Positions 1-33,764 of a stretch of DNA of 33,764 nt are shown piece after piece. The stretch covers positions 1 to 33,764 of the IMG/VR virus record IMGVR_UViG_3300031772_000159; one strand, given 5' to 3'. The stretch comes from a virus. The notes under the pieces were generated by a model, which made no database searches, had not been told where the DNA came from, and was given only the letters and a program-made list of their open reading frames with translations. The position numbers were made by a program, and so were the translations under genes. How positions within the stretch are numbered: the first letter of the stretch is position 1; every line of letters begins with the position of its first letter.

Positions 1-1181
1 CCGAAGAAAACCGTATACTCCCACTTCGCCCCACGGTAACGCGTCTCCACCATCTGCACCATGTAGGTGTTGACGATTCCCTGAGTAGGCAGGTTAACCT
101 TCAGCATCTGCCCAGCTTCGTACCCTGCGATATAGCTGATATAGCTACCATTTACGTACGGATCAGAGTATTGATTAATAACAGACTGAGCCAATGCTTC
201 AACCGCTTCGATTGTTACTAGGGTTTCATCTGATACCCTGTCCTCATACACACCGTCAGTTCCCTGGATAGCTGCTACCGATGCCTGGGACGCTAGGTTT
301 TCGGCTACTGTGATGATATCAATCTCATATTTGTATACCCACTTGATGGTCAGCCCATCGGCTGGTTTTGTACCGGATGCCAAGGTGACGCGCTTTTCTT
401 TGGCGTTGCATAAGAAATCAAAGCTTGCAGCAGGGTCAACGTTCTCGATTCCGATTGTCTTTGTTACCTCATTGACCTTCATACTGATATCAAACGGCAC
501 ATGAGGCAGTATCCAGGCAGATGACACACCATCGGATTTAATTTCATAGGTGTACGGGTCCGATAGGTATTTACCACCCAGAGCATAAACACGGTTCCGG
601 AGATCCGATACATCAATATCGAACTCTAGCCCGGATATCTGGTTGATGCTTGTGATTTCCTCCGGCGCTGGGACAAGTACGTTCTCTGGCCTGAAGAACT
701 TTATATCCTTGCTATAACTAACGTACCATTGCCATCCTACACGGTCACAGATGCGTTTAAAAGCCTCGGCCACCTTGACATAGTTGAACTGGATGAAGTC
801 GATTGCAGGAGCGCCAGTGGTCACACCGACACTTGTAAACGATGCGTCAACGTACTTTGTAATGATATCCGCAAATATCGCGCTTGCTGTCTGTCCGGTG
901 TATTCCTCGACTACCATTTTAGAGTCTAACTCTTTTGAGTAATCGTATCCGGTGACCTCCCAAACGCCGTTAACATCATCAATCAGGCTTGATGCTACCA
1001 CCACCCCGGCAAACATGCGCGTTGTCCCATCGGTAACAATCAATTCCGCATGGGTCTGCGGTTTAGAGTTAGACCGCACATTCAGCCGACAAGAATCAAC
1101 CTTATAGGTCAACTCCTGCCGTGCTTGGAATGCGTCATTAAGGCTTGTAAATGCTGCTCCGCCAATCGTCACATTTATCAT
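1..1181 (-). CDS. Tail hub / baseplate-type protein (C-terminus continues past the window edge)
   Basis: The ATG at 1181 overlaps the stop of the tape measure gene (ATGA), so the two are translationally coupled. About 393 residues lie in the window. The position after the tape measure and the beta-rich composition fit a distal tail or hub protein of the gp27/late-control-D or XkdQ type. Residues such as VWEVTGYDYSKELDSK and the later RVYALGGKYL fit that hub family, but I place it by context more than by a diagnostic motif. The reading frame runs off base 1 without a stop and, if the map is circular, continues in frame at 33764 to a stop at 33515, giving about 476 aa. It is probably part of the tail tip that contacts the host. 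Confidence 0.75.
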   Translation of the reverse strand, partial: MINVTIGGAAFTSLNDAFQARQELTYKVDSCRLNVRSNSKPQTHAELIVTDGTTRMFAGVVVASSLIDDVNGVWEVTGYDYSKELDSKMVVEEYTGQTASAIFADIITKYVDASFTSVGVTTGAPAIDFIQFNYVKVAEAFKRICDRVGWQWYVSYSKDIKFFRPENVLVPAPEEITSINQISGLEFDIDVSDLRNRVYALGGKYLSDPYTYEIKSDGVSSAWILPHVPFDISMKVNEVTKTIGIENVDPAASFDFLCNAKEKRVTLASGTKPADGLTIKWVYKYEIDIITVAENLASQASVAAIQGTDGVYEDRVSDETLVTIEAVEALAQSVINQYSDPYVNGSYISYIAGYEAGQMLKVNLPTQGIVNTYMVQMVETRYRGAKWEYTVFF

Positions 1182-2461
1182 GGTGTACTCAACCCCATTC
1201 GATTAAGTTCTCTTTTGACTCCGTTGAAACCATCATTGACGGTGATGTAGTTATTGACGGTTGTATTGCCACCACTCATGGCACGATTAGGGATTACCGT
1301 ACCGGACGCACCAAACGCCACCAGTTCAGGCCCGGATTCTCCGACTCGCATAAGTTGACCCGCACTAAATCGACCGCCGTTAGCGTAACCGCGAAGTCCT
1401 TCCTCCGATAGTCTGCCACCCTGTGAGGATGCACCTTCGAGATTCATAAATGCCTTTGTAATATCAATTGCGCTCTGCATGGCTTTAATCAGTGATTCAA
1501 TGATCGTAAGAGTCCCGTCAATGTAACCGTTTATATTCTGCATCGCAACTTGTATAATTGCAGACATTGCTGGCATTAACGGCTCTATGATTTTATACAA
1601 TTCCTGAAATATCTTTATCAGCCTATCGACAATCTGCCAAACCCGTGTAAAGGATTCGTTTGACGCGTCCATTGCCTTTGTGATAAACTCCTGTATCTGT
1701 GGCATGTTTGTTATAACGAAATCGAGAAATTCCTGAAGGTACGGCATAAGCCCAGCTGCTATTGATTCCTGCACCTCTCCGAATGAGTTCTTCAGAATTT
1801 CAAGTTGTCCGCTGAACGTCTTTCCTGCAGCTTCAGCAGAACCGCCAAATTCTTTCTGCAACTCCTGAAGTATAACAGCTTGCGCTCCTGCCATGTCTCC
1901 GGATTCCTGCATGGACGTGATCAGGTTTTTCTGTTCTTCTGTGAACGTTACGCCAACCCTGGTAAGTGCCGTTAAGCCCTCGGTAGGATTATTAAGAGCC
2001 TTTCCAAGCTGGATTGACGCTGCACTCATATCAGTACCTAGAGCGGTAGCCATATCCCCCGCAATCCTGACAGTATCATCAAACACGCCAGAACCGATGT
2101 TGGTAAACGTTAGCAATAGGTTGGACGTTTCAAGCGCAGCTTCAGCGGTAAACTTTGTGTTCAGTTGCATCTGATCAGCCAATGCTTTTACTTGTTGCGA
2201 TGTCACCCCGGCAGCACCACCGGTTGATTTTAACACTGCATCCAGTTGCGCGGTTTTGTCCTGGTACTCCGATAGGCCATCAACCCCGGCTTTTATATTA
2301 GCCACCAATATTCCACCAAGCGCAAGCCCAACGCCAGCAGCAACGGGACCAATCTTGCCAAGCGTCCCTGCAAACCCATCGGCCTTCTTTTCAACTTTAT
2401 CAATGGCTGGGCTTGCATTGTCTTTCATATCAACTACGCCGAATATTCTAAACAGTTCCAC
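1178..2461 (-). CDS. Tail tape measure protein, short
   Basis: This protein sets tail length and occupies the tail tube lumen. About 427 aa are encoded. The N-terminus is followed by a hydrophobic Gly/Ala-rich segment (GPVAAGVGLALGGILVA), then a helical TMP region with the family-typical FTAEAALETSNLLLTF and LGKALNNPTEGLTALTRVG, and a C-terminal Gly-rich tail (GGNTTVNNYITV) found in many Gram-positive phage tape measures. I chose GTG 2461 because AGAGGTG lies six bases upstream; the GTG at 2470 would leave no spacing to the same site. The start overlaps the upstream GT-type frame by 14 bases. At roughly 1.5 angstroms per residue it predicts a tail of about 60-65 nm, short for a siphovirus. 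Confidence 0.9.
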   Translation of the reverse strand: MELFRIFGVVDMKDNASPAIDKVEKKADGFAGTLGKIGPVAAGVGLALGGILVANIKAGVDGLSEYQDKTAQLDAVLKSTGGAAGVTSQQVKALADQMQLNTKFTAEAALETSNLLLTFTNIGSGVFDDTVRIAGDMATALGTDMSAASIQLGKALNNPTEGLTALTRVGVTFTEEQKNLITSMQESGDMAGAQAVILQELQKEFGGSAEAAGKTFSGQLEILKNSFGEVQESIAAGLMPYLQEFLDFVITNMPQIQEFITKAMDASNESFTRVWQIVDRLIKIFQELYKIIEPLMPAMSAIIQVAMQNINGYIDGTLTIIESLIKAMQSAIDITKAFMNLEGASSQGGRLSEEGLRGYANGGRFSAGQLMRVGESGPELVAFGASGTVIPNRAMSGGNTTVNNYITVNDGFNGVKRELNRMGLSTP

Positions 2462-2768
2462 TAACTTCACCTCTCAATCTATCTGAGATTGCATTCGCTT
2501 TGTCTCTTATGGCTTGCTTTTCTTCCTCTGTCAGGAGCCGTGACGCTTGCCCACTGTTCTTCACCTTTTCCATGTACTCCTGAAATGACATGTAGTCATT
2601 CTGTTCAGATAGCATACTCGCTATTCCGTGCATCAGTGACCCGTTCAGCCACATTTTAAAGTGCATATCCTCATGCTTGGCTTTGAATGCCTTCTCAACA
2701 AGTTTATATCCCGTTTCAATGTCCAGTGCTTGTATTGCGTTAAAGTCGCTGTAACGGCTCATCAGCAC
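2448..2768 (-). CDS. Tail assembly chaperone, T part (reached by -1 frameshift from the upstream gene)
   Basis: The position between the G-like gene and the tape measure, and the charged helical composition, match the T part of lambda-type G/GT chaperones. The only local start is a GTG at 2768 with no convincing ribosome site. The frame is open upstream through the T7 run at 2813-2807 of the preceding gene. A -1 slip there continues as YQSVGVDEIDIYDVLMSRYS with no stop, which gives a fused protein of about 232 aa. I therefore read this as the extension of the G-like gene and not as an independent gene. The chaperone binds the tape measure and helps tail tube assembly; it is usually absent from virions. 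Confidence 0.8.
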   Translation of the reverse strand: MLMSRYSDFNAIQALDIETGYKLVEKAFKAKHEDMHFKMWLNGSLMHGIASMLSEQNDYMSFQEYMEKVKNSGQASRLLTEEEKQAIRDKANAISDRLRGEVSGTV

Positions 2769-2779
2769 GTCATATATAT

Positions 2780-3145
2780 CTATCTCATCGACCCCAACGC
2801 TTTGGTAAAAAAACCAATCACCTGTTTTGAATCATTAAGCTTTGCAAACTCTGAGATCCACTGTTCCAGGTCTGCGAATGTCATTCCGCGAACTTCCTCA
2901 GACGTCTTGCCGGATACGGACGCCATCAACTCGACCACATCAACCTCACAGTTATCATATCCGGATAGCAGGATACCGATATAGTCCATGGCCTTGTCGT
3001 TAAGGATGCGTTTCTTTTCGTCAGCATCTTCAATGCCTTTCACCGATTCAGTTGCATCATTATACATTTTCGCCAGCTTTTCAACGCCGACCTTCTTGCC
3101 AATTCGCGCAATCTTAAACGTGTCACCGAAATTCAACGCTCTCAT
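2780..3145 (-). CDS. Tail assembly chaperone, G-like
   Basis: This 121-aa, mostly helical acidic protein follows the major tail protein and precedes the tape measure, the conserved location of lambda gpG-type chaperones. The segment ELMASVSGKTSEEVRGMTFADLEQWISEF resembles the Gram-positive phage G-like family. The last codons contain GGT TTT TTT ACC, a heptameric T slippery run at 2813-2807, nine codons before the TAG stop. Most ribosomes would make the 121-aa form and a minority the longer GT fusion. A terminator-like hairpin lies just upstream at 3161-3190, so its expression is probably below that of the major tail protein. Confidence 0.85.
   Translation of the reverse strand: MRALNFGDTFKIARIGKKVGVEKLAKMYNDATESVKGIEDADEKKRILNDKAMDYIGILLSGYDNCEVDVVELMASVSGKTSEEVRGMTFADLEQWISEFAKLNDSKQVIGFFTKALGSMR
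2807..2813 (-). promoter_or_regulatory. Programmed -1 ribosomal frameshift site (T TTT TTT)
   Basis: Seven consecutive T residues read in zero frame as GGT TTT TTT ACC. A -1 slip lets both tRNAs re-pair perfectly. The -1 frame is open from here to the stop at 2448, through the downstream gene. Conserved -1 or related frameshifting between the two chaperone genes is well known in dsDNA tailed phages. No strong stimulatory stem-loop was identified just downstream. Confidence 0.75.
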
Positions 3146-3160
3146 AGTTACCCCCGGGTA

Positions 3161-3190
3161 TAAAAATAGGGTGAGGTATAAACCCCACCC
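3161..3190 (-). terminator. Intrinsic terminator or attenuator after the major tail protein gene
   Basis: On the minus strand GGGTGGGG, loop TTTATA and CCTCACCC form an 8-bp stem with one mismatch, followed by TATTTTT. It lies directly downstream of the major tail protein stop and probably reduces read-through into the chaperone and tape measure genes. Confidence 0.65.
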
Positions 3191-3202
3191 CGTATTGAGT
3201 GA

Positions 3203-3724
3203 TTAAGCAGTCTCGTCAATGATGATGCTGTACGGCAGGATAGTAGCGGTGCTGTCCGTAGCGTGAGCCATAAAGCTGCAAGGAATAACAACTTCAGCTT
3301 TATCAGCAAATGACAGCGCGATCGGGCTGAATGCCAGCACGTTATCAAGCTTAATGCTTATGGCCTTGCCGTCTTTGGTGAATCCATCGAACTGGACATT
3401 CCCAAGATAGTCCGCGTCAACAATTGCAATGTCGCGCGTGAGCGTCTTGGTTGTAGTTCCTGCGATGTTCATTCCGCAAAAGATCTTCGCAAGGTTTGCA
3501 CTGGATGCCTGTAATGCGTTGATTGTCAGCACTGGCTCAGCAACGTCCAGTACCTTTTCACCCTTGATAGGAACCCTGCGTCCGTCAACCTCGATAGTCC
3601 GGACGGTATACCCATCTGTAAACTCACCGCCACGTACAAATCCGATTTCCAGCACTCCAGCAAGGCCCTTATCAAGCGTGAGTGTGCCGGTATCCAGCAT
3701 GATTTTAGTATAACTCTTTGCCAT
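3203..3724 (-). CDS. Major tail (tube) protein
   Basis: A beta-rich protein of 173 aa that should form the stacked rings of the tail tube. The start MAKSYTKIMLDTGTLTLDKG and the internal EIGFVRGGEFTDGY and LTRDIAIVDADYLGNVQFDGFT fit Gram-positive siphovirus tube proteins. It has the expected place: after the neck and terminator proteins and before the G/GT chaperones and tape measure. ATG 3724 has GGAGGTAACAC upstream. The following hairpin fits a gene that needs much higher expression than its downstream neighbours. Confidence 0.85.
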   Translation of the reverse strand: MAKSYTKIMLDTGTLTLDKGLAGVLEIGFVRGGEFTDGYTVRTIEVDGRRVPIKGEKVLDVAEPVLTINALQASSANLAKIFCGMNIAGTTTKTLTRDIAIVDADYLGNVQFDGFTKDGKAISIKLDNVLAFSPIALSFADKAEVVIPCSFMAHATDSTATILPYSIIIDETA

Positions 3725-3734
3725 GTGTTACCTC

Positions 3735-4097
3735 CTATGCGTAGTAACTGTTAACGGTAAACGATACCCGTCTACGTCTGATGTTTTCAATCGGGTCTTT
3801 AATCTGCAAAGTACCCTCATAATAGCACGTTGCCCCAACGTTAGCATTGACCACGCTGTAATTGTCCATTGCTGCCCTGACGCTGTTTGCCATGGTTTCC
3901 AGTGCGGTTGTATCAGTGCCAGTGCCCCATACATCCACCTCTAAAGCAATGGCATCCATATCATAGCTGTCAATTGAGCCTGTAATGCTATAGACAATGT
4001 ACGGCATGACCGCGTTGGTTGGTGCTTCCTCCAGGTACACTTTGCTTGTAACTGTCTTTAGGCGTGTAGCAATAGCGGTGAGCCATGCGATATTCAT
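3735..4097 (-). CDS. Tail terminator / tail completion protein
   Basis: A 120-aa protein that fits the gp17 (SPP1) or DUF3168-like tail terminator group, which caps the tail tube and joins it to the head. It opens with an MNIAWLTAIATRL helix followed by the family-like PYIVYSITGS and ALEVDVWGT strands. The gene overlaps the preceding neck gene by four bases (ATGA) and lies directly before the major tail protein, the usual order. The assignment rests on position and these segments. Confidence 0.75.
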   Translation of the reverse strand: MNIAWLTAIATRLKTVTSKVYLEEAPTNAVMPYIVYSITGSIDSYDMDAIALEVDVWGTGTDTTALETMANSVRAAMDNYSVVNANVGATCYYEGTLQIKDPIENIRRRRVSFTVNSYYA

Positions 4098-4429
4098 TTG
4101 AACCCACCCCCAAATATCCGTTTTGCTAGTGCGTTGATAGATGATGCTGACTTAAGCATCCCAGGCTTTAAGTACGGCTGCGCTTTCATCTTGCTTGTAC
4201 CCAGTTCCTGCATGGGTGCATACTCTACAGATGAGCCGATGATAACCTCTCTGTCAGCCGGAGCCACCTGATACTCTATGCTGTTTCTGAGTCTTCCAGT
4301 ATCAACCGGTACTAACAGCTTTGCGCTACTGCTTACAATCTCACCAGCGCCCGTAAGCGTCATGTAAAACAGCCTAGCTAGTTCGGTGTCAACGTTTTTC
4401 CGGTTGCTTTTGTACGTCACATTAGCCAC
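4094..4429 (-). CDS. HK97 gp10-like neck / tail component protein
   Basis: This 111-aa protein carries the diagnostic segment SAKLLVPVDTGRLRNSIEYQV followed by GSSVEYAPMQELGTSKMKAQPYLKPG. That is the VDTGxLRNSI and YAxxxExGTxxxxxxPFLxP pattern of the HK97 gp10 family of neck and minor tail proteins. It acts at the head-tail interface. Its start overlaps the head-tail adaptor gene upstream by eight bases and its stop overlaps the terminator gene by four, indicating tight coupling in the connector operon. Confidence 0.88.
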   Translation of the reverse strand: MANVTYKSNRKNVDTELARLFYMTLTGAGEIVSSSAKLLVPVDTGRLRNSIEYQVAPADREVIIGSSVEYAPMQELGTSKMKAQPYLKPGMLKSASSINALAKRIFGGGFK

Positions 4430-4748
4430 CTGTGACCACCTCCAGCATGAACTCCAGGTGATGGTTACGGCTCATAACGTTGTCAGGCTTGTTGGTGATA
4501 TTGTAGGTTGTCCCGTCCCAGACTGCGCGGTCATATTGCTTGATATCCTGGCCCGTCTTAGTCATCATAATCGGACGGAGAATGGTTTGCCGTTGTCCTG
4601 CTGCGTCAATGCCACTGTCGCTTATCCAATCAATAAACCCCTGGACTGTCAGGTGGGTAGTCCACGTTTCTGTCTGACCTCCGAACCCATTGTCAGCAAC
4701 GGTCTTTCTTTGGATGACTACAGGCACATAATACGATTCAATGGCCAT
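4422..4748 (-). CDS. Head-tail joining (head closure) protein
   Basis: A small beta-rich protein of 108 aa between the connector and gp10-like genes. The pattern VVIQRKTVADNGFGGQTETW, a central VQGFIDWISDSG, and YDRAVWDGTTYNITNKPDNVMSRNHHLEFML match the phage head-tail adaptor / gp16 (SPP1) stopper family, where the Gly-rich N-terminus and the final HLEF strand are typical. It should form the ring that closes the portal channel after packaging. Confidence 0.8.
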   Translation of the reverse strand: MAIESYYVPVVIQRKTVADNGFGGQTETWTTHLTVQGFIDWISDSGIDAAGQRQTILRPIMMTKTGQDIKQYDRAVWDGTTYNITNKPDNVMSRNHHLEFMLEVVTGG

Positions 4749-4752
4749 CTAA

Positions 4753-5238
4753 TCACCACCCCTTGCATTCTGACTGTGCTTTTCGGATCATCCGATCAGC
4801 AGGGTCATAGATGCACCGCCACGCGTCAAGCTTGCTCCTAAATACCTCTGACCATCCTCCGCCGTTTTTATAACTGACTGAGTATCGGCTGATGGACTCG
4901 GATGTGATGCCATCTTTATTCGCGTTACTTGTCTGCCATGTGCTGATTTCAGTCACTAGGTCAAGAAACGCTTTAGGTGTAGCACATCCGATAACTGCTT
5001 TAAGGTCACTTGTAGCCTCTGCCGTAAGTGTTGCACCTGATATGGTAATCTTACTAGCTGTAGCCGATGCCACCAGGTAAACGCCATCATTGACGCGTGA
5101 GCCTACCAGATAAACATACTGGCCAGCAATGTAAGTCTCTGCAAACGTCCCGGTAATCCCATCCGATACAATAGCGGTGGCATACTCGATGGAGTTCGCA
5201 AAGTGGTTGTTGCATTCGTTCATTATTCTGTCTATCAT
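4753..5238 (-). CDS. Head-tail connector (adaptor) protein
   Basis: A 161-aa protein placed directly upstream of the head closure gene, where SPP1 gp15 or HK97 gp6-like adaptors sit. Residues 1-15 form an IDRIMNECNNHF helix. A middle beta segment (YIAGQYVYLVGSRVNDGVYLV) is longer than in simple gp6 proteins and could be an inserted SH3-like or beta domain. The C-terminus has DAWRCIYDPADRMIRKAQ. The start overlaps the upstream gene by four bases. Function is inferred from order and helical ends. Confidence 0.65.
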   Translation of the reverse strand: MIDRIMNECNNHFANSIEYATAIVSDGITGTFAETYIAGQYVYLVGSRVNDGVYLVASATASKITISGATLTAEATSDLKAVIGCATPKAFLDLVTEISTWQTSNANKDGITSESISRYSVSYKNGGGWSEVFRSKLDAWRCIYDPADRMIRKAQSECKGW

Positions 5239-5738
5239 ACGACCACCTCATACCAGTCTAATACCACCGCCATGTCCTTTGCCTGTCCACTCACGTTCTG
5301 CACCACTAACAATACATCCCTGTTCGGTGGTATGATGCTTTCTATTCGGCTTGCGTCCGATCCACCTGTACTCTGAGGGCCTAATCCGCCCCATACTACG
5401 CGATTACCCCTGAGTGTGCCTAACACGTTTACCGTTGGGTTATACCTGACAGTGGTTGTTGTACCGTCATTGTCAATAAACCGGTTGAAAAACGTCAGCT
5501 TAACCCCGTCAGGGAGTGTTCCGTCAGCCGTGTAGGTTGTACCGCTGTGAGATTGCCAATAGGATTTACCCTCAGTGTCCACCGCTATGATGATGTGGAC
5601 TGCTCTGGCTCCTGTGGTTATCCTGAGTCTAGCATACCCGTTATTTGCAACGGCTTTCTCCAAGTAGTTCACCGTATAGTGACGCCCTTCATGGACCTTC
5701 TGATGCTCTATATCAATCGTTATTTGTGGCGCCGACAT
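5235..5738 (-). CDS. Probable virion beta-sandwich protein
   Basis: This 167-aa protein is almost all predicted beta strand, with no membrane segment. The pattern HEGRHYTVNYLEKAVANNGYARLRI, then TGARAVHIII, PTVNVLGTLRGNRV and the closing IIPPNRDVLLVVQNVSGQAKDMAVVLDWYE resembles phage structural proteins often found near capsid genes. The final PNxxYLLxVxNxSG...xxLxWYE motif is the most recognisable part. Location between the capsid and connector genes suggests a capsid- or neck-associated protein. The stop overlaps the connector start by four bases. I infer a structural role and cannot assign a more exact function. Confidence 0.6.
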   Translation of the reverse strand: MSAPQITIDIEHQKVHEGRHYTVNYLEKAVANNGYARLRITTGARAVHIIIAVDTEGKSYWQSHSGTTYTADGTLPDGVKLTFFNRFIDNDGTTTTVRYNPTVNVLGTLRGNRVVWGGLGPQSTGGSDASRIESIIPPNRDVLLVVQNVSGQAKDMAVVLDWYEVVV

Positions 5739-5756
5739 ATCTCTCCCCCTTATAGG

Positions 5757-5786
5757 GAAAGGGGGCAGGGCCTGAACCCCACCCCC
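5757..5786 (-). terminator. Possible weak attenuator hairpin
   Basis: On the minus strand GGGGGTGGGG, loop TTCAGG and CCCTGCCCCC pair over ten bases with two G-U wobbles, followed only by TTTC. It lies between the 62-aa gene and the beta-sandwich gene. Its 5' arm closely resembles that of the better terminator at 3161-3190. The U tract is poor. Confidence 0.35.
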
Positions 5787-5792
5787 CTCATC

Positions 5793-5981
5793 TTATTTGC
5801 GTCTGCTCCTAGGCTTGACTGCTGCAATAGGTGCGACCGCATCCACCGTATCAATCACAACCTCGTCAGGCTGGTTTTGTTTGACCGCCGAAACATCCAC
5901 GAACCCTTTAGGTTGGTAGTGTTTGGCCCAGTCGCTCTCAGTTACGATGTAGCATATCCCATCTTTGCAGCATTCAATCAT
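5793..5981 (-). CDS. Small hypothetical phage protein (62 aa)
   Basis: A 62-aa protein downstream of the capsid gene, started at an ATG with AGGAGGCTCCA upstream. The N-terminus has MIECCKDGICYIVTESDWAKHYQPKGF, and the C-terminus is an Ala/Val/Asp stretch ending in a basic PRSRRK. Small genes of this kind often follow capsid genes in Gram-positive phages. I do not recognise a domain and would not assign a function beyond a possible virion or connector accessory. Confidence 0.6.
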   Translation of the reverse strand: MIECCKDGICYIVTESDWAKHYQPKGFVDVSAVKQNQPDEVVIDTVDAVAPIAAVKPRSRRK

Positions 5982-5993
5982 TGGAGCCTCCTA

Positions 5994-6902
5994 CTAAGCT
6001 TTATTGTGGCAGTAGATCCCGGACGTAACATTATCCGGAACAAAGATATCATGGTACAGACGGTAATCGAATTTCCATGAGTCTCTGGTCTGGTTAACTT
6101 CAGGAGCGAAGATCCGTGGCTCTGAAGTCTTTGTGATAGCCAGTGAAGCAGCAGGGTCAACCAGCATGAAGTTGATATCCTTGCCAGTAGAAGCGTTTTT
6201 AATGTAACCGCCAGCTTCCTGACCGCCTGTGGAACCATCGTACAGTGTCAGGACAGTGTAGAACCGGCTTTGCGGTACAACTACCACGGGTACTCCGTCA
6301 AGCGTCTCGACTTCGCGGTTGACAGCGGTTGTGCCAACGTTGGTCACGAAGTATCGCGTGATCAGGTTGGACTGTTTAAGGAACGTGTAGACGGTTGGGG
6401 AAACGTAGCAGATCAGGCGCTCTTTTGGCACTTCTGCCTCTGCCATTACTTCAAGGCCCGTGTCAATTGCTTGCATGGCGGTGGAAGAAGTCAGAGTTGC
6501 AGGAGTTGCAGAGTTGGCAGCTTTGGAAGCCAGCTTTGCGAAACGAACGGCATCAACTTCGGGAACTACTTTGGTACGAACGAACTGACTCATAACGCCA
6601 GCGAATGCTACGTCAATGGTCTCCATGTTCTCGATCCGGTCAATCTGGAAGGACCGGCCACGGTTGTTAGCGAAGGTGTGCGTCTCGTAAGCGAATGTTA
6701 CATCACCGGAAACGAAGCCGGAGTTAGGACCATAAGTACCAAGGCCCTGCAGCGCGATCTTTGGAATCAGGATTTCATTTGCATTCATACCAGCCCGAAC
6801 CATCTCGGCGGGTGCTTCCAGTGCGCTTGTAAGTGCAGCTTGCTTGTATACGGCATCAAGGGCCGTTTGATATGCTTTTGACAATGCGATAGAGTTAGAC
6901 AT
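5994..6902 (-). CDS. Major capsid protein (HK97 fold)
   Basis: A 302-aa shell protein directly after the scaffold gene. Features typical of this capsid class are an N-terminal helix, a region with FVSGDVTFAYETHTFANNRGRSFQIDRIENMET matching the E-loop and spine of the family, and a C-terminal PVVVVPQSRF, DINFMLVDPAASLAITKTS and IFAPE...DSWKFDYRLYHDIFV pattern seen in many Firmicutes capsids. No N-terminal protease-processed delta domain is visible, which agrees with the separate scaffold gene. The ribosome site AGGAGGATATAA precedes ATG 6902. Confidence 0.92.
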   Translation of the reverse strand: MSNSIALSKAYQTALDAVYKQAALTSALEAPAEMVRAGMNANEILIPKIALQGLGTYGPNSGFVSGDVTFAYETHTFANNRGRSFQIDRIENMETIDVAFAGVMSQFVRTKVVPEVDAVRFAKLASKAANSATPATLTSSTAMQAIDTGLEVMAEAEVPKERLICYVSPTVYTFLKQSNLITRYFVTNVGTTAVNREVETLDGVPVVVVPQSRFYTVLTLYDGSTGGQEAGGYIKNASTGKDINFMLVDPAASLAITKTSEPRIFAPEVNQTRDSWKFDYRLYHDIFVPDNVTSGIYCHNKA

Positions 6903-6912
6903 TTATATCCTC

Positions 6913-7482
6913 CTAGAGTTTAACCCCCATCGCTTGGGCAATCTGTGCCTCGAGCGTGGCGGGTGGTGTGTTGTTGTTATCCTTGGGCGGTGGTGAGTTG
7001 TGGGTCTCAGTGACAAACAGTGACTTTCGTTTCTCTTGGATCGGTTTAATCAACTCGTCAAACCCTTTGATCCCGTCATCCGTCAACTCGATGGCGTCCA
7101 TGTCGAACTCTTTCAGCAGGAGGTCCACGGCATCCGGTGCAGCTTTGGCATCAATCAGTTTCCGTTCCAGCATCGACTGCTTTTGCATATTTACAATGCG
7201 CTTCTCAGCGTCAGCCTTAAACGTGCTAATCTCGTTCACCTGTGCATCCAGCTTGCCTTTGTACTCATCGGTCAGGTCTGCTTTCTTCTTCATCTCACTC
7301 AGCAATGATTGATTGCTTGTAAGCTGTGTTTCAAGCGTTCCGTATTCCTCTGCCTTCAGTTTGAGTTCGTCAACCTTCTTGTTGTACTGGTCTTTCGGAA
7401 TAAAGTGTTTCGGCAACTCCTGCTTAAAAGCTTCAAGCTGTTCGTCAGTAATGCCAGCGACAATGTTTTTTAACCAATCCAT
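6913..7482 (-). CDS. Scaffold protein (minor structural GP20-like)
   Basis: A 189-aa, highly charged coiled-coil protein lying directly upstream of the capsid gene. It starts with MDWLKNIVAGITDEQLEAFKQELPKHFIPKDQYNKK, a pattern common to Gram-positive phage GP20 or scaffold proteins, followed by a long helix (about 35-105) and a disordered Pro/Asn-rich linker (about 160-175) before a short C-terminal helix EAQIAQAMGVKL. It should guide procapsid assembly and then leave. The promoter at 7563-7590 lies about 70 bp upstream of its start. Confidence 0.9.
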   Translation of the reverse strand: MDWLKNIVAGITDEQLEAFKQELPKHFIPKDQYNKKVDELKLKAEEYGTLETQLTSNQSLLSEMKKKADLTDEYKGKLDAQVNEISTFKADAEKRIVNMQKQSMLERKLIDAKAAPDAVDLLLKEFDMDAIELTDDGIKGFDELIKPIQEKRKSLFVTETHNSPPPKDNNNTPPATLEAQIAQAMGVKL

Positions 7483-7562
7483 CTGTACCCTCCTAAGCTG
7501 TTATAGGGTGCTACCCTGGGTATTTATTCTGATTTATAGCCTCTCGGCTGGTATCTGCAATT

Positions 7563-7590
7563 ATTATATCACGTTTTTTTACTTGTGCAA
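7563..7590 (-). promoter_or_regulatory. Sigma-A type promoter driving scaffold and capsid genes
   Basis: On the minus strand a TTGCAC -35 box (7585-7590), a 16-bp A-rich spacer and a perfect TATAAT -10 box (7563-7568) lie upstream of the scaffold gene. It would start transcription near 7556 and allow scaffold and capsid synthesis beyond that from the main late promoter. Confidence 0.75.
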
Positions 7591-7604
7591 AATACTGCAT
7601 GCAA

Positions 7605-7766
7605 TTATTTGCACTGTGTTAACCATTCTTTAACAGCGTAGTCCGTACCAAACGCCCGGAGCAAGGCAAGATAAGTGTTGTCCTGAACCTCCTGGCTTCC
7701 TGTCTGGTACATGACCCTCAGTGAGTCGAGTAGGTTGTCAATTAGATTCAAGGACTCGATTTGCAT
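7605..7766 (-). CDS. Small hypothetical protein (53 aa) overlapping the MuF gene end
   Basis: An ATG at 7766 opens a 53-aa frame (MQIESLNLIDNLLDSLRVMY...YAVKEWLTQCK) that overlaps the last 29 bases of the MuF-like gene and ends just before the capsid promoter. It is predicted mostly helical, with the ending F-G-T-D-Y-A-V-K-E-W. No clear ribosome site precedes the ATG, so coupling to the upstream gene would be needed. It fills otherwise empty space and has phage-like composition, but could be a chance frame. Confidence 0.5.
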   Translation of the reverse strand: MQIESLNLIDNLLDSLRVMYQTGSQEVQDNTYLALLRAFGTDYAVKEWLTQCK

Positions 7767-8643
7767 ACCAGTCGGTATATGTTGTATACGGGATCACCTT
7801 ACCTTCCGCTCTGCGCTGGTCTTTGATGTCCTCTAGGCCTACAATTTGGGTTATGGTTGTGCATCTGCAATTGATCACTTCGGCAGCATCTCCGGTCTGA
7901 TCACCAGGGTACATAAGCCCATTTCCGAACGGCTCATCAAGGTCACGTTCCTGCCCGTCCAATTCAGCGTGAGTATCCCGGGTGCGCTGGTCCAGTGTAG
8001 CCAACCATATCTTTTTAAGCGGTAGCCCTTTAGACTCCGCATGCTCCATGGATTCCATCCGCGCCTTGTTCATTATCCGTGTGGTTTCTGTGCGTACTAT
8101 TCTGGTGGCATTGTTCGCGTTTTTCTCCAGGTCAGCCTTGACCTTTGCTGACATCTTAGGCACGGATAGTCCCTGCATTACACCTTGCACCAATGAGGAC
8201 CGGATATTCCTAACTACAGCGTCACGGTTGTTATCAATGGCAATCTTGTCGAGTGGCGTTAATAGCCCCTCAACAATAGCCTTCCGTGGTAGTAACCCAT
8301 AGCCTAGCTTTACCTGGGCCGTGGTCTCTAGCGCAAACGCCGTATTGTAGTAGTTAACATCATACACATCCAGCAAGTAGCTTTCAATCTGCTTGTCTTT
8401 CAACTTACTCAATGTGTATAACTCTGCCTCTATTGACTTCTGCAATGTCACCATACGGTTATACTTTGCCATCTCTACGGGGTCAATGCTCCCATCAACC
8501 CCATAGTTTACAACGGCATCAGCTAACTGGCTTACAATGGTTTTATAGGCCACTGTGTATTGCTTTGTCAGGTCTGCGATAAACTGTTTTTCTTTTGCCT
8601 CGGTGATCTTAGTGGCGCGCTCTAATTTTTGCTCTATACCCAT
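7738..8643 (-). CDS. Minor head protein, MuF-like
   Basis: A 301-aa protein with the C-terminal phage Mu gpF-like domain. The diagnostic segments are RTETTRIMNKAR (184-195), then TLDQRTRDTHAELDGQ (217-232), then AAEVINCRC (253-261). The family (SPP1 gp7-like) is a minor head component that binds the portal and is ejected or affects DNA exit. It follows the portal gene as expected, with the 77-aa gene between. The N-terminal 170 residues are mainly helical. No toxin or ADP-ribosyltransferase domain is fused at its end. Confidence 0.9.
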   Translation of the reverse strand: MGIEQKLERATKITEAKEKQFIADLTKQYTVAYKTIVSQLADAVVNYGVDGSIDPVEMAKYNRMVTLQKSIEAELYTLSKLKDKQIESYLLDVYDVNYYNTAFALETTAQVKLGYGLLPRKAIVEGLLTPLDKIAIDNNRDAVVRNIRSSLVQGVMQGLSVPKMSAKVKADLEKNANNATRIVRTETTRIMNKARMESMEHAESKGLPLKKIWLATLDQRTRDTHAELDGQERDLDEPFGNGLMYPGDQTGDAAEVINCRCTTITQIVGLEDIKDQRRAEGKVIPYTTYTDWYANRVLESN

Positions 8644-8644
8644 A

Positions 8645-8878
8645 TCAAGAACCTGCTAAAGTGATTTGCCCCCATACAGAGTTAGTAACACCGTCTTTAA
8701 GTGCGGTACAGATATAGGGCACTCCTGCGGTTGTAACAAACGTCTGGCCCAGGTAATCACCTTGTACTACCCCGTTAGGATTAGCTGCTCCGGTCTTGCC
8801 TAGGGTGGCAAAGTTGTCTCTGACATCTGGAGCCTCATAAACCCATTCTGAATTAATGCTGATTTCTTTAATTGGCAT
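8645..8878 (-). CDS. Small virion-type beta module protein (77 aa)
   Basis: This short protein carries the segment NPNGVVQGDYLGQTFVTTAGVPYICTA then VTNSVWGQI. It is a recurring beta module (PNGVV...G..GQ...DT...YI..G.T...W) in phage fibre and head-fibre proteins. Here it stands alone between portal and MuF-like genes. It probably decorates the head or neck. ATG 8878 is preceded by GGAGGTGTAAC and lies next to the portal stop, so it is co-expressed with the portal. Confidence 0.6.
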   Translation of the reverse strand: MPIKEISINSEWVYEAPDVRDNFATLGKTGAANPNGVVQGDYLGQTFVTTAGVPYICTALKDGVTNSVWGQITLAGS

Positions 8879-8879
8879 G

Positions 8880-10265
8880 TTACACCTCCTCAGGAATAGT
8901 TATAGGGTTAGCCTCATTCTGTTCTTCAATCCGCTCCAATTCCAGTTCGATATCATCAACTAACGGATGGTTTTCAAGCAACGTTGTATCACTGATTACG
9001 CCTTTCTGCTTTACCAATGTCTCCATCATTTCAATCTGGTTGATAATCATGGTGCGGTCAAACACTGGTACGATATCCTGATAAACTGTCTTTCCGGTGC
9101 GACTATGCCACTCGTTGACAAAGTATAGCAAATCCTCAAACCACTCTTCGATCATGCCCTCATACTCGGATGCTTTCAGGTCAAGCCCGGCGTATCGGCT
9201 CTTAATCACAACGTTGGTAATGTTGCCTTCGCCGGTCTGCCCCACGTCAACGCCCATTCCAAATTTGAATATAGCGTCATTCGCAAGTGCCAGGAACTTT
9301 TCACGGGCTTCAACTGGAATCTCAATGGTTTCTGCTTTCGCTTCCCCACCTTCGCCCACCTTAAGCGCACGGAATTGCTTCACATCGTTCAGGAACTCAT
9401 CAATGTTCTGGCCCTGGTAGTTTTTTAGAATCCAATATACATCTTGGAAATCGTCAATGTTGTTAGCAAAATCCGATGCGGTGATATCCCATATGTCAAT
9501 CCACCGTTTAACTGTCCGAAGCTGGTTGAAGTGCTGCTCATTGAACCAGAGCGGAATGAAAGGAACTTTGCCCCATGACTGAGCCTTTGTCCCGGTAACG
9601 TTTCCATTTACGCTGCTGGTAGTGGTGATATGCGGTGCGGGATTGTATGGTTCTTCAATGCCCTCGTAGCACATCCGGTAGGCGTTGGAGTTGTGGCCCG
9701 TCTCAATGTAGTATGTCACCTGATAAGCGTCCCACACTTCAACCTTACGCACTGCTACAGTCTTACCACCCGCCATTACCTCAGTGCCATAAAACCGGAT
9801 CACATAATCAATGATACTGTTATCATCCGGGTTATTAATCCAGATTATCTGCTCAGCTGGCATCCGCTTAAACGTCAGTTTGCCATCCTTGATATACGGA
9901 TGGAGCCATGATACCCCTTTAGCTCCAGCCTCGTCTGAGCAGGACTTAGCCAGCTTATCAAATTTAGGCCCAAGCGTGCGCATAAGGTCAGTAACGTCCA
10001 TGTCCGTCTGATACGTTACGCCGTTGCCCAGCAGATAGTTTGTCAGTTGCTTGACCAATAGCCGATTATACAAGCTACCTAGCTGATGGTTAGCCCGAAA
10101 CGGATCATCAACAATTCCATTTTTACTGGTCTTGCACGTTTTGCGTCTGCTCATAATGGCAGTGTTATCACCGTCAAAGTACCGCTGTCCATCAGTCATC
10201 CACTGGTAAAAGTCGGACCCCGTGAATGACTCGATGTACGTTTTAATCTGTTTACCGTCCATCAT
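8880..10265 (-). CDS. Portal protein (SPP1 gp6-like)
   Basis: A 461-aa protein matching the SPP1-type portal family. The N-terminus has a helix and then DFYQWMTDGQRYFDGDN, the segment ANHQLGSLYNRLLVKQLTNYLLGNGVTY (the phage portal signature near residues 58-85), GVSWLHPYI, and FIPLWFNEQ; the C-terminal part has TNVVIKSRYAGLDLKASEYEG and the stem helices. It forms the dodecameric DNA channel and docking site for terminase. The ATG overlaps the upstream 69-aa gene by four bases. Confidence 0.93.
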   Translation of the reverse strand: MMDGKQIKTYIESFTGSDFYQWMTDGQRYFDGDNTAIMSRRKTCKTSKNGIVDDPFRANHQLGSLYNRLLVKQLTNYLLGNGVTYQTDMDVTDLMRTLGPKFDKLAKSCSDEAGAKGVSWLHPYIKDGKLTFKRMPAEQIIWINNPDDNSIIDYVIRFYGTEVMAGGKTVAVRKVEVWDAYQVTYYIETGHNSNAYRMCYEGIEEPYNPAPHITTTSSVNGNVTGTKAQSWGKVPFIPLWFNEQHFNQLRTVKRWIDIWDITASDFANNIDDFQDVYWILKNYQGQNIDEFLNDVKQFRALKVGEGGEAKAETIEIPVEAREKFLALANDAIFKFGMGVDVGQTGEGNITNVVIKSRYAGLDLKASEYEGMIEEWFEDLLYFVNEWHSRTGKTVYQDIVPVFDRTMIINQIEMMETLVKQKGVISDTTLLENHPLVDDIELELERIEEQNEANPITIPEEV

Positions 10266-10471
10266 TCACCTTCCGTAGCTGTGATTTTCCATTCTGCACT
10301 TTCCATCAGTACCAGTGCCTTTTTCTGGCTCAGCATGGTGCATTCAATGTCATCCACTCCAAGGCTGGCGAATTGGACGTCATCCAGCACCGCTTGCGTA
10401 CTGTCCACGCTGACCCGTGTTGTGCCGGATAATCCTGGTATATCAGCTGTGTTAACTATCATGTAATACAT
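10262..10471 (-). CDS. Small hypothetical protein (69 aa) before the portal
   Basis: I chose ATG 10471 because TAGGAGGAACCC stands directly upstream; an in-frame extension further upstream has no ribosome site. The product begins MYYMIVNTADIPGLSGTTRVSVDS and ends KKALVLMESAEWKITATEGE. It looks like a small beta/alpha protein. Its stop overlaps the portal start (ATGA). I know no family for it. The operon position suggests a virion or assembly accessory. Confidence 0.65.
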   Translation of the reverse strand: MYYMIVNTADIPGLSGTTRVSVDSTQAVLDDVQFASLGVDDIECTMLSQKKALVLMESAEWKITATEGE

Positions 10472-10481
10472 TGGGTTCCTC

Positions 10482-11798
10482 CTACACTCTTGGCATTGAA
10501 TATCTTGAAGCCACATTGTTATAAATTGATTTGCATTCTGCGCCTGACAGCGTTTTATTCATTGGTTGAAACTCTGCTACACGAACGTTGTTAAATGCGT
10601 TTATCAGGTAGTTACAAGCCAATACAATCCGGTTAAACTTGCGTGAACCGTTTGTAAGCGCAGATCCTAACGTTATAGCCGAACCGTTACGGCTGATTCC
10701 TGCTTTTTTAGTTACAGGGTCATATGTGCATGTAATCCCATACCATGTATCAAGCGCATTGGTTGCCGTTATGGTTGCCACGCTGGTTCCGCTCGTTGAG
10801 TCTTGTACCGTGAAAGTTACCGCTGTAGCCGATATTGCCAAGTCACCGCAAAGCGTTGTTCCTGCGTCCGACAACTGAAACAACCTATGAGGCGAAGCAA
10901 ACGCTCCTTTAGCCTGATACACTCCAAACACACTGAATGCACTTTGCGCTCCTCTAATGTCAGTTGCGCTGTTGTGTATTAGATAGTCATTAACCCCATC
11001 AAACAGATAATCCGTTGGATACCGTGTCTCCTGCCCACCTGTGGCATCGTATGCTAGGTTTACAAGGTGTGGGTGTCGGTTCTGACCGGATACATCGGGC
11101 CAGTAGTAACGGCGTTGACCGGATACAATCGGGTTAATCACAACGTTCCGTGTGCCGTTCCAGAAGGTCGTCCCGGCGTAGGTCAGCATGTCGCTGAACT
11201 CTGTGGCTGTGGGTTCGTTTAGTGGGAGCGGGTTTGAGAGATCGATGCACATGACTTCTTGCACTTCCATTACTTTGCCGTTTGCGGTTGCGGTATCAGC
11301 GTAATAAGAACCAATTACAGGCCCACATGTTGCGCCGGTACTATTATTTAGTGTCATAATAATTTGCTTTGAATATACGGTATTTATAACTGGGTTGGTC
11401 TGCAAAGTATACTCAACAGATAAGTCGACCCCAGCTGTGTTTTTCATCTGCGCTTTTACAGATGTGCATAACGCATTTGTGACCTTGAATTTCAGCGTCA
11501 AAATAACCACTTTTCCAATTACAGGAGCAAAAGAACAAATCGTTCTGGAGCGCGGGTTGACTCCCGTACCATCCCCAGTTATCAAAATAGTATTATTCAA
11601 CGCAGAAATAGTAGAACCCCCGTAAGCGGTCCACCCCGTAGTCCCATTACTGAAATCCCCATTCGTCACCCCATTTGTCATCGGCACGGCGTAGTCTCCA
11701 AGATATCGACCGGAGTAGGCTGCTAGTAGGGAGGGCGATAGATTGGACGGTACTAAAGGCTTGATGTTTGATCCTGCGTATTTATGTATCAGTTCCAC
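10482..11798 (-). CDS. LamG / concanavalin-like virion lectin
   Basis: A 438-aa protein in two parts. Residues about 42-190 resemble a carbohydrate-binding jelly-roll (GVTNGDFSNGTTGWTAYGG..., the usual start of CBM4/9-type modules in phage proteins). Residues about 260-435 form a LamG-like laminin/pentraxin fold (YLFDGVNDYLI..., SAFSVFGVYQAKG..., WYGITCTYDP, the final VRVAEFQPMNKTLS). It lies between terminase and portal, an unusual place for a lectin. It is probably displayed on the virion surface (head decoration or whisker) and could bind host or environmental glycans. The start is GTG 11798 with GGGGTGATGAT upstream. Confidence 0.72.
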   Translation of the reverse strand: MELIHKYAGSNIKPLVPSNLSPSLLAAYSGRYLGDYAVPMTNGVTNGDFSNGTTGWTAYGGSTISALNNTILITGDGTGVNPRSRTICSFAPVIGKVVILTLKFKVTNALCTSVKAQMKNTAGVDLSVEYTLQTNPVINTVYSKQIIMTLNNSTGATCGPVIGSYYADTATANGKVMEVQEVMCIDLSNPLPLNEPTATEFSDMLTYAGTTFWNGTRNVVINPIVSGQRRYYWPDVSGQNRHPHLVNLAYDATGGQETRYPTDYLFDGVNDYLIHNSATDIRGAQSAFSVFGVYQAKGAFASPHRLFQLSDAGTTLCGDLAISATAVTFTVQDSTSGTSVATITATNALDTWYGITCTYDPVTKKAGISRNGSAITLGSALTNGSRKFNRIVLACNYLINAFNNVRVAEFQPMNKTLSGAECKSIYNNVASRYSMPRV

Positions 11799-11802
11799 AT
11801 CA

Positions 11803-12153
11803 TCACCCCTTTGTTACTACTTTGATTGTCCTTGCTGCGGTCTGTGTTGTTGGTGTGCCTACCGAGCCTGTTCGGATCTTCATGAACTTCCATGGAAACA
11901 TACTTGCCAGCACAGTAGACAGGCTTACAGCTCTGGAAGCTGCGTGGGTTACTGTTACCTCAACCCCGGTATCATCGTACAATGGCACATAAGTACCACC
12001 CAGTGTATCACACACCGCAAACGTGATTGATGTACCATCCATAGCTGCTGGCATTACTAGCCCAATAGCGTCCACTGCTCCAATTTCGATAGCACCCGAT
12101 AAACTTGTACTAATCGCAATCACTGCATCATTAACCGTTGTCACCTTGCTCAT
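11803..12153 (-). CDS. Probable structural protein (116 aa)
   Basis: A beta-rich 116-aa protein (AIEIGAVDAIGLVMPAAMDGTSITFAVCDTLGGTYVPLYD...) started at ATG 12153 after CCAAGGAGGGACAAC. The FxxxDTLGGTYxPLYDDxGxEVTVT segment recurs in small phage proteins found beside head or fibre genes. It lies four bases before the lectin gene, so the two are probably made together and may form a complex on the capsid. No catalytic motif and no membrane segment are visible. Confidence 0.55.
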   Translation of the reverse strand: MSKVTTVNDAVIAISTSLSGAIEIGAVDAIGLVMPAAMDGTSITFAVCDTLGGTYVPLYDDTGVEVTVTHAASRAVSLSTVLASMFPWKFMKIRTGSVGTPTTQTAARTIKVVTKG

Positions 12154-12169
12154 GTTGTCCCTCCTTGGG

Positions 12170-12457
12170 CTACCAGCCCCATGTATTTGATTTCATGTCT
12201 GATTCCATTCCATATCTCACAGCGGTTATGCTGTGGTCATCTTTATCTTGTAGCCTTGGGAGTGGATTCCCGTCCTTGTCAACGGCATAATCAATTGACT
12301 CAAACTCTCTAGCCACATTAGGACACCGCTCCGGGTCAATGATAATCTCGTCCAGATCATCCAACCACTTTTCCCCGTGTTCCACTGAGCCTGGGCCTTT
12401 CTTGGCTGATAATGCTCTGATAGCACATGATTGTAATTCTGCAACGGATCTTGGTTC
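12170..12457 (-). CDS. terL: Terminase large subunit, exon 2 (C-terminal nuclease part)
   Basis: This 95-residue piece continues exon 1 exactly: exon 1 ends ...VICDGA and exon 2 begins EPRSVAELQS, restoring the DxAEPxSxxEL nuclease motif of the large terminase. It also carries the last acidic motif, RLQDKDDHSITAVRYG (protein residues 388-403). On its own it has no start of its own except a chance ATG formed at the intron end. The ligated gene encodes 415 aa. Confidence 0.88.
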   Translation of the reverse strand, partial: EPRSVAELQSCAIRALSAKKGPGSVEHGEKWLDDLDEIIIDPERCPNVAREFESIDYAVDKDGNPLPRLQDKDDHSITAVRYGMESDMKSNTWGW

Positions 12458-13331
12458 CATTGTATTCCATAACGTTCGCTACTCGTTATGCGCTTTCGCT
12501 GCTCATAGTTTCCTATGAGATTAGACTATATCTTAGCCTTTAGGCTCCCGATGTTTCCACCCGCTTGGGTGTACTCTACTCACTTTTTCCCTTCGGTTTC
12601 TTTCGCGGGAAAGTTTTCGATAGTCGTTGAACTATTTCCTCTTTGGTTTTGAATGTATAGCTAAATACCCTTTTTTTATGTGTTTTCTCTTCACCTCTGG
12701 CAACCGCAAACAAATGACCTTGATTGTAACCATCCGCTTCTGCTTCGACCCCACCAAAGTATATCTTTTTAAGATTACCAGATGTATCATAACAGAATAT
12801 TTTCTTTGTTAGCGAATGGTCATTGTTTTCTTTTGGCGTAACCCATTCAAGGTTTTTGTAGTTATTGTTTTGCCTATTGCCATCAATGTGATTCACATGT
12901 GGTTTGGATTCTTCGTTTTTAACATATGCGGAAGCAACTATACGGTGCAACCTTAACGTGCTCATTTTACCGCCAATCTTCATAAGATAAGCGTACATGT
13001 AACCGCCAGTTTTAGGCACGGATTTTTTTATCCGTCTTTTGCCTTTAGTGGTAGAGCCGTAATTGCCGTAACTGTAAACCGTTCCGCATTTGCCGATGTA
13101 ATAAATAGGCATTACATCTTCGTATCCAGGTATTTCGCATATTTTCTTCATTGTATCACCTCCATAGTTATTATACCATGAATGCGACACACTTGGAACC
13201 ATTGAGTAATAGCTGCTGATTGCCCAATCCTGTTAATTTTCAAACCTTCACGCTTATCTTTTGGATTACGTTGTGGTTTAACAGGCTCTAAGGGGTTCCC
13301 AGCAATTAATCGGGTTAGGAGCCAAACATTT
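12458..13331 (-). other. Group I self-splicing intron in terL (874 nt)
   Basis: The 5' exon end GGAGCT pairs with the internal guide GGCTCC (P1) with the required U-G wobble at the splice site. GTTT just before the guide can pair with the 3' exon GAAC (P10). The intron ends in G (12458). Core elements are visible in order: P4/P5 region AATTGCTGGGAACCCC (13284-13307), GGGCAATCAGCAGC (13212-13225), R element GTTCAACGACTATCG (12618-12632), S element AAGATATAGTC (12524-12534; GACTAT/ATAGTC forms P7), and P9-type hairpins, one with a GAAA tetraloop (CTCATAG/CTATGAG). The insertion is in phase 0 and removal restores TerL. Confidence 0.93.
12576..13151 (-). CDS. Intron-encoded HNH homing endonuclease
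   Basis: A 191-aa protein with N-terminal IPGYEDV...YYIGKCGTVYSYGNYG (NUMOD4-like), HNH core LHRIVASAYV (68-77) and HVNHIDGNRQNNNYKNLEWVTPKENN (85-110), and a C-terminal NUMOD1-like DNA-binding part (KKIFCYDTSGNLKKIYFGG...). It cuts intronless terL alleles to spread the intron. I chose ATG 13151 because GGAGGTGATACA precedes it. A TATAAT hexamer lies at 13170-13175, but the -35 is poor. The 3' end of the gene overlaps the intron R element, so coding and RNA folding share sequence. Confidence 0.92.
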   Translation of the reverse strand: MKKICEIPGYEDVMPIYYIGKCGTVYSYGNYGSTTKGKRRIKKSVPKTGGYMYAYLMKIGGKMSTLRLHRIVASAYVKNEESKPHVNHIDGNRQNNNYKNLEWVTPKENNDHSLTKKIFCYDTSGNLKKIYFGGVEAEADGYNQGHLFAVARGEEKTHKKRVFSYTFKTKEEIVQRLSKTFPRKKPKGKSE

Positions 13332-14291
13332 AGCTCCATCACAGATTACATTTGCATCGTGCCAGTTCCGGTCCTTAATACGTTGTGCCATGTCCGTATT
13401 GGATATCTTGACACCGTACAGTTCACCGAATATATACAGCTTGCTGCGTGTATGGTCATAGTGCATCCGAACAAATGCTGAAGGGTCCACACTATAACCG
13501 AAGTCCATTCCTTGGCGTATGTTGTCGAACGCCTTGCACTCATCGTCTGTTATGGCACGGAATACTAGGTTGTCGAATGGTACTACCCCAGATCCGGTTG
13601 GTTCCCCAAGATACTCCCACCGATACCGCTGTTCGTTTCGTTCTCTGGTATCCTCTATCTCGTCAAGTAATTGCTTTGATAGGTGCGGATTGTCCCTGTA
13701 GTCTGACTGATGCACATAGGTATTGGCCGGTATAAACTGTGTTTCATATTTCTTGTTAAGCCAGTGGGTGCGTCTTTTCGGTGGGTTATATGATAAAAAG
13801 ACCTTGTAATCCATGCCATCTTTCAACTCTGCTCTTACGATAGAGTTAACAATTGTGGTTACATCGTCCTCTGACCTAAACTCAGCCACTTCCTCAATCC
13901 ACACATCAGCAATCGGATAATCAGCTGTCTTAATCGACTTGATTTTATGCGGATCATCAGCACCGTAAAACAGTATCTTTGTATTAGTAGGCGTGTATAT
14001 CAGTTCAAGAGGGCTCAACTTCTGCCTCCAAAACTGGCCTACCCCCAGGTAATCAATAGCCCACTTCAGCTGCTCAAATGTACTCTTTGCGTTGTACTTC
14101 TCCCACCGTCTGATTGCTATCCCATGGGACTTGTGCCTCATACGCCGTAGTATCATATCGATAGCTATGTGCGTTGACTTGCTAGAGCCACGTCCACCCT
14201 TTAAGACGTAATACAGATACGGATTTTTTATTGCTCCGTGGAATCCATGGAAAGCTGGCAATAGTTTATCACTTAGCTTTACGCTTATCAT
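13332..14291 (-). CDS. terL: Terminase large subunit, exon 1 (ATPase and first nuclease motif)
   Basis: The 320 residues before the intron hold the packaging ATPase: Walker A GGRGSSKST (32-40), Walker B IADVWIEE (127-134), coupling motif LSYNPP (166-171), and the start of the RNase H-like nuclease, GMDFGYSVDPSA with Asp263, and VICDGA with Asp318. Without splicing translation would run 18 codons into the intron (KCLAPNPINCW...) and stop at 13278, giving a protein lacking the last nuclease motif. The start overlaps the small terminase stop by four bases. Confidence 0.93.
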
Positions 14292-14662
14292 TTTACATCA
14301 TCCACAATCTGCACGGATACAGATGCCGTAACGTTGACGTTATCTGTAAACAGCTTCAAATACTTACCTAGCATTTCAAGCGACTTGTTAGCCCCTGCCT
14401 GATCAAACGTATCATCAGCCATACAACGTTCAGCAACGCTTTTAAATCCGTTTAGAACGTATTCTGCGGTGATTTGAGCATTATCTGATAGCTTCGCAAG
14501 TCTTTTATTAACTTCTGCCTGTATATTAACATTCGTTAACAGCCTAGAAGCTAATTGTGCAGCTGTTTTTTGAGAGTACCCAGCCCTGACAGCAGCAGCT
14601 GCTGCATTTTTATCAATCATATACTCATCGATAAAAGCACTCTGCTTTGGCGTGAGTTTCAT
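14288..14662 (-). CDS. terS: Terminase small subunit
   Basis: A 124-aa protein with the Terminase_2 / SPP1 gp1 type N-terminal helix-turn-helix: MKLTPKQSAFIDEYMIDKNAAAAAVRAGYSQKTAAQLASRLLTN, the KQxxFxxEYxxDxNxxxAAxRAGYS motif. The remaining helices form the oligomer core. It binds the packaging start site and hands DNA to TerL. The SPP1-like portal, MuF and terminase set suggests headful (pac) packaging, which agrees with a circularly permuted assembly. Confidence 0.92.
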   Translation of the reverse strand: MKLTPKQSAFIDEYMIDKNAAAAAVRAGYSQKTAAQLASRLLTNVNIQAEVNKRLAKLSDNAQITAEYVLNGFKSVAERCMADDTFDQAGANKSLEMLGKYLKLFTDNVNVTASVSVQIVDDVK

Positions 14663-14675
14663 TTGTAACCACTCC

Positions 14676-14840
14676 TTATAGTTTGCATCCGCAAATGGGA
14701 CACTGTTTAGATTTCATCATCCAGTAAGCCAGATAAAAGATACCACCGATCCCTGTTATGCACCAGAGCAGAAACCAGATCCAGCTGAATTTCTTTTGTG
14801 GTACTACGTCACGCTTACACAGTGGACAGTATGCCGTCAT
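14676..14840 (-). CDS. Small membrane protein with split zinc ribbon (54 aa)
   Basis: The product has CPLC near the N-terminus (residues 5-8), a hydrophobic segment (about 18-41, FSWIWFLLWCITGIGGIFYLAY), and CPICGC (47-52). This CxxC-membrane-CxxC order resembles LITAF-like or zinc-ribbon small membrane proteins known in phages and Firmicutes. GAAGGGGAAGAA precedes ATG 14840 and the gene overlaps its upstream neighbour by ATGA. Role unknown; it could affect the host envelope early in late expression. Confidence 0.75.
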   Translation of the reverse strand: MTAYCPLCKRDVVPQKKFSWIWFLLWCITGIGGIFYLAYWMMKSKQCPICGCKL

Positions 14841-14971
14841 TTCTTCCCCTTCTTTCTGCGCTTCAAAGCCTTATTCAGCGCCTCTCTTATTTGCGCGTCA
14901 CTCTCAGCGTCTTTCGTTGGTGCGTATATCTTCAGTAGGTTAGACGCAAATGTAGCCTGTTTAAGATTCAT
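14837..14971 (-). CDS. Small basic hypothetical protein (44 aa)
   Basis: First gene of the late block: MNLKQATFASNLLKIYAP followed by a helix and a very basic end (ALKRRKKGKK). It has a good ribosome site (AGGAGGTATAGAAG before ATG 14971) and ATGA coupling to the next gene. The basic tail suggests nucleic acid binding, but nothing more can be said. It sits directly downstream of the long structured leader, so its start is the first one the leader could control. Confidence 0.7.
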   Translation of the reverse strand: MNLKQATFASNLLKIYAPTKDAESDAQIREALNKALKRRKKGKK

Positions 14972-15039
14972 CTCTTCTATACCTCCTGGGAATAGTTTAT
15001 CACAGAATCAATAACTATGCACATACCGTGGGTTTATAG

Positions 15040-15420
15040 CGTTCAATAAACACAGTGTTTTCACTTATATACTCGATAGATTGGAGTGAGCGAAGGACAC
15101 AGTTCACCCTGACCACAAGCTAATATCTAGCTGTGCAGTCAAGGTGGTTATACTCAATGAGTTATCGCTCACTCGGTACACCTGTGTTGTCCATACCTAA
15201 ACCCTATAGATGATAACCAGTCCTATCACCAGTGTTTAAGCCCCAGGGTTGCCCCTCTGATCCCTCGTACCCTACCGTCTCCCGTAGTCGGTTCCGTTTT
15301 GGTCATCGGCGTAACACAGGTAATACCTCACAAAACGTGCCTGTTCTTTGTGCGTTGGGACAGTGACCCTTATACGTTTTTAAAGTGGGTACGGCATCCA
15401 CTGTAATCATATTAAATTTA
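15040..15420 (-). ncRNA. Structured leader or non-coding RNA upstream of the terminase genes
   Basis: About 590 bases (14972-15561) hold no gene in an otherwise packed genome. On the minus strand several stems form. The strongest is GAGTGAGCGA/TCGCTCACTC (15174-15165 with 15093-15084), enclosing a short ACTC/GAGT hairpin and a long coaxial arm made of CACCTTGAC/GTCAGGGTG plus CACAGCTA/TAGCTTGTG. Others are AGGG-GCAA-CCCT (15256-15245, GNRA loop) and GGTGATA/TATCATC (15230-15209). Two of these need G-U pairs on the minus strand where the plus strand would have C-A mismatches, so the RNA is most likely minus. The segment at 15188-15180 can also pair with 15321-15313 or 15102-15095. Confidence 0.55.
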
Positions 15421-15468
15421 CACAACCATTTTATAGCAAAGCTAACACAACCACAACGCCAGATATCT

Positions 15469-15558
15469 TGCACACAAATTATTACAATTGCCCAAAATTA
15501 TGCACACAAATTATCCCATCAGAAACTATAGACGCAAAATATTTTGCACATAAATATT
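15469..15558. repeat. Three direct repeats (TGCACACAAATTAT type) and a 14-bp palindrome
   Basis: TGCACACAAATTAT occurs exactly at 15469-15482 and 15501-15514, and a related TGCACATAAATATT at 15545-15558. A perfect palindrome, GCAAAATATTTTGC, lies at 15534-15547. Spacing is 32 and 44 bp. This looks like a binding region for a regulator, or possibly for the small terminase, at the head of the late block. Confidence 0.6.
15481..15509 (-). promoter_or_regulatory. Candidate late promoter
   Basis: On the minus strand TTGTGT (15504-15509), a 17-bp spacer and TGTAAT (15481-15486). The -35 falls inside one of the direct repeats, so a repeat-binding protein could control it. Transcription would begin near 15474 and give a leader of about 500 nt. 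The match to consensus is only fair, as expected for a regulated late promoter. Confidence 0.45.
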
Positions 15559-15561
15559 ACC

Positions 15562-15586
15562 AAAACAAAAGAGCCTTTACAGGCTC
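15562..15586 (-). terminator. Intrinsic terminator of the minus-strand early unit
   Basis: On the minus strand GAGCC, loop TGTAAA, GGCTC and then TTTTGTTTT, just after the stop of the gene at 15599. It isolates the small early unit from the late block. Confidence 0.8.
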
Positions 15587-15598
15587 AGTGTTATTTGA

Positions 15599-15967
15599 TC
15601 ATTCCGTCACCCCATACAACTCTCTCCATTTCGCTACAGCCTCTTCCCGTGTTTTAAAGCACAGGCCGTGGGATAGCCGCCATTGGTCATCCGGGCAAGG
15701 CACAAAAGTAACAAGATTTATCATTCCCGAATGAGGTGCAGGATAATAAAACATTTCTCCTTCTTTCGGCTTCCAAGGCAGCTTAGTGATCTCCATTCCT
15801 GCTATACCATGCCATGCAATACTGGACCATGTAATACCTACCGTCATTCCAGTATTTCGCATAATGCAACCAAGTTCGTCAATTTTGACACGCTCGCCTT
15901 CCAGTAAAAATTCTTCCCCAACCTCAACCCCAAACAATCCCGCAATTTTCTCTGCTGTTAGTTTCAT
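15599..15967 (-). CDS. Hypothetical phage protein (122 aa)
   Basis: I chose ATG 15967 (MKLTAEKIAGLFGVEVGEEF) because AGGAGGCAAA lies directly before it, and it overlaps the upstream gene by ATGA. The C-terminal half reads LPWKPKEGEMFYYPAP...WRLSHGLCFKTREEAVAKWRELYG. The last part, CFKTxEEAxxxWxxL, is a motif often seen at the end of small phage proteins of unknown function. No catalytic residues stand out. It is the last gene of the four-gene minus-strand early unit. Confidence 0.75.
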   Translation of the reverse strand: MKLTAEKIAGLFGVEVGEEFLLEGERVKIDELGCIMRNTGMTVGITWSSIAWHGIAGMEITKLPWKPKEGEMFYYPAPHSGMINLVTFVPCPDDQWRLSHGLCFKTREEAVAKWRELYGVTE

Positions 15968-16140
15968 TTTGCCTCCTGCTTGCTTTTGCAATCTTTATGA
16001 ACGTACTTGCCATCAACCTTTACAAACGTCTTTCCTGTGTTTTTGCCACATATGGCGCACGTTACAGGTACAGAGCCTTTAGGCAGCGGCTTAAAATTGA
16101 TTCCGATGCCCATGTTCATGTACTTTAACAATCCCATCAT
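15964..16140 (-). CDS. Small zinc-finger-like protein (58 aa)
   Basis: ATG 16140 (or the adjacent ATG 16137) opens a 58-aa frame with CAICGKNTGKTF and YVHKDC, a CxxC...HxxC arrangement that suggests one treble-clef type zinc site. The frame is coupled by ATGA to the 122-aa gene. GGGGGAATAGGGG precedes the start. It fills the gap between its neighbours exactly. Confidence 0.7.
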   Translation of the reverse strand: MMGLLKYMNMGIGINFKPLPKGSVPVTCAICGKNTGKTFVKVDGKYVHKDCKSKQEAK

Positions 16141-16143
16141 CCC

Positions 16144-16422
16144 CTATTCCCCCTTCGCCTCCTGTTCAATCTCTTTATCGAGTAACCAATATAACAATGA
16201 CGCCCCGGCCCTACTCATCCCCTGCTCATAAGGCGTTGCAGGACTTCCACATTCGGTGTTTGCCATATCCTCTGCCCACTTTTCAACCTCACTCACCTTA
16301 ACCACAGCTTGCTCCGTGTACCCTGCACCGTGGCAGATTTGGCAGTCAATTTCACACGCTGACGCAATCGGATGATCAATTTTTCCAGTACCGCAACATT
16401 CTTCACACCATATCTTAGCCAT
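16144..16422 (-). CDS. DnaJ-type zinc-finger-like protein (92 aa)
   Basis: The N-terminal half has two CxxCxGxG-like motifs, CEECCGTGK and CQICHGAGY, the knuckles of DnaJ central zinc domains. The rest is helical with no J domain (VEKWAEDMANTECGSPATPYEQGMSRAGASLLYWLLDKEIEQ). A related protein is encoded on the opposite strand at 24097-24372, so the phage has two copies of this type. It overlaps the upstream gene by eight bases. It probably binds zinc and a protein or nucleic acid partner. Confidence 0.7.
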   Translation of the reverse strand: MAKIWCEECCGTGKIDHPIASACEIDCQICHGAGYTEQAVVKVSEVEKWAEDMANTECGSPATPYEQGMSRAGASLLYWLLDKEIEQEAKGE

Positions 16423-16738
16423 TCTGCGCCTCCATTGCGTCCAGTTTTAAATCAAGTTTTGTAATCGCTTCTTCAAACCCTTGCCTCCAGTAAATGTTCT
16501 GATGTGCACAGGCTATTTCAGCCCACTCCCTGACCTCCGCAATGACCGCCATACGTTCAGATTTGATACGGTGTTTGTAGTGTTCGCGTACTGCAATTAC
16601 TAAATCTTCCTTGCTTGGCTCCCAAACATGGTCGCAATCATCGTAAAACTTGCATTTTAGGCAGAACCCCTCTCGTTGTGTTGTTGCACTGCATTTCACG
16701 CACCACTCCGCAGCCTCAATCAACTTTTCTGTATCCAT
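16415..16738 (-). CDS. Hypothetical Cys-rich protein (107 aa)
   Basis: First gene of the minus-strand early unit, preceded by TAGGAGGTTTGT. The N-terminal half contains C-x2-C (WCVKC), C-x2-C (FCLKC) and a further Cys with His (DDCDH), which could hold a zinc ion. The remainder is helical and charged (LVIAVREHYKHRIKSERMAVIAEVREWAEIACAHQNIYWRQGFEEAI). Transcription starts from the promoter at 16767-16795, divergent from the plus-strand early promoter. The family is unknown to me. Confidence 0.7.
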   Translation of the reverse strand: MDTEKLIEAAEWCVKCSATTQREGFCLKCKFYDDCDHVWEPSKEDLVIAVREHYKHRIKSERMAVIAEVREWAEIACAHQNIYWRQGFEEAITKLDLKLDAMEAQNG

Positions 16739-16766
16739 ACAAACCTCCTATTTATTTGATACCCCC

Positions 16767-16795
16767 ATCTTATCACCTTTAATAGATACGGTCAA
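16767..16795 (-). promoter_or_regulatory. Minus-strand early promoter
   Basis: TTGACC (16790-16795), 17-bp spacer, TAAGAT (16767-16772) on the minus strand. It reads into the gene at 16738 and is divergent from the promoter at 16823. TTGATAC-like and TATCA-like repeats in the shared region (16750-16840) may be operators for the Cro-like protein. Confidence 0.8.
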
Positions 16796-16822
16796 TATAT
16801 TTGATTAGTAATTGATACATCA

Positions 16823-16851
16823 TTGACATATCATTTTAATCATTATATACT
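16823..16851 (+). promoter_or_regulatory. Early promoter, plus-strand unit 1
   Basis: Consensus TTGACA (16823-16828), 17-bp spacer, TATACT (16846-16851). TGATA and TATCA half-sites flank the -35, so autoregulation by the adjacent helix-turn-helix protein is plausible. Confidence 0.88.
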
Positions 16852-16880
16852 ATTGGCATACCACTAAACAAGGAGGGCGT

Positions 16881-17063
16881 ATGAACCTAAAAACAGTTAG
16901 AGAAAGATTGCAACTTACCCAGGCCGATGTAGCGCATCAGTGTGACATCAGTGTGCCAACAGTAGCACGAATCGAGAGTAACCCGGAGTATGTGCCATCG
17001 TTTCGCATCAGACGGAAGCTGGCTAAGGGACTGAAAGTAAAACTGGAGGAACTTGACCAATGA
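16881..17063 (+). CDS. XRE-family HTH regulator (Cro-like)
   Basis: A 60-aa protein that is essentially one helix-turn-helix domain: VRERLQLTQADVAHQCDISVPTVARIES, with LTQADVA as helix 2 and ISVPTVARIE as the recognition helix. It is the first gene after a strong promoter in a divergent promoter region, the position of Cro. No partner CI-type repressor is present on the other side. The ribosome site is AAGGAGGGCGT. It is similar in plan and end (LAKGLKVKLEELDQ) to the regulator at 25213-25392. Confidence 0.88.
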   Translation: MNLKTVRERLQLTQADVAHQCDISVPTVARIESNPEYVPSFRIRRKLAKGLKVKLEELDQ

Positions 17064-17242
17064 CAATCACACAGATCAGAGACACGCTCACCCAGATGAT
17101 TGGCGCAGGATACGGATACGCTAAACTGTGGGACGATAATAATCCCGAGTTTGCCGTATGCGAGGTACTGGTTAAACAAACGATAACCGCTGAAGGAAAT
17201 CCGGACGCTTTTATCAGCTTAGACTTTGACGAGGTGAAATGA
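17060..17242 (+). CDS. Hypothetical protein (60 aa)
   Basis: Coupled by ATGA to the regulator upstream. The protein begins MTITQIRDTLTQMIGAGYGYAKLWDDNNPEF and ends in a beta-like VCEVLVKQTITAEGNPDAFISLDF. No family recognised. Given its place in the immediate early unit, it is a candidate for a host-takeover factor, but this is inference from position only. Confidence 0.65.
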   Translation: MTITQIRDTLTQMIGAGYGYAKLWDDNNPEFAVCEVLVKQTITAEGNPDAFISLDFDEVK

Positions 17243-17325
17243 TGCCAGAAGATTACTATCTAACCGATGATGAACAGCGTGATTACGAGCGGTGGCTAAC
17301 TGAAAACAAGGAGGAGTTACGATGA
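17239..17325 (+). CDS. Very small acidic protein (28 aa)
   Basis: Two adjacent ATG codons (17239, 17242) open a frame reading MMPEDYYLTDDEQRDYERWL and then TENKEELR, ending in the start of the Gp157-like gene. It overlaps both neighbours by four bases, and its last codons contain the AAGGAGGAG ribosome site of the next gene. Coupling and composition favour a real short gene, though it may act mainly as a translational link. Confidence 0.5.
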   Translation: MMPEDYYLTDDEQRDYERWLTENKEELR

Positions 17326-17801
17326 AACTATACGAGGTAATCGAAGCATATCAGGACTTAATGAACCTGGAGGACATTGACGAAGAAACATTTCGCACGG
17401 CACTTGGAGCGGTCCACGAAACGCTTGACCAAAAGATTTGCAGCATTGGTAGACTGGTCCGGAACATTGAAGCAGATTCAAACGCACTCAAAGCAGAGGA
17501 AGAACGGTTATACAAGAAGCGAAAGGCAATTGAAAAGACCATAGAACGGCTTAAACAATACGCCCTTGATGCAATGGTAGCCACCGGACGCACGAAAGCA
17601 ACTGATGGCATCGTGACATTCTCAACACAGCTTAACCCACCTAAAGTGGTTGTTGATCCGGATGCTGATATCCCACTTTGCTGGTACGTTGAAAAAGTTG
17701 AACGCAATCTCGATAAAAACGCAATCAAACAGGCGTTGGTATCCGGAGCAACTATACCAGGGTGTACGCTTGTAGCTGAGACAGGTATCCGATTAAAATA
17801 G
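17322..17801 (+). CDS. Gp157-family phage protein
   Basis: This 159-aa protein has the form of the siphovirus Gp157 family: an N-terminal YEVIEAYQDLMNLEDIDEETFRTAL helix, a long coiled coil (IEADSNALKAEEERLYKKRKAIEKTIERLKQYALDAM), then GRTKATDGIVTFSTQLNPPKVVV and a C-terminal VPxxxxxxxEx-like tail ending PGCTLVAETGIRLK. The family was first linked to phage resistance in Streptococcus thermophilus phages and is usually found beside recombination genes, as here with ERF. Confidence 0.85.
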   Translation: MKLYEVIEAYQDLMNLEDIDEETFRTALGAVHETLDQKICSIGRLVRNIEADSNALKAEEERLYKKRKAIEKTIERLKQYALDAMVATGRTKATDGIVTFSTQLNPPKVVVDPDADIPLCWYVEKVERNLDKNAIKQALVSGATIPGCTLVAETGIRLK

Positions 17802-17810
17802 GAGGATGAA

Positions 17811-18434
17811 ATGAACGTATATGAGAAACTGCAATTACTCCGTGTCAAGCTGCAAGCCATCAACCCAAAGAAAACAGGTAACAACAAATTCGCCGGGTAT
17901 AGCTACTATGAATTAGGCGATTTCATCCCACACGTTAACAGCCTGATGGATGAACTAAAGCTGACATCCGTTTTATCCTTTGGTGATATCGGCCTGTTGG
18001 AAATCATCAACGTTGAAGCACCGGACGAGCGAATCACGTTTACGGCTCCTATGAGTACCGCTGAATTAAAGGGGTGCCATGCGGTCCAGAACTTGGGGGC
18101 GGTTATCACCTATATCAGACGGTATTTGTGGACTAACGCCCTGGAGTTGACCGAACATGACACTCTTGACGCTACAACGGGCAAAGACGAAACAAAACCA
18201 GCCAGCCGACCCAATACACCACCAGCCGATAAAAACGCACCACAGAGACAGCCAACGGCACTGAGCGACAAACAAATGGGACGATTGTACGCCATCGCAT
18301 CCAGCAAAGGGAAAACGAAAGAGGTTGTAGCTGCGGAGGTGCTGAAGAACTTCAATGTTACGCCGGAGCAGATGAGCAAGGCGAATTATGATTCCACGGT
18401 AAAGCACTATGAGAGTTTACCTGACAAAGCGTGA
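17811..18434 (+). CDS. erf: ERF-family single-strand annealing recombinase
   Basis: A 207-aa protein with the ERF signature KKTGNNKFAGYSYYELGDFIPHVNSLM in the first 45 residues, then AVQNLGAVITYIRRYLWTNALELTEHD with the YxRRYxLxxxLGI-like motif. The C-terminal half is a Pro-rich linker and a short helical domain (LSDKQMGRLYAIASSKGKTKEVV). It anneals complementary single strands and works with the RecU-like nuclease and the SSB-like protein in phage recombination or replication. An intrinsic terminator follows. Confidence 0.92.
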   Translation: MNVYEKLQLLRVKLQAINPKKTGNNKFAGYSYYELGDFIPHVNSLMDELKLTSVLSFGDIGLLEIINVEAPDERITFTAPMSTAELKGCHAVQNLGAVITYIRRYLWTNALELTEHDTLDATTGKDETKPASRPNTPPADKNAPQRQPTALSDKQMGRLYAIASSKGKTKEVVAAEVLKNFNVTPEQMSKANYDSTVKHYESLPDKA

Positions 18435-18438
18435 CCAT

Positions 18439-18460
18439 AGACCCTTCGGGGTCTTTTTTA
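18439..18460 (+). terminator. Intrinsic terminator of unit 1
   Basis: AGACCC, TTCG tetraloop, GGGTCT and six T residues, starting right after the erf stop. The UUCG loop makes this a very stable hairpin. Confidence 0.93.
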
Positions 18461-18466
18461 TGTGGC

Positions 18467-18490
18467 AAGTGTAGTAAAACTTCTACACTT
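18467..18490. promoter_or_regulatory. Inverted repeat (operator candidate) upstream of unit 2
   Basis: AAGTGTAG and CTACACTT are perfect 8-bp inverted arms with an 8-bp centre, ending seven bases before the -35 box at 18498. There is no T run after it, so it is not a terminator. It sits at the place for an activator or repressor site. Confidence 0.55.
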
Positions 18491-18497
18491 TGAACCA

Positions 18498-18526
18498 TTG
18501 ACCACTATTATATAAAATGATATGAT
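18498..18526 (+). promoter_or_regulatory. Early promoter, plus-strand unit 2
   Basis: TTGACC (18498-18503), 17-bp spacer, TATGAT (18521-18526), placed between the erf terminator and the HTH_17 gene. It drives the replication block. Confidence 0.85.
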
Positions 18527-18553
18527 ATGTCTGTAGAAAGGAGGTGATACAAT

Positions 18554-18718
18554 ATGCTAACAAAGAAAGAACTTGCTGAATATTTGAAACTCAGCATACC
18601 GACAATAGATCGTTATATGGCTGCAGGGATGCCTTGCTTAAAACTTCACACCGGAACTGTACGATTTGAACTTGACGCTGTTATTGATTGGTTTAAAGGG
18701 AAAGAGGTAAACGAGTGA
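18554..18718 (+). CDS. HTH_17 / excisionase-like DNA-binding protein (54 aa)
   Basis: A 54-aa winged-helix protein: MLTKKELAEYLKLSIPTIDRYMAAGMPCLKL, then TVRFELDAVIDWFKG. This is the HTH_17 pattern (lTkkElAeyLgvs..Ti.r....g.P..k.g...rf...ei..Wl). Such proteins act as excisionases or repressors; no integrase is present, so a regulator or origin-binding role is more likely. GAAAGGAGGTGATACA precedes ATG 18554, and the stop overlaps the next start (GTGA). Confidence 0.85.
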   Translation: MLTKKELAEYLKLSIPTIDRYMAAGMPCLKLHTGTVRFELDAVIDWFKGKEVNE

Positions 18719-19413
18719 AAAAAGACGCATATTATTTTCCGCATGATTCAAATGCAAAAGACGATCCAAAATGTGTAATGCTGATTGAGCAACTTGGTTT
18801 AGAAGGGTACGGCATATACTGGGTACTTGTTGAAATGCTTAGAGATCAACCAGAGTATCGTTATCCTATGTCTCTTGTACCTTCAATAGCCAGGAGATAC
18901 AACACGCAAGCACCTAAGGTGGAAACCGTTATAAGAGGGTATGACCTATTCAAGATTGAGAATGAAGATTTTTTCTTTTCTGAAAGTTTGATTGAAAGAA
19001 TGCTACCACTTGAAAGAAAACGTGAATTAGCAAGCATTGCAGGAAAGAAATCTGCTGAAAAAAGAGCATTAAACGCACCTTTACAATTCAACGGATGTTC
19101 AACGGACGTTCAACCAGCGTTCAACGGATGTTCAACGGACGTTCAACCAATAGAAGAGAGTAGAGTAGAAGAGAGTAAAAAAGAAAAGAATAATAAGAGT
19201 TTTGTTATACCATCCGTAGAAGAAATATCAGTTTACTGCAAAGACCGCAACAACAACATAAAGGCTCAGTATTTTTATGACTACAATTCGGCTAGAGGTT
19301 GGATGGTAGGAAAGAACAAAATGAAAGATTGGAAAGCTGCCATAAGAACGTGGGAAAACAACGATAAAACAAAATCAACAGAAAACCATACCAGAGAGGT
19401 GGCTGATTTTTAA
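18715..19413 (+). CDS. Replication initiator, Lin1244/Lin1753 (DUF4373) type
   Basis: A 232-aa protein with the DUF4373-like N-terminus AYYFPHDSNAKDDPKCVMLIEQLGLEGYGIYWVLVEMLRDQPEYRYP, common to phage DnaD-like or replication initiation proteins. The centre (about 124-145) is FNGCSTDVQP repeated twice, encoded by the iterons at 19086-19151. The C-terminal part (SVEEISVYCKDRNNNIKAQYFYDYN...GWMVGKNKMKDWKAAIRTWENN) is the family C-terminus. It should bind the origin inside its own gene, as lambda O does, and recruit the helicase loader encoded next. The start is GTG 18715. Confidence 0.88.
   Translation: MKKDAYYFPHDSNAKDDPKCVMLIEQLGLEGYGIYWVLVEMLRDQPEYRYPMSLVPSIARRYNTQAPKVETVIRGYDLFKIENEDFFFSESLIERMLPLERKRELASIAGKKSAEKRALNAPLQFNGCSTDVQPAFNGCSTDVQPIEESRVEESKKEKNNKSFVIPSVEEISVYCKDRNNNIKAQYFYDYNSARGWMVGKNKMKDWKAAIRTWENNDKTKSTENHTREVADF
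19086..19151. repeat. Six tandem 11-bp iterons inside the initiator gene (candidate replication origin)
   Basis: Six head-to-tail copies of RTTCAACSRRY type: ATTCAACGGAT, GTTCAACGGAC, GTTCAACCAGC, GTTCAACGGAT, GTTCAACGGAC, GTTCAACCAAT. Units 1-3 and 4-6 form a 33-bp duplication. The 11-bp period places each site on the same helix face. A purine-rich, A-rich tract (19150-19200) follows directly. This mirrors the lambda origin, where iterons and an AT-rich purine tract lie within gene O. Confidence 0.82.
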
Positions 19414-19703
19414 TGCTTAATAAAGATACGTTTAAAACAGGAATAAAAAAGCTAATTGTGTTTTATCCGTCATGGGGAATTAAGATTGAGGATTCAGATG
19501 TTGTGAAGTTATGGTATGAACAATTTTCCGATATGTGTAACGGTGATTTTGAAACAATGGTAGATTCATTTATAAAGAACTCTAAATTTTATCCATCGGT
19601 TGCAAGTTTAAGAGAGTCAAGGCAAAAGCATGACAAGGATTATTCCAACGAAACCAAGCACTTGTTTATTGACGGAAAGTACGATCCATTCAGGGTGACG
19701 TGA
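19413..19703 (+). CDS. Helicase loader, G39P-like
   Basis: A 96-aa protein with the pattern FKTGIKKLIVFYPSWGIKI, VVKLWYEQFSDMCNGDFETMVDSFIKNSKFYPSVASL. The YP-W, LWYexF and kFxPsvaxL elements match the SPP1 G39P family of helicase loaders (also called helicase inhibitors). It should deliver the downstream helicase to the initiator-bound origin. The start overlaps the initiator stop (TAATG), and gene order initiator-loader-helicase supports the call. Confidence 0.85.
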   Translation: MLNKDTFKTGIKKLIVFYPSWGIKIEDSDVVKLWYEQFSDMCNGDFETMVDSFIKNSKFYPSVASLRESRQKHDKDYSNETKHLFIDGKYDPFRVT

Positions 19704-21520
19704 TGAACGATAGCAAAATATCAGAACTCAAATTAAAAATAGGAAACGCTGCTGAAATCATGATTGCTGATGGCATAGGGCTTGAAAAGAAAAACAATAT
19801 GTACAGATGCCCTAACTCGTCACAGCATACACATGGAGACAAGAACCCGTCCATGGGATGGGACACACAGCGATTTTGTTTTCACTGTTTTAGATGCCCA
19901 GAGGAAATTGATATCTACGATTACTTCACAAGATATAAAGGCTACAACCACGAAGAAGCGTTGAAGGCTCTTGGAAGTGACAATAAATCGCAGGAGGATA
20001 AATTCAGCGAAGGCGTTTCAAAGTTAAGAGAACTCACCAAGAGAGGGAAGGAATTTTTACTCAATAGAGGTTGGCAAGAAGAAACTATACAAGCATTGGG
20101 TATTATGAGTTACGTTGACGTTAAACAAAAGTTAGCGTATGTATATCGGGATTCAAAAGGTAAAATTGACGCTGTGAAGTTAAGAAGCCTTGACCCTAAT
20201 TGTCAAAAGAACTTTAGGTTCACATCAATATCAGGTTCTAGTTTTCACCTGTACAACAAACAGAATATTGATTTAAGCGATCAAACGCTTTACATATGTG
20301 AAGGTGAGGGTGACAGCGGAATCATATGGCAGCTTGGATACCGGAATATTGTTTCGGTTGGATGCGGTGCTAATTCCACTAACAAGATGCTACAGCAGGA
20401 AAAGAAGTTTTTAGATCGGTTTGAAAACATTGTTGTTGTGTCTGACACGGACGAAAGCGGAGATAATTTAGATAATGCGATGTTATCGGCATTCCCTACC
20501 ACGGCAAGGATTATTGATAAATCACTGTTCATGGATTGCAAGGATATTTCCGAACTGTATAAGACCCAAGGAGAGGAAGCAATAAAAGCACTGTTAAGGA
20601 GCGGAGAAAACAGAATAGAGGGATCATATAACCCTGGTGACATACCGTATGAAGAACGCATCAAACCAAAGCAAGGAAAGTTTATTCCAACTGGTATGCC
20701 ATCGATTGATTGGGCGCTCAACCAACTACGCCCAGGGTATACCACACTTGTGACCGGACGTTCTAACGATGGGAAAAGTACATTTGTGGCGCAACTTATC
20801 GCAAACGCAATTGAAAAGGATTGCAAAGTGTTCTGGGTATCAGGCGAGGAAACAAAAGAAGATTTGCATTTAAAGCTGAATTATCTGCTTATCGGCAATA
20901 ACCGGAAAAATTACATCTATGTCAAAGAGAACCTTGAACAAATCAAACACCCGACAAAAGAAGCTGATGCTGCTATGCTCCAATGGATGAAAAACAAGTT
21001 GGAAATATTCAATAAAGGGGAATCAAAGTTAAAGACTACTGATGAGTTTGTCAGCTTTATGGATAAGAAGATAAAGAAAGATCGTTTTAATCTTGTTGTA
21101 TGCGATAACATGATGTCGCTGCTTAAATCTACTTCCGCTGAAAAGCTAACTGCACAAGCCGATTTTATGCAAAACCTGTCCGACATGGCGAAGAACAACA
21201 ACTGCCACATTGTTCTAGTGCTTCACCCAAACAAGGAGTTAAAAAAGGGTGACGATATGGAATTTGAAATGATTTCAGGCACATCGGACATAGCGAACAA
21301 AAGCGACAATATCATTTTTGTACGCAAGGCACATGATGAAAACTTGGAGAAGAAAGGCGTAAGTGGATTTGTAACCGTGCTGAAAAACAGGAAATTTCCA
21401 CGATTCCCAAAGGTTGAAACGTACTTTGATCAAGAAACCGGTATGTTATGCGAGATTCACAAAGAATCAAGAGATCCGATTAAGTACAATTACACATGGG
21501 AGCGGTTTTTACTACGATAA
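19703..21520 (+). CDS. Primase-helicase (CHC2-type zinc, Toprim and DnaB-like helicase)
   Basis: A 605-aa fusion. Zinc-binding part CPNSSQHTHGDKNPSM...FCFHCFRC (36-65); Toprim part with YICEGEGDS (198-205) and VVVSDTDESGDN (244-255); and DnaB-type ATPase with Walker A TGRSNDGKST (351-360), a Walker B near NLVVCDNMM, and a downstream ILVLHPNKE-like sensor (HIVLVLHPNKE). It makes primers and unwinds DNA at the fork, as T7 gp4 does. A GTG at 19700 is an alternative start three bases upstream, overlapping the previous stop. Confidence 0.93.
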   Translation: MNDSKISELKLKIGNAAEIMIADGIGLEKKNNMYRCPNSSQHTHGDKNPSMGWDTQRFCFHCFRCPEEIDIYDYFTRYKGYNHEEALKALGSDNKSQEDKFSEGVSKLRELTKRGKEFLLNRGWQEETIQALGIMSYVDVKQKLAYVYRDSKGKIDAVKLRSLDPNCQKNFRFTSISGSSFHLYNKQNIDLSDQTLYICEGEGDSGIIWQLGYRNIVSVGCGANSTNKMLQQEKKFLDRFENIVVVSDTDESGDNLDNAMLSAFPTTARIIDKSLFMDCKDISELYKTQGEEAIKALLRSGENRIEGSYNPGDIPYEERIKPKQGKFIPTGMPSIDWALNQLRPGYTTLVTGRSNDGKSTFVAQLIANAIEKDCKVFWVSGEETKEDLHLKLNYLLIGNNRKNYIYVKENLEQIKHPTKEADAAMLQWMKNKLEIFNKGESKLKTTDEFVSFMDKKIKKDRFNLVVCDNMMSLLKSTSAEKLTAQADFMQNLSDMAKNNNCHIVLVLHPNKELKKGDDMEFEMISGTSDIANKSDNIIFVRKAHDENLEKKGVSGFVTVLKNRKFPRFPKVETYFDQETGMLCEIHKESRDPIKYNYTWERFLLR

Positions 21521-21531
21521 ACGGAGGAATT

Positions 21532-21825
21532 ATGAAATTAGGTATGAACGGAACAGTAAAAATATCATTGGATGATTTTAAAACAATCGATGACAATTCA
21601 AATGCACTTTGTAATTTTAAACAATCACTAGATAAATTAATTTCGGAAAAGCGTCTTGAAACGATTTTTCCTTTTGTATCAAATGGGTACAGAAGAATTG
21701 TGCTAATTGAGGATATTGAAATTGTAAAAGTTATGAGTTTGATATTTGAAACTTTTTATGAAAATGTGAACGTTTTTAAAACGACGAAAGAACTAGAAGA
21801 TTGGATTGGAGGTGATAAATATTGA
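21532..21825 (+). CDS. Hypothetical protein (97 aa)
   Basis: ATG 21532 has ACGGAGGAATT upstream, which rejects a longer in-frame start at 21496. The sequence (MKLGMNGTVKISLDDFKTIDDNSNALCNFKQSLDKLISEK...VLIEDIEIVKVMSLIFETFYENVNVFKTTKELEDWIGG) looks like an alpha/beta globular protein. No domain recognised. It follows the primase-helicase by eleven bases and is co-transcribed; its stop overlaps the TTG start of the next gene. Confidence 0.7.
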   Translation: MKLGMNGTVKISLDDFKTIDDNSNALCNFKQSLDKLISEKRLETIFPFVSNGYRRIVLIEDIEIVKVMSLIFETFYENVNVFKTTKELEDWIGGDKY

Positions 21826-22001
21826 AAGAATCACTCAGCACCGTACTGTCAATGATGACAGAAGCAAGATTGGACGAACGAAACAGCGTACTGGACACCA
21901 TTGAACTGTTCGCGGATAAACATGGGTATACTAACGGGTTTAAAGTCAAAGGCGTAAGCGTGGATGATCTGAAATTGTTGATTGAATCAATGAGGAGGTA
22001 A
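21822..22001 (+). CDS. Hypothetical protein (59 aa), TTG start
   Basis: GGAGGTGATAAATA precedes TTG 21822, which overlaps the previous stop (TTGA). The protein is charged and helical (MKESLSTVLSMMTEARLDER...ADKHGYTNGFKVKGVSVDDLKLLIESMRR). Its last codons (ATGAGGAGG) form the ribosome site of the following gene, a sign of tight packing and real use. Function unknown. Confidence 0.72.
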   Translation: MKESLSTVLSMMTEARLDERNSVLDTIELFADKHGYTNGFKVKGVSVDDLKLLIESMRR

Positions 22002-22004
22002 AAT

Positions 22005-22166
22005 ATGAAAATACTAAGTTATAACCACTCCTTTCGCATATGGGTACTGTCAGACGGGAACGCTATATCAGTTGATTGTCACCCTGAGTTTAGGGTGGGA
22101 CAGGAATTACAGTGCGCGGATGGGGTTTATACGTTGGCAGCTACGGTTGAGGAATGCGAGACCTGA
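22005..22166 (+). CDS. Hypothetical protein (53 aa)
   Basis: ATG 22005 follows TGAGGAGGTAAAAT. The product MKILSYNHSFRIWVLSDGN...VDCHPEFRVGQELQCADGVYTLAATVEECET looks like a small beta-barrel protein. No family recognised. The stop at 22164-22166 lies 35 bases before the methyltransferase start. Confidence 0.7.
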   Translation: MKILSYNHSFRIWVLSDGNAISVDCHPEFRVGQELQCADGVYTLAATVEECET

Positions 22167-22201
22167 GGACGTTAATGGGGCCAGTTGGCTCAGGAGGGGT
22201 A

Positions 22202-22855
22202 ATGATAGGCATGATACCAAAACTAAAAGTCCTGGAGTTGTTTGCAGGAACCCGATCGATAGGGAAGGCATTTGAAGCAGAAGGGCATGAGGTATACTCG
22301 ATTGAGTGGGACAAACAGCACACTGACATTGATTGGCATGCTGATATAGGCACGATTACAGCGCAGGATATATTGGAGCGGTTTGGACAACCGGACGTGA
22401 TATGGGCAAGTCCAGATTGCAGCAGCTATTCAATTGCAGCCATCAGCCACCACAGGACACGACAGGAAGATGGCCACTTGGAGGCAAAGTCTGAATATGG
22501 AAAGTTGTGCGACACAGTGAACCAAAACGTGCTTAGATTGATTGAGGAATTGAACCCTGAACACTGGTTCATAGAAAACCCACGTGGTGGACTCAGAAAG
22601 ATGCGGTGGATGCAGGGATTTAACCGGGACACGGTTACATATTGCCAGTATGGCGACACGCGCATGAAACCCACAGATCTGTTTCATAACCACCCGAATC
22701 CAAGATTCAAGCCGATGTGTAAGAATGGCGACCCGTGCCACGAACCAGCGCCACGAGGATCTAAAACAGGCACTCAGGGATTGAAAGGCAGCAAGGAGCG
22801 GTCTGTGATACCGCCAGAGTTATGCAACCACATCGTTGAAATATGCGAATACTGA
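22202..22855 (+). CDS. DNA (cytosine-5) methyltransferase
   Basis: A 217-aa methyltransferase. Motif I VLELFAGTRSIGKAF (10-24) binds S-adenosylmethionine, motif IV is ASPDCSSYS (69-77) with catalytic Cys73, and motif VI is IENPRGG (124-130). The PDC in place of the usual PC, and the short target-recognition region, mark a phage-type branch. It probably modifies phage DNA against host restriction; no cognate endonuclease lies next to it. AGGAGG lies four bases before ATG 22202; a longer frame from 22154 would overlap the preceding gene. Confidence 0.9.
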   Translation: MIGMIPKLKVLELFAGTRSIGKAFEAEGHEVYSIEWDKQHTDIDWHADIGTITAQDILERFGQPDVIWASPDCSSYSIAAISHHRTRQEDGHLEAKSEYGKLCDTVNQNVLRLIEELNPEHWFIENPRGGLRKMRWMQGFNRDTVTYCQYGDTRMKPTDLFHNHPNPRFKPMCKNGDPCHEPAPRGSKTGTQGLKGSKERSVIPPELCNHIVEICEY

Positions 22856-22908
22856 TGTTTTAAACCACCGAAGGTTGAAGGAACTGCATGGAAGCCAAAG
22901 GAGAGCGA

Positions 22909-23406
22909 ATGAAGCGCAGTAAGTTCACAAGACCAAACCCCGGGAAAGCATTTGAGGACTTGGTGGAACAGGCTTTAATCCATCATGACCTCAGATACAC
23001 CAGGGAAAATGTGGCCCGAGTAGCCGTCAAAGCATCCCGGGGCCGGTACGACTTTGAAATACATACGGCATCAGGCAAGGTGTGTATGGAGTGCAAGAGT
23101 ACAGACATACCCAGTAAGATGACACTTCCACCGATGATCAACAGCATGATTAAGAGCCACCAACTAAAAGCGCTCATGAAAGAGGACGCACAAGGTCATA
23201 AATCGGGACTGCTCATAGAGTACCGTAACGTCACTGTAGACAAACGAAAAGAGCGAAGGGTGTACTGGCTAGGTGTTGATGGGTTTTATTCGTTATACGC
23301 GAAGCTACAGCCTTTGAGCAGCATTCTGCCAAAGCACTGTGACGAGTACGGGAAAAGAATTGAGTTTGACGGCGACAGGTTGATGTTAGAAACGATATGG
23401 GGGTAG
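22909..23406 (+). CDS. RecU-like Holliday junction resolvase
   Basis: A PD-(D/E)xK nuclease of 165 aa. The sequence GKAFEDLVEQAL (12-23), RGRYDFEIHT (44-53) and VCMECKSTDIPS (58-69) gives the E...D...ExK active site of RecU and related penicillin-binding-protein-related factor A proteins. It resolves recombination intermediates and could prepare concatemers for packaging, working with ERF. ATG 22909 follows AAAGGAG; an upstream in-frame ATG 22888 also has a ribosome site (GAAGGAAC), so the start is uncertain by seven residues. Confidence 0.85.
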   Translation: MKRSKFTRPNPGKAFEDLVEQALIHHDLRYTRENVARVAVKASRGRYDFEIHTASGKVCMECKSTDIPSKMTLPPMINSMIKSHQLKALMKEDAQGHKSGLLIEYRNVTVDKRKERRVYWLGVDGFYSLYAKLQPLSSILPKHCDEYGKRIEFDGDRLMLETIWG

Positions 23407-23409
23407 CAC

Positions 23410-23658
23410 ATGAATTTCATTTACAAATTACTTCTTAGCATATTCATGAAAGCCAGCAGAGACGAAAAAGGTGGCTACCCGATATTCTGGATATCGTACA
23501 ATCCGGACATTGACGCGCCGAACATGTTCATTGGTTGCGTAAACCCTGAGATATCCGATGATGAAGTGTTGAACGACTTGTTAAAACAAGTGGCAGACAG
23601 GGTTATGGTGCATAAGGTAAAGATTGAAGCTGCTGCAAATATGAAACGAGAGGTGTAG
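23410..23658 (+). CDS. Hypothetical protein (82 aa)
   Basis: Starts three bases after the resolvase gene. The N-terminus is hydrophobic and basic (MNFIYKLLLSIFMKASRDE) and could be a short amphipathic or membrane-touching helix. A beta segment (GGYPIFWISYNPDIDAPNMFIGCVNPE) and a helix follow. The only possible ribosome site is weak (ATGGGGGTAGC). No known domain. Confidence 0.65.
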   Translation: MNFIYKLLLSIFMKASRDEKGGYPIFWISYNPDIDAPNMFIGCVNPEISDDEVLNDLLKQVADRVMVHKVKIEAAANMKREV

Positions 23659-23660
23659 CA

Positions 23661-24032
23661 ATGTTCCCTGTATATGTAACTAAACTGATGCAGTGTTTTA
23701 ACAAAAGTTTCATAAACGCGCATGGTGAGTTTATTGCGCATGAAAAAGCGAATGAATATTTTAAGCTTGTTGAATGCAAAGACGAAATAGAAGTGAAATG
23801 CAAGGTTTTAGAATGGTTTTCAAGGGGTGCATACAAAACACAGCCATTTGGATCAACAAAGAAGAATCAAGAATTCAACAAATTTATGCTTTGTGGTATT
23901 AACCAGTTTTTAGATACAAAATTCACAGAAGAAGACATGGTGTATGTATACACGAAGCTTGGAAATCGCGTTAATCACGACTTAACAATCAAATTTATTG
24001 AGAGCGGATATGATATGGCAGTTATAATTTAA
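23661..24032 (+). CDS. Hypothetical protein (123 aa)
   Basis: A charged alpha/beta protein that starts two bases after the previous gene, using the AGAGGTGTAGCA region. Noted segments are CKVLEWFSRGAYKTQPFGSTKKNQEFNKFMLCGINQFL and FTEEDMVYVYTKLGNRVNHDLTIKFIESGYD. These look like a helical DNA- or protein-binding module, but no family is clear. Base composition is more AT-rich than its neighbours, which could mark a transferred gene. Confidence 0.68.
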   Translation: MFPVYVTKLMQCFNKSFINAHGEFIAHEKANEYFKLVECKDEIEVKCKVLEWFSRGAYKTQPFGSTKKNQEFNKFMLCGINQFLDTKFTEEDMVYVYTKLGNRVNHDLTIKFIESGYDMAVII

Positions 24033-24096
24033 CACGCAAAGCGTTGGAGGAACAAAGTGGAACTTATAACGCCTGAACACCACAGGAGGAAACCAA

Positions 24097-24372
24097 ATGT
24101 ATCATAGAAATGCGAAATTATTGATTGAATCCGCTCACAATTGCAAAACAGAAAGAAGAAGTTGCGACCATTGCCCGGGTAATAAAGATTGCCCTGCAAG
24201 AAACCTTGATTTGTGGGACATTATTGCGGTTGAGAAATACGTAGAAGAGCATCGTAAAACGAAAGTTAAAATATATTGCGAAGCTTGCGAAGGAACTGGC
24301 ACAACCGGCCCATCAGACAATTTGTTTGATTGTAAAAACTGCGCTGGAGACGGATGGACATGGAGCGAATAA
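24097..24372 (+). CDS. Zinc-finger protein with CxxCxGxG motif (91 aa)
   Basis: Three Cys clusters are visible: CKTERRSCDHCPGNKDC (16-32), CEACEGTGTTG and CKNCAGDGW. The last two are DnaJ-like knuckles, as in the minus-strand gene at 16144-16422. ATG 24097 follows CACAGGAGGAAACCAA. The N-terminal cluster (SCDHCPGNKDCPA) resembles the small Cys-rich phage proteins. It likely binds zinc; partner unknown. Its end overlaps the HNH nuclease start by nineteen bases. Confidence 0.75.
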   Translation: MYHRNAKLLIESAHNCKTERRSCDHCPGNKDCPARNLDLWDIIAVEKYVEEHRKTKVKIYCEACEGTGTTGPSDNLFDCKNCAGDGWTWSE

Positions 24373-25115
24373 CAGCAGAACACCGCAAGAAAGCATTCTG
24401 CATGTTATCAGCGATTGTCGCTCACTGCGGCTACGAAGATAAAGCGACATTCTACGCCGATACGATTAAACCAATGTACAACAACGCCACGGACGGAAAT
24501 TTCAGTTTAAGTGAAAAGACCTGCACCGTTGAGGAATATGACTTGTTCATGGGGTTTCTGTTAGAACTGGCGTTTTCATTGGGGGTACAGTTTGACCGGA
24601 ACCCGAAAGAGTTCTTCCACGACACAGAGAAGTATTTGATTATGTGCGTGAAGAACCGGGTGTGCTGCATTACCGGGCAACCCGTGGCTGACCGACATCA
24701 CACAATCGCAATTAAAATGGGTAACAACAGGGAGGATTGCAACCACAGTTTATTCCCTAGGATGGCGCTATGCCGGGAGAAGCACACGGAAGCCCATACT
24801 ATCGGTCAAACTGCGTTCGATCAAAAATATCACGTGTACGGCGTTTACTGTGTCTGTGATGACGATGACGGGCCCATAGACGAAGAAGAACTTCCGAAGG
24901 ACACGATATACCAAAACATCAAGAAAATCGCATACAGCGCCGAGAAAGGGCTTCTGGGGGTACGCTTTAATCGGCACGTGCCGGGATGCAACAAAGATAA
25001 CCTGATTTACTACCGGATGACTCCGAAAGAGTACCATTTTCACAAGAACGCCATTGATCCGCTAAAGCACTTTACGGAAGAAGTTTATGGGAAGTGTGAA
25101 ACCGTTGAAATGTAG
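24354..25115 (+). CDS. HNH nuclease of the phage HNHc type (253 aa)
   Basis: A 253-aa protein with an HNH site: CCITGQPVADRHHTIAIKMGNN (104-125), then CNHSLFPRMALCREKHTEAH (129-148). This CxxTG...HH...N...H pattern matches phage HNHc nucleases found in replication blocks of Gram-positive siphoviruses, distinct from homing HNH enzymes. The N-terminal 95 residues are helical. It may act in recombination or packaging, or in host DNA breakdown. It ends unit 2 and is followed at once by a terminator. Confidence 0.82.
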   Translation: MDMERITAEHRKKAFCMLSAIVAHCGYEDKATFYADTIKPMYNNATDGNFSLSEKTCTVEEYDLFMGFLLELAFSLGVQFDRNPKEFFHDTEKYLIMCVKNRVCCITGQPVADRHHTIAIKMGNNREDCNHSLFPRMALCREKHTEAHTIGQTAFDQKYHVYGVYCVCDDDDGPIDEEELPKDTIYQNIKKIAYSAEKGLLGVRFNRHVPGCNKDNLIYYRMTPKEYHFHKNAIDPLKHFTEEVYGKCETVEM

Positions 25116-25139
25116 GGGCCTGAAAAGGTTCCTTTTTTT
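25114..25139 (+). terminator. Intrinsic terminator of unit 2
   Basis: AGGGGCC, loop TGAAAA, GGTTCCT (two G-U pairs) and seven T residues, starting at the last codon of the HNH nuclease gene. Confidence 0.88.
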
Positions 25140-25153
25140 ATTTGCATATGCTA

Positions 25154-25182
25154 TTGACTATACATATTGCATAGTATATAGT
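25154..25182 (+). promoter_or_regulatory. Early promoter, plus-strand unit 3
   Basis: TTGACT (25154-25159), 17-bp spacer, TATAGT (25177-25182). GCATATGC and GCATAG half-sites surround the -35 and spacer, so the regulator encoded next may bind here. Confidence 0.85.
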
Positions 25183-25212
25183 GATGGTAATGAACGAATC
25201 GGAGGTGATTGC

Positions 25213-25392
25213 TTGAAACTGAAAGAGGCAAGAGAGAAAGTCGAATTGACCCAGGAGGAATTGGTAAAGAAAGCAGATGTGAGTATTGGGACGATCAGAA
25301 AGATTGAACAGCGTGGACATGTCCCTTCCAAGCGAATTAAAAAGAAGTTGGCAAAGGCTCTTAAAATCGCAGTGAATGAATTGGAGGACTAA
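25213..25392 (+). CDS. XRE-family HTH regulator
   Basis: A 59-aa protein consisting of one HTH domain: LKEAREKVELTQEELVKKADVSIGTIRKIEQRG, with LTQEELV and VSIGTIRKIE as the two helices. TTG 25213 is chosen because CGGAGGTGATTGC stands before it; a longer in-frame start upstream would overlap the promoter. It is a relative of the Cro-like protein at 16881. Its last codons hold the first copy of a 21-bp repeat that recurs after the next gene. Confidence 0.87.
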   Translation: MKLKEAREKVELTQEELVKKADVSIGTIRKIEQRGHVPSKRIKKKLAKALKIAVNELED

Positions 25393-25397
25393 CATGA
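25377..25397 (+). repeat. 21-bp direct repeat, left copy (beta-helix cassette)
   Basis: TGAATTGGAGGACTAACATGA is identical to 26014-26034. It includes the last codons and stop of the upstream gene, the ribosome site and the ATG of the downstream gene. The two copies flank exactly the beta-helix gene. Confidence 0.9.
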
Positions 25398-26029
25398 AAA
25401 AGTATGAATTTACTGGCGAAGTTATGGTTAAGTATGGTGTTGAGTTCAAGCGCATTAAAGCGATTATTAGTTTTTCAAATGTCAAATCTGGTGACGTTGG
25501 TGGTTCGATTGAAAAAGAAGAAAACTTAAATCATGCCGGGGATGCTTGGGTGTCCGGGGATGCTAGGGTGTACGGGAATGCTATGGTGTCCGGGGATGCT
25601 AGGGTGTACGGGAATGCTATAGTGTGCGGGAATGCTATGGTGTACGGGGATGCTATGGTGTACGGGGATGCTGAGGTGTCCGGGGATGTTGAGGTGTACG
25701 GGGATGCTAAGGTGTCCGGGGATGCTAGGGTGTACGGGGATGCTAAGGTGTGCGGGGATGCCGAGGTGTGCGGGTATGTTGAGGTGTACGGGGATGCTAG
25801 GGTGTCCGGGGATGCTGAGGTGTTGTGGTCGAGCAAAATTGGTTCAAGACTAGGCACAACAACCGCATTTAAAACAGCATCAGGTGTTTCAATTTCTTGC
25901 GGTTGTTTCTATGGCGACTTGGCGAAATTTGAGCAAGCGGTGGAAGAAACACACGGAAATTCAAAACACGGAAAAGAATACAAAGCGTTTATAATGATGG
26001 TTAAGGCTCACTTTGAATTGGAGGACTAA
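25394..26029 (+). CDS. Hexapeptide left-handed beta-helix protein (211 aa)
   Basis: The N-terminus (MKKYEFTGEVMVKYGVEFKRIKAIISFSNVKSGDVGGSIEKEENLNHAGDAW) is the entry cap of a family common in phages and prophages of Bacillota. Residues 53-142 are fifteen six-residue repeats of V-x-G-D/N-A-x type, which should form about five turns of a left-handed beta-helix. The C-terminal part (about 145-211) has SGVSISCGCFYGDLAKFEQAVEETHG. Function is unknown; it is possibly a DNA mimic, scaffold or anti-defence protein, but that is speculation. TTGGAGGACTAAC precedes ATG 25394. Confidence 0.85.
   Translation: MKKYEFTGEVMVKYGVEFKRIKAIISFSNVKSGDVGGSIEKEENLNHAGDAWVSGDARVYGNAMVSGDARVYGNAIVCGNAMVYGDAMVYGDAEVSGDVEVYGDAKVSGDARVYGDAKVCGDAEVCGYVEVYGDARVSGDAEVLWSSKIGSRLGTTTAFKTASGVSISCGCFYGDLAKFEQAVEETHGNSKHGKEYKAFIMMVKAHFELED
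25550..25819 (+). repeat. Fifteen 18-bp coding repeats in the beta-helix gene
   Basis: Unit GTGTMCGGGGATGCTADG repeats fifteen times without interruption, each encoding one six-residue rung. High identity between units would allow slippage or recombination to change rung number in steps of 18 bp without breaking the frame. Confidence 0.93.
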
Positions 26030-26034
26030 CATGA
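26014..26034 (+). repeat. 21-bp direct repeat, right copy
   Basis: Identical to 25377-25397 and placed at the end of the beta-helix gene and the start of the next gene. Both flanking genes end in codons for ELED, so the gene appears as a cassette bounded by the repeat. Confidence 0.9.
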
Positions 26035-26216
26035 CGCTAATTGGTAGCACGGACCACCGCACAGACTGCACATTACGGGCCATTAACCAGGCCGTTGACA
26101 TGTGCAGCGTACATATGGACATGGGGCTGACTGAGATTGAGAATATTCTTGACCGGGATAGGCCGATAATGCACGAGATACTACGCAGGCACGGAATAGC
26201 AGGGGGGATGGAATGA
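26031..26216 (+). CDS. Hypothetical protein (61 aa)
   Basis: The start at ATG 26031 lies in the second repeat copy, with the same TTGGAGGACTAAC ribosome site. The sequence (MTLIGSTDHRTDCTLRAINQAVDMCSVHMDMGLTEIENILDRDRPIMHEILRRHGIAGGME) is helical, and the final part could be a small HTH-like bundle. No family recognised. The stop overlaps the next ATG (ATGA). Confidence 0.65.
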   Translation: MTLIGSTDHRTDCTLRAINQAVDMCSVHMDMGLTEIENILDRDRPIMHEILRRHGIAGGME

Positions 26217-26722
26217 ATATATCAGCCGTAGCACATCGGGCAAGACGGGCGTACATGACTTACTTGATAATGTGCGTTATCATCTTTACGCTGGTATCGT
26301 TGTCCTCATACCTGGTGATCCAGTTACACGAATATGAAACAATGGCAGCGGTACAAGCTGGCCAGTTAAGCGTAGCGGATGCACAGATAGCAATTCTGAA
26401 AAAGCAAGTTAACGAACTAAACCAGGCGTTGGACGCTGCACGATTTGAGAGCATCATATCCAGGGGAGCGGAGCGTAAAACAGAGGTGACGGCATACACA
26501 TGGACAGGTGACAAGACCGCATCCGGTACATGGCCAAAAGCAGGAAGGACCGTGGCAGGGCCTAGGAATGTGCCGTTTGGCACCGTGGTCTGGATAGATG
26601 GGGTTGGCGAAAGGATAATTGAGGACCGGATGAACGAACGGTATCCGAATCGGTATGATGTTTATATGGACACGGAGCAGGAGTGCTTAGAGTTCGGTAT
26701 CCGGGAGTTGATTGTAAAATGA
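26213..26722 (+). CDS. Membrane-anchored 3D-domain protein
   Basis: A 169-aa protein: basic N-terminus, one membrane segment (about 15-38, YLIMCVIIFTLVSLSSYLVI), a coiled-coil stretch (VADAQIAILKKQVNELNQAL), and a C-terminal 3D double-psi beta-barrel (TEVTAYTW...PFGTVVWIDGVGERIIEDRM...NRYDVYMDT..EC..FG). The DxM...YDVYM pattern carries the Asp residues of the 3D family, related to MltA and RlpA-like peptidoglycan enzymes. It sits with the early genes, not the lysis cassette, so it may alter the wall during infection, for example in superinfection exclusion; that is inference. Confidence 0.8.
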   Translation: MNISAVAHRARRAYMTYLIMCVIIFTLVSLSSYLVIQLHEYETMAAVQAGQLSVADAQIAILKKQVNELNQALDAARFESIISRGAERKTEVTAYTWTGDKTASGTWPKAGRTVAGPRNVPFGTVVWIDGVGERIIEDRMNERYPNRYDVYMDTEQECLEFGIRELIVK

Positions 26723-26907
26723 TTATAGACTGCTGCAAGGACTGCCATCCACCTGAACGCCATCCCGGGTGCGGTGACATGTGCAAGGTGTACCAGGGTA
26801 TGAAGCTGATACGCCAGAAAGCGAACGATAAACGGCAGACGGAGAACAAGGTCGATCAGTATGTAAGAGCGTTGGTGTGTAGCAATCGACAGAAGTCGAT
26901 GAGATAA
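26719..26907 (+). CDS. Small Cys-rich phage protein (62 aa)
   Basis: ATG 26719 overlaps the previous stop (ATGA). The N-terminus MIIDCCKDCHPPERHPGCGDMCKVYQ matches a known group of short Gram-positive phage proteins with the pattern CxxCxxRxxGCHxxCxxY, probably zinc-binding. The rest is basic and helical (LIRQKANDKRQTENKVDQYVRALVCSNRQKS). Function is unknown, but members sit near SSB and dUTPase genes in many phages, as here. Confidence 0.75.
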   Translation: MIIDCCKDCHPPERHPGCGDMCKVYQGMKLIRQKANDKRQTENKVDQYVRALVCSNRQKSMR

Positions 26908-26921
26908 CAGGAGGAAATTAC

Positions 26922-27275
26922 ATGTTCAATATCACAGGAAAGTATTGCAAGGTGTGGGCCGTGGATATCAAGGAAAACATGGTTTTGGTTGACCTAACAA
27001 CCAGTAAGAAAGAGAAGGACGGATCCTACACGAACTCAAAGTATTTCAAGGTGAAATTCGTTGGCAAATGCCTACAGCAAGCGCAGCAATTGCAGGAAGG
27101 CGACAAGATTGATATCACTAACGGCATGATTGGGAAGCGTAAGTACCAGGAAAAATATTATGATGATGTTGTGGTATTCGGGTTTGAATACTCCGATGGT
27201 AGCACACGGACCAAGCAGGACGAATCAGGATTTGAGCCGATTGAAGATGACGGAGATGAACTCCCATGGACCTAA
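26922..27275 (+). CDS. Single-stranded DNA-binding protein (OB-fold, SSB-like)
   Basis: A 117-aa protein with a single OB-fold: NITGKYCKVWAVDIKENMVLVDLTTSKKEKDGSYTNSKYFKVKFVGK, GDKIDITNGMIGKRKYQ, DVVVFGFEY. The acidic tail FEPIEDDGDELPWT resembles the SSB C-terminal tip (DDxxPF) used to recruit partners. It is shorter than cellular SSB but usual for phages. It would protect single strands made by the helicase and assist ERF. CAGGAGGAAATTAC precedes ATG 26922. Confidence 0.8.
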   Translation: MFNITGKYCKVWAVDIKENMVLVDLTTSKKEKDGSYTNSKYFKVKFVGKCLQQAQQLQEGDKIDITNGMIGKRKYQEKYYDDVVVFGFEYSDGSTRTKQDESGFEPIEDDGDELPWT

Positions 27276-27361
27276 TCAGAAAACTACTGGAACAGGCTAT
27301 CAATAAAAAACTGGAGGAAATGAAATGGCGGGTTATTACGAGCGACCAGAGCGCAAAATGA
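27266..27361 (+). CDS. Possible very small protein (31 aa)
   Basis: ATG 27266 lies in the last codons of the SSB-like gene and reads MDLIRKLLEQAINKKLEEMK, then WRVITSDQSAK, overlapping the dUTPase start by 37 bases. It would be an amphipathic helix. No ribosome site is evident, so it may only bridge translation to dUTPase. Confidence 0.3.
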   Translation: MDLIRKLLEQAINKKLEEMKWRVITSDQSAK

Positions 27362-27795
27362 AGATGAGATTGATTGATGAACGGTGCAAGCCTGAACAAA
27401 ACGGAGACTGGATTGATTTACGGATGCATTGCCACGAATGCAACTCAGGTATCCATCCTATTATCAAATACAAGAAAGGCGACATTTTTAAGGTTTCCTT
27501 GGGGTTTGCTGCCGAACTACCGAAGGGGTATCACGCCCAGGTAGTAGCACGGTCATCCACACGCAAGCACTTTGGGGTCATGCTAACGAACGCAATCGGG
27601 ATTATTGACGAGTCCTACATGGGCGATAACGACATCTGGAAAGCTGAATTTATATCCGTTGAAGATGGGGAGATGAAGCGCGGTGATCGGATTGTCCAGT
27701 TCCGACTTGTTAGAAACGGAGATCCAATCGAAATCGAATTTGTTGAGCACTTGGGAAACCCTGACCGCGGTGGATATGGATCAACTGGAAAGTGA
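27325..27795 (+). CDS. dut: Trimeric dUTPase
   Basis: A 156-aa enzyme that hydrolyses dUTP to dUMP, keeping uracil out of DNA. Motifs: AELPKGYHAQVVARSS (63-78), the catalytic GIIDESYMGDND (92-103), GDRIVQFRL (120-128) and the C-terminal P-loop-like RGGYGSTG (148-155). An extra Cys/His-containing stretch (RMHCHECNSGIHP, 33-45) near the N-terminus is less usual for the family and might bind metal. CTGGAGGAAATGAA precedes ATG 27325. Confidence 0.93.
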   Translation: MAGYYERPERKMKMRLIDERCKPEQNGDWIDLRMHCHECNSGIHPIIKYKKGDIFKVSLGFAAELPKGYHAQVVARSSTRKHFGVMLTNAIGIIDESYMGDNDIWKAEFISVEDGEMKRGDRIVQFRLVRNGDPIEIEFVEHLGNPDRGGYGSTGK

Positions 27796-27806
27796 GGAGG
27801 CAATCC

Positions 27807-28448
27807 GTGAGTGATATGATAAAGCAGGTAGATGATTACGCGGTACAGGTGTGTGAGGTGGTAGAAACGTTCCACAATGATGGCAAATGCGTAGGGTGCG
27901 GTCATAGCCTTGACTCCTGGTGCAAGAAACATGAGCAGTGGGGTTATGCTATCTCGAAGTGTGGGACGAATAGCGTTGTTGTTAAAGGCGAGCGTAAGAG
28001 CAAACGGTTTTCATTCGATGCCGAAGTTTTTCCTGATGCGAAACCAGACGCTCCGAAACAACACTACGGAGGCGTAAAAAAGAAGCCTGTATACTGTGTT
28101 ACCACTAAGACATGGTATCCTTCAGCCGATGCAGCTGTTGACGCGCTAAGCGCTAAAGGAATCAAAATTGGCGTAACGAACATATACTCCGCTATAAAAG
28201 GCGTACAGCGCACAGCCGGTGGCATGCAGTGGGTGCGCGAAGGGCAGGACATCCCACCTATACCTCCGAAGCTAGCAAAACAAGTCAACTCAGGGACGAA
28301 AGCCAGAAAGGTGATGATACTTGAAACGGGCGTCACATACAGAAGCATTTCCGAAGCTTCTGAAGTGCTTGGATTTTCGCAGTCTACCGCTCACCGAAGA
28401 ATAGCACCCACTAACCCGAATCGGATCATCGAATATGTAGCGGATTAA
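27807..28448 (+). CDS. NUMOD-domain DNA-binding protein without a nuclease core
   Basis: A 213-aa protein, started at GTG 27807 after GAGGAGGCAATCC. The N-terminus has CVGCGHSLDSWCKKH (possible zinc site). Two NUMOD1-like modules follow: KPVYCVTTKTWYPSADAAVDAL...YSAIKGVQRTAGGMQWV (about 94-145) and KVMILETGVTYRSISEASEVLGFSQSTAHRRIAPT (about 168-203). Such modules are the DNA-binding parts of HNH and GIY-YIG homing endonucleases, but no HNH or GIY-YIG motif is present. It may be a regulator derived from a homing enzyme. The stop precedes the 58-aa gene by 23 bases. Confidence 0.78.
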   Translation: MSDMIKQVDDYAVQVCEVVETFHNDGKCVGCGHSLDSWCKKHEQWGYAISKCGTNSVVVKGERKSKRFSFDAEVFPDAKPDAPKQHYGGVKKKPVYCVTTKTWYPSADAAVDALSAKGIKIGVTNIYSAIKGVQRTAGGMQWVREGQDIPPIPPKLAKQVNSGTKARKVMILETGVTYRSISEASEVLGFSQSTAHRRIAPTNPNRIIEYVAD

Positions 28449-28471
28449 AAATCACACTATAGAGGTGAACT

Positions 28472-28648
28472 TTGAAGAAGCCTTGCGACAAACGGTTGAT
28501 ATGCGTTGAACCATGCAGTCGATTAATGCTTAATGACGAGTATAGGGCAATCCGTGAAGGTGATGGCGAGGTACAGGTGATGGACATCCAGGGAGATTAC
28601 CGATATTTCAGGTATAGCCGATTCGTTTTAAAACGGGAGGACAGATAA
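28472..28648 (+). CDS. Hypothetical protein (58 aa), TTG start
   Basis: TAGAGGTGAACT precedes TTG 28472. The product (MKKPCDKRLICVEPCSRLMLNDEYRAIREGDGEVQVMDIQGDYRYFRYSRFVLKREDR) begins with two Cys pairs (C5, C11, C15) and ends in a beta/basic part. The stop overlaps the next ATG by one base (TAATG). No family recognised; coupling with its neighbours supports it. Confidence 0.65.
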   Translation: MKKPCDKRLICVEPCSRLMLNDEYRAIREGDGEVQVMDIQGDYRYFRYSRFVLKREDR

Positions 28649-28737
28649 TGGCGTTTATATTCGGGTTTATCGCTGGTACGCTTGTAACGTTCATCACTAT
28701 TGGTATCCTGATGGGGGCCGACACGGATGGAGATTAA
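28648..28737 (+). CDS. Very small membrane protein (29 aa, DUF3789-like)
   Basis: MAFIFGFIAGTLVTFITIGI then LMGADTDGD: one membrane helix followed by a short acidic end. The length and order match the DUF3789 group of tiny phage membrane proteins. CGGGAGGACAGATA provides the ribosome site. Function unknown. Confidence 0.75.
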   Translation: MAFIFGFIAGTLVTFITIGILMGADTDGD

Positions 28738-28879
28738 AGAGTTAATCGTGATTGTCTGCACGGAGTGCGGAGGGTTGTTTAGTCTGGAGCCTTCGCGCAT
28801 AGAGGATGCGGATTCGGTCGAATGCTATTACTGTGGATCTGATGCTACGGGTACTGTCGTATCTGGGGAGGTGATGTAA
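28727..28879 (+). CDS. Small zinc-ribbon protein (50 aa)
   Basis: ATG 28727 overlaps the end of the tiny membrane protein gene. The sequence MEIKELIVIVCTECGGLFSL...VECYYCGSDATGTVV has two CxxC pairs (CTEC and CYYC) about twenty residues apart, a zinc ribbon layout. No larger domain. Its ending GGGGAGGTGATG carries the ribosome site for the next gene. Confidence 0.72.
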   Translation: MEIKELIVIVCTECGGLFSLEPSRIEDADSVECYYCGSDATGTVVSGEVM

Positions 28880-28892
28880 TACGGCTAAACTA

Positions 28893-29186
28893 GTGGCAAA
28901 CATTAACGGGTATCACATCTATAAATCAGCTGACGGACACATGATCTGGAATACCTCCCTGCCATGGGACGAAGGGCACACGCACGGCATCCGGTCCCTG
29001 GCTATGGCTGAACAGATAATCGACAACGTACATAAAAAAAGGATACCCACTACAAGGCGTGAGTACCTGCTGGAGTCGCATATTCGGTTAGCTGGTGATA
29101 CGGATTACAAGGATAAGTTGATAGGGCTGAAAGCGCGTAGAATGGACAGAAAGCAGATATATTTTAATCCGCATTTAAAGAGATAA
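28893..29186 (+). CDS. Hypothetical protein (97 aa), possible non-standard ACG start
   Basis: The safe start is GTG 28893 (MANINGYHIYKSADGHMIW...LPWDEGHTHGIRSLAMAEQIIDN...RREYLLESH...). The ribosome site GGGGAGGTGATG is 16 bases upstream, too far for this GTG. Extending the same frame by four codons gives ACG GCT AAA CTA, that is an MAKL-like N-terminus, with ACG 28881 in a better position. Either ACG is the initiator, or an ATG start was lost by one T-to-C change. The protein is globular and of unknown function. It is the last gene of unit 3. Confidence 0.72.
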   Translation: MANINGYHIYKSADGHMIWNTSLPWDEGHTHGIRSLAMAEQIIDNVHKKRIPTTRREYLLESHIRLAGDTDYKDKLIGLKARRMDRKQIYFNPHLKR

Positions 29187-29217
29187 AAAAAGGGAGCCGT
29201 TAGGCTCTCTCTTTTAT
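29185..29217. terminator. Bidirectional intrinsic terminator between early and late blocks
   Basis: GGGAGCC, loop GTTA, GGCTCTC forms a 7-bp stem. TCTTTTATTT follows on the plus strand and TTTTTTT follows on the minus strand, so it can stop the convergent early and late transcripts. Confidence 0.9.
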
Positions 29218-29402
29218 TTGTCTTTTAACCCTGGGGTTGTCGGATCAACGAAGATTCCTGCTGCGGTCATTAACGCCAATACCGCATTAACCCAGATATC
29301 GTACCCTTCAGGTACTTGGTATAGCCCGAACACTTGGCCAGTGATGGCAATCAGTGCGAACATGGCCATCCAAAACGGTTTATTCTCTAGTCGCTTCAAC
29401 AT
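29214..29402 (-). CDS. Holin, phi LC3-like
   Basis: A 62-aa protein: MLKRLENKPFWMAMFALIAITGQVFGLYQVPEGYDIWVNAVLALMTAAGIFVDPTTPGLKDK. The start KRLxNKxFWxA, two membrane helices, and the AAGIFVDPTTPGLKDK end fit the phi LC3 family of Gram-positive phage holins precisely. It forms membrane lesions that release the endolysin. ATG 29402 is chosen because GGAGGGAATA precedes it, and it shares one base with the endolysin stop. The order endolysin then holin is reversed from the common one. Confidence 0.92.
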   Translation of the reverse strand: MLKRLENKPFWMAMFALIAITGQVFGLYQVPEGYDIWVNAVLALMTAAGIFVDPTTPGLKDK

Positions 29403-29833
29403 TATTCCCTCCATGACTTGATATAGTTTTCAGGTGTGCCGTGTTTAGACTGCAACTCTTTCCATGTGTGGTTAGGCGCTTCAAAGTGCGGGTTGTCTTT
29501 AAAGGATGTCCAATCACCACCCCACGCAAGTCCGATAGACTTTCCAAGCGCACCGACACGGTTAAACATTTCAGGCTTGTTCCATATTGCTTTACCGCCG
29601 ATGACTGGAACGAAATCAAATGCAATCCCCCAGCAATGGAGCGACTGAGGATATTTAGCGTTCGTCACCTTTAGCCCGGGCTTTGTACGGCCTTGTGAAT
29701 ACAGAACGTCCTGCTCCGATTTTGTGCGTAACGTTTGGGTTATGATGATGCTAATTCCGTTAGCTTTACAGAGCGCAATCAGTTCTTTCGCTTTCGTTCT
29801 CATCCACGGATGCAATTTGTTCAGGTCTTTCAT
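29402..29833 (-). CDS. Endolysin, M15 peptidase (L-Ala-D-Glu type)
   Basis: A 143-aa zinc peptidase: the CwlK / VanY-like family (M15) with SLHCWGIAFDF (64-74; His66, Asp73 ligands) and HFE (116-118; third ligand His116), plus TQTLRTKSEQDVLYSQGRTKPG (32-53) typical for this group. It cuts the peptidoglycan stem or cross-link. No cell-wall-binding domain is attached, so it relies on the catalytic domain alone, or on a partner. CGAAAGGAGAGCGCAAA precedes ATG 29833. Confidence 0.92.
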   Translation of the reverse strand: MKDLNKLHPWMRTKAKELIALCKANGISIIITQTLRTKSEQDVLYSQGRTKPGLKVTNAKYPQSLHCWGIAFDFVPVIGGKAIWNKPEMFNRVGALGKSIGLAWGGDWTSFKDNPHFEAPNHTWKELQSKHGTPENYIKSWRE

Positions 29834-29924
29834 TTTGCGCTCTCCTTTCGCACCATTTTAATTCATGGCACTTTGCGCCGGGGTAGTATAAACATGCGCC
29901 GTGTCTATCATATGTGCAGCTCAC
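29766..29924 (-). CDS. Possible Cys-rich small protein (52 aa) overlapping the endolysin start
   Basis: GTG 29924 overlaps the protease stop (GTGA) and opens SCTYDRHGACLYYPGAKCHELKWC, with Cys at 3, 11, 19 and 25, then a charged stretch in a second frame over the endolysin start. It fills the 87-bp gap between protease and endolysin. The Cys spacing looks like zinc binding, and coupling supports translation. The long overlap with the endolysin weakens it. Confidence 0.4.
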   Translation of the reverse strand: MSCTYDRHGACLYYPGAKCHELKWCERRAQNERPEQIASVDENESERTDCAL

Positions 29925-30865
29925 TTGCGTCCACCGTATATAGGCACGTTAACGCCGTTTATCGTCTCATATCCGATGATGTGGTACATTGAGTCAACCT
30001 GTCGCTCTGCATCGTTGTAGGGTACACCAGACGCGATTATAGCCTTAATCTGGTCCACTCTATCCTCTAGCCCGTTTTTGTTTGAGTCGAGTATCATAAT
30101 CTTAACCCGTGTAAACTCGGATTTGTCCAAAGTGTAAAACCCGTACCCGGTCATGTTGTCCTTGCCAATCACGCCAAGATCCACGGTGCTTTTCTTGATG
30201 TGGTCCACCATCTCGGTATAGAGTGGGTGCTTGCCGGTAGTCTGCAATATCTTGCACCAATTAAGCGCAGCGGTAAACGCACAAGCTGCGGTTGTTGGGC
30301 TTGTACCTGATACAAGTTGTTCGGAACCATCTGCATTTTTAACTAGCACATTCTGCCCGAATCCTGTAATCCATCCGGTTGACCCGTGGCTAGACATTGA
30401 AGATGGAGTAAAATTGTTGTTTATACAAAGCACGGATACTGTTTCATCATAAGCAGCAGGATACCGTTTGATATCAATGTAATCCTGATATTCATCACCG
30501 CTATTGCCAGCGGAACAAAATACAAGAATCCCTGCGTTTTTACACGCCTTAACTGCATCATGGAGATCCATTGTGTCGTTATCGGTTGACCGACTTATGG
30601 ATACAATATTCACATTTTGCTTAACGGCTTCATACAGCGCATCCCGAATCCCTTGCGCATGTCCGTACATTTCAAGCTTAACCAGTTCGCAGTCAGGTGC
30701 TATGTAATCCTTAACGCTGGCCATCTGGTGTCCGTGTGGTTCGTTGAAATTGTCAATTACGGCAACTTTTACACCTTGCCCTCTGAATCCGTTAGCCCAG
30801 TATGTTTTCCTGCCGTAAGCGTCATATCGTCCTTCAATAATCGGGTTATTGCTATACGTTCCCAT
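29921..30865 (-). CDS. Subtilisin-like serine protease (S8 family)
   Basis: A 314-aa S8 protease: Asp38 in VAVIDNF, His44 in HGHQMAS, Asn121 in SAGNSGD (oxyanion hole) and Ser189 in SGTSPTTAA. All catalytic positions are present. No prodomain or signal peptide is visible, so it is either active in the cell or part of the virion or lysis apparatus. The C-terminal segment LDSNKNGLEDRVDQ (259-272) looks like a calcium-binding loop. It lies between the membrane helix-hairpin-helix gene and the endolysin. It may process a phage structural protein or degrade envelope proteins during lysis. Confidence 0.9.
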   Translation of the reverse strand: MGTYSNNPIIEGRYDAYGRKTYWANGFRGQGVKVAVIDNFNEPHGHQMASVKDYIAPDCELVKLEMYGHAQGIRDALYEAVKQNVNIVSISRSTDNDTMDLHDAVKACKNAGILVFCSAGNSGDEYQDYIDIKRYPAAYDETVSVLCINNNFTPSSMSSHGSTGWITGFGQNVLVKNADGSEQLVSGTSPTTAACAFTAALNWCKILQTTGKHPLYTEMVDHIKKSTVDLGVIGKDNMTGYGFYTLDKSEFTRVKIMILDSNKNGLEDRVDQIKAIIASGVPYNDAERQVDSMYHIIGYETINGVNVPIYGGRK

Positions 30866-30874
30866 GCGTCCCCC

Positions 30875-31129
30875 TTATCGGTATTTCTTCTTCAGTGCGT
30901 AAACCGTCTTTTCACCTATGCCATCTATCCGGTACAGGTCATCTATATCATCAGCACCGCTCTTTAGCACCAGCATGGCCCGTGTCTCACCTATCCCGCA
31001 GATGCTGACAAGTTCCTCATAGGTGGCATGCTCAATGGGTTTCTTGTACCACCATGGGACCGATGACACAGCCACTATCAGGAGTGCCACCAACCCGCAT
31101 TTTAGTGACGCTACAGGTATTTTAATCAT
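30875..31129 (-). CDS. Membrane-anchored helix-hairpin-helix protein (84 aa)
   Basis: A membrane segment or uncleaved signal (MIKIPVASLKCGLVALLIVAVSSVP) is followed by two HhH motifs: ATYEELVSICGIGETRAMLVLK and DIDDLYRIDGIGEKTVYALKKKYR. This is a ComEA-like layout. HhH units bind DNA without sequence preference. A DNA-binding protein tethered to the membrane in the lysis block is unusual: it could hold phage DNA at the envelope, or block competing DNA entry. It overlaps the preceding gene by ATGA. Confidence 0.82.
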   Translation of the reverse strand: MIKIPVASLKCGLVALLIVAVSSVPWWYKKPIEHATYEELVSICGIGETRAMLVLKSGADDIDDLYRIDGIGEKTVYALKKKYR

Positions 31130-31545
31130 AAGCCGACCTTTCCAAGCATAAATGCCATAACAGCGGTAACTACAAAACCGCCCACAAATATCCAGCCTTT
31201 CATTGCGATGATTCCAGGTGCGTTCTCTAGCTTGTCAATGCGCTGGTCATGGGTATCAATGGCCCCGTCATGGCGTTCCATGCGTTCTAGTATGGCCCTA
31301 GTATTCATGGACCCTTCCCGCACTTCTCCTGCCAGGGTAATGATACTTTCTGTCAGTTTCTCCATGCTGTCAAGCCTGTGATGAGCGGATTTTGAAGACG
31401 CTTCCACGGCTGCCACCCTCTCCCTAATCTCATGTTGCCCTGCTACGATTAGCCTAGTATTTGCTTTTATGTCAATGCAGTCGTATTCAAGCATTTTCAT
31501 CTTTTCAGTGTGACCCGTATGGTTTTGACATTGATGGTCCTCCAT
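31126..31545 (-). CDS. XhlA-like holin-associated / hemolysin protein
   Basis: A 139-aa protein with a long coiled coil (about 20-110: IKANTRLIVAGQHEIRERVAAVEASSKSAHHRLDSMEKLTESIITLAGEV...), then RIDKLENAPG and one C-terminal membrane helix (KGWIFVGGFVVTAVMAFMLGKVGL). This is the plan of XhlA family proteins, where IDKLEnaPG before the helix is typical. XhlA acts with holin in lysis. The N-terminus contains CxNHTGH, extra to the family. CAATGGAGGACC opens the gene. Confidence 0.82.
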   Translation of the reverse strand: MEDHQCQNHTGHTEKMKMLEYDCIDIKANTRLIVAGQHEIRERVAAVEASSKSAHHRLDSMEKLTESIITLAGEVREGSMNTRAILERMERHDGAIDTHDQRIDKLENAPGIIAMKGWIFVGGFVVTAVMAFMLGKVGL

Positions 31546-31582
31546 TGCAGTACCCCCGGTGGTTTATATGTAAATTATATCA

Positions 31583-31609
31583 TAAAAAAGCAGGGGGCAT
31601 TAGCCCCCT
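31583..31609 (-). terminator. Intrinsic terminator between fibre and lysis genes
   Basis: On the minus strand GGGGGC, loop TAAT, GCCCCC, then TGCTTTTTT, directly after the stop at 31613. A TATAAT follows (minus strand, near 31573) but no good -35, so lysis genes may rely on read-through or a weak promoter. Confidence 0.88.
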
Positions 31610-31612
31610 TTG

Positions 31613-31813
31613 TCACTCAACCTTATTTTCTTCGGGTACTACCGGCTCTAAATGTTCGTTGAATTGTTCTTCCGTGATTACTTCCCATGTTGTTTCTGCC
31701 GTTTCTGTCGCTAGGTGAACAACGCATTTATTATCAGGCAGACTCATGGCTGATATAACCGTAATAGTGCCAACGTCTGGCATTCCGTTTATTGCTGGTG
31801 TGATTGCGTACAT
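31613..31813 (-). CDS. Hypothetical tail-region protein (66 aa)
   Basis: A small beta protein (MYAITPAINGMPDVGTITVISAMSLPDNKCVVHLATETAETTWEVITEEQFNEHLEP) with an acidic end VVPEENKVE. ATG 31813 follows CTAAGGAGGCCAC. Similar short proteins lie after fibre genes in many siphophages and may be chaperones or fibre caps. The segment TWEVITEEQFNEHLEP is a common tail-proximal motif. Exact role unknown. Confidence 0.65.
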   Translation of the reverse strand: MYAITPAINGMPDVGTITVISAMSLPDNKCVVHLATETAETTWEVITEEQFNEHLEPVVPEENKVE

Positions 31814-31822
31814 GTGGCCTCC

Positions 31823-32332
31823 TTAGTTTATAACTACTACAAATTCTGCATATGCCAAATCGTATGCCCCTCGGAAGTTTCTGCAAAATGTCGTAACCGC
31901 CCCAGCTCGTTTGGCATATATTTGGATGTAATCCCCTTCTTTTACCGATAAATCCTCGGTGTATGTTGCGTAACTCACGCTTGAAAAAACTCTTTCTGTG
32001 CCAAACGCAACACCATTTTTATATATTTGTAGGAATCAGTTATCTGTTGTTGCTGATGTTTTTCCTTCAAATGAAAACCTCACAAACCCACTTTTTAACA
32101 CTTGTATTGACTTAATCAATGTGTACGCCGATGCCACTGACGTTCGCTCCGTGTCTGCGCTGACTTTAAGATTTCCTGATGCTACAGTTACGGTGTTTGT
32201 AAGGTTAAAAGTGTATGATCTGAGTTCGCCAATCTTAGCATGTAAAGACCCTGTGCTTGATGCAGTATCCGTCCTGACGCCAATCTGTCTGCGGATAAAA
32301 TTCTGCACTATCTCCCAACCTGGAATAATCAT
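31823..32332 (-). pseudogene. Tail fibre-type protein gene interrupted by an in-frame TGA
   Basis: The first 98 codons (MIIPGWEIVQNFIRRQIGVRTDTASSTGSLHAKIGELRSYTF...SFEGKTSATTDN) end at TGA 32038-32036. The same frame then continues without a stop for 70 more codons: FLQIYKNGVAFGTERVFSSVSYATYTEDLSVKEGDYIQIYAKRAGAVTTFC... to TAA 31823. The second part fits a beta-sandwich virion domain and has no start of its own. A single TGG-to-TGA change (Trp) would explain this, as would regulated read-through. The start overlaps the upstream gene by ATGA (32332). Confidence 0.75.
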
Positions 32333-33075
32333 ATTACGTCACCCCCAAGAGTGTATTCACCGGACGCAACCGGAGTAAATGTCTGCCGTATCCCTGCGCT
32401 GGTATCAATAGCAGGGACATAATACTGGATTAGCGTAATCAGTCCGTTAACATCATACGTCATCCAAGTGGTAATTCCGCCACCGTAGTATATTGCCAGT
32501 GCATCGGCGTCAGTTGCAGGGGTGAAGTCGTATGCGTTGAAGTGAATCGCATTGTTCAGCGTCCATGCTCCTGTTGTTCCTGCCCTGCGATAAACAGGGT
32601 GCGCTGCGTCTTGTGATGATTCGCCAATCAAGTCCAGCTTATTAGTCGCATCCCCTGATTTTTTTATGATTAGCCAGTAGTTAGCCCCTGATGTCAAACC
32701 GGATATACCCAGTGGTATCAGTTCGCTTCCTGCGGTTGTTGCGATAAACTCTTTTGGAATCTTCCGTGTGCATATTAGCACCCCGTCCGATGATCCTGTA
32801 TTAGACCACGTTGCATCCCTCAACTCAATGTCAAAGTCCTGCTTTGTCCCGTCACCGTCAACCGTCATAGTTATGTATCCTAGCGCGGTTGTACCTGTAG
32901 CTGTGATTCGGACAGCATAGTTATAATCCGCCACGCTGTTTTCCGTGGCTCCTGCTCCTGCTTTAGAGTCTACGGATGCACCTGTGTATATTGTCCGGTA
33001 GCTTTCAAGGTTAACCAGGCTGTTCATGGTGTCTGCATCAAGTACCGACACACCGCCTACAAATGCTTTTAACAC
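32329..33075 (-). CDS. Tail fibre / receptor-binding type protein (248 aa)
   Basis: A beta-rich 248-aa protein started at GTG 33075 after AAGGAGGTGACGCA. Segments such as YNYAVRITATGTTALGYITMTVDGDGTKQDFDIELRDATW and GISGLTSGANYWLIIKKSGDATNKLDLIGES resemble phage upper baseplate or fibre proteins with two repeated beta-sandwich parts. It lies in the fibre block after the tail hub. It probably contributes to host binding. The C-terminus (LIQYYVPAIDTSAGIRQTFTPVASGEYTLGG) is Gly/Thr-rich. Confidence 0.72.
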   Translation of the reverse strand: MLKAFVGGVSVLDADTMNSLVNLESYRTIYTGASVDSKAGAGATENSVADYNYAVRITATGTTALGYITMTVDGDGTKQDFDIELRDATWSNTGSSDGVLICTRKIPKEFIATTAGSELIPLGISGLTSGANYWLIIKKSGDATNKLDLIGESSQDAAHPVYRRAGTTGAWTLNNAIHFNAYDFTPATDADALAIYYGGGITTWMTYDVNGLITLIQYYVPAIDTSAGIRQTFTPVASGEYTLGGDVI

Positions 33076-33087
33076 TGCGTCACCTCC

Positions 33088-33522
33088 TTATTGGGATATT
33101 GTAACCTTTACCTCTACGGTTAGGATTGTATTTGATGTCTTGCTGAATGGTTGTTTTAACAGATTAAACATGGTTCCGGTTCCTGCTACTGCGGTGGCTC
33201 CGTAAAACAATGAAGCTTTTTGATGGTTCCCGTTGCCATTGGCTGCCAGGATAACCGTCCTGAATCGCACCAATGCTCCCGACCTAGCGACCACGGAAAC
33301 CGCCTGTCGATATACCTCTGTGATGGTTTCACCTGGAGCCGTATCACTCCCTATTACCAGGTACGGACTCGACAACCCTTGTATCTCAGATGCAATCAAT
33401 TCCAGCCCAGCAGCCGTAATAAAGTTCTCCAGCCATCCGGTATCCGATACCTGATTTCCGTTTGGATCATGCTCTATAAAACGCCATTCGCCTTTAACGT
33501 TAACTGTCTCTTTGTTAACCAA
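33088..33522 (-). CDS. Tail protein (144 aa)
   Basis: TTG 33522 follows GGGGAGGTGGTAGTCA and overlaps the stop of the tail hub gene. The product (MVNKETVNVKGEWRFIEHDPNGNQVSDTGWLENFITAAGLELIASEI..., with SPYLVIGSDTAPGETITEVYRQ and a final TSNTILTVEVKVTISQ) matches a common class of phage tail proteins of unknown structure: an N-terminal GxWxFxxxDxxGN motif, then ITxxGxxxIA and YLxIGxGTxxxTxxxxxL. It precedes the larger fibre protein. Confidence 0.75.
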   Translation of the reverse strand: MVNKETVNVKGEWRFIEHDPNGNQVSDTGWLENFITAAGLELIASEIQGLSSPYLVIGSDTAPGETITEVYRQAVSVVARSGALVRFRTVILAANGNGNHQKASLFYGATAVAGTGTMFNLLKQPFSKTSNTILTVEVKVTISQ

Positions 33523-33764
33523 TGACTACCACCTCCCCAGTCACCACGCTAGTCTCAGCGTATGGCAACTTGTAGTTTCTAACCTCCAGGATATAGCTTG
33601 TGCTTACCTCAACCGTGCATGGGTGTGCAATCGTTGCATACATGACCGATGATGTGACAGGTATCCACGCTCCTGCATTAACCCGGTACTTTGCATCTCC
33701 TATGATATTCATTATATCAAATACCAGCGCACTACCGATAGAGGCAAATGAGACAGTCCCATTA
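33515..33764 (-). CDS. C-terminal part of the tail hub protein (joins base 1 if circular)
   Basis: The frame is open from 33764 to the stop at 33515: ...NGTVSFASIGSALVFDIMNIIGDAKYRVN...TSVVTGEVVVIG. The ATG at 33712 has no ribosome site, so this is not a separate start. Joining base 1 (minus strand) to 33764 reads ...YTVFF-G-NGTVSFASIG..., in frame and without a stop, so this is best seen as the last 83 codons of the protein at 1..1181. Confidence 0.7.
   Translation of the reverse strand, partial: NGTVSFASIGSALVFDIMNIIGDAKYRVNAGAWIPVTSSVMYATIAHPCTVEVSTSYILEVRNYKLPYAETSVVTGEVVVIG

Follow-up and report, generated by a model that had tools for sequence, protein, structure and literature searches.

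What role does a long gene-free stretch play when it lies just upstream of the terminase genes of a phage and folds strongly as minus-strand RNA? The locus belongs to an IMG/VR record consisting of one linear virus sequence of 33,764 bases, which was analysed whole and is referred to here as the window.

Genomic context

On the minus strand, the terminase genes are followed by those for portal, capsid and tape measure. The minus-strand tail and lysis-type genes at 33.5-29.4 kb appear to continue this late operon if the genome is circularly permuted. The plus strand carries early or replication genes at 17.3-29.2 kb, and a near-consensus early promoter (TTGACA-17-TATACT, 16823-16851, plus strand) faces them. 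For TerL and portal, most of the nearest named relatives come from Firmicutes phages, with a top identity of 55.6% for TerL and 33-34% for portal; the virus appears to be a phage of Gram-positive (Firmicutes-type) bacteria.

TerL is split by a group I intron with an HNH homing endonuclease (ORF 12576-13202; window 12460-13325, minus strand). The Rfam Intron_gpI match inside TerL (12723-12502, 26.6 bits, E 1.7e-4) lies under the gathering score, and the second exon is the continuation in ORF 12460-12170.

Table 1. Features of the leader region and the late operon
Feature	Position	Strand	Properties
Intrinsic terminator upstream of the leader	15571..15586	-	GAGCCUGUAAAGGCUC + UUUUGUUUU; -10.4 kcal/mol
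Three 24-nt direct repeats	15456..15555	-	Consensus TTTGTGTGCAnnATnTTGGGC; copies at 15555-15532, 15511-15488 and 15479-15456; observed similarity reached by 0/300 shuffles
Extended -10 promoter element (putative)	15428..15438	-	TGCTATAAAAT, poor -35; read from the sequence
Structured RNA core, 247 nt	15084..15330	-	z -5.4, 0/150 dinucleotide shuffles equally stable; model R1
Domain 1	15175..15327	-	Closing helix 15327-15313/15188-15175; hairpins 15287-15272, 15256-15245 (GCAA loop) and 15241-15195
Domain 2	15084..15174	-	10-bp stem, small hairpin 15162-15152, 13+5 bp arm 15146-15105
44-aa ORF, first after the leader	14838..14971	-	pI 10.4, charge +7.5; AGGAGG ribosome site upstream
Terminase small subunit, TerS	14288..14662	-	PHROG 51, E 1.5e-33
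Terminase large subunit, TerL exon 1 with read-in to intron	13278..14291	-	PHROG 3717, E 1.9e-64
Strong intrinsic terminator in late operon	3157..3191	-	-17.6 kcal/mol for 3191-3168; between ORF 3203-3724 and the next gene
Strong intrinsic terminator in late operon	31580..31609	-	-15.4 kcal/mol for 31609-31592; before lysis-type genes

The predicted leader transcript

The gap from the upstream ORF, whose stop lies at 15599, to the ATG at 14971 measures 627 bp; the first-pass annotation had put it at about 590 bp. No minus-strand ORF within it exceeds 56 aa, and none is convincing. The terminator at the upstream edge of the gap is predicted to close off transcription of the preceding genes. It is followed by the three direct repeats, which are probable late-activator sites. 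An array of this motif is found at 15.47-15.55 kb alone, with no second array in the late region, which suggests one main late promoter. The adjacent TGCTATAAAAT element was missed by a consensus promoter scan, as is expected when a good -35 is absent, and such a sequence has the usual appearance of an activator-dependent promoter. The repeats and the extended -10 together indicate that the transcript probably begins near 15423, giving a predicted 5' leader of about 450 nt.

This leader would comprise about 95 nt of weakly structured RNA, the 247-nt core, about 110 nt more and a Shine-Dalgarno sequence in front of the 44-aa ORF. Next comes a small zinc-ribbon-like ORF of membrane type (14838-14677, minus strand), with two CxxC pairs and a hydrophobic central part; TerS, TerL and the rest of the late operon follow. 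A homolog search among phages gave no match for the 44-aa basic protein. The terminator scan of the minus strand from 15560 to the first ORF revealed no intrinsic terminator in the leader.

Fold of the RNA core

The RNA structure of the core is well supported in silico. Its minimum free energy is -95.3 kcal/mol, and the most extreme z (-3.74) among 136 sampled grid windows on both strands fell in this region on the minus strand. The surroundings of domain 2 alone give a z of -4.8 (0/300 shuffles) and domain 1 gives -2.4 (3/300). The entire 451-nt region reaches just -2.0, because the flanks (15430-15330 and 15084-14985) fold unremarkably and the signal is confined to the core. The first-pass annotation had placed a structured leader on the minus strand, ahead of the terminase genes, with G-U pairs favouring the minus-strand RNA. 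Both points are borne out, the latter by a core energy of -76.8 kcal/mol on the plus strand against the minus-strand value above.

The individual helices proposed at that stage were recovered. The 10-bp stem 15174-15165/15093-15084 directly adjoins domain 1, and the arm of about 17 bp that it was said to enclose is present as 13+5 bp with a 1-nt bulge; stem and arm have a pairing probability of about 1. The expected GNRA-capped hairpin carries the GCAA tetraloop, and the two further hairpins are found as well. The pairing 15321-15313/15188-15180 is likewise present and extends outwards (GGUAU/GUACC) into the closing helix of domain 1, about 14 bp long. Folding of the full leader gives the principal helices a pairing probability above 0.85, barring a few terminal pairs, and the two short hairpins about 0.7-0.77.

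The proposal of an alternative state fared differently. An 11-mer was to pair downstream, crossing the main stem as a pseudoknot; GGACAACACAG, however, is not the complement of CTGTGTCC, which is GGACACAG. The best contiguous alternative, with 15102-15097, has 6 bp and -6.8 kcal/mol, against -18.6 kcal/mol for the main helix. Its probability is about 2e-4 in a nested model, which covers pseudoknot-free folds. Holding the switch segments free raises the core energy from -95.3 to -83.6 kcal/mol; this cost of about 12 kcal/mol exceeds the return of the alternative, and the main helix therefore dominates. A minor alternative pairing may occur. A short GGAC/GUCC contact could form alongside the main helix, a 4-bp match of this kind being often expected by chance.

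A ligand- or protein-controlled switch between two mutually exclusive states, as claimed earlier, thus appears highly improbable. AACACAG is formally able to pair with other CUGUGU copies of the leader; the energies, the alternative probability and the absence of an expression platform (terminator) from the leader argue against such a switch. The riboswitch or attenuator reading found no support, for the same reasons and because the ribosome site of the 44-aa ORF is only partly paired in the full-leader folding. A classical attenuator would need a terminator inside the leader and is accordingly unlikely.

Search for relatives

No known RNA family was found to fit the leader RNA. No family of Rfam 15, including GOLLD, ROOL and OLE, matched at the gathering threshold. 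The relaxed search gave at best HgcC with 15.6 bits (threshold 50) and Ocean-VII with 9.3 bits (threshold 53.5); similarity to HgcC was rejected, the score being far under threshold. The earlier suggestion of an RNA of the GOLLD or ROOL kind thus found no match in either search.

DNA similarity searches by blastn (near relatives in phages, distant ones in phages and plasmids) yielded nothing credible. Two distant matches had E about 0.9 and lay within hypothetical genes. Exact DNA probes of 16, 15 and 14 bases found matches without surrounding sequence. R1, a covariance model built from the core as a single sequence, gave no credible match over 48 whole viral records. Blastn or nhmmer together with R1 also gave nothing credible at the loci of TerS, TerL, TerL-alignment, capsid and upstream-gene relatives in viral contigs. 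The same holds for R1 over Firmicutes-type bacteria, in about 1,450 genome scans of overlapping samples covering at most about 1,150 distinct genomes. Four weak R1 matches were judged to be due to chance: L157 (17.6 bits, one hairpin), L186 (15.3 bits), L209 (14.1 bits, a terminator hairpin) and L245 (18.5 bits, chromosomal). The long gap before terS in L003 contains small genes on the opposite strand and shows no significant folding. The terminase relatives do without the core element. With no homolog found, the stems have no support from covariation. R1 being derived from one sequence, its failure to find relatives is weak evidence that none exist. The element either occurs solely in close kin outside the searched collections or has diverged beyond the reach of a model built on one sequence.

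Other features were seen in relatives. Upstream of terS, one terminase relative (L077:2054-2328) has a strongly folded gene-free cassette of about 275 nt with its own terminator at the end; a sigma-factor-like gene and a short ORF flank the cassette, which has no Rfam match. Paenibacillus phage PG1 precisely lacks this cassette and has TTTT at the junction, which reflects either insertion in one phage or deletion in the other. In distant relatives, tRNA genes occur in the gap upstream of the terminase genes (L025:2231-2313; L097:2560-2646 and 2748-2820). In Eggerthella phage PMBT5, whose capsid protein is related, an unannotated gap of 685 nt precedes a structural gene (L193:8756-9441); R1 has no match there.

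Comparison with known systems

The HK022 put element, found downstream of early promoters, functions solely as an RNA (PMC9378689). It is about 70 nt long, forms two stem-loops and belongs to a lambdoid phage, whose early genes it serves (PMC9378689). Put acts in cis, through the zinc-binding domain of the RNA polymerase beta' subunit, to suppress termination. The leader studied here would resemble put in being a folded nascent RNA that acts in cis close to the beginning of a phage operon with terminators to pass. It is set apart by size and fold description, the core having 247 nt and a multi-branched form, and by its place in the late operon of a Firmicutes-type phage. EAR is cited in PMC8955417 as an RNA anti-terminator of Gram-positive bacteria; its setting is the Bacillus exopolysaccharide operons, and the present leader has no Rfam match. 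ConAn combines RNA and protein at the start of operons with many terminators (PMC8955417). The likeness to conAn of plasmid pLS20 (ConAn1 protein and conAn2 RNA) consists in the placement at the head of a long operon on a Gram-positive mobile element, the internal terminators and the small gene nearby. The operon downstream of the leader holds two strong internal intrinsic terminators, as a conAn-like system would, whereas pLS20 has more than 20. When R1 was run with filters off against pLS20 1900-3600 (one conAn plasmid and a single-sequence model), the best score was 3 bits; with no structure-profile similarity to the leader, this region was discounted as a relative.

Many GOLLD RNAs exceed 800 nt (PMC12286853), and GOLLD and ROOL are often found near tRNA islands (PMC12286853). 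The present RNA shares with them the character of a large structured phage RNA and differs in size and context, no tRNA genes having been found in the 33,764-base window. The staphylococcal phage cabRNA, of about 400 nt, is also a structured RNA from the terminase region; it lies within the terS-terL genes (PMC10686824), whereas the RNA described here is in a non-coding leader.

Possible functions of the leader

The reading tentatively preferred here, at less than even confidence, is a cis-acting anti-termination leader that would modify RNA polymerase so that it passes the two internal terminators of the late operon. Anti-termination had been among the options of the first-pass annotation; it stands as the best-fitting functional class, while the function itself is something that we infer. 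An activator bound at the three repeats would switch on the extended -10 promoter, and the first 450 nt or so of RNA would include the two-domain fold. The nascent RNA, once folded, would bind the elongating polymerase, perhaps together with the 44-aa basic protein, and the modified enzyme would read through both terminators. It is rather unlikely that the leader represents an undescribed class of large RNA which, alone or with the 44-aa protein, is the late-gene processive anti-terminator of a Firmicutes-type phage.

To express the tape measure and lysis genes, polymerase that started at the late promoter has to get past two terminators, barring secondary promoters, and processive anti-termination fits this arrangement best. 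Both terminators lie between genes on the transcribed strand, the leader itself has none, and its position at the start of a long operon is that of known processive systems (put, conAn). The core z, helix probabilities near 1, the minus-strand bias, the upstream terminator and the repeats argue in the same direction. The absence of a homolog, of an Rfam match and of similarity to pLS20 conAn speaks against anti-termination, as do the terminase relatives that manage without the element and the lack of a known relative of the 44-aa protein. The two terminators could also merely tune expression, and terminator-like sites are not enriched overall on the minus strand.

The same very stable helices, within a 5' UTR that has a partly paired ribosome site and no terminator, would also suit a leader that shields the late mRNA against decay or adjusts how well the first genes are translated, while leaving polymerase untouched. 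This is possible, if doubtful: the stable fold begins about 95 nt after the predicted 5' end and stops about 110 nt short of the start codon, distant from both usual points of action, and its multi-branched form exceeds what stability needs. A processed, trans-acting phage ncRNA working in the manner of GOLLD or ROOL is quite unlikely. The large multi-domain fold, the lack of evident coding and a position that predicts late expression would agree with it; against it, neither a terminator nor a processing signal is seen from the core to the ORF, and the RNA is shorter than GOLLD and unmatched by Rfam models. Packaging sites are often found just upstream of terS, and the location of the stretch would therefore accord with a DNA-level element, a cos/pac site or an origin with dyads recognised as DNA. 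Such an element is nevertheless very improbable, since the minus-strand RNA, owing to its G-U pairs, folds much more stably than the plus strand and the multi-branched fold is unlike simple operator dyads.

Significance

To our knowledge, only a few systems of RNA-based anti-termination are known (HK022 put, EAR and conAn). If the leader served mRNA stability only, its significance would be modest. If the anti-termination reading is true, a large RNA leader steering the late operon would represent a new form of late-gene control in a phage of a Gram-positive host, and it would offer a compact system for studying the modification of polymerase by nascent RNA.
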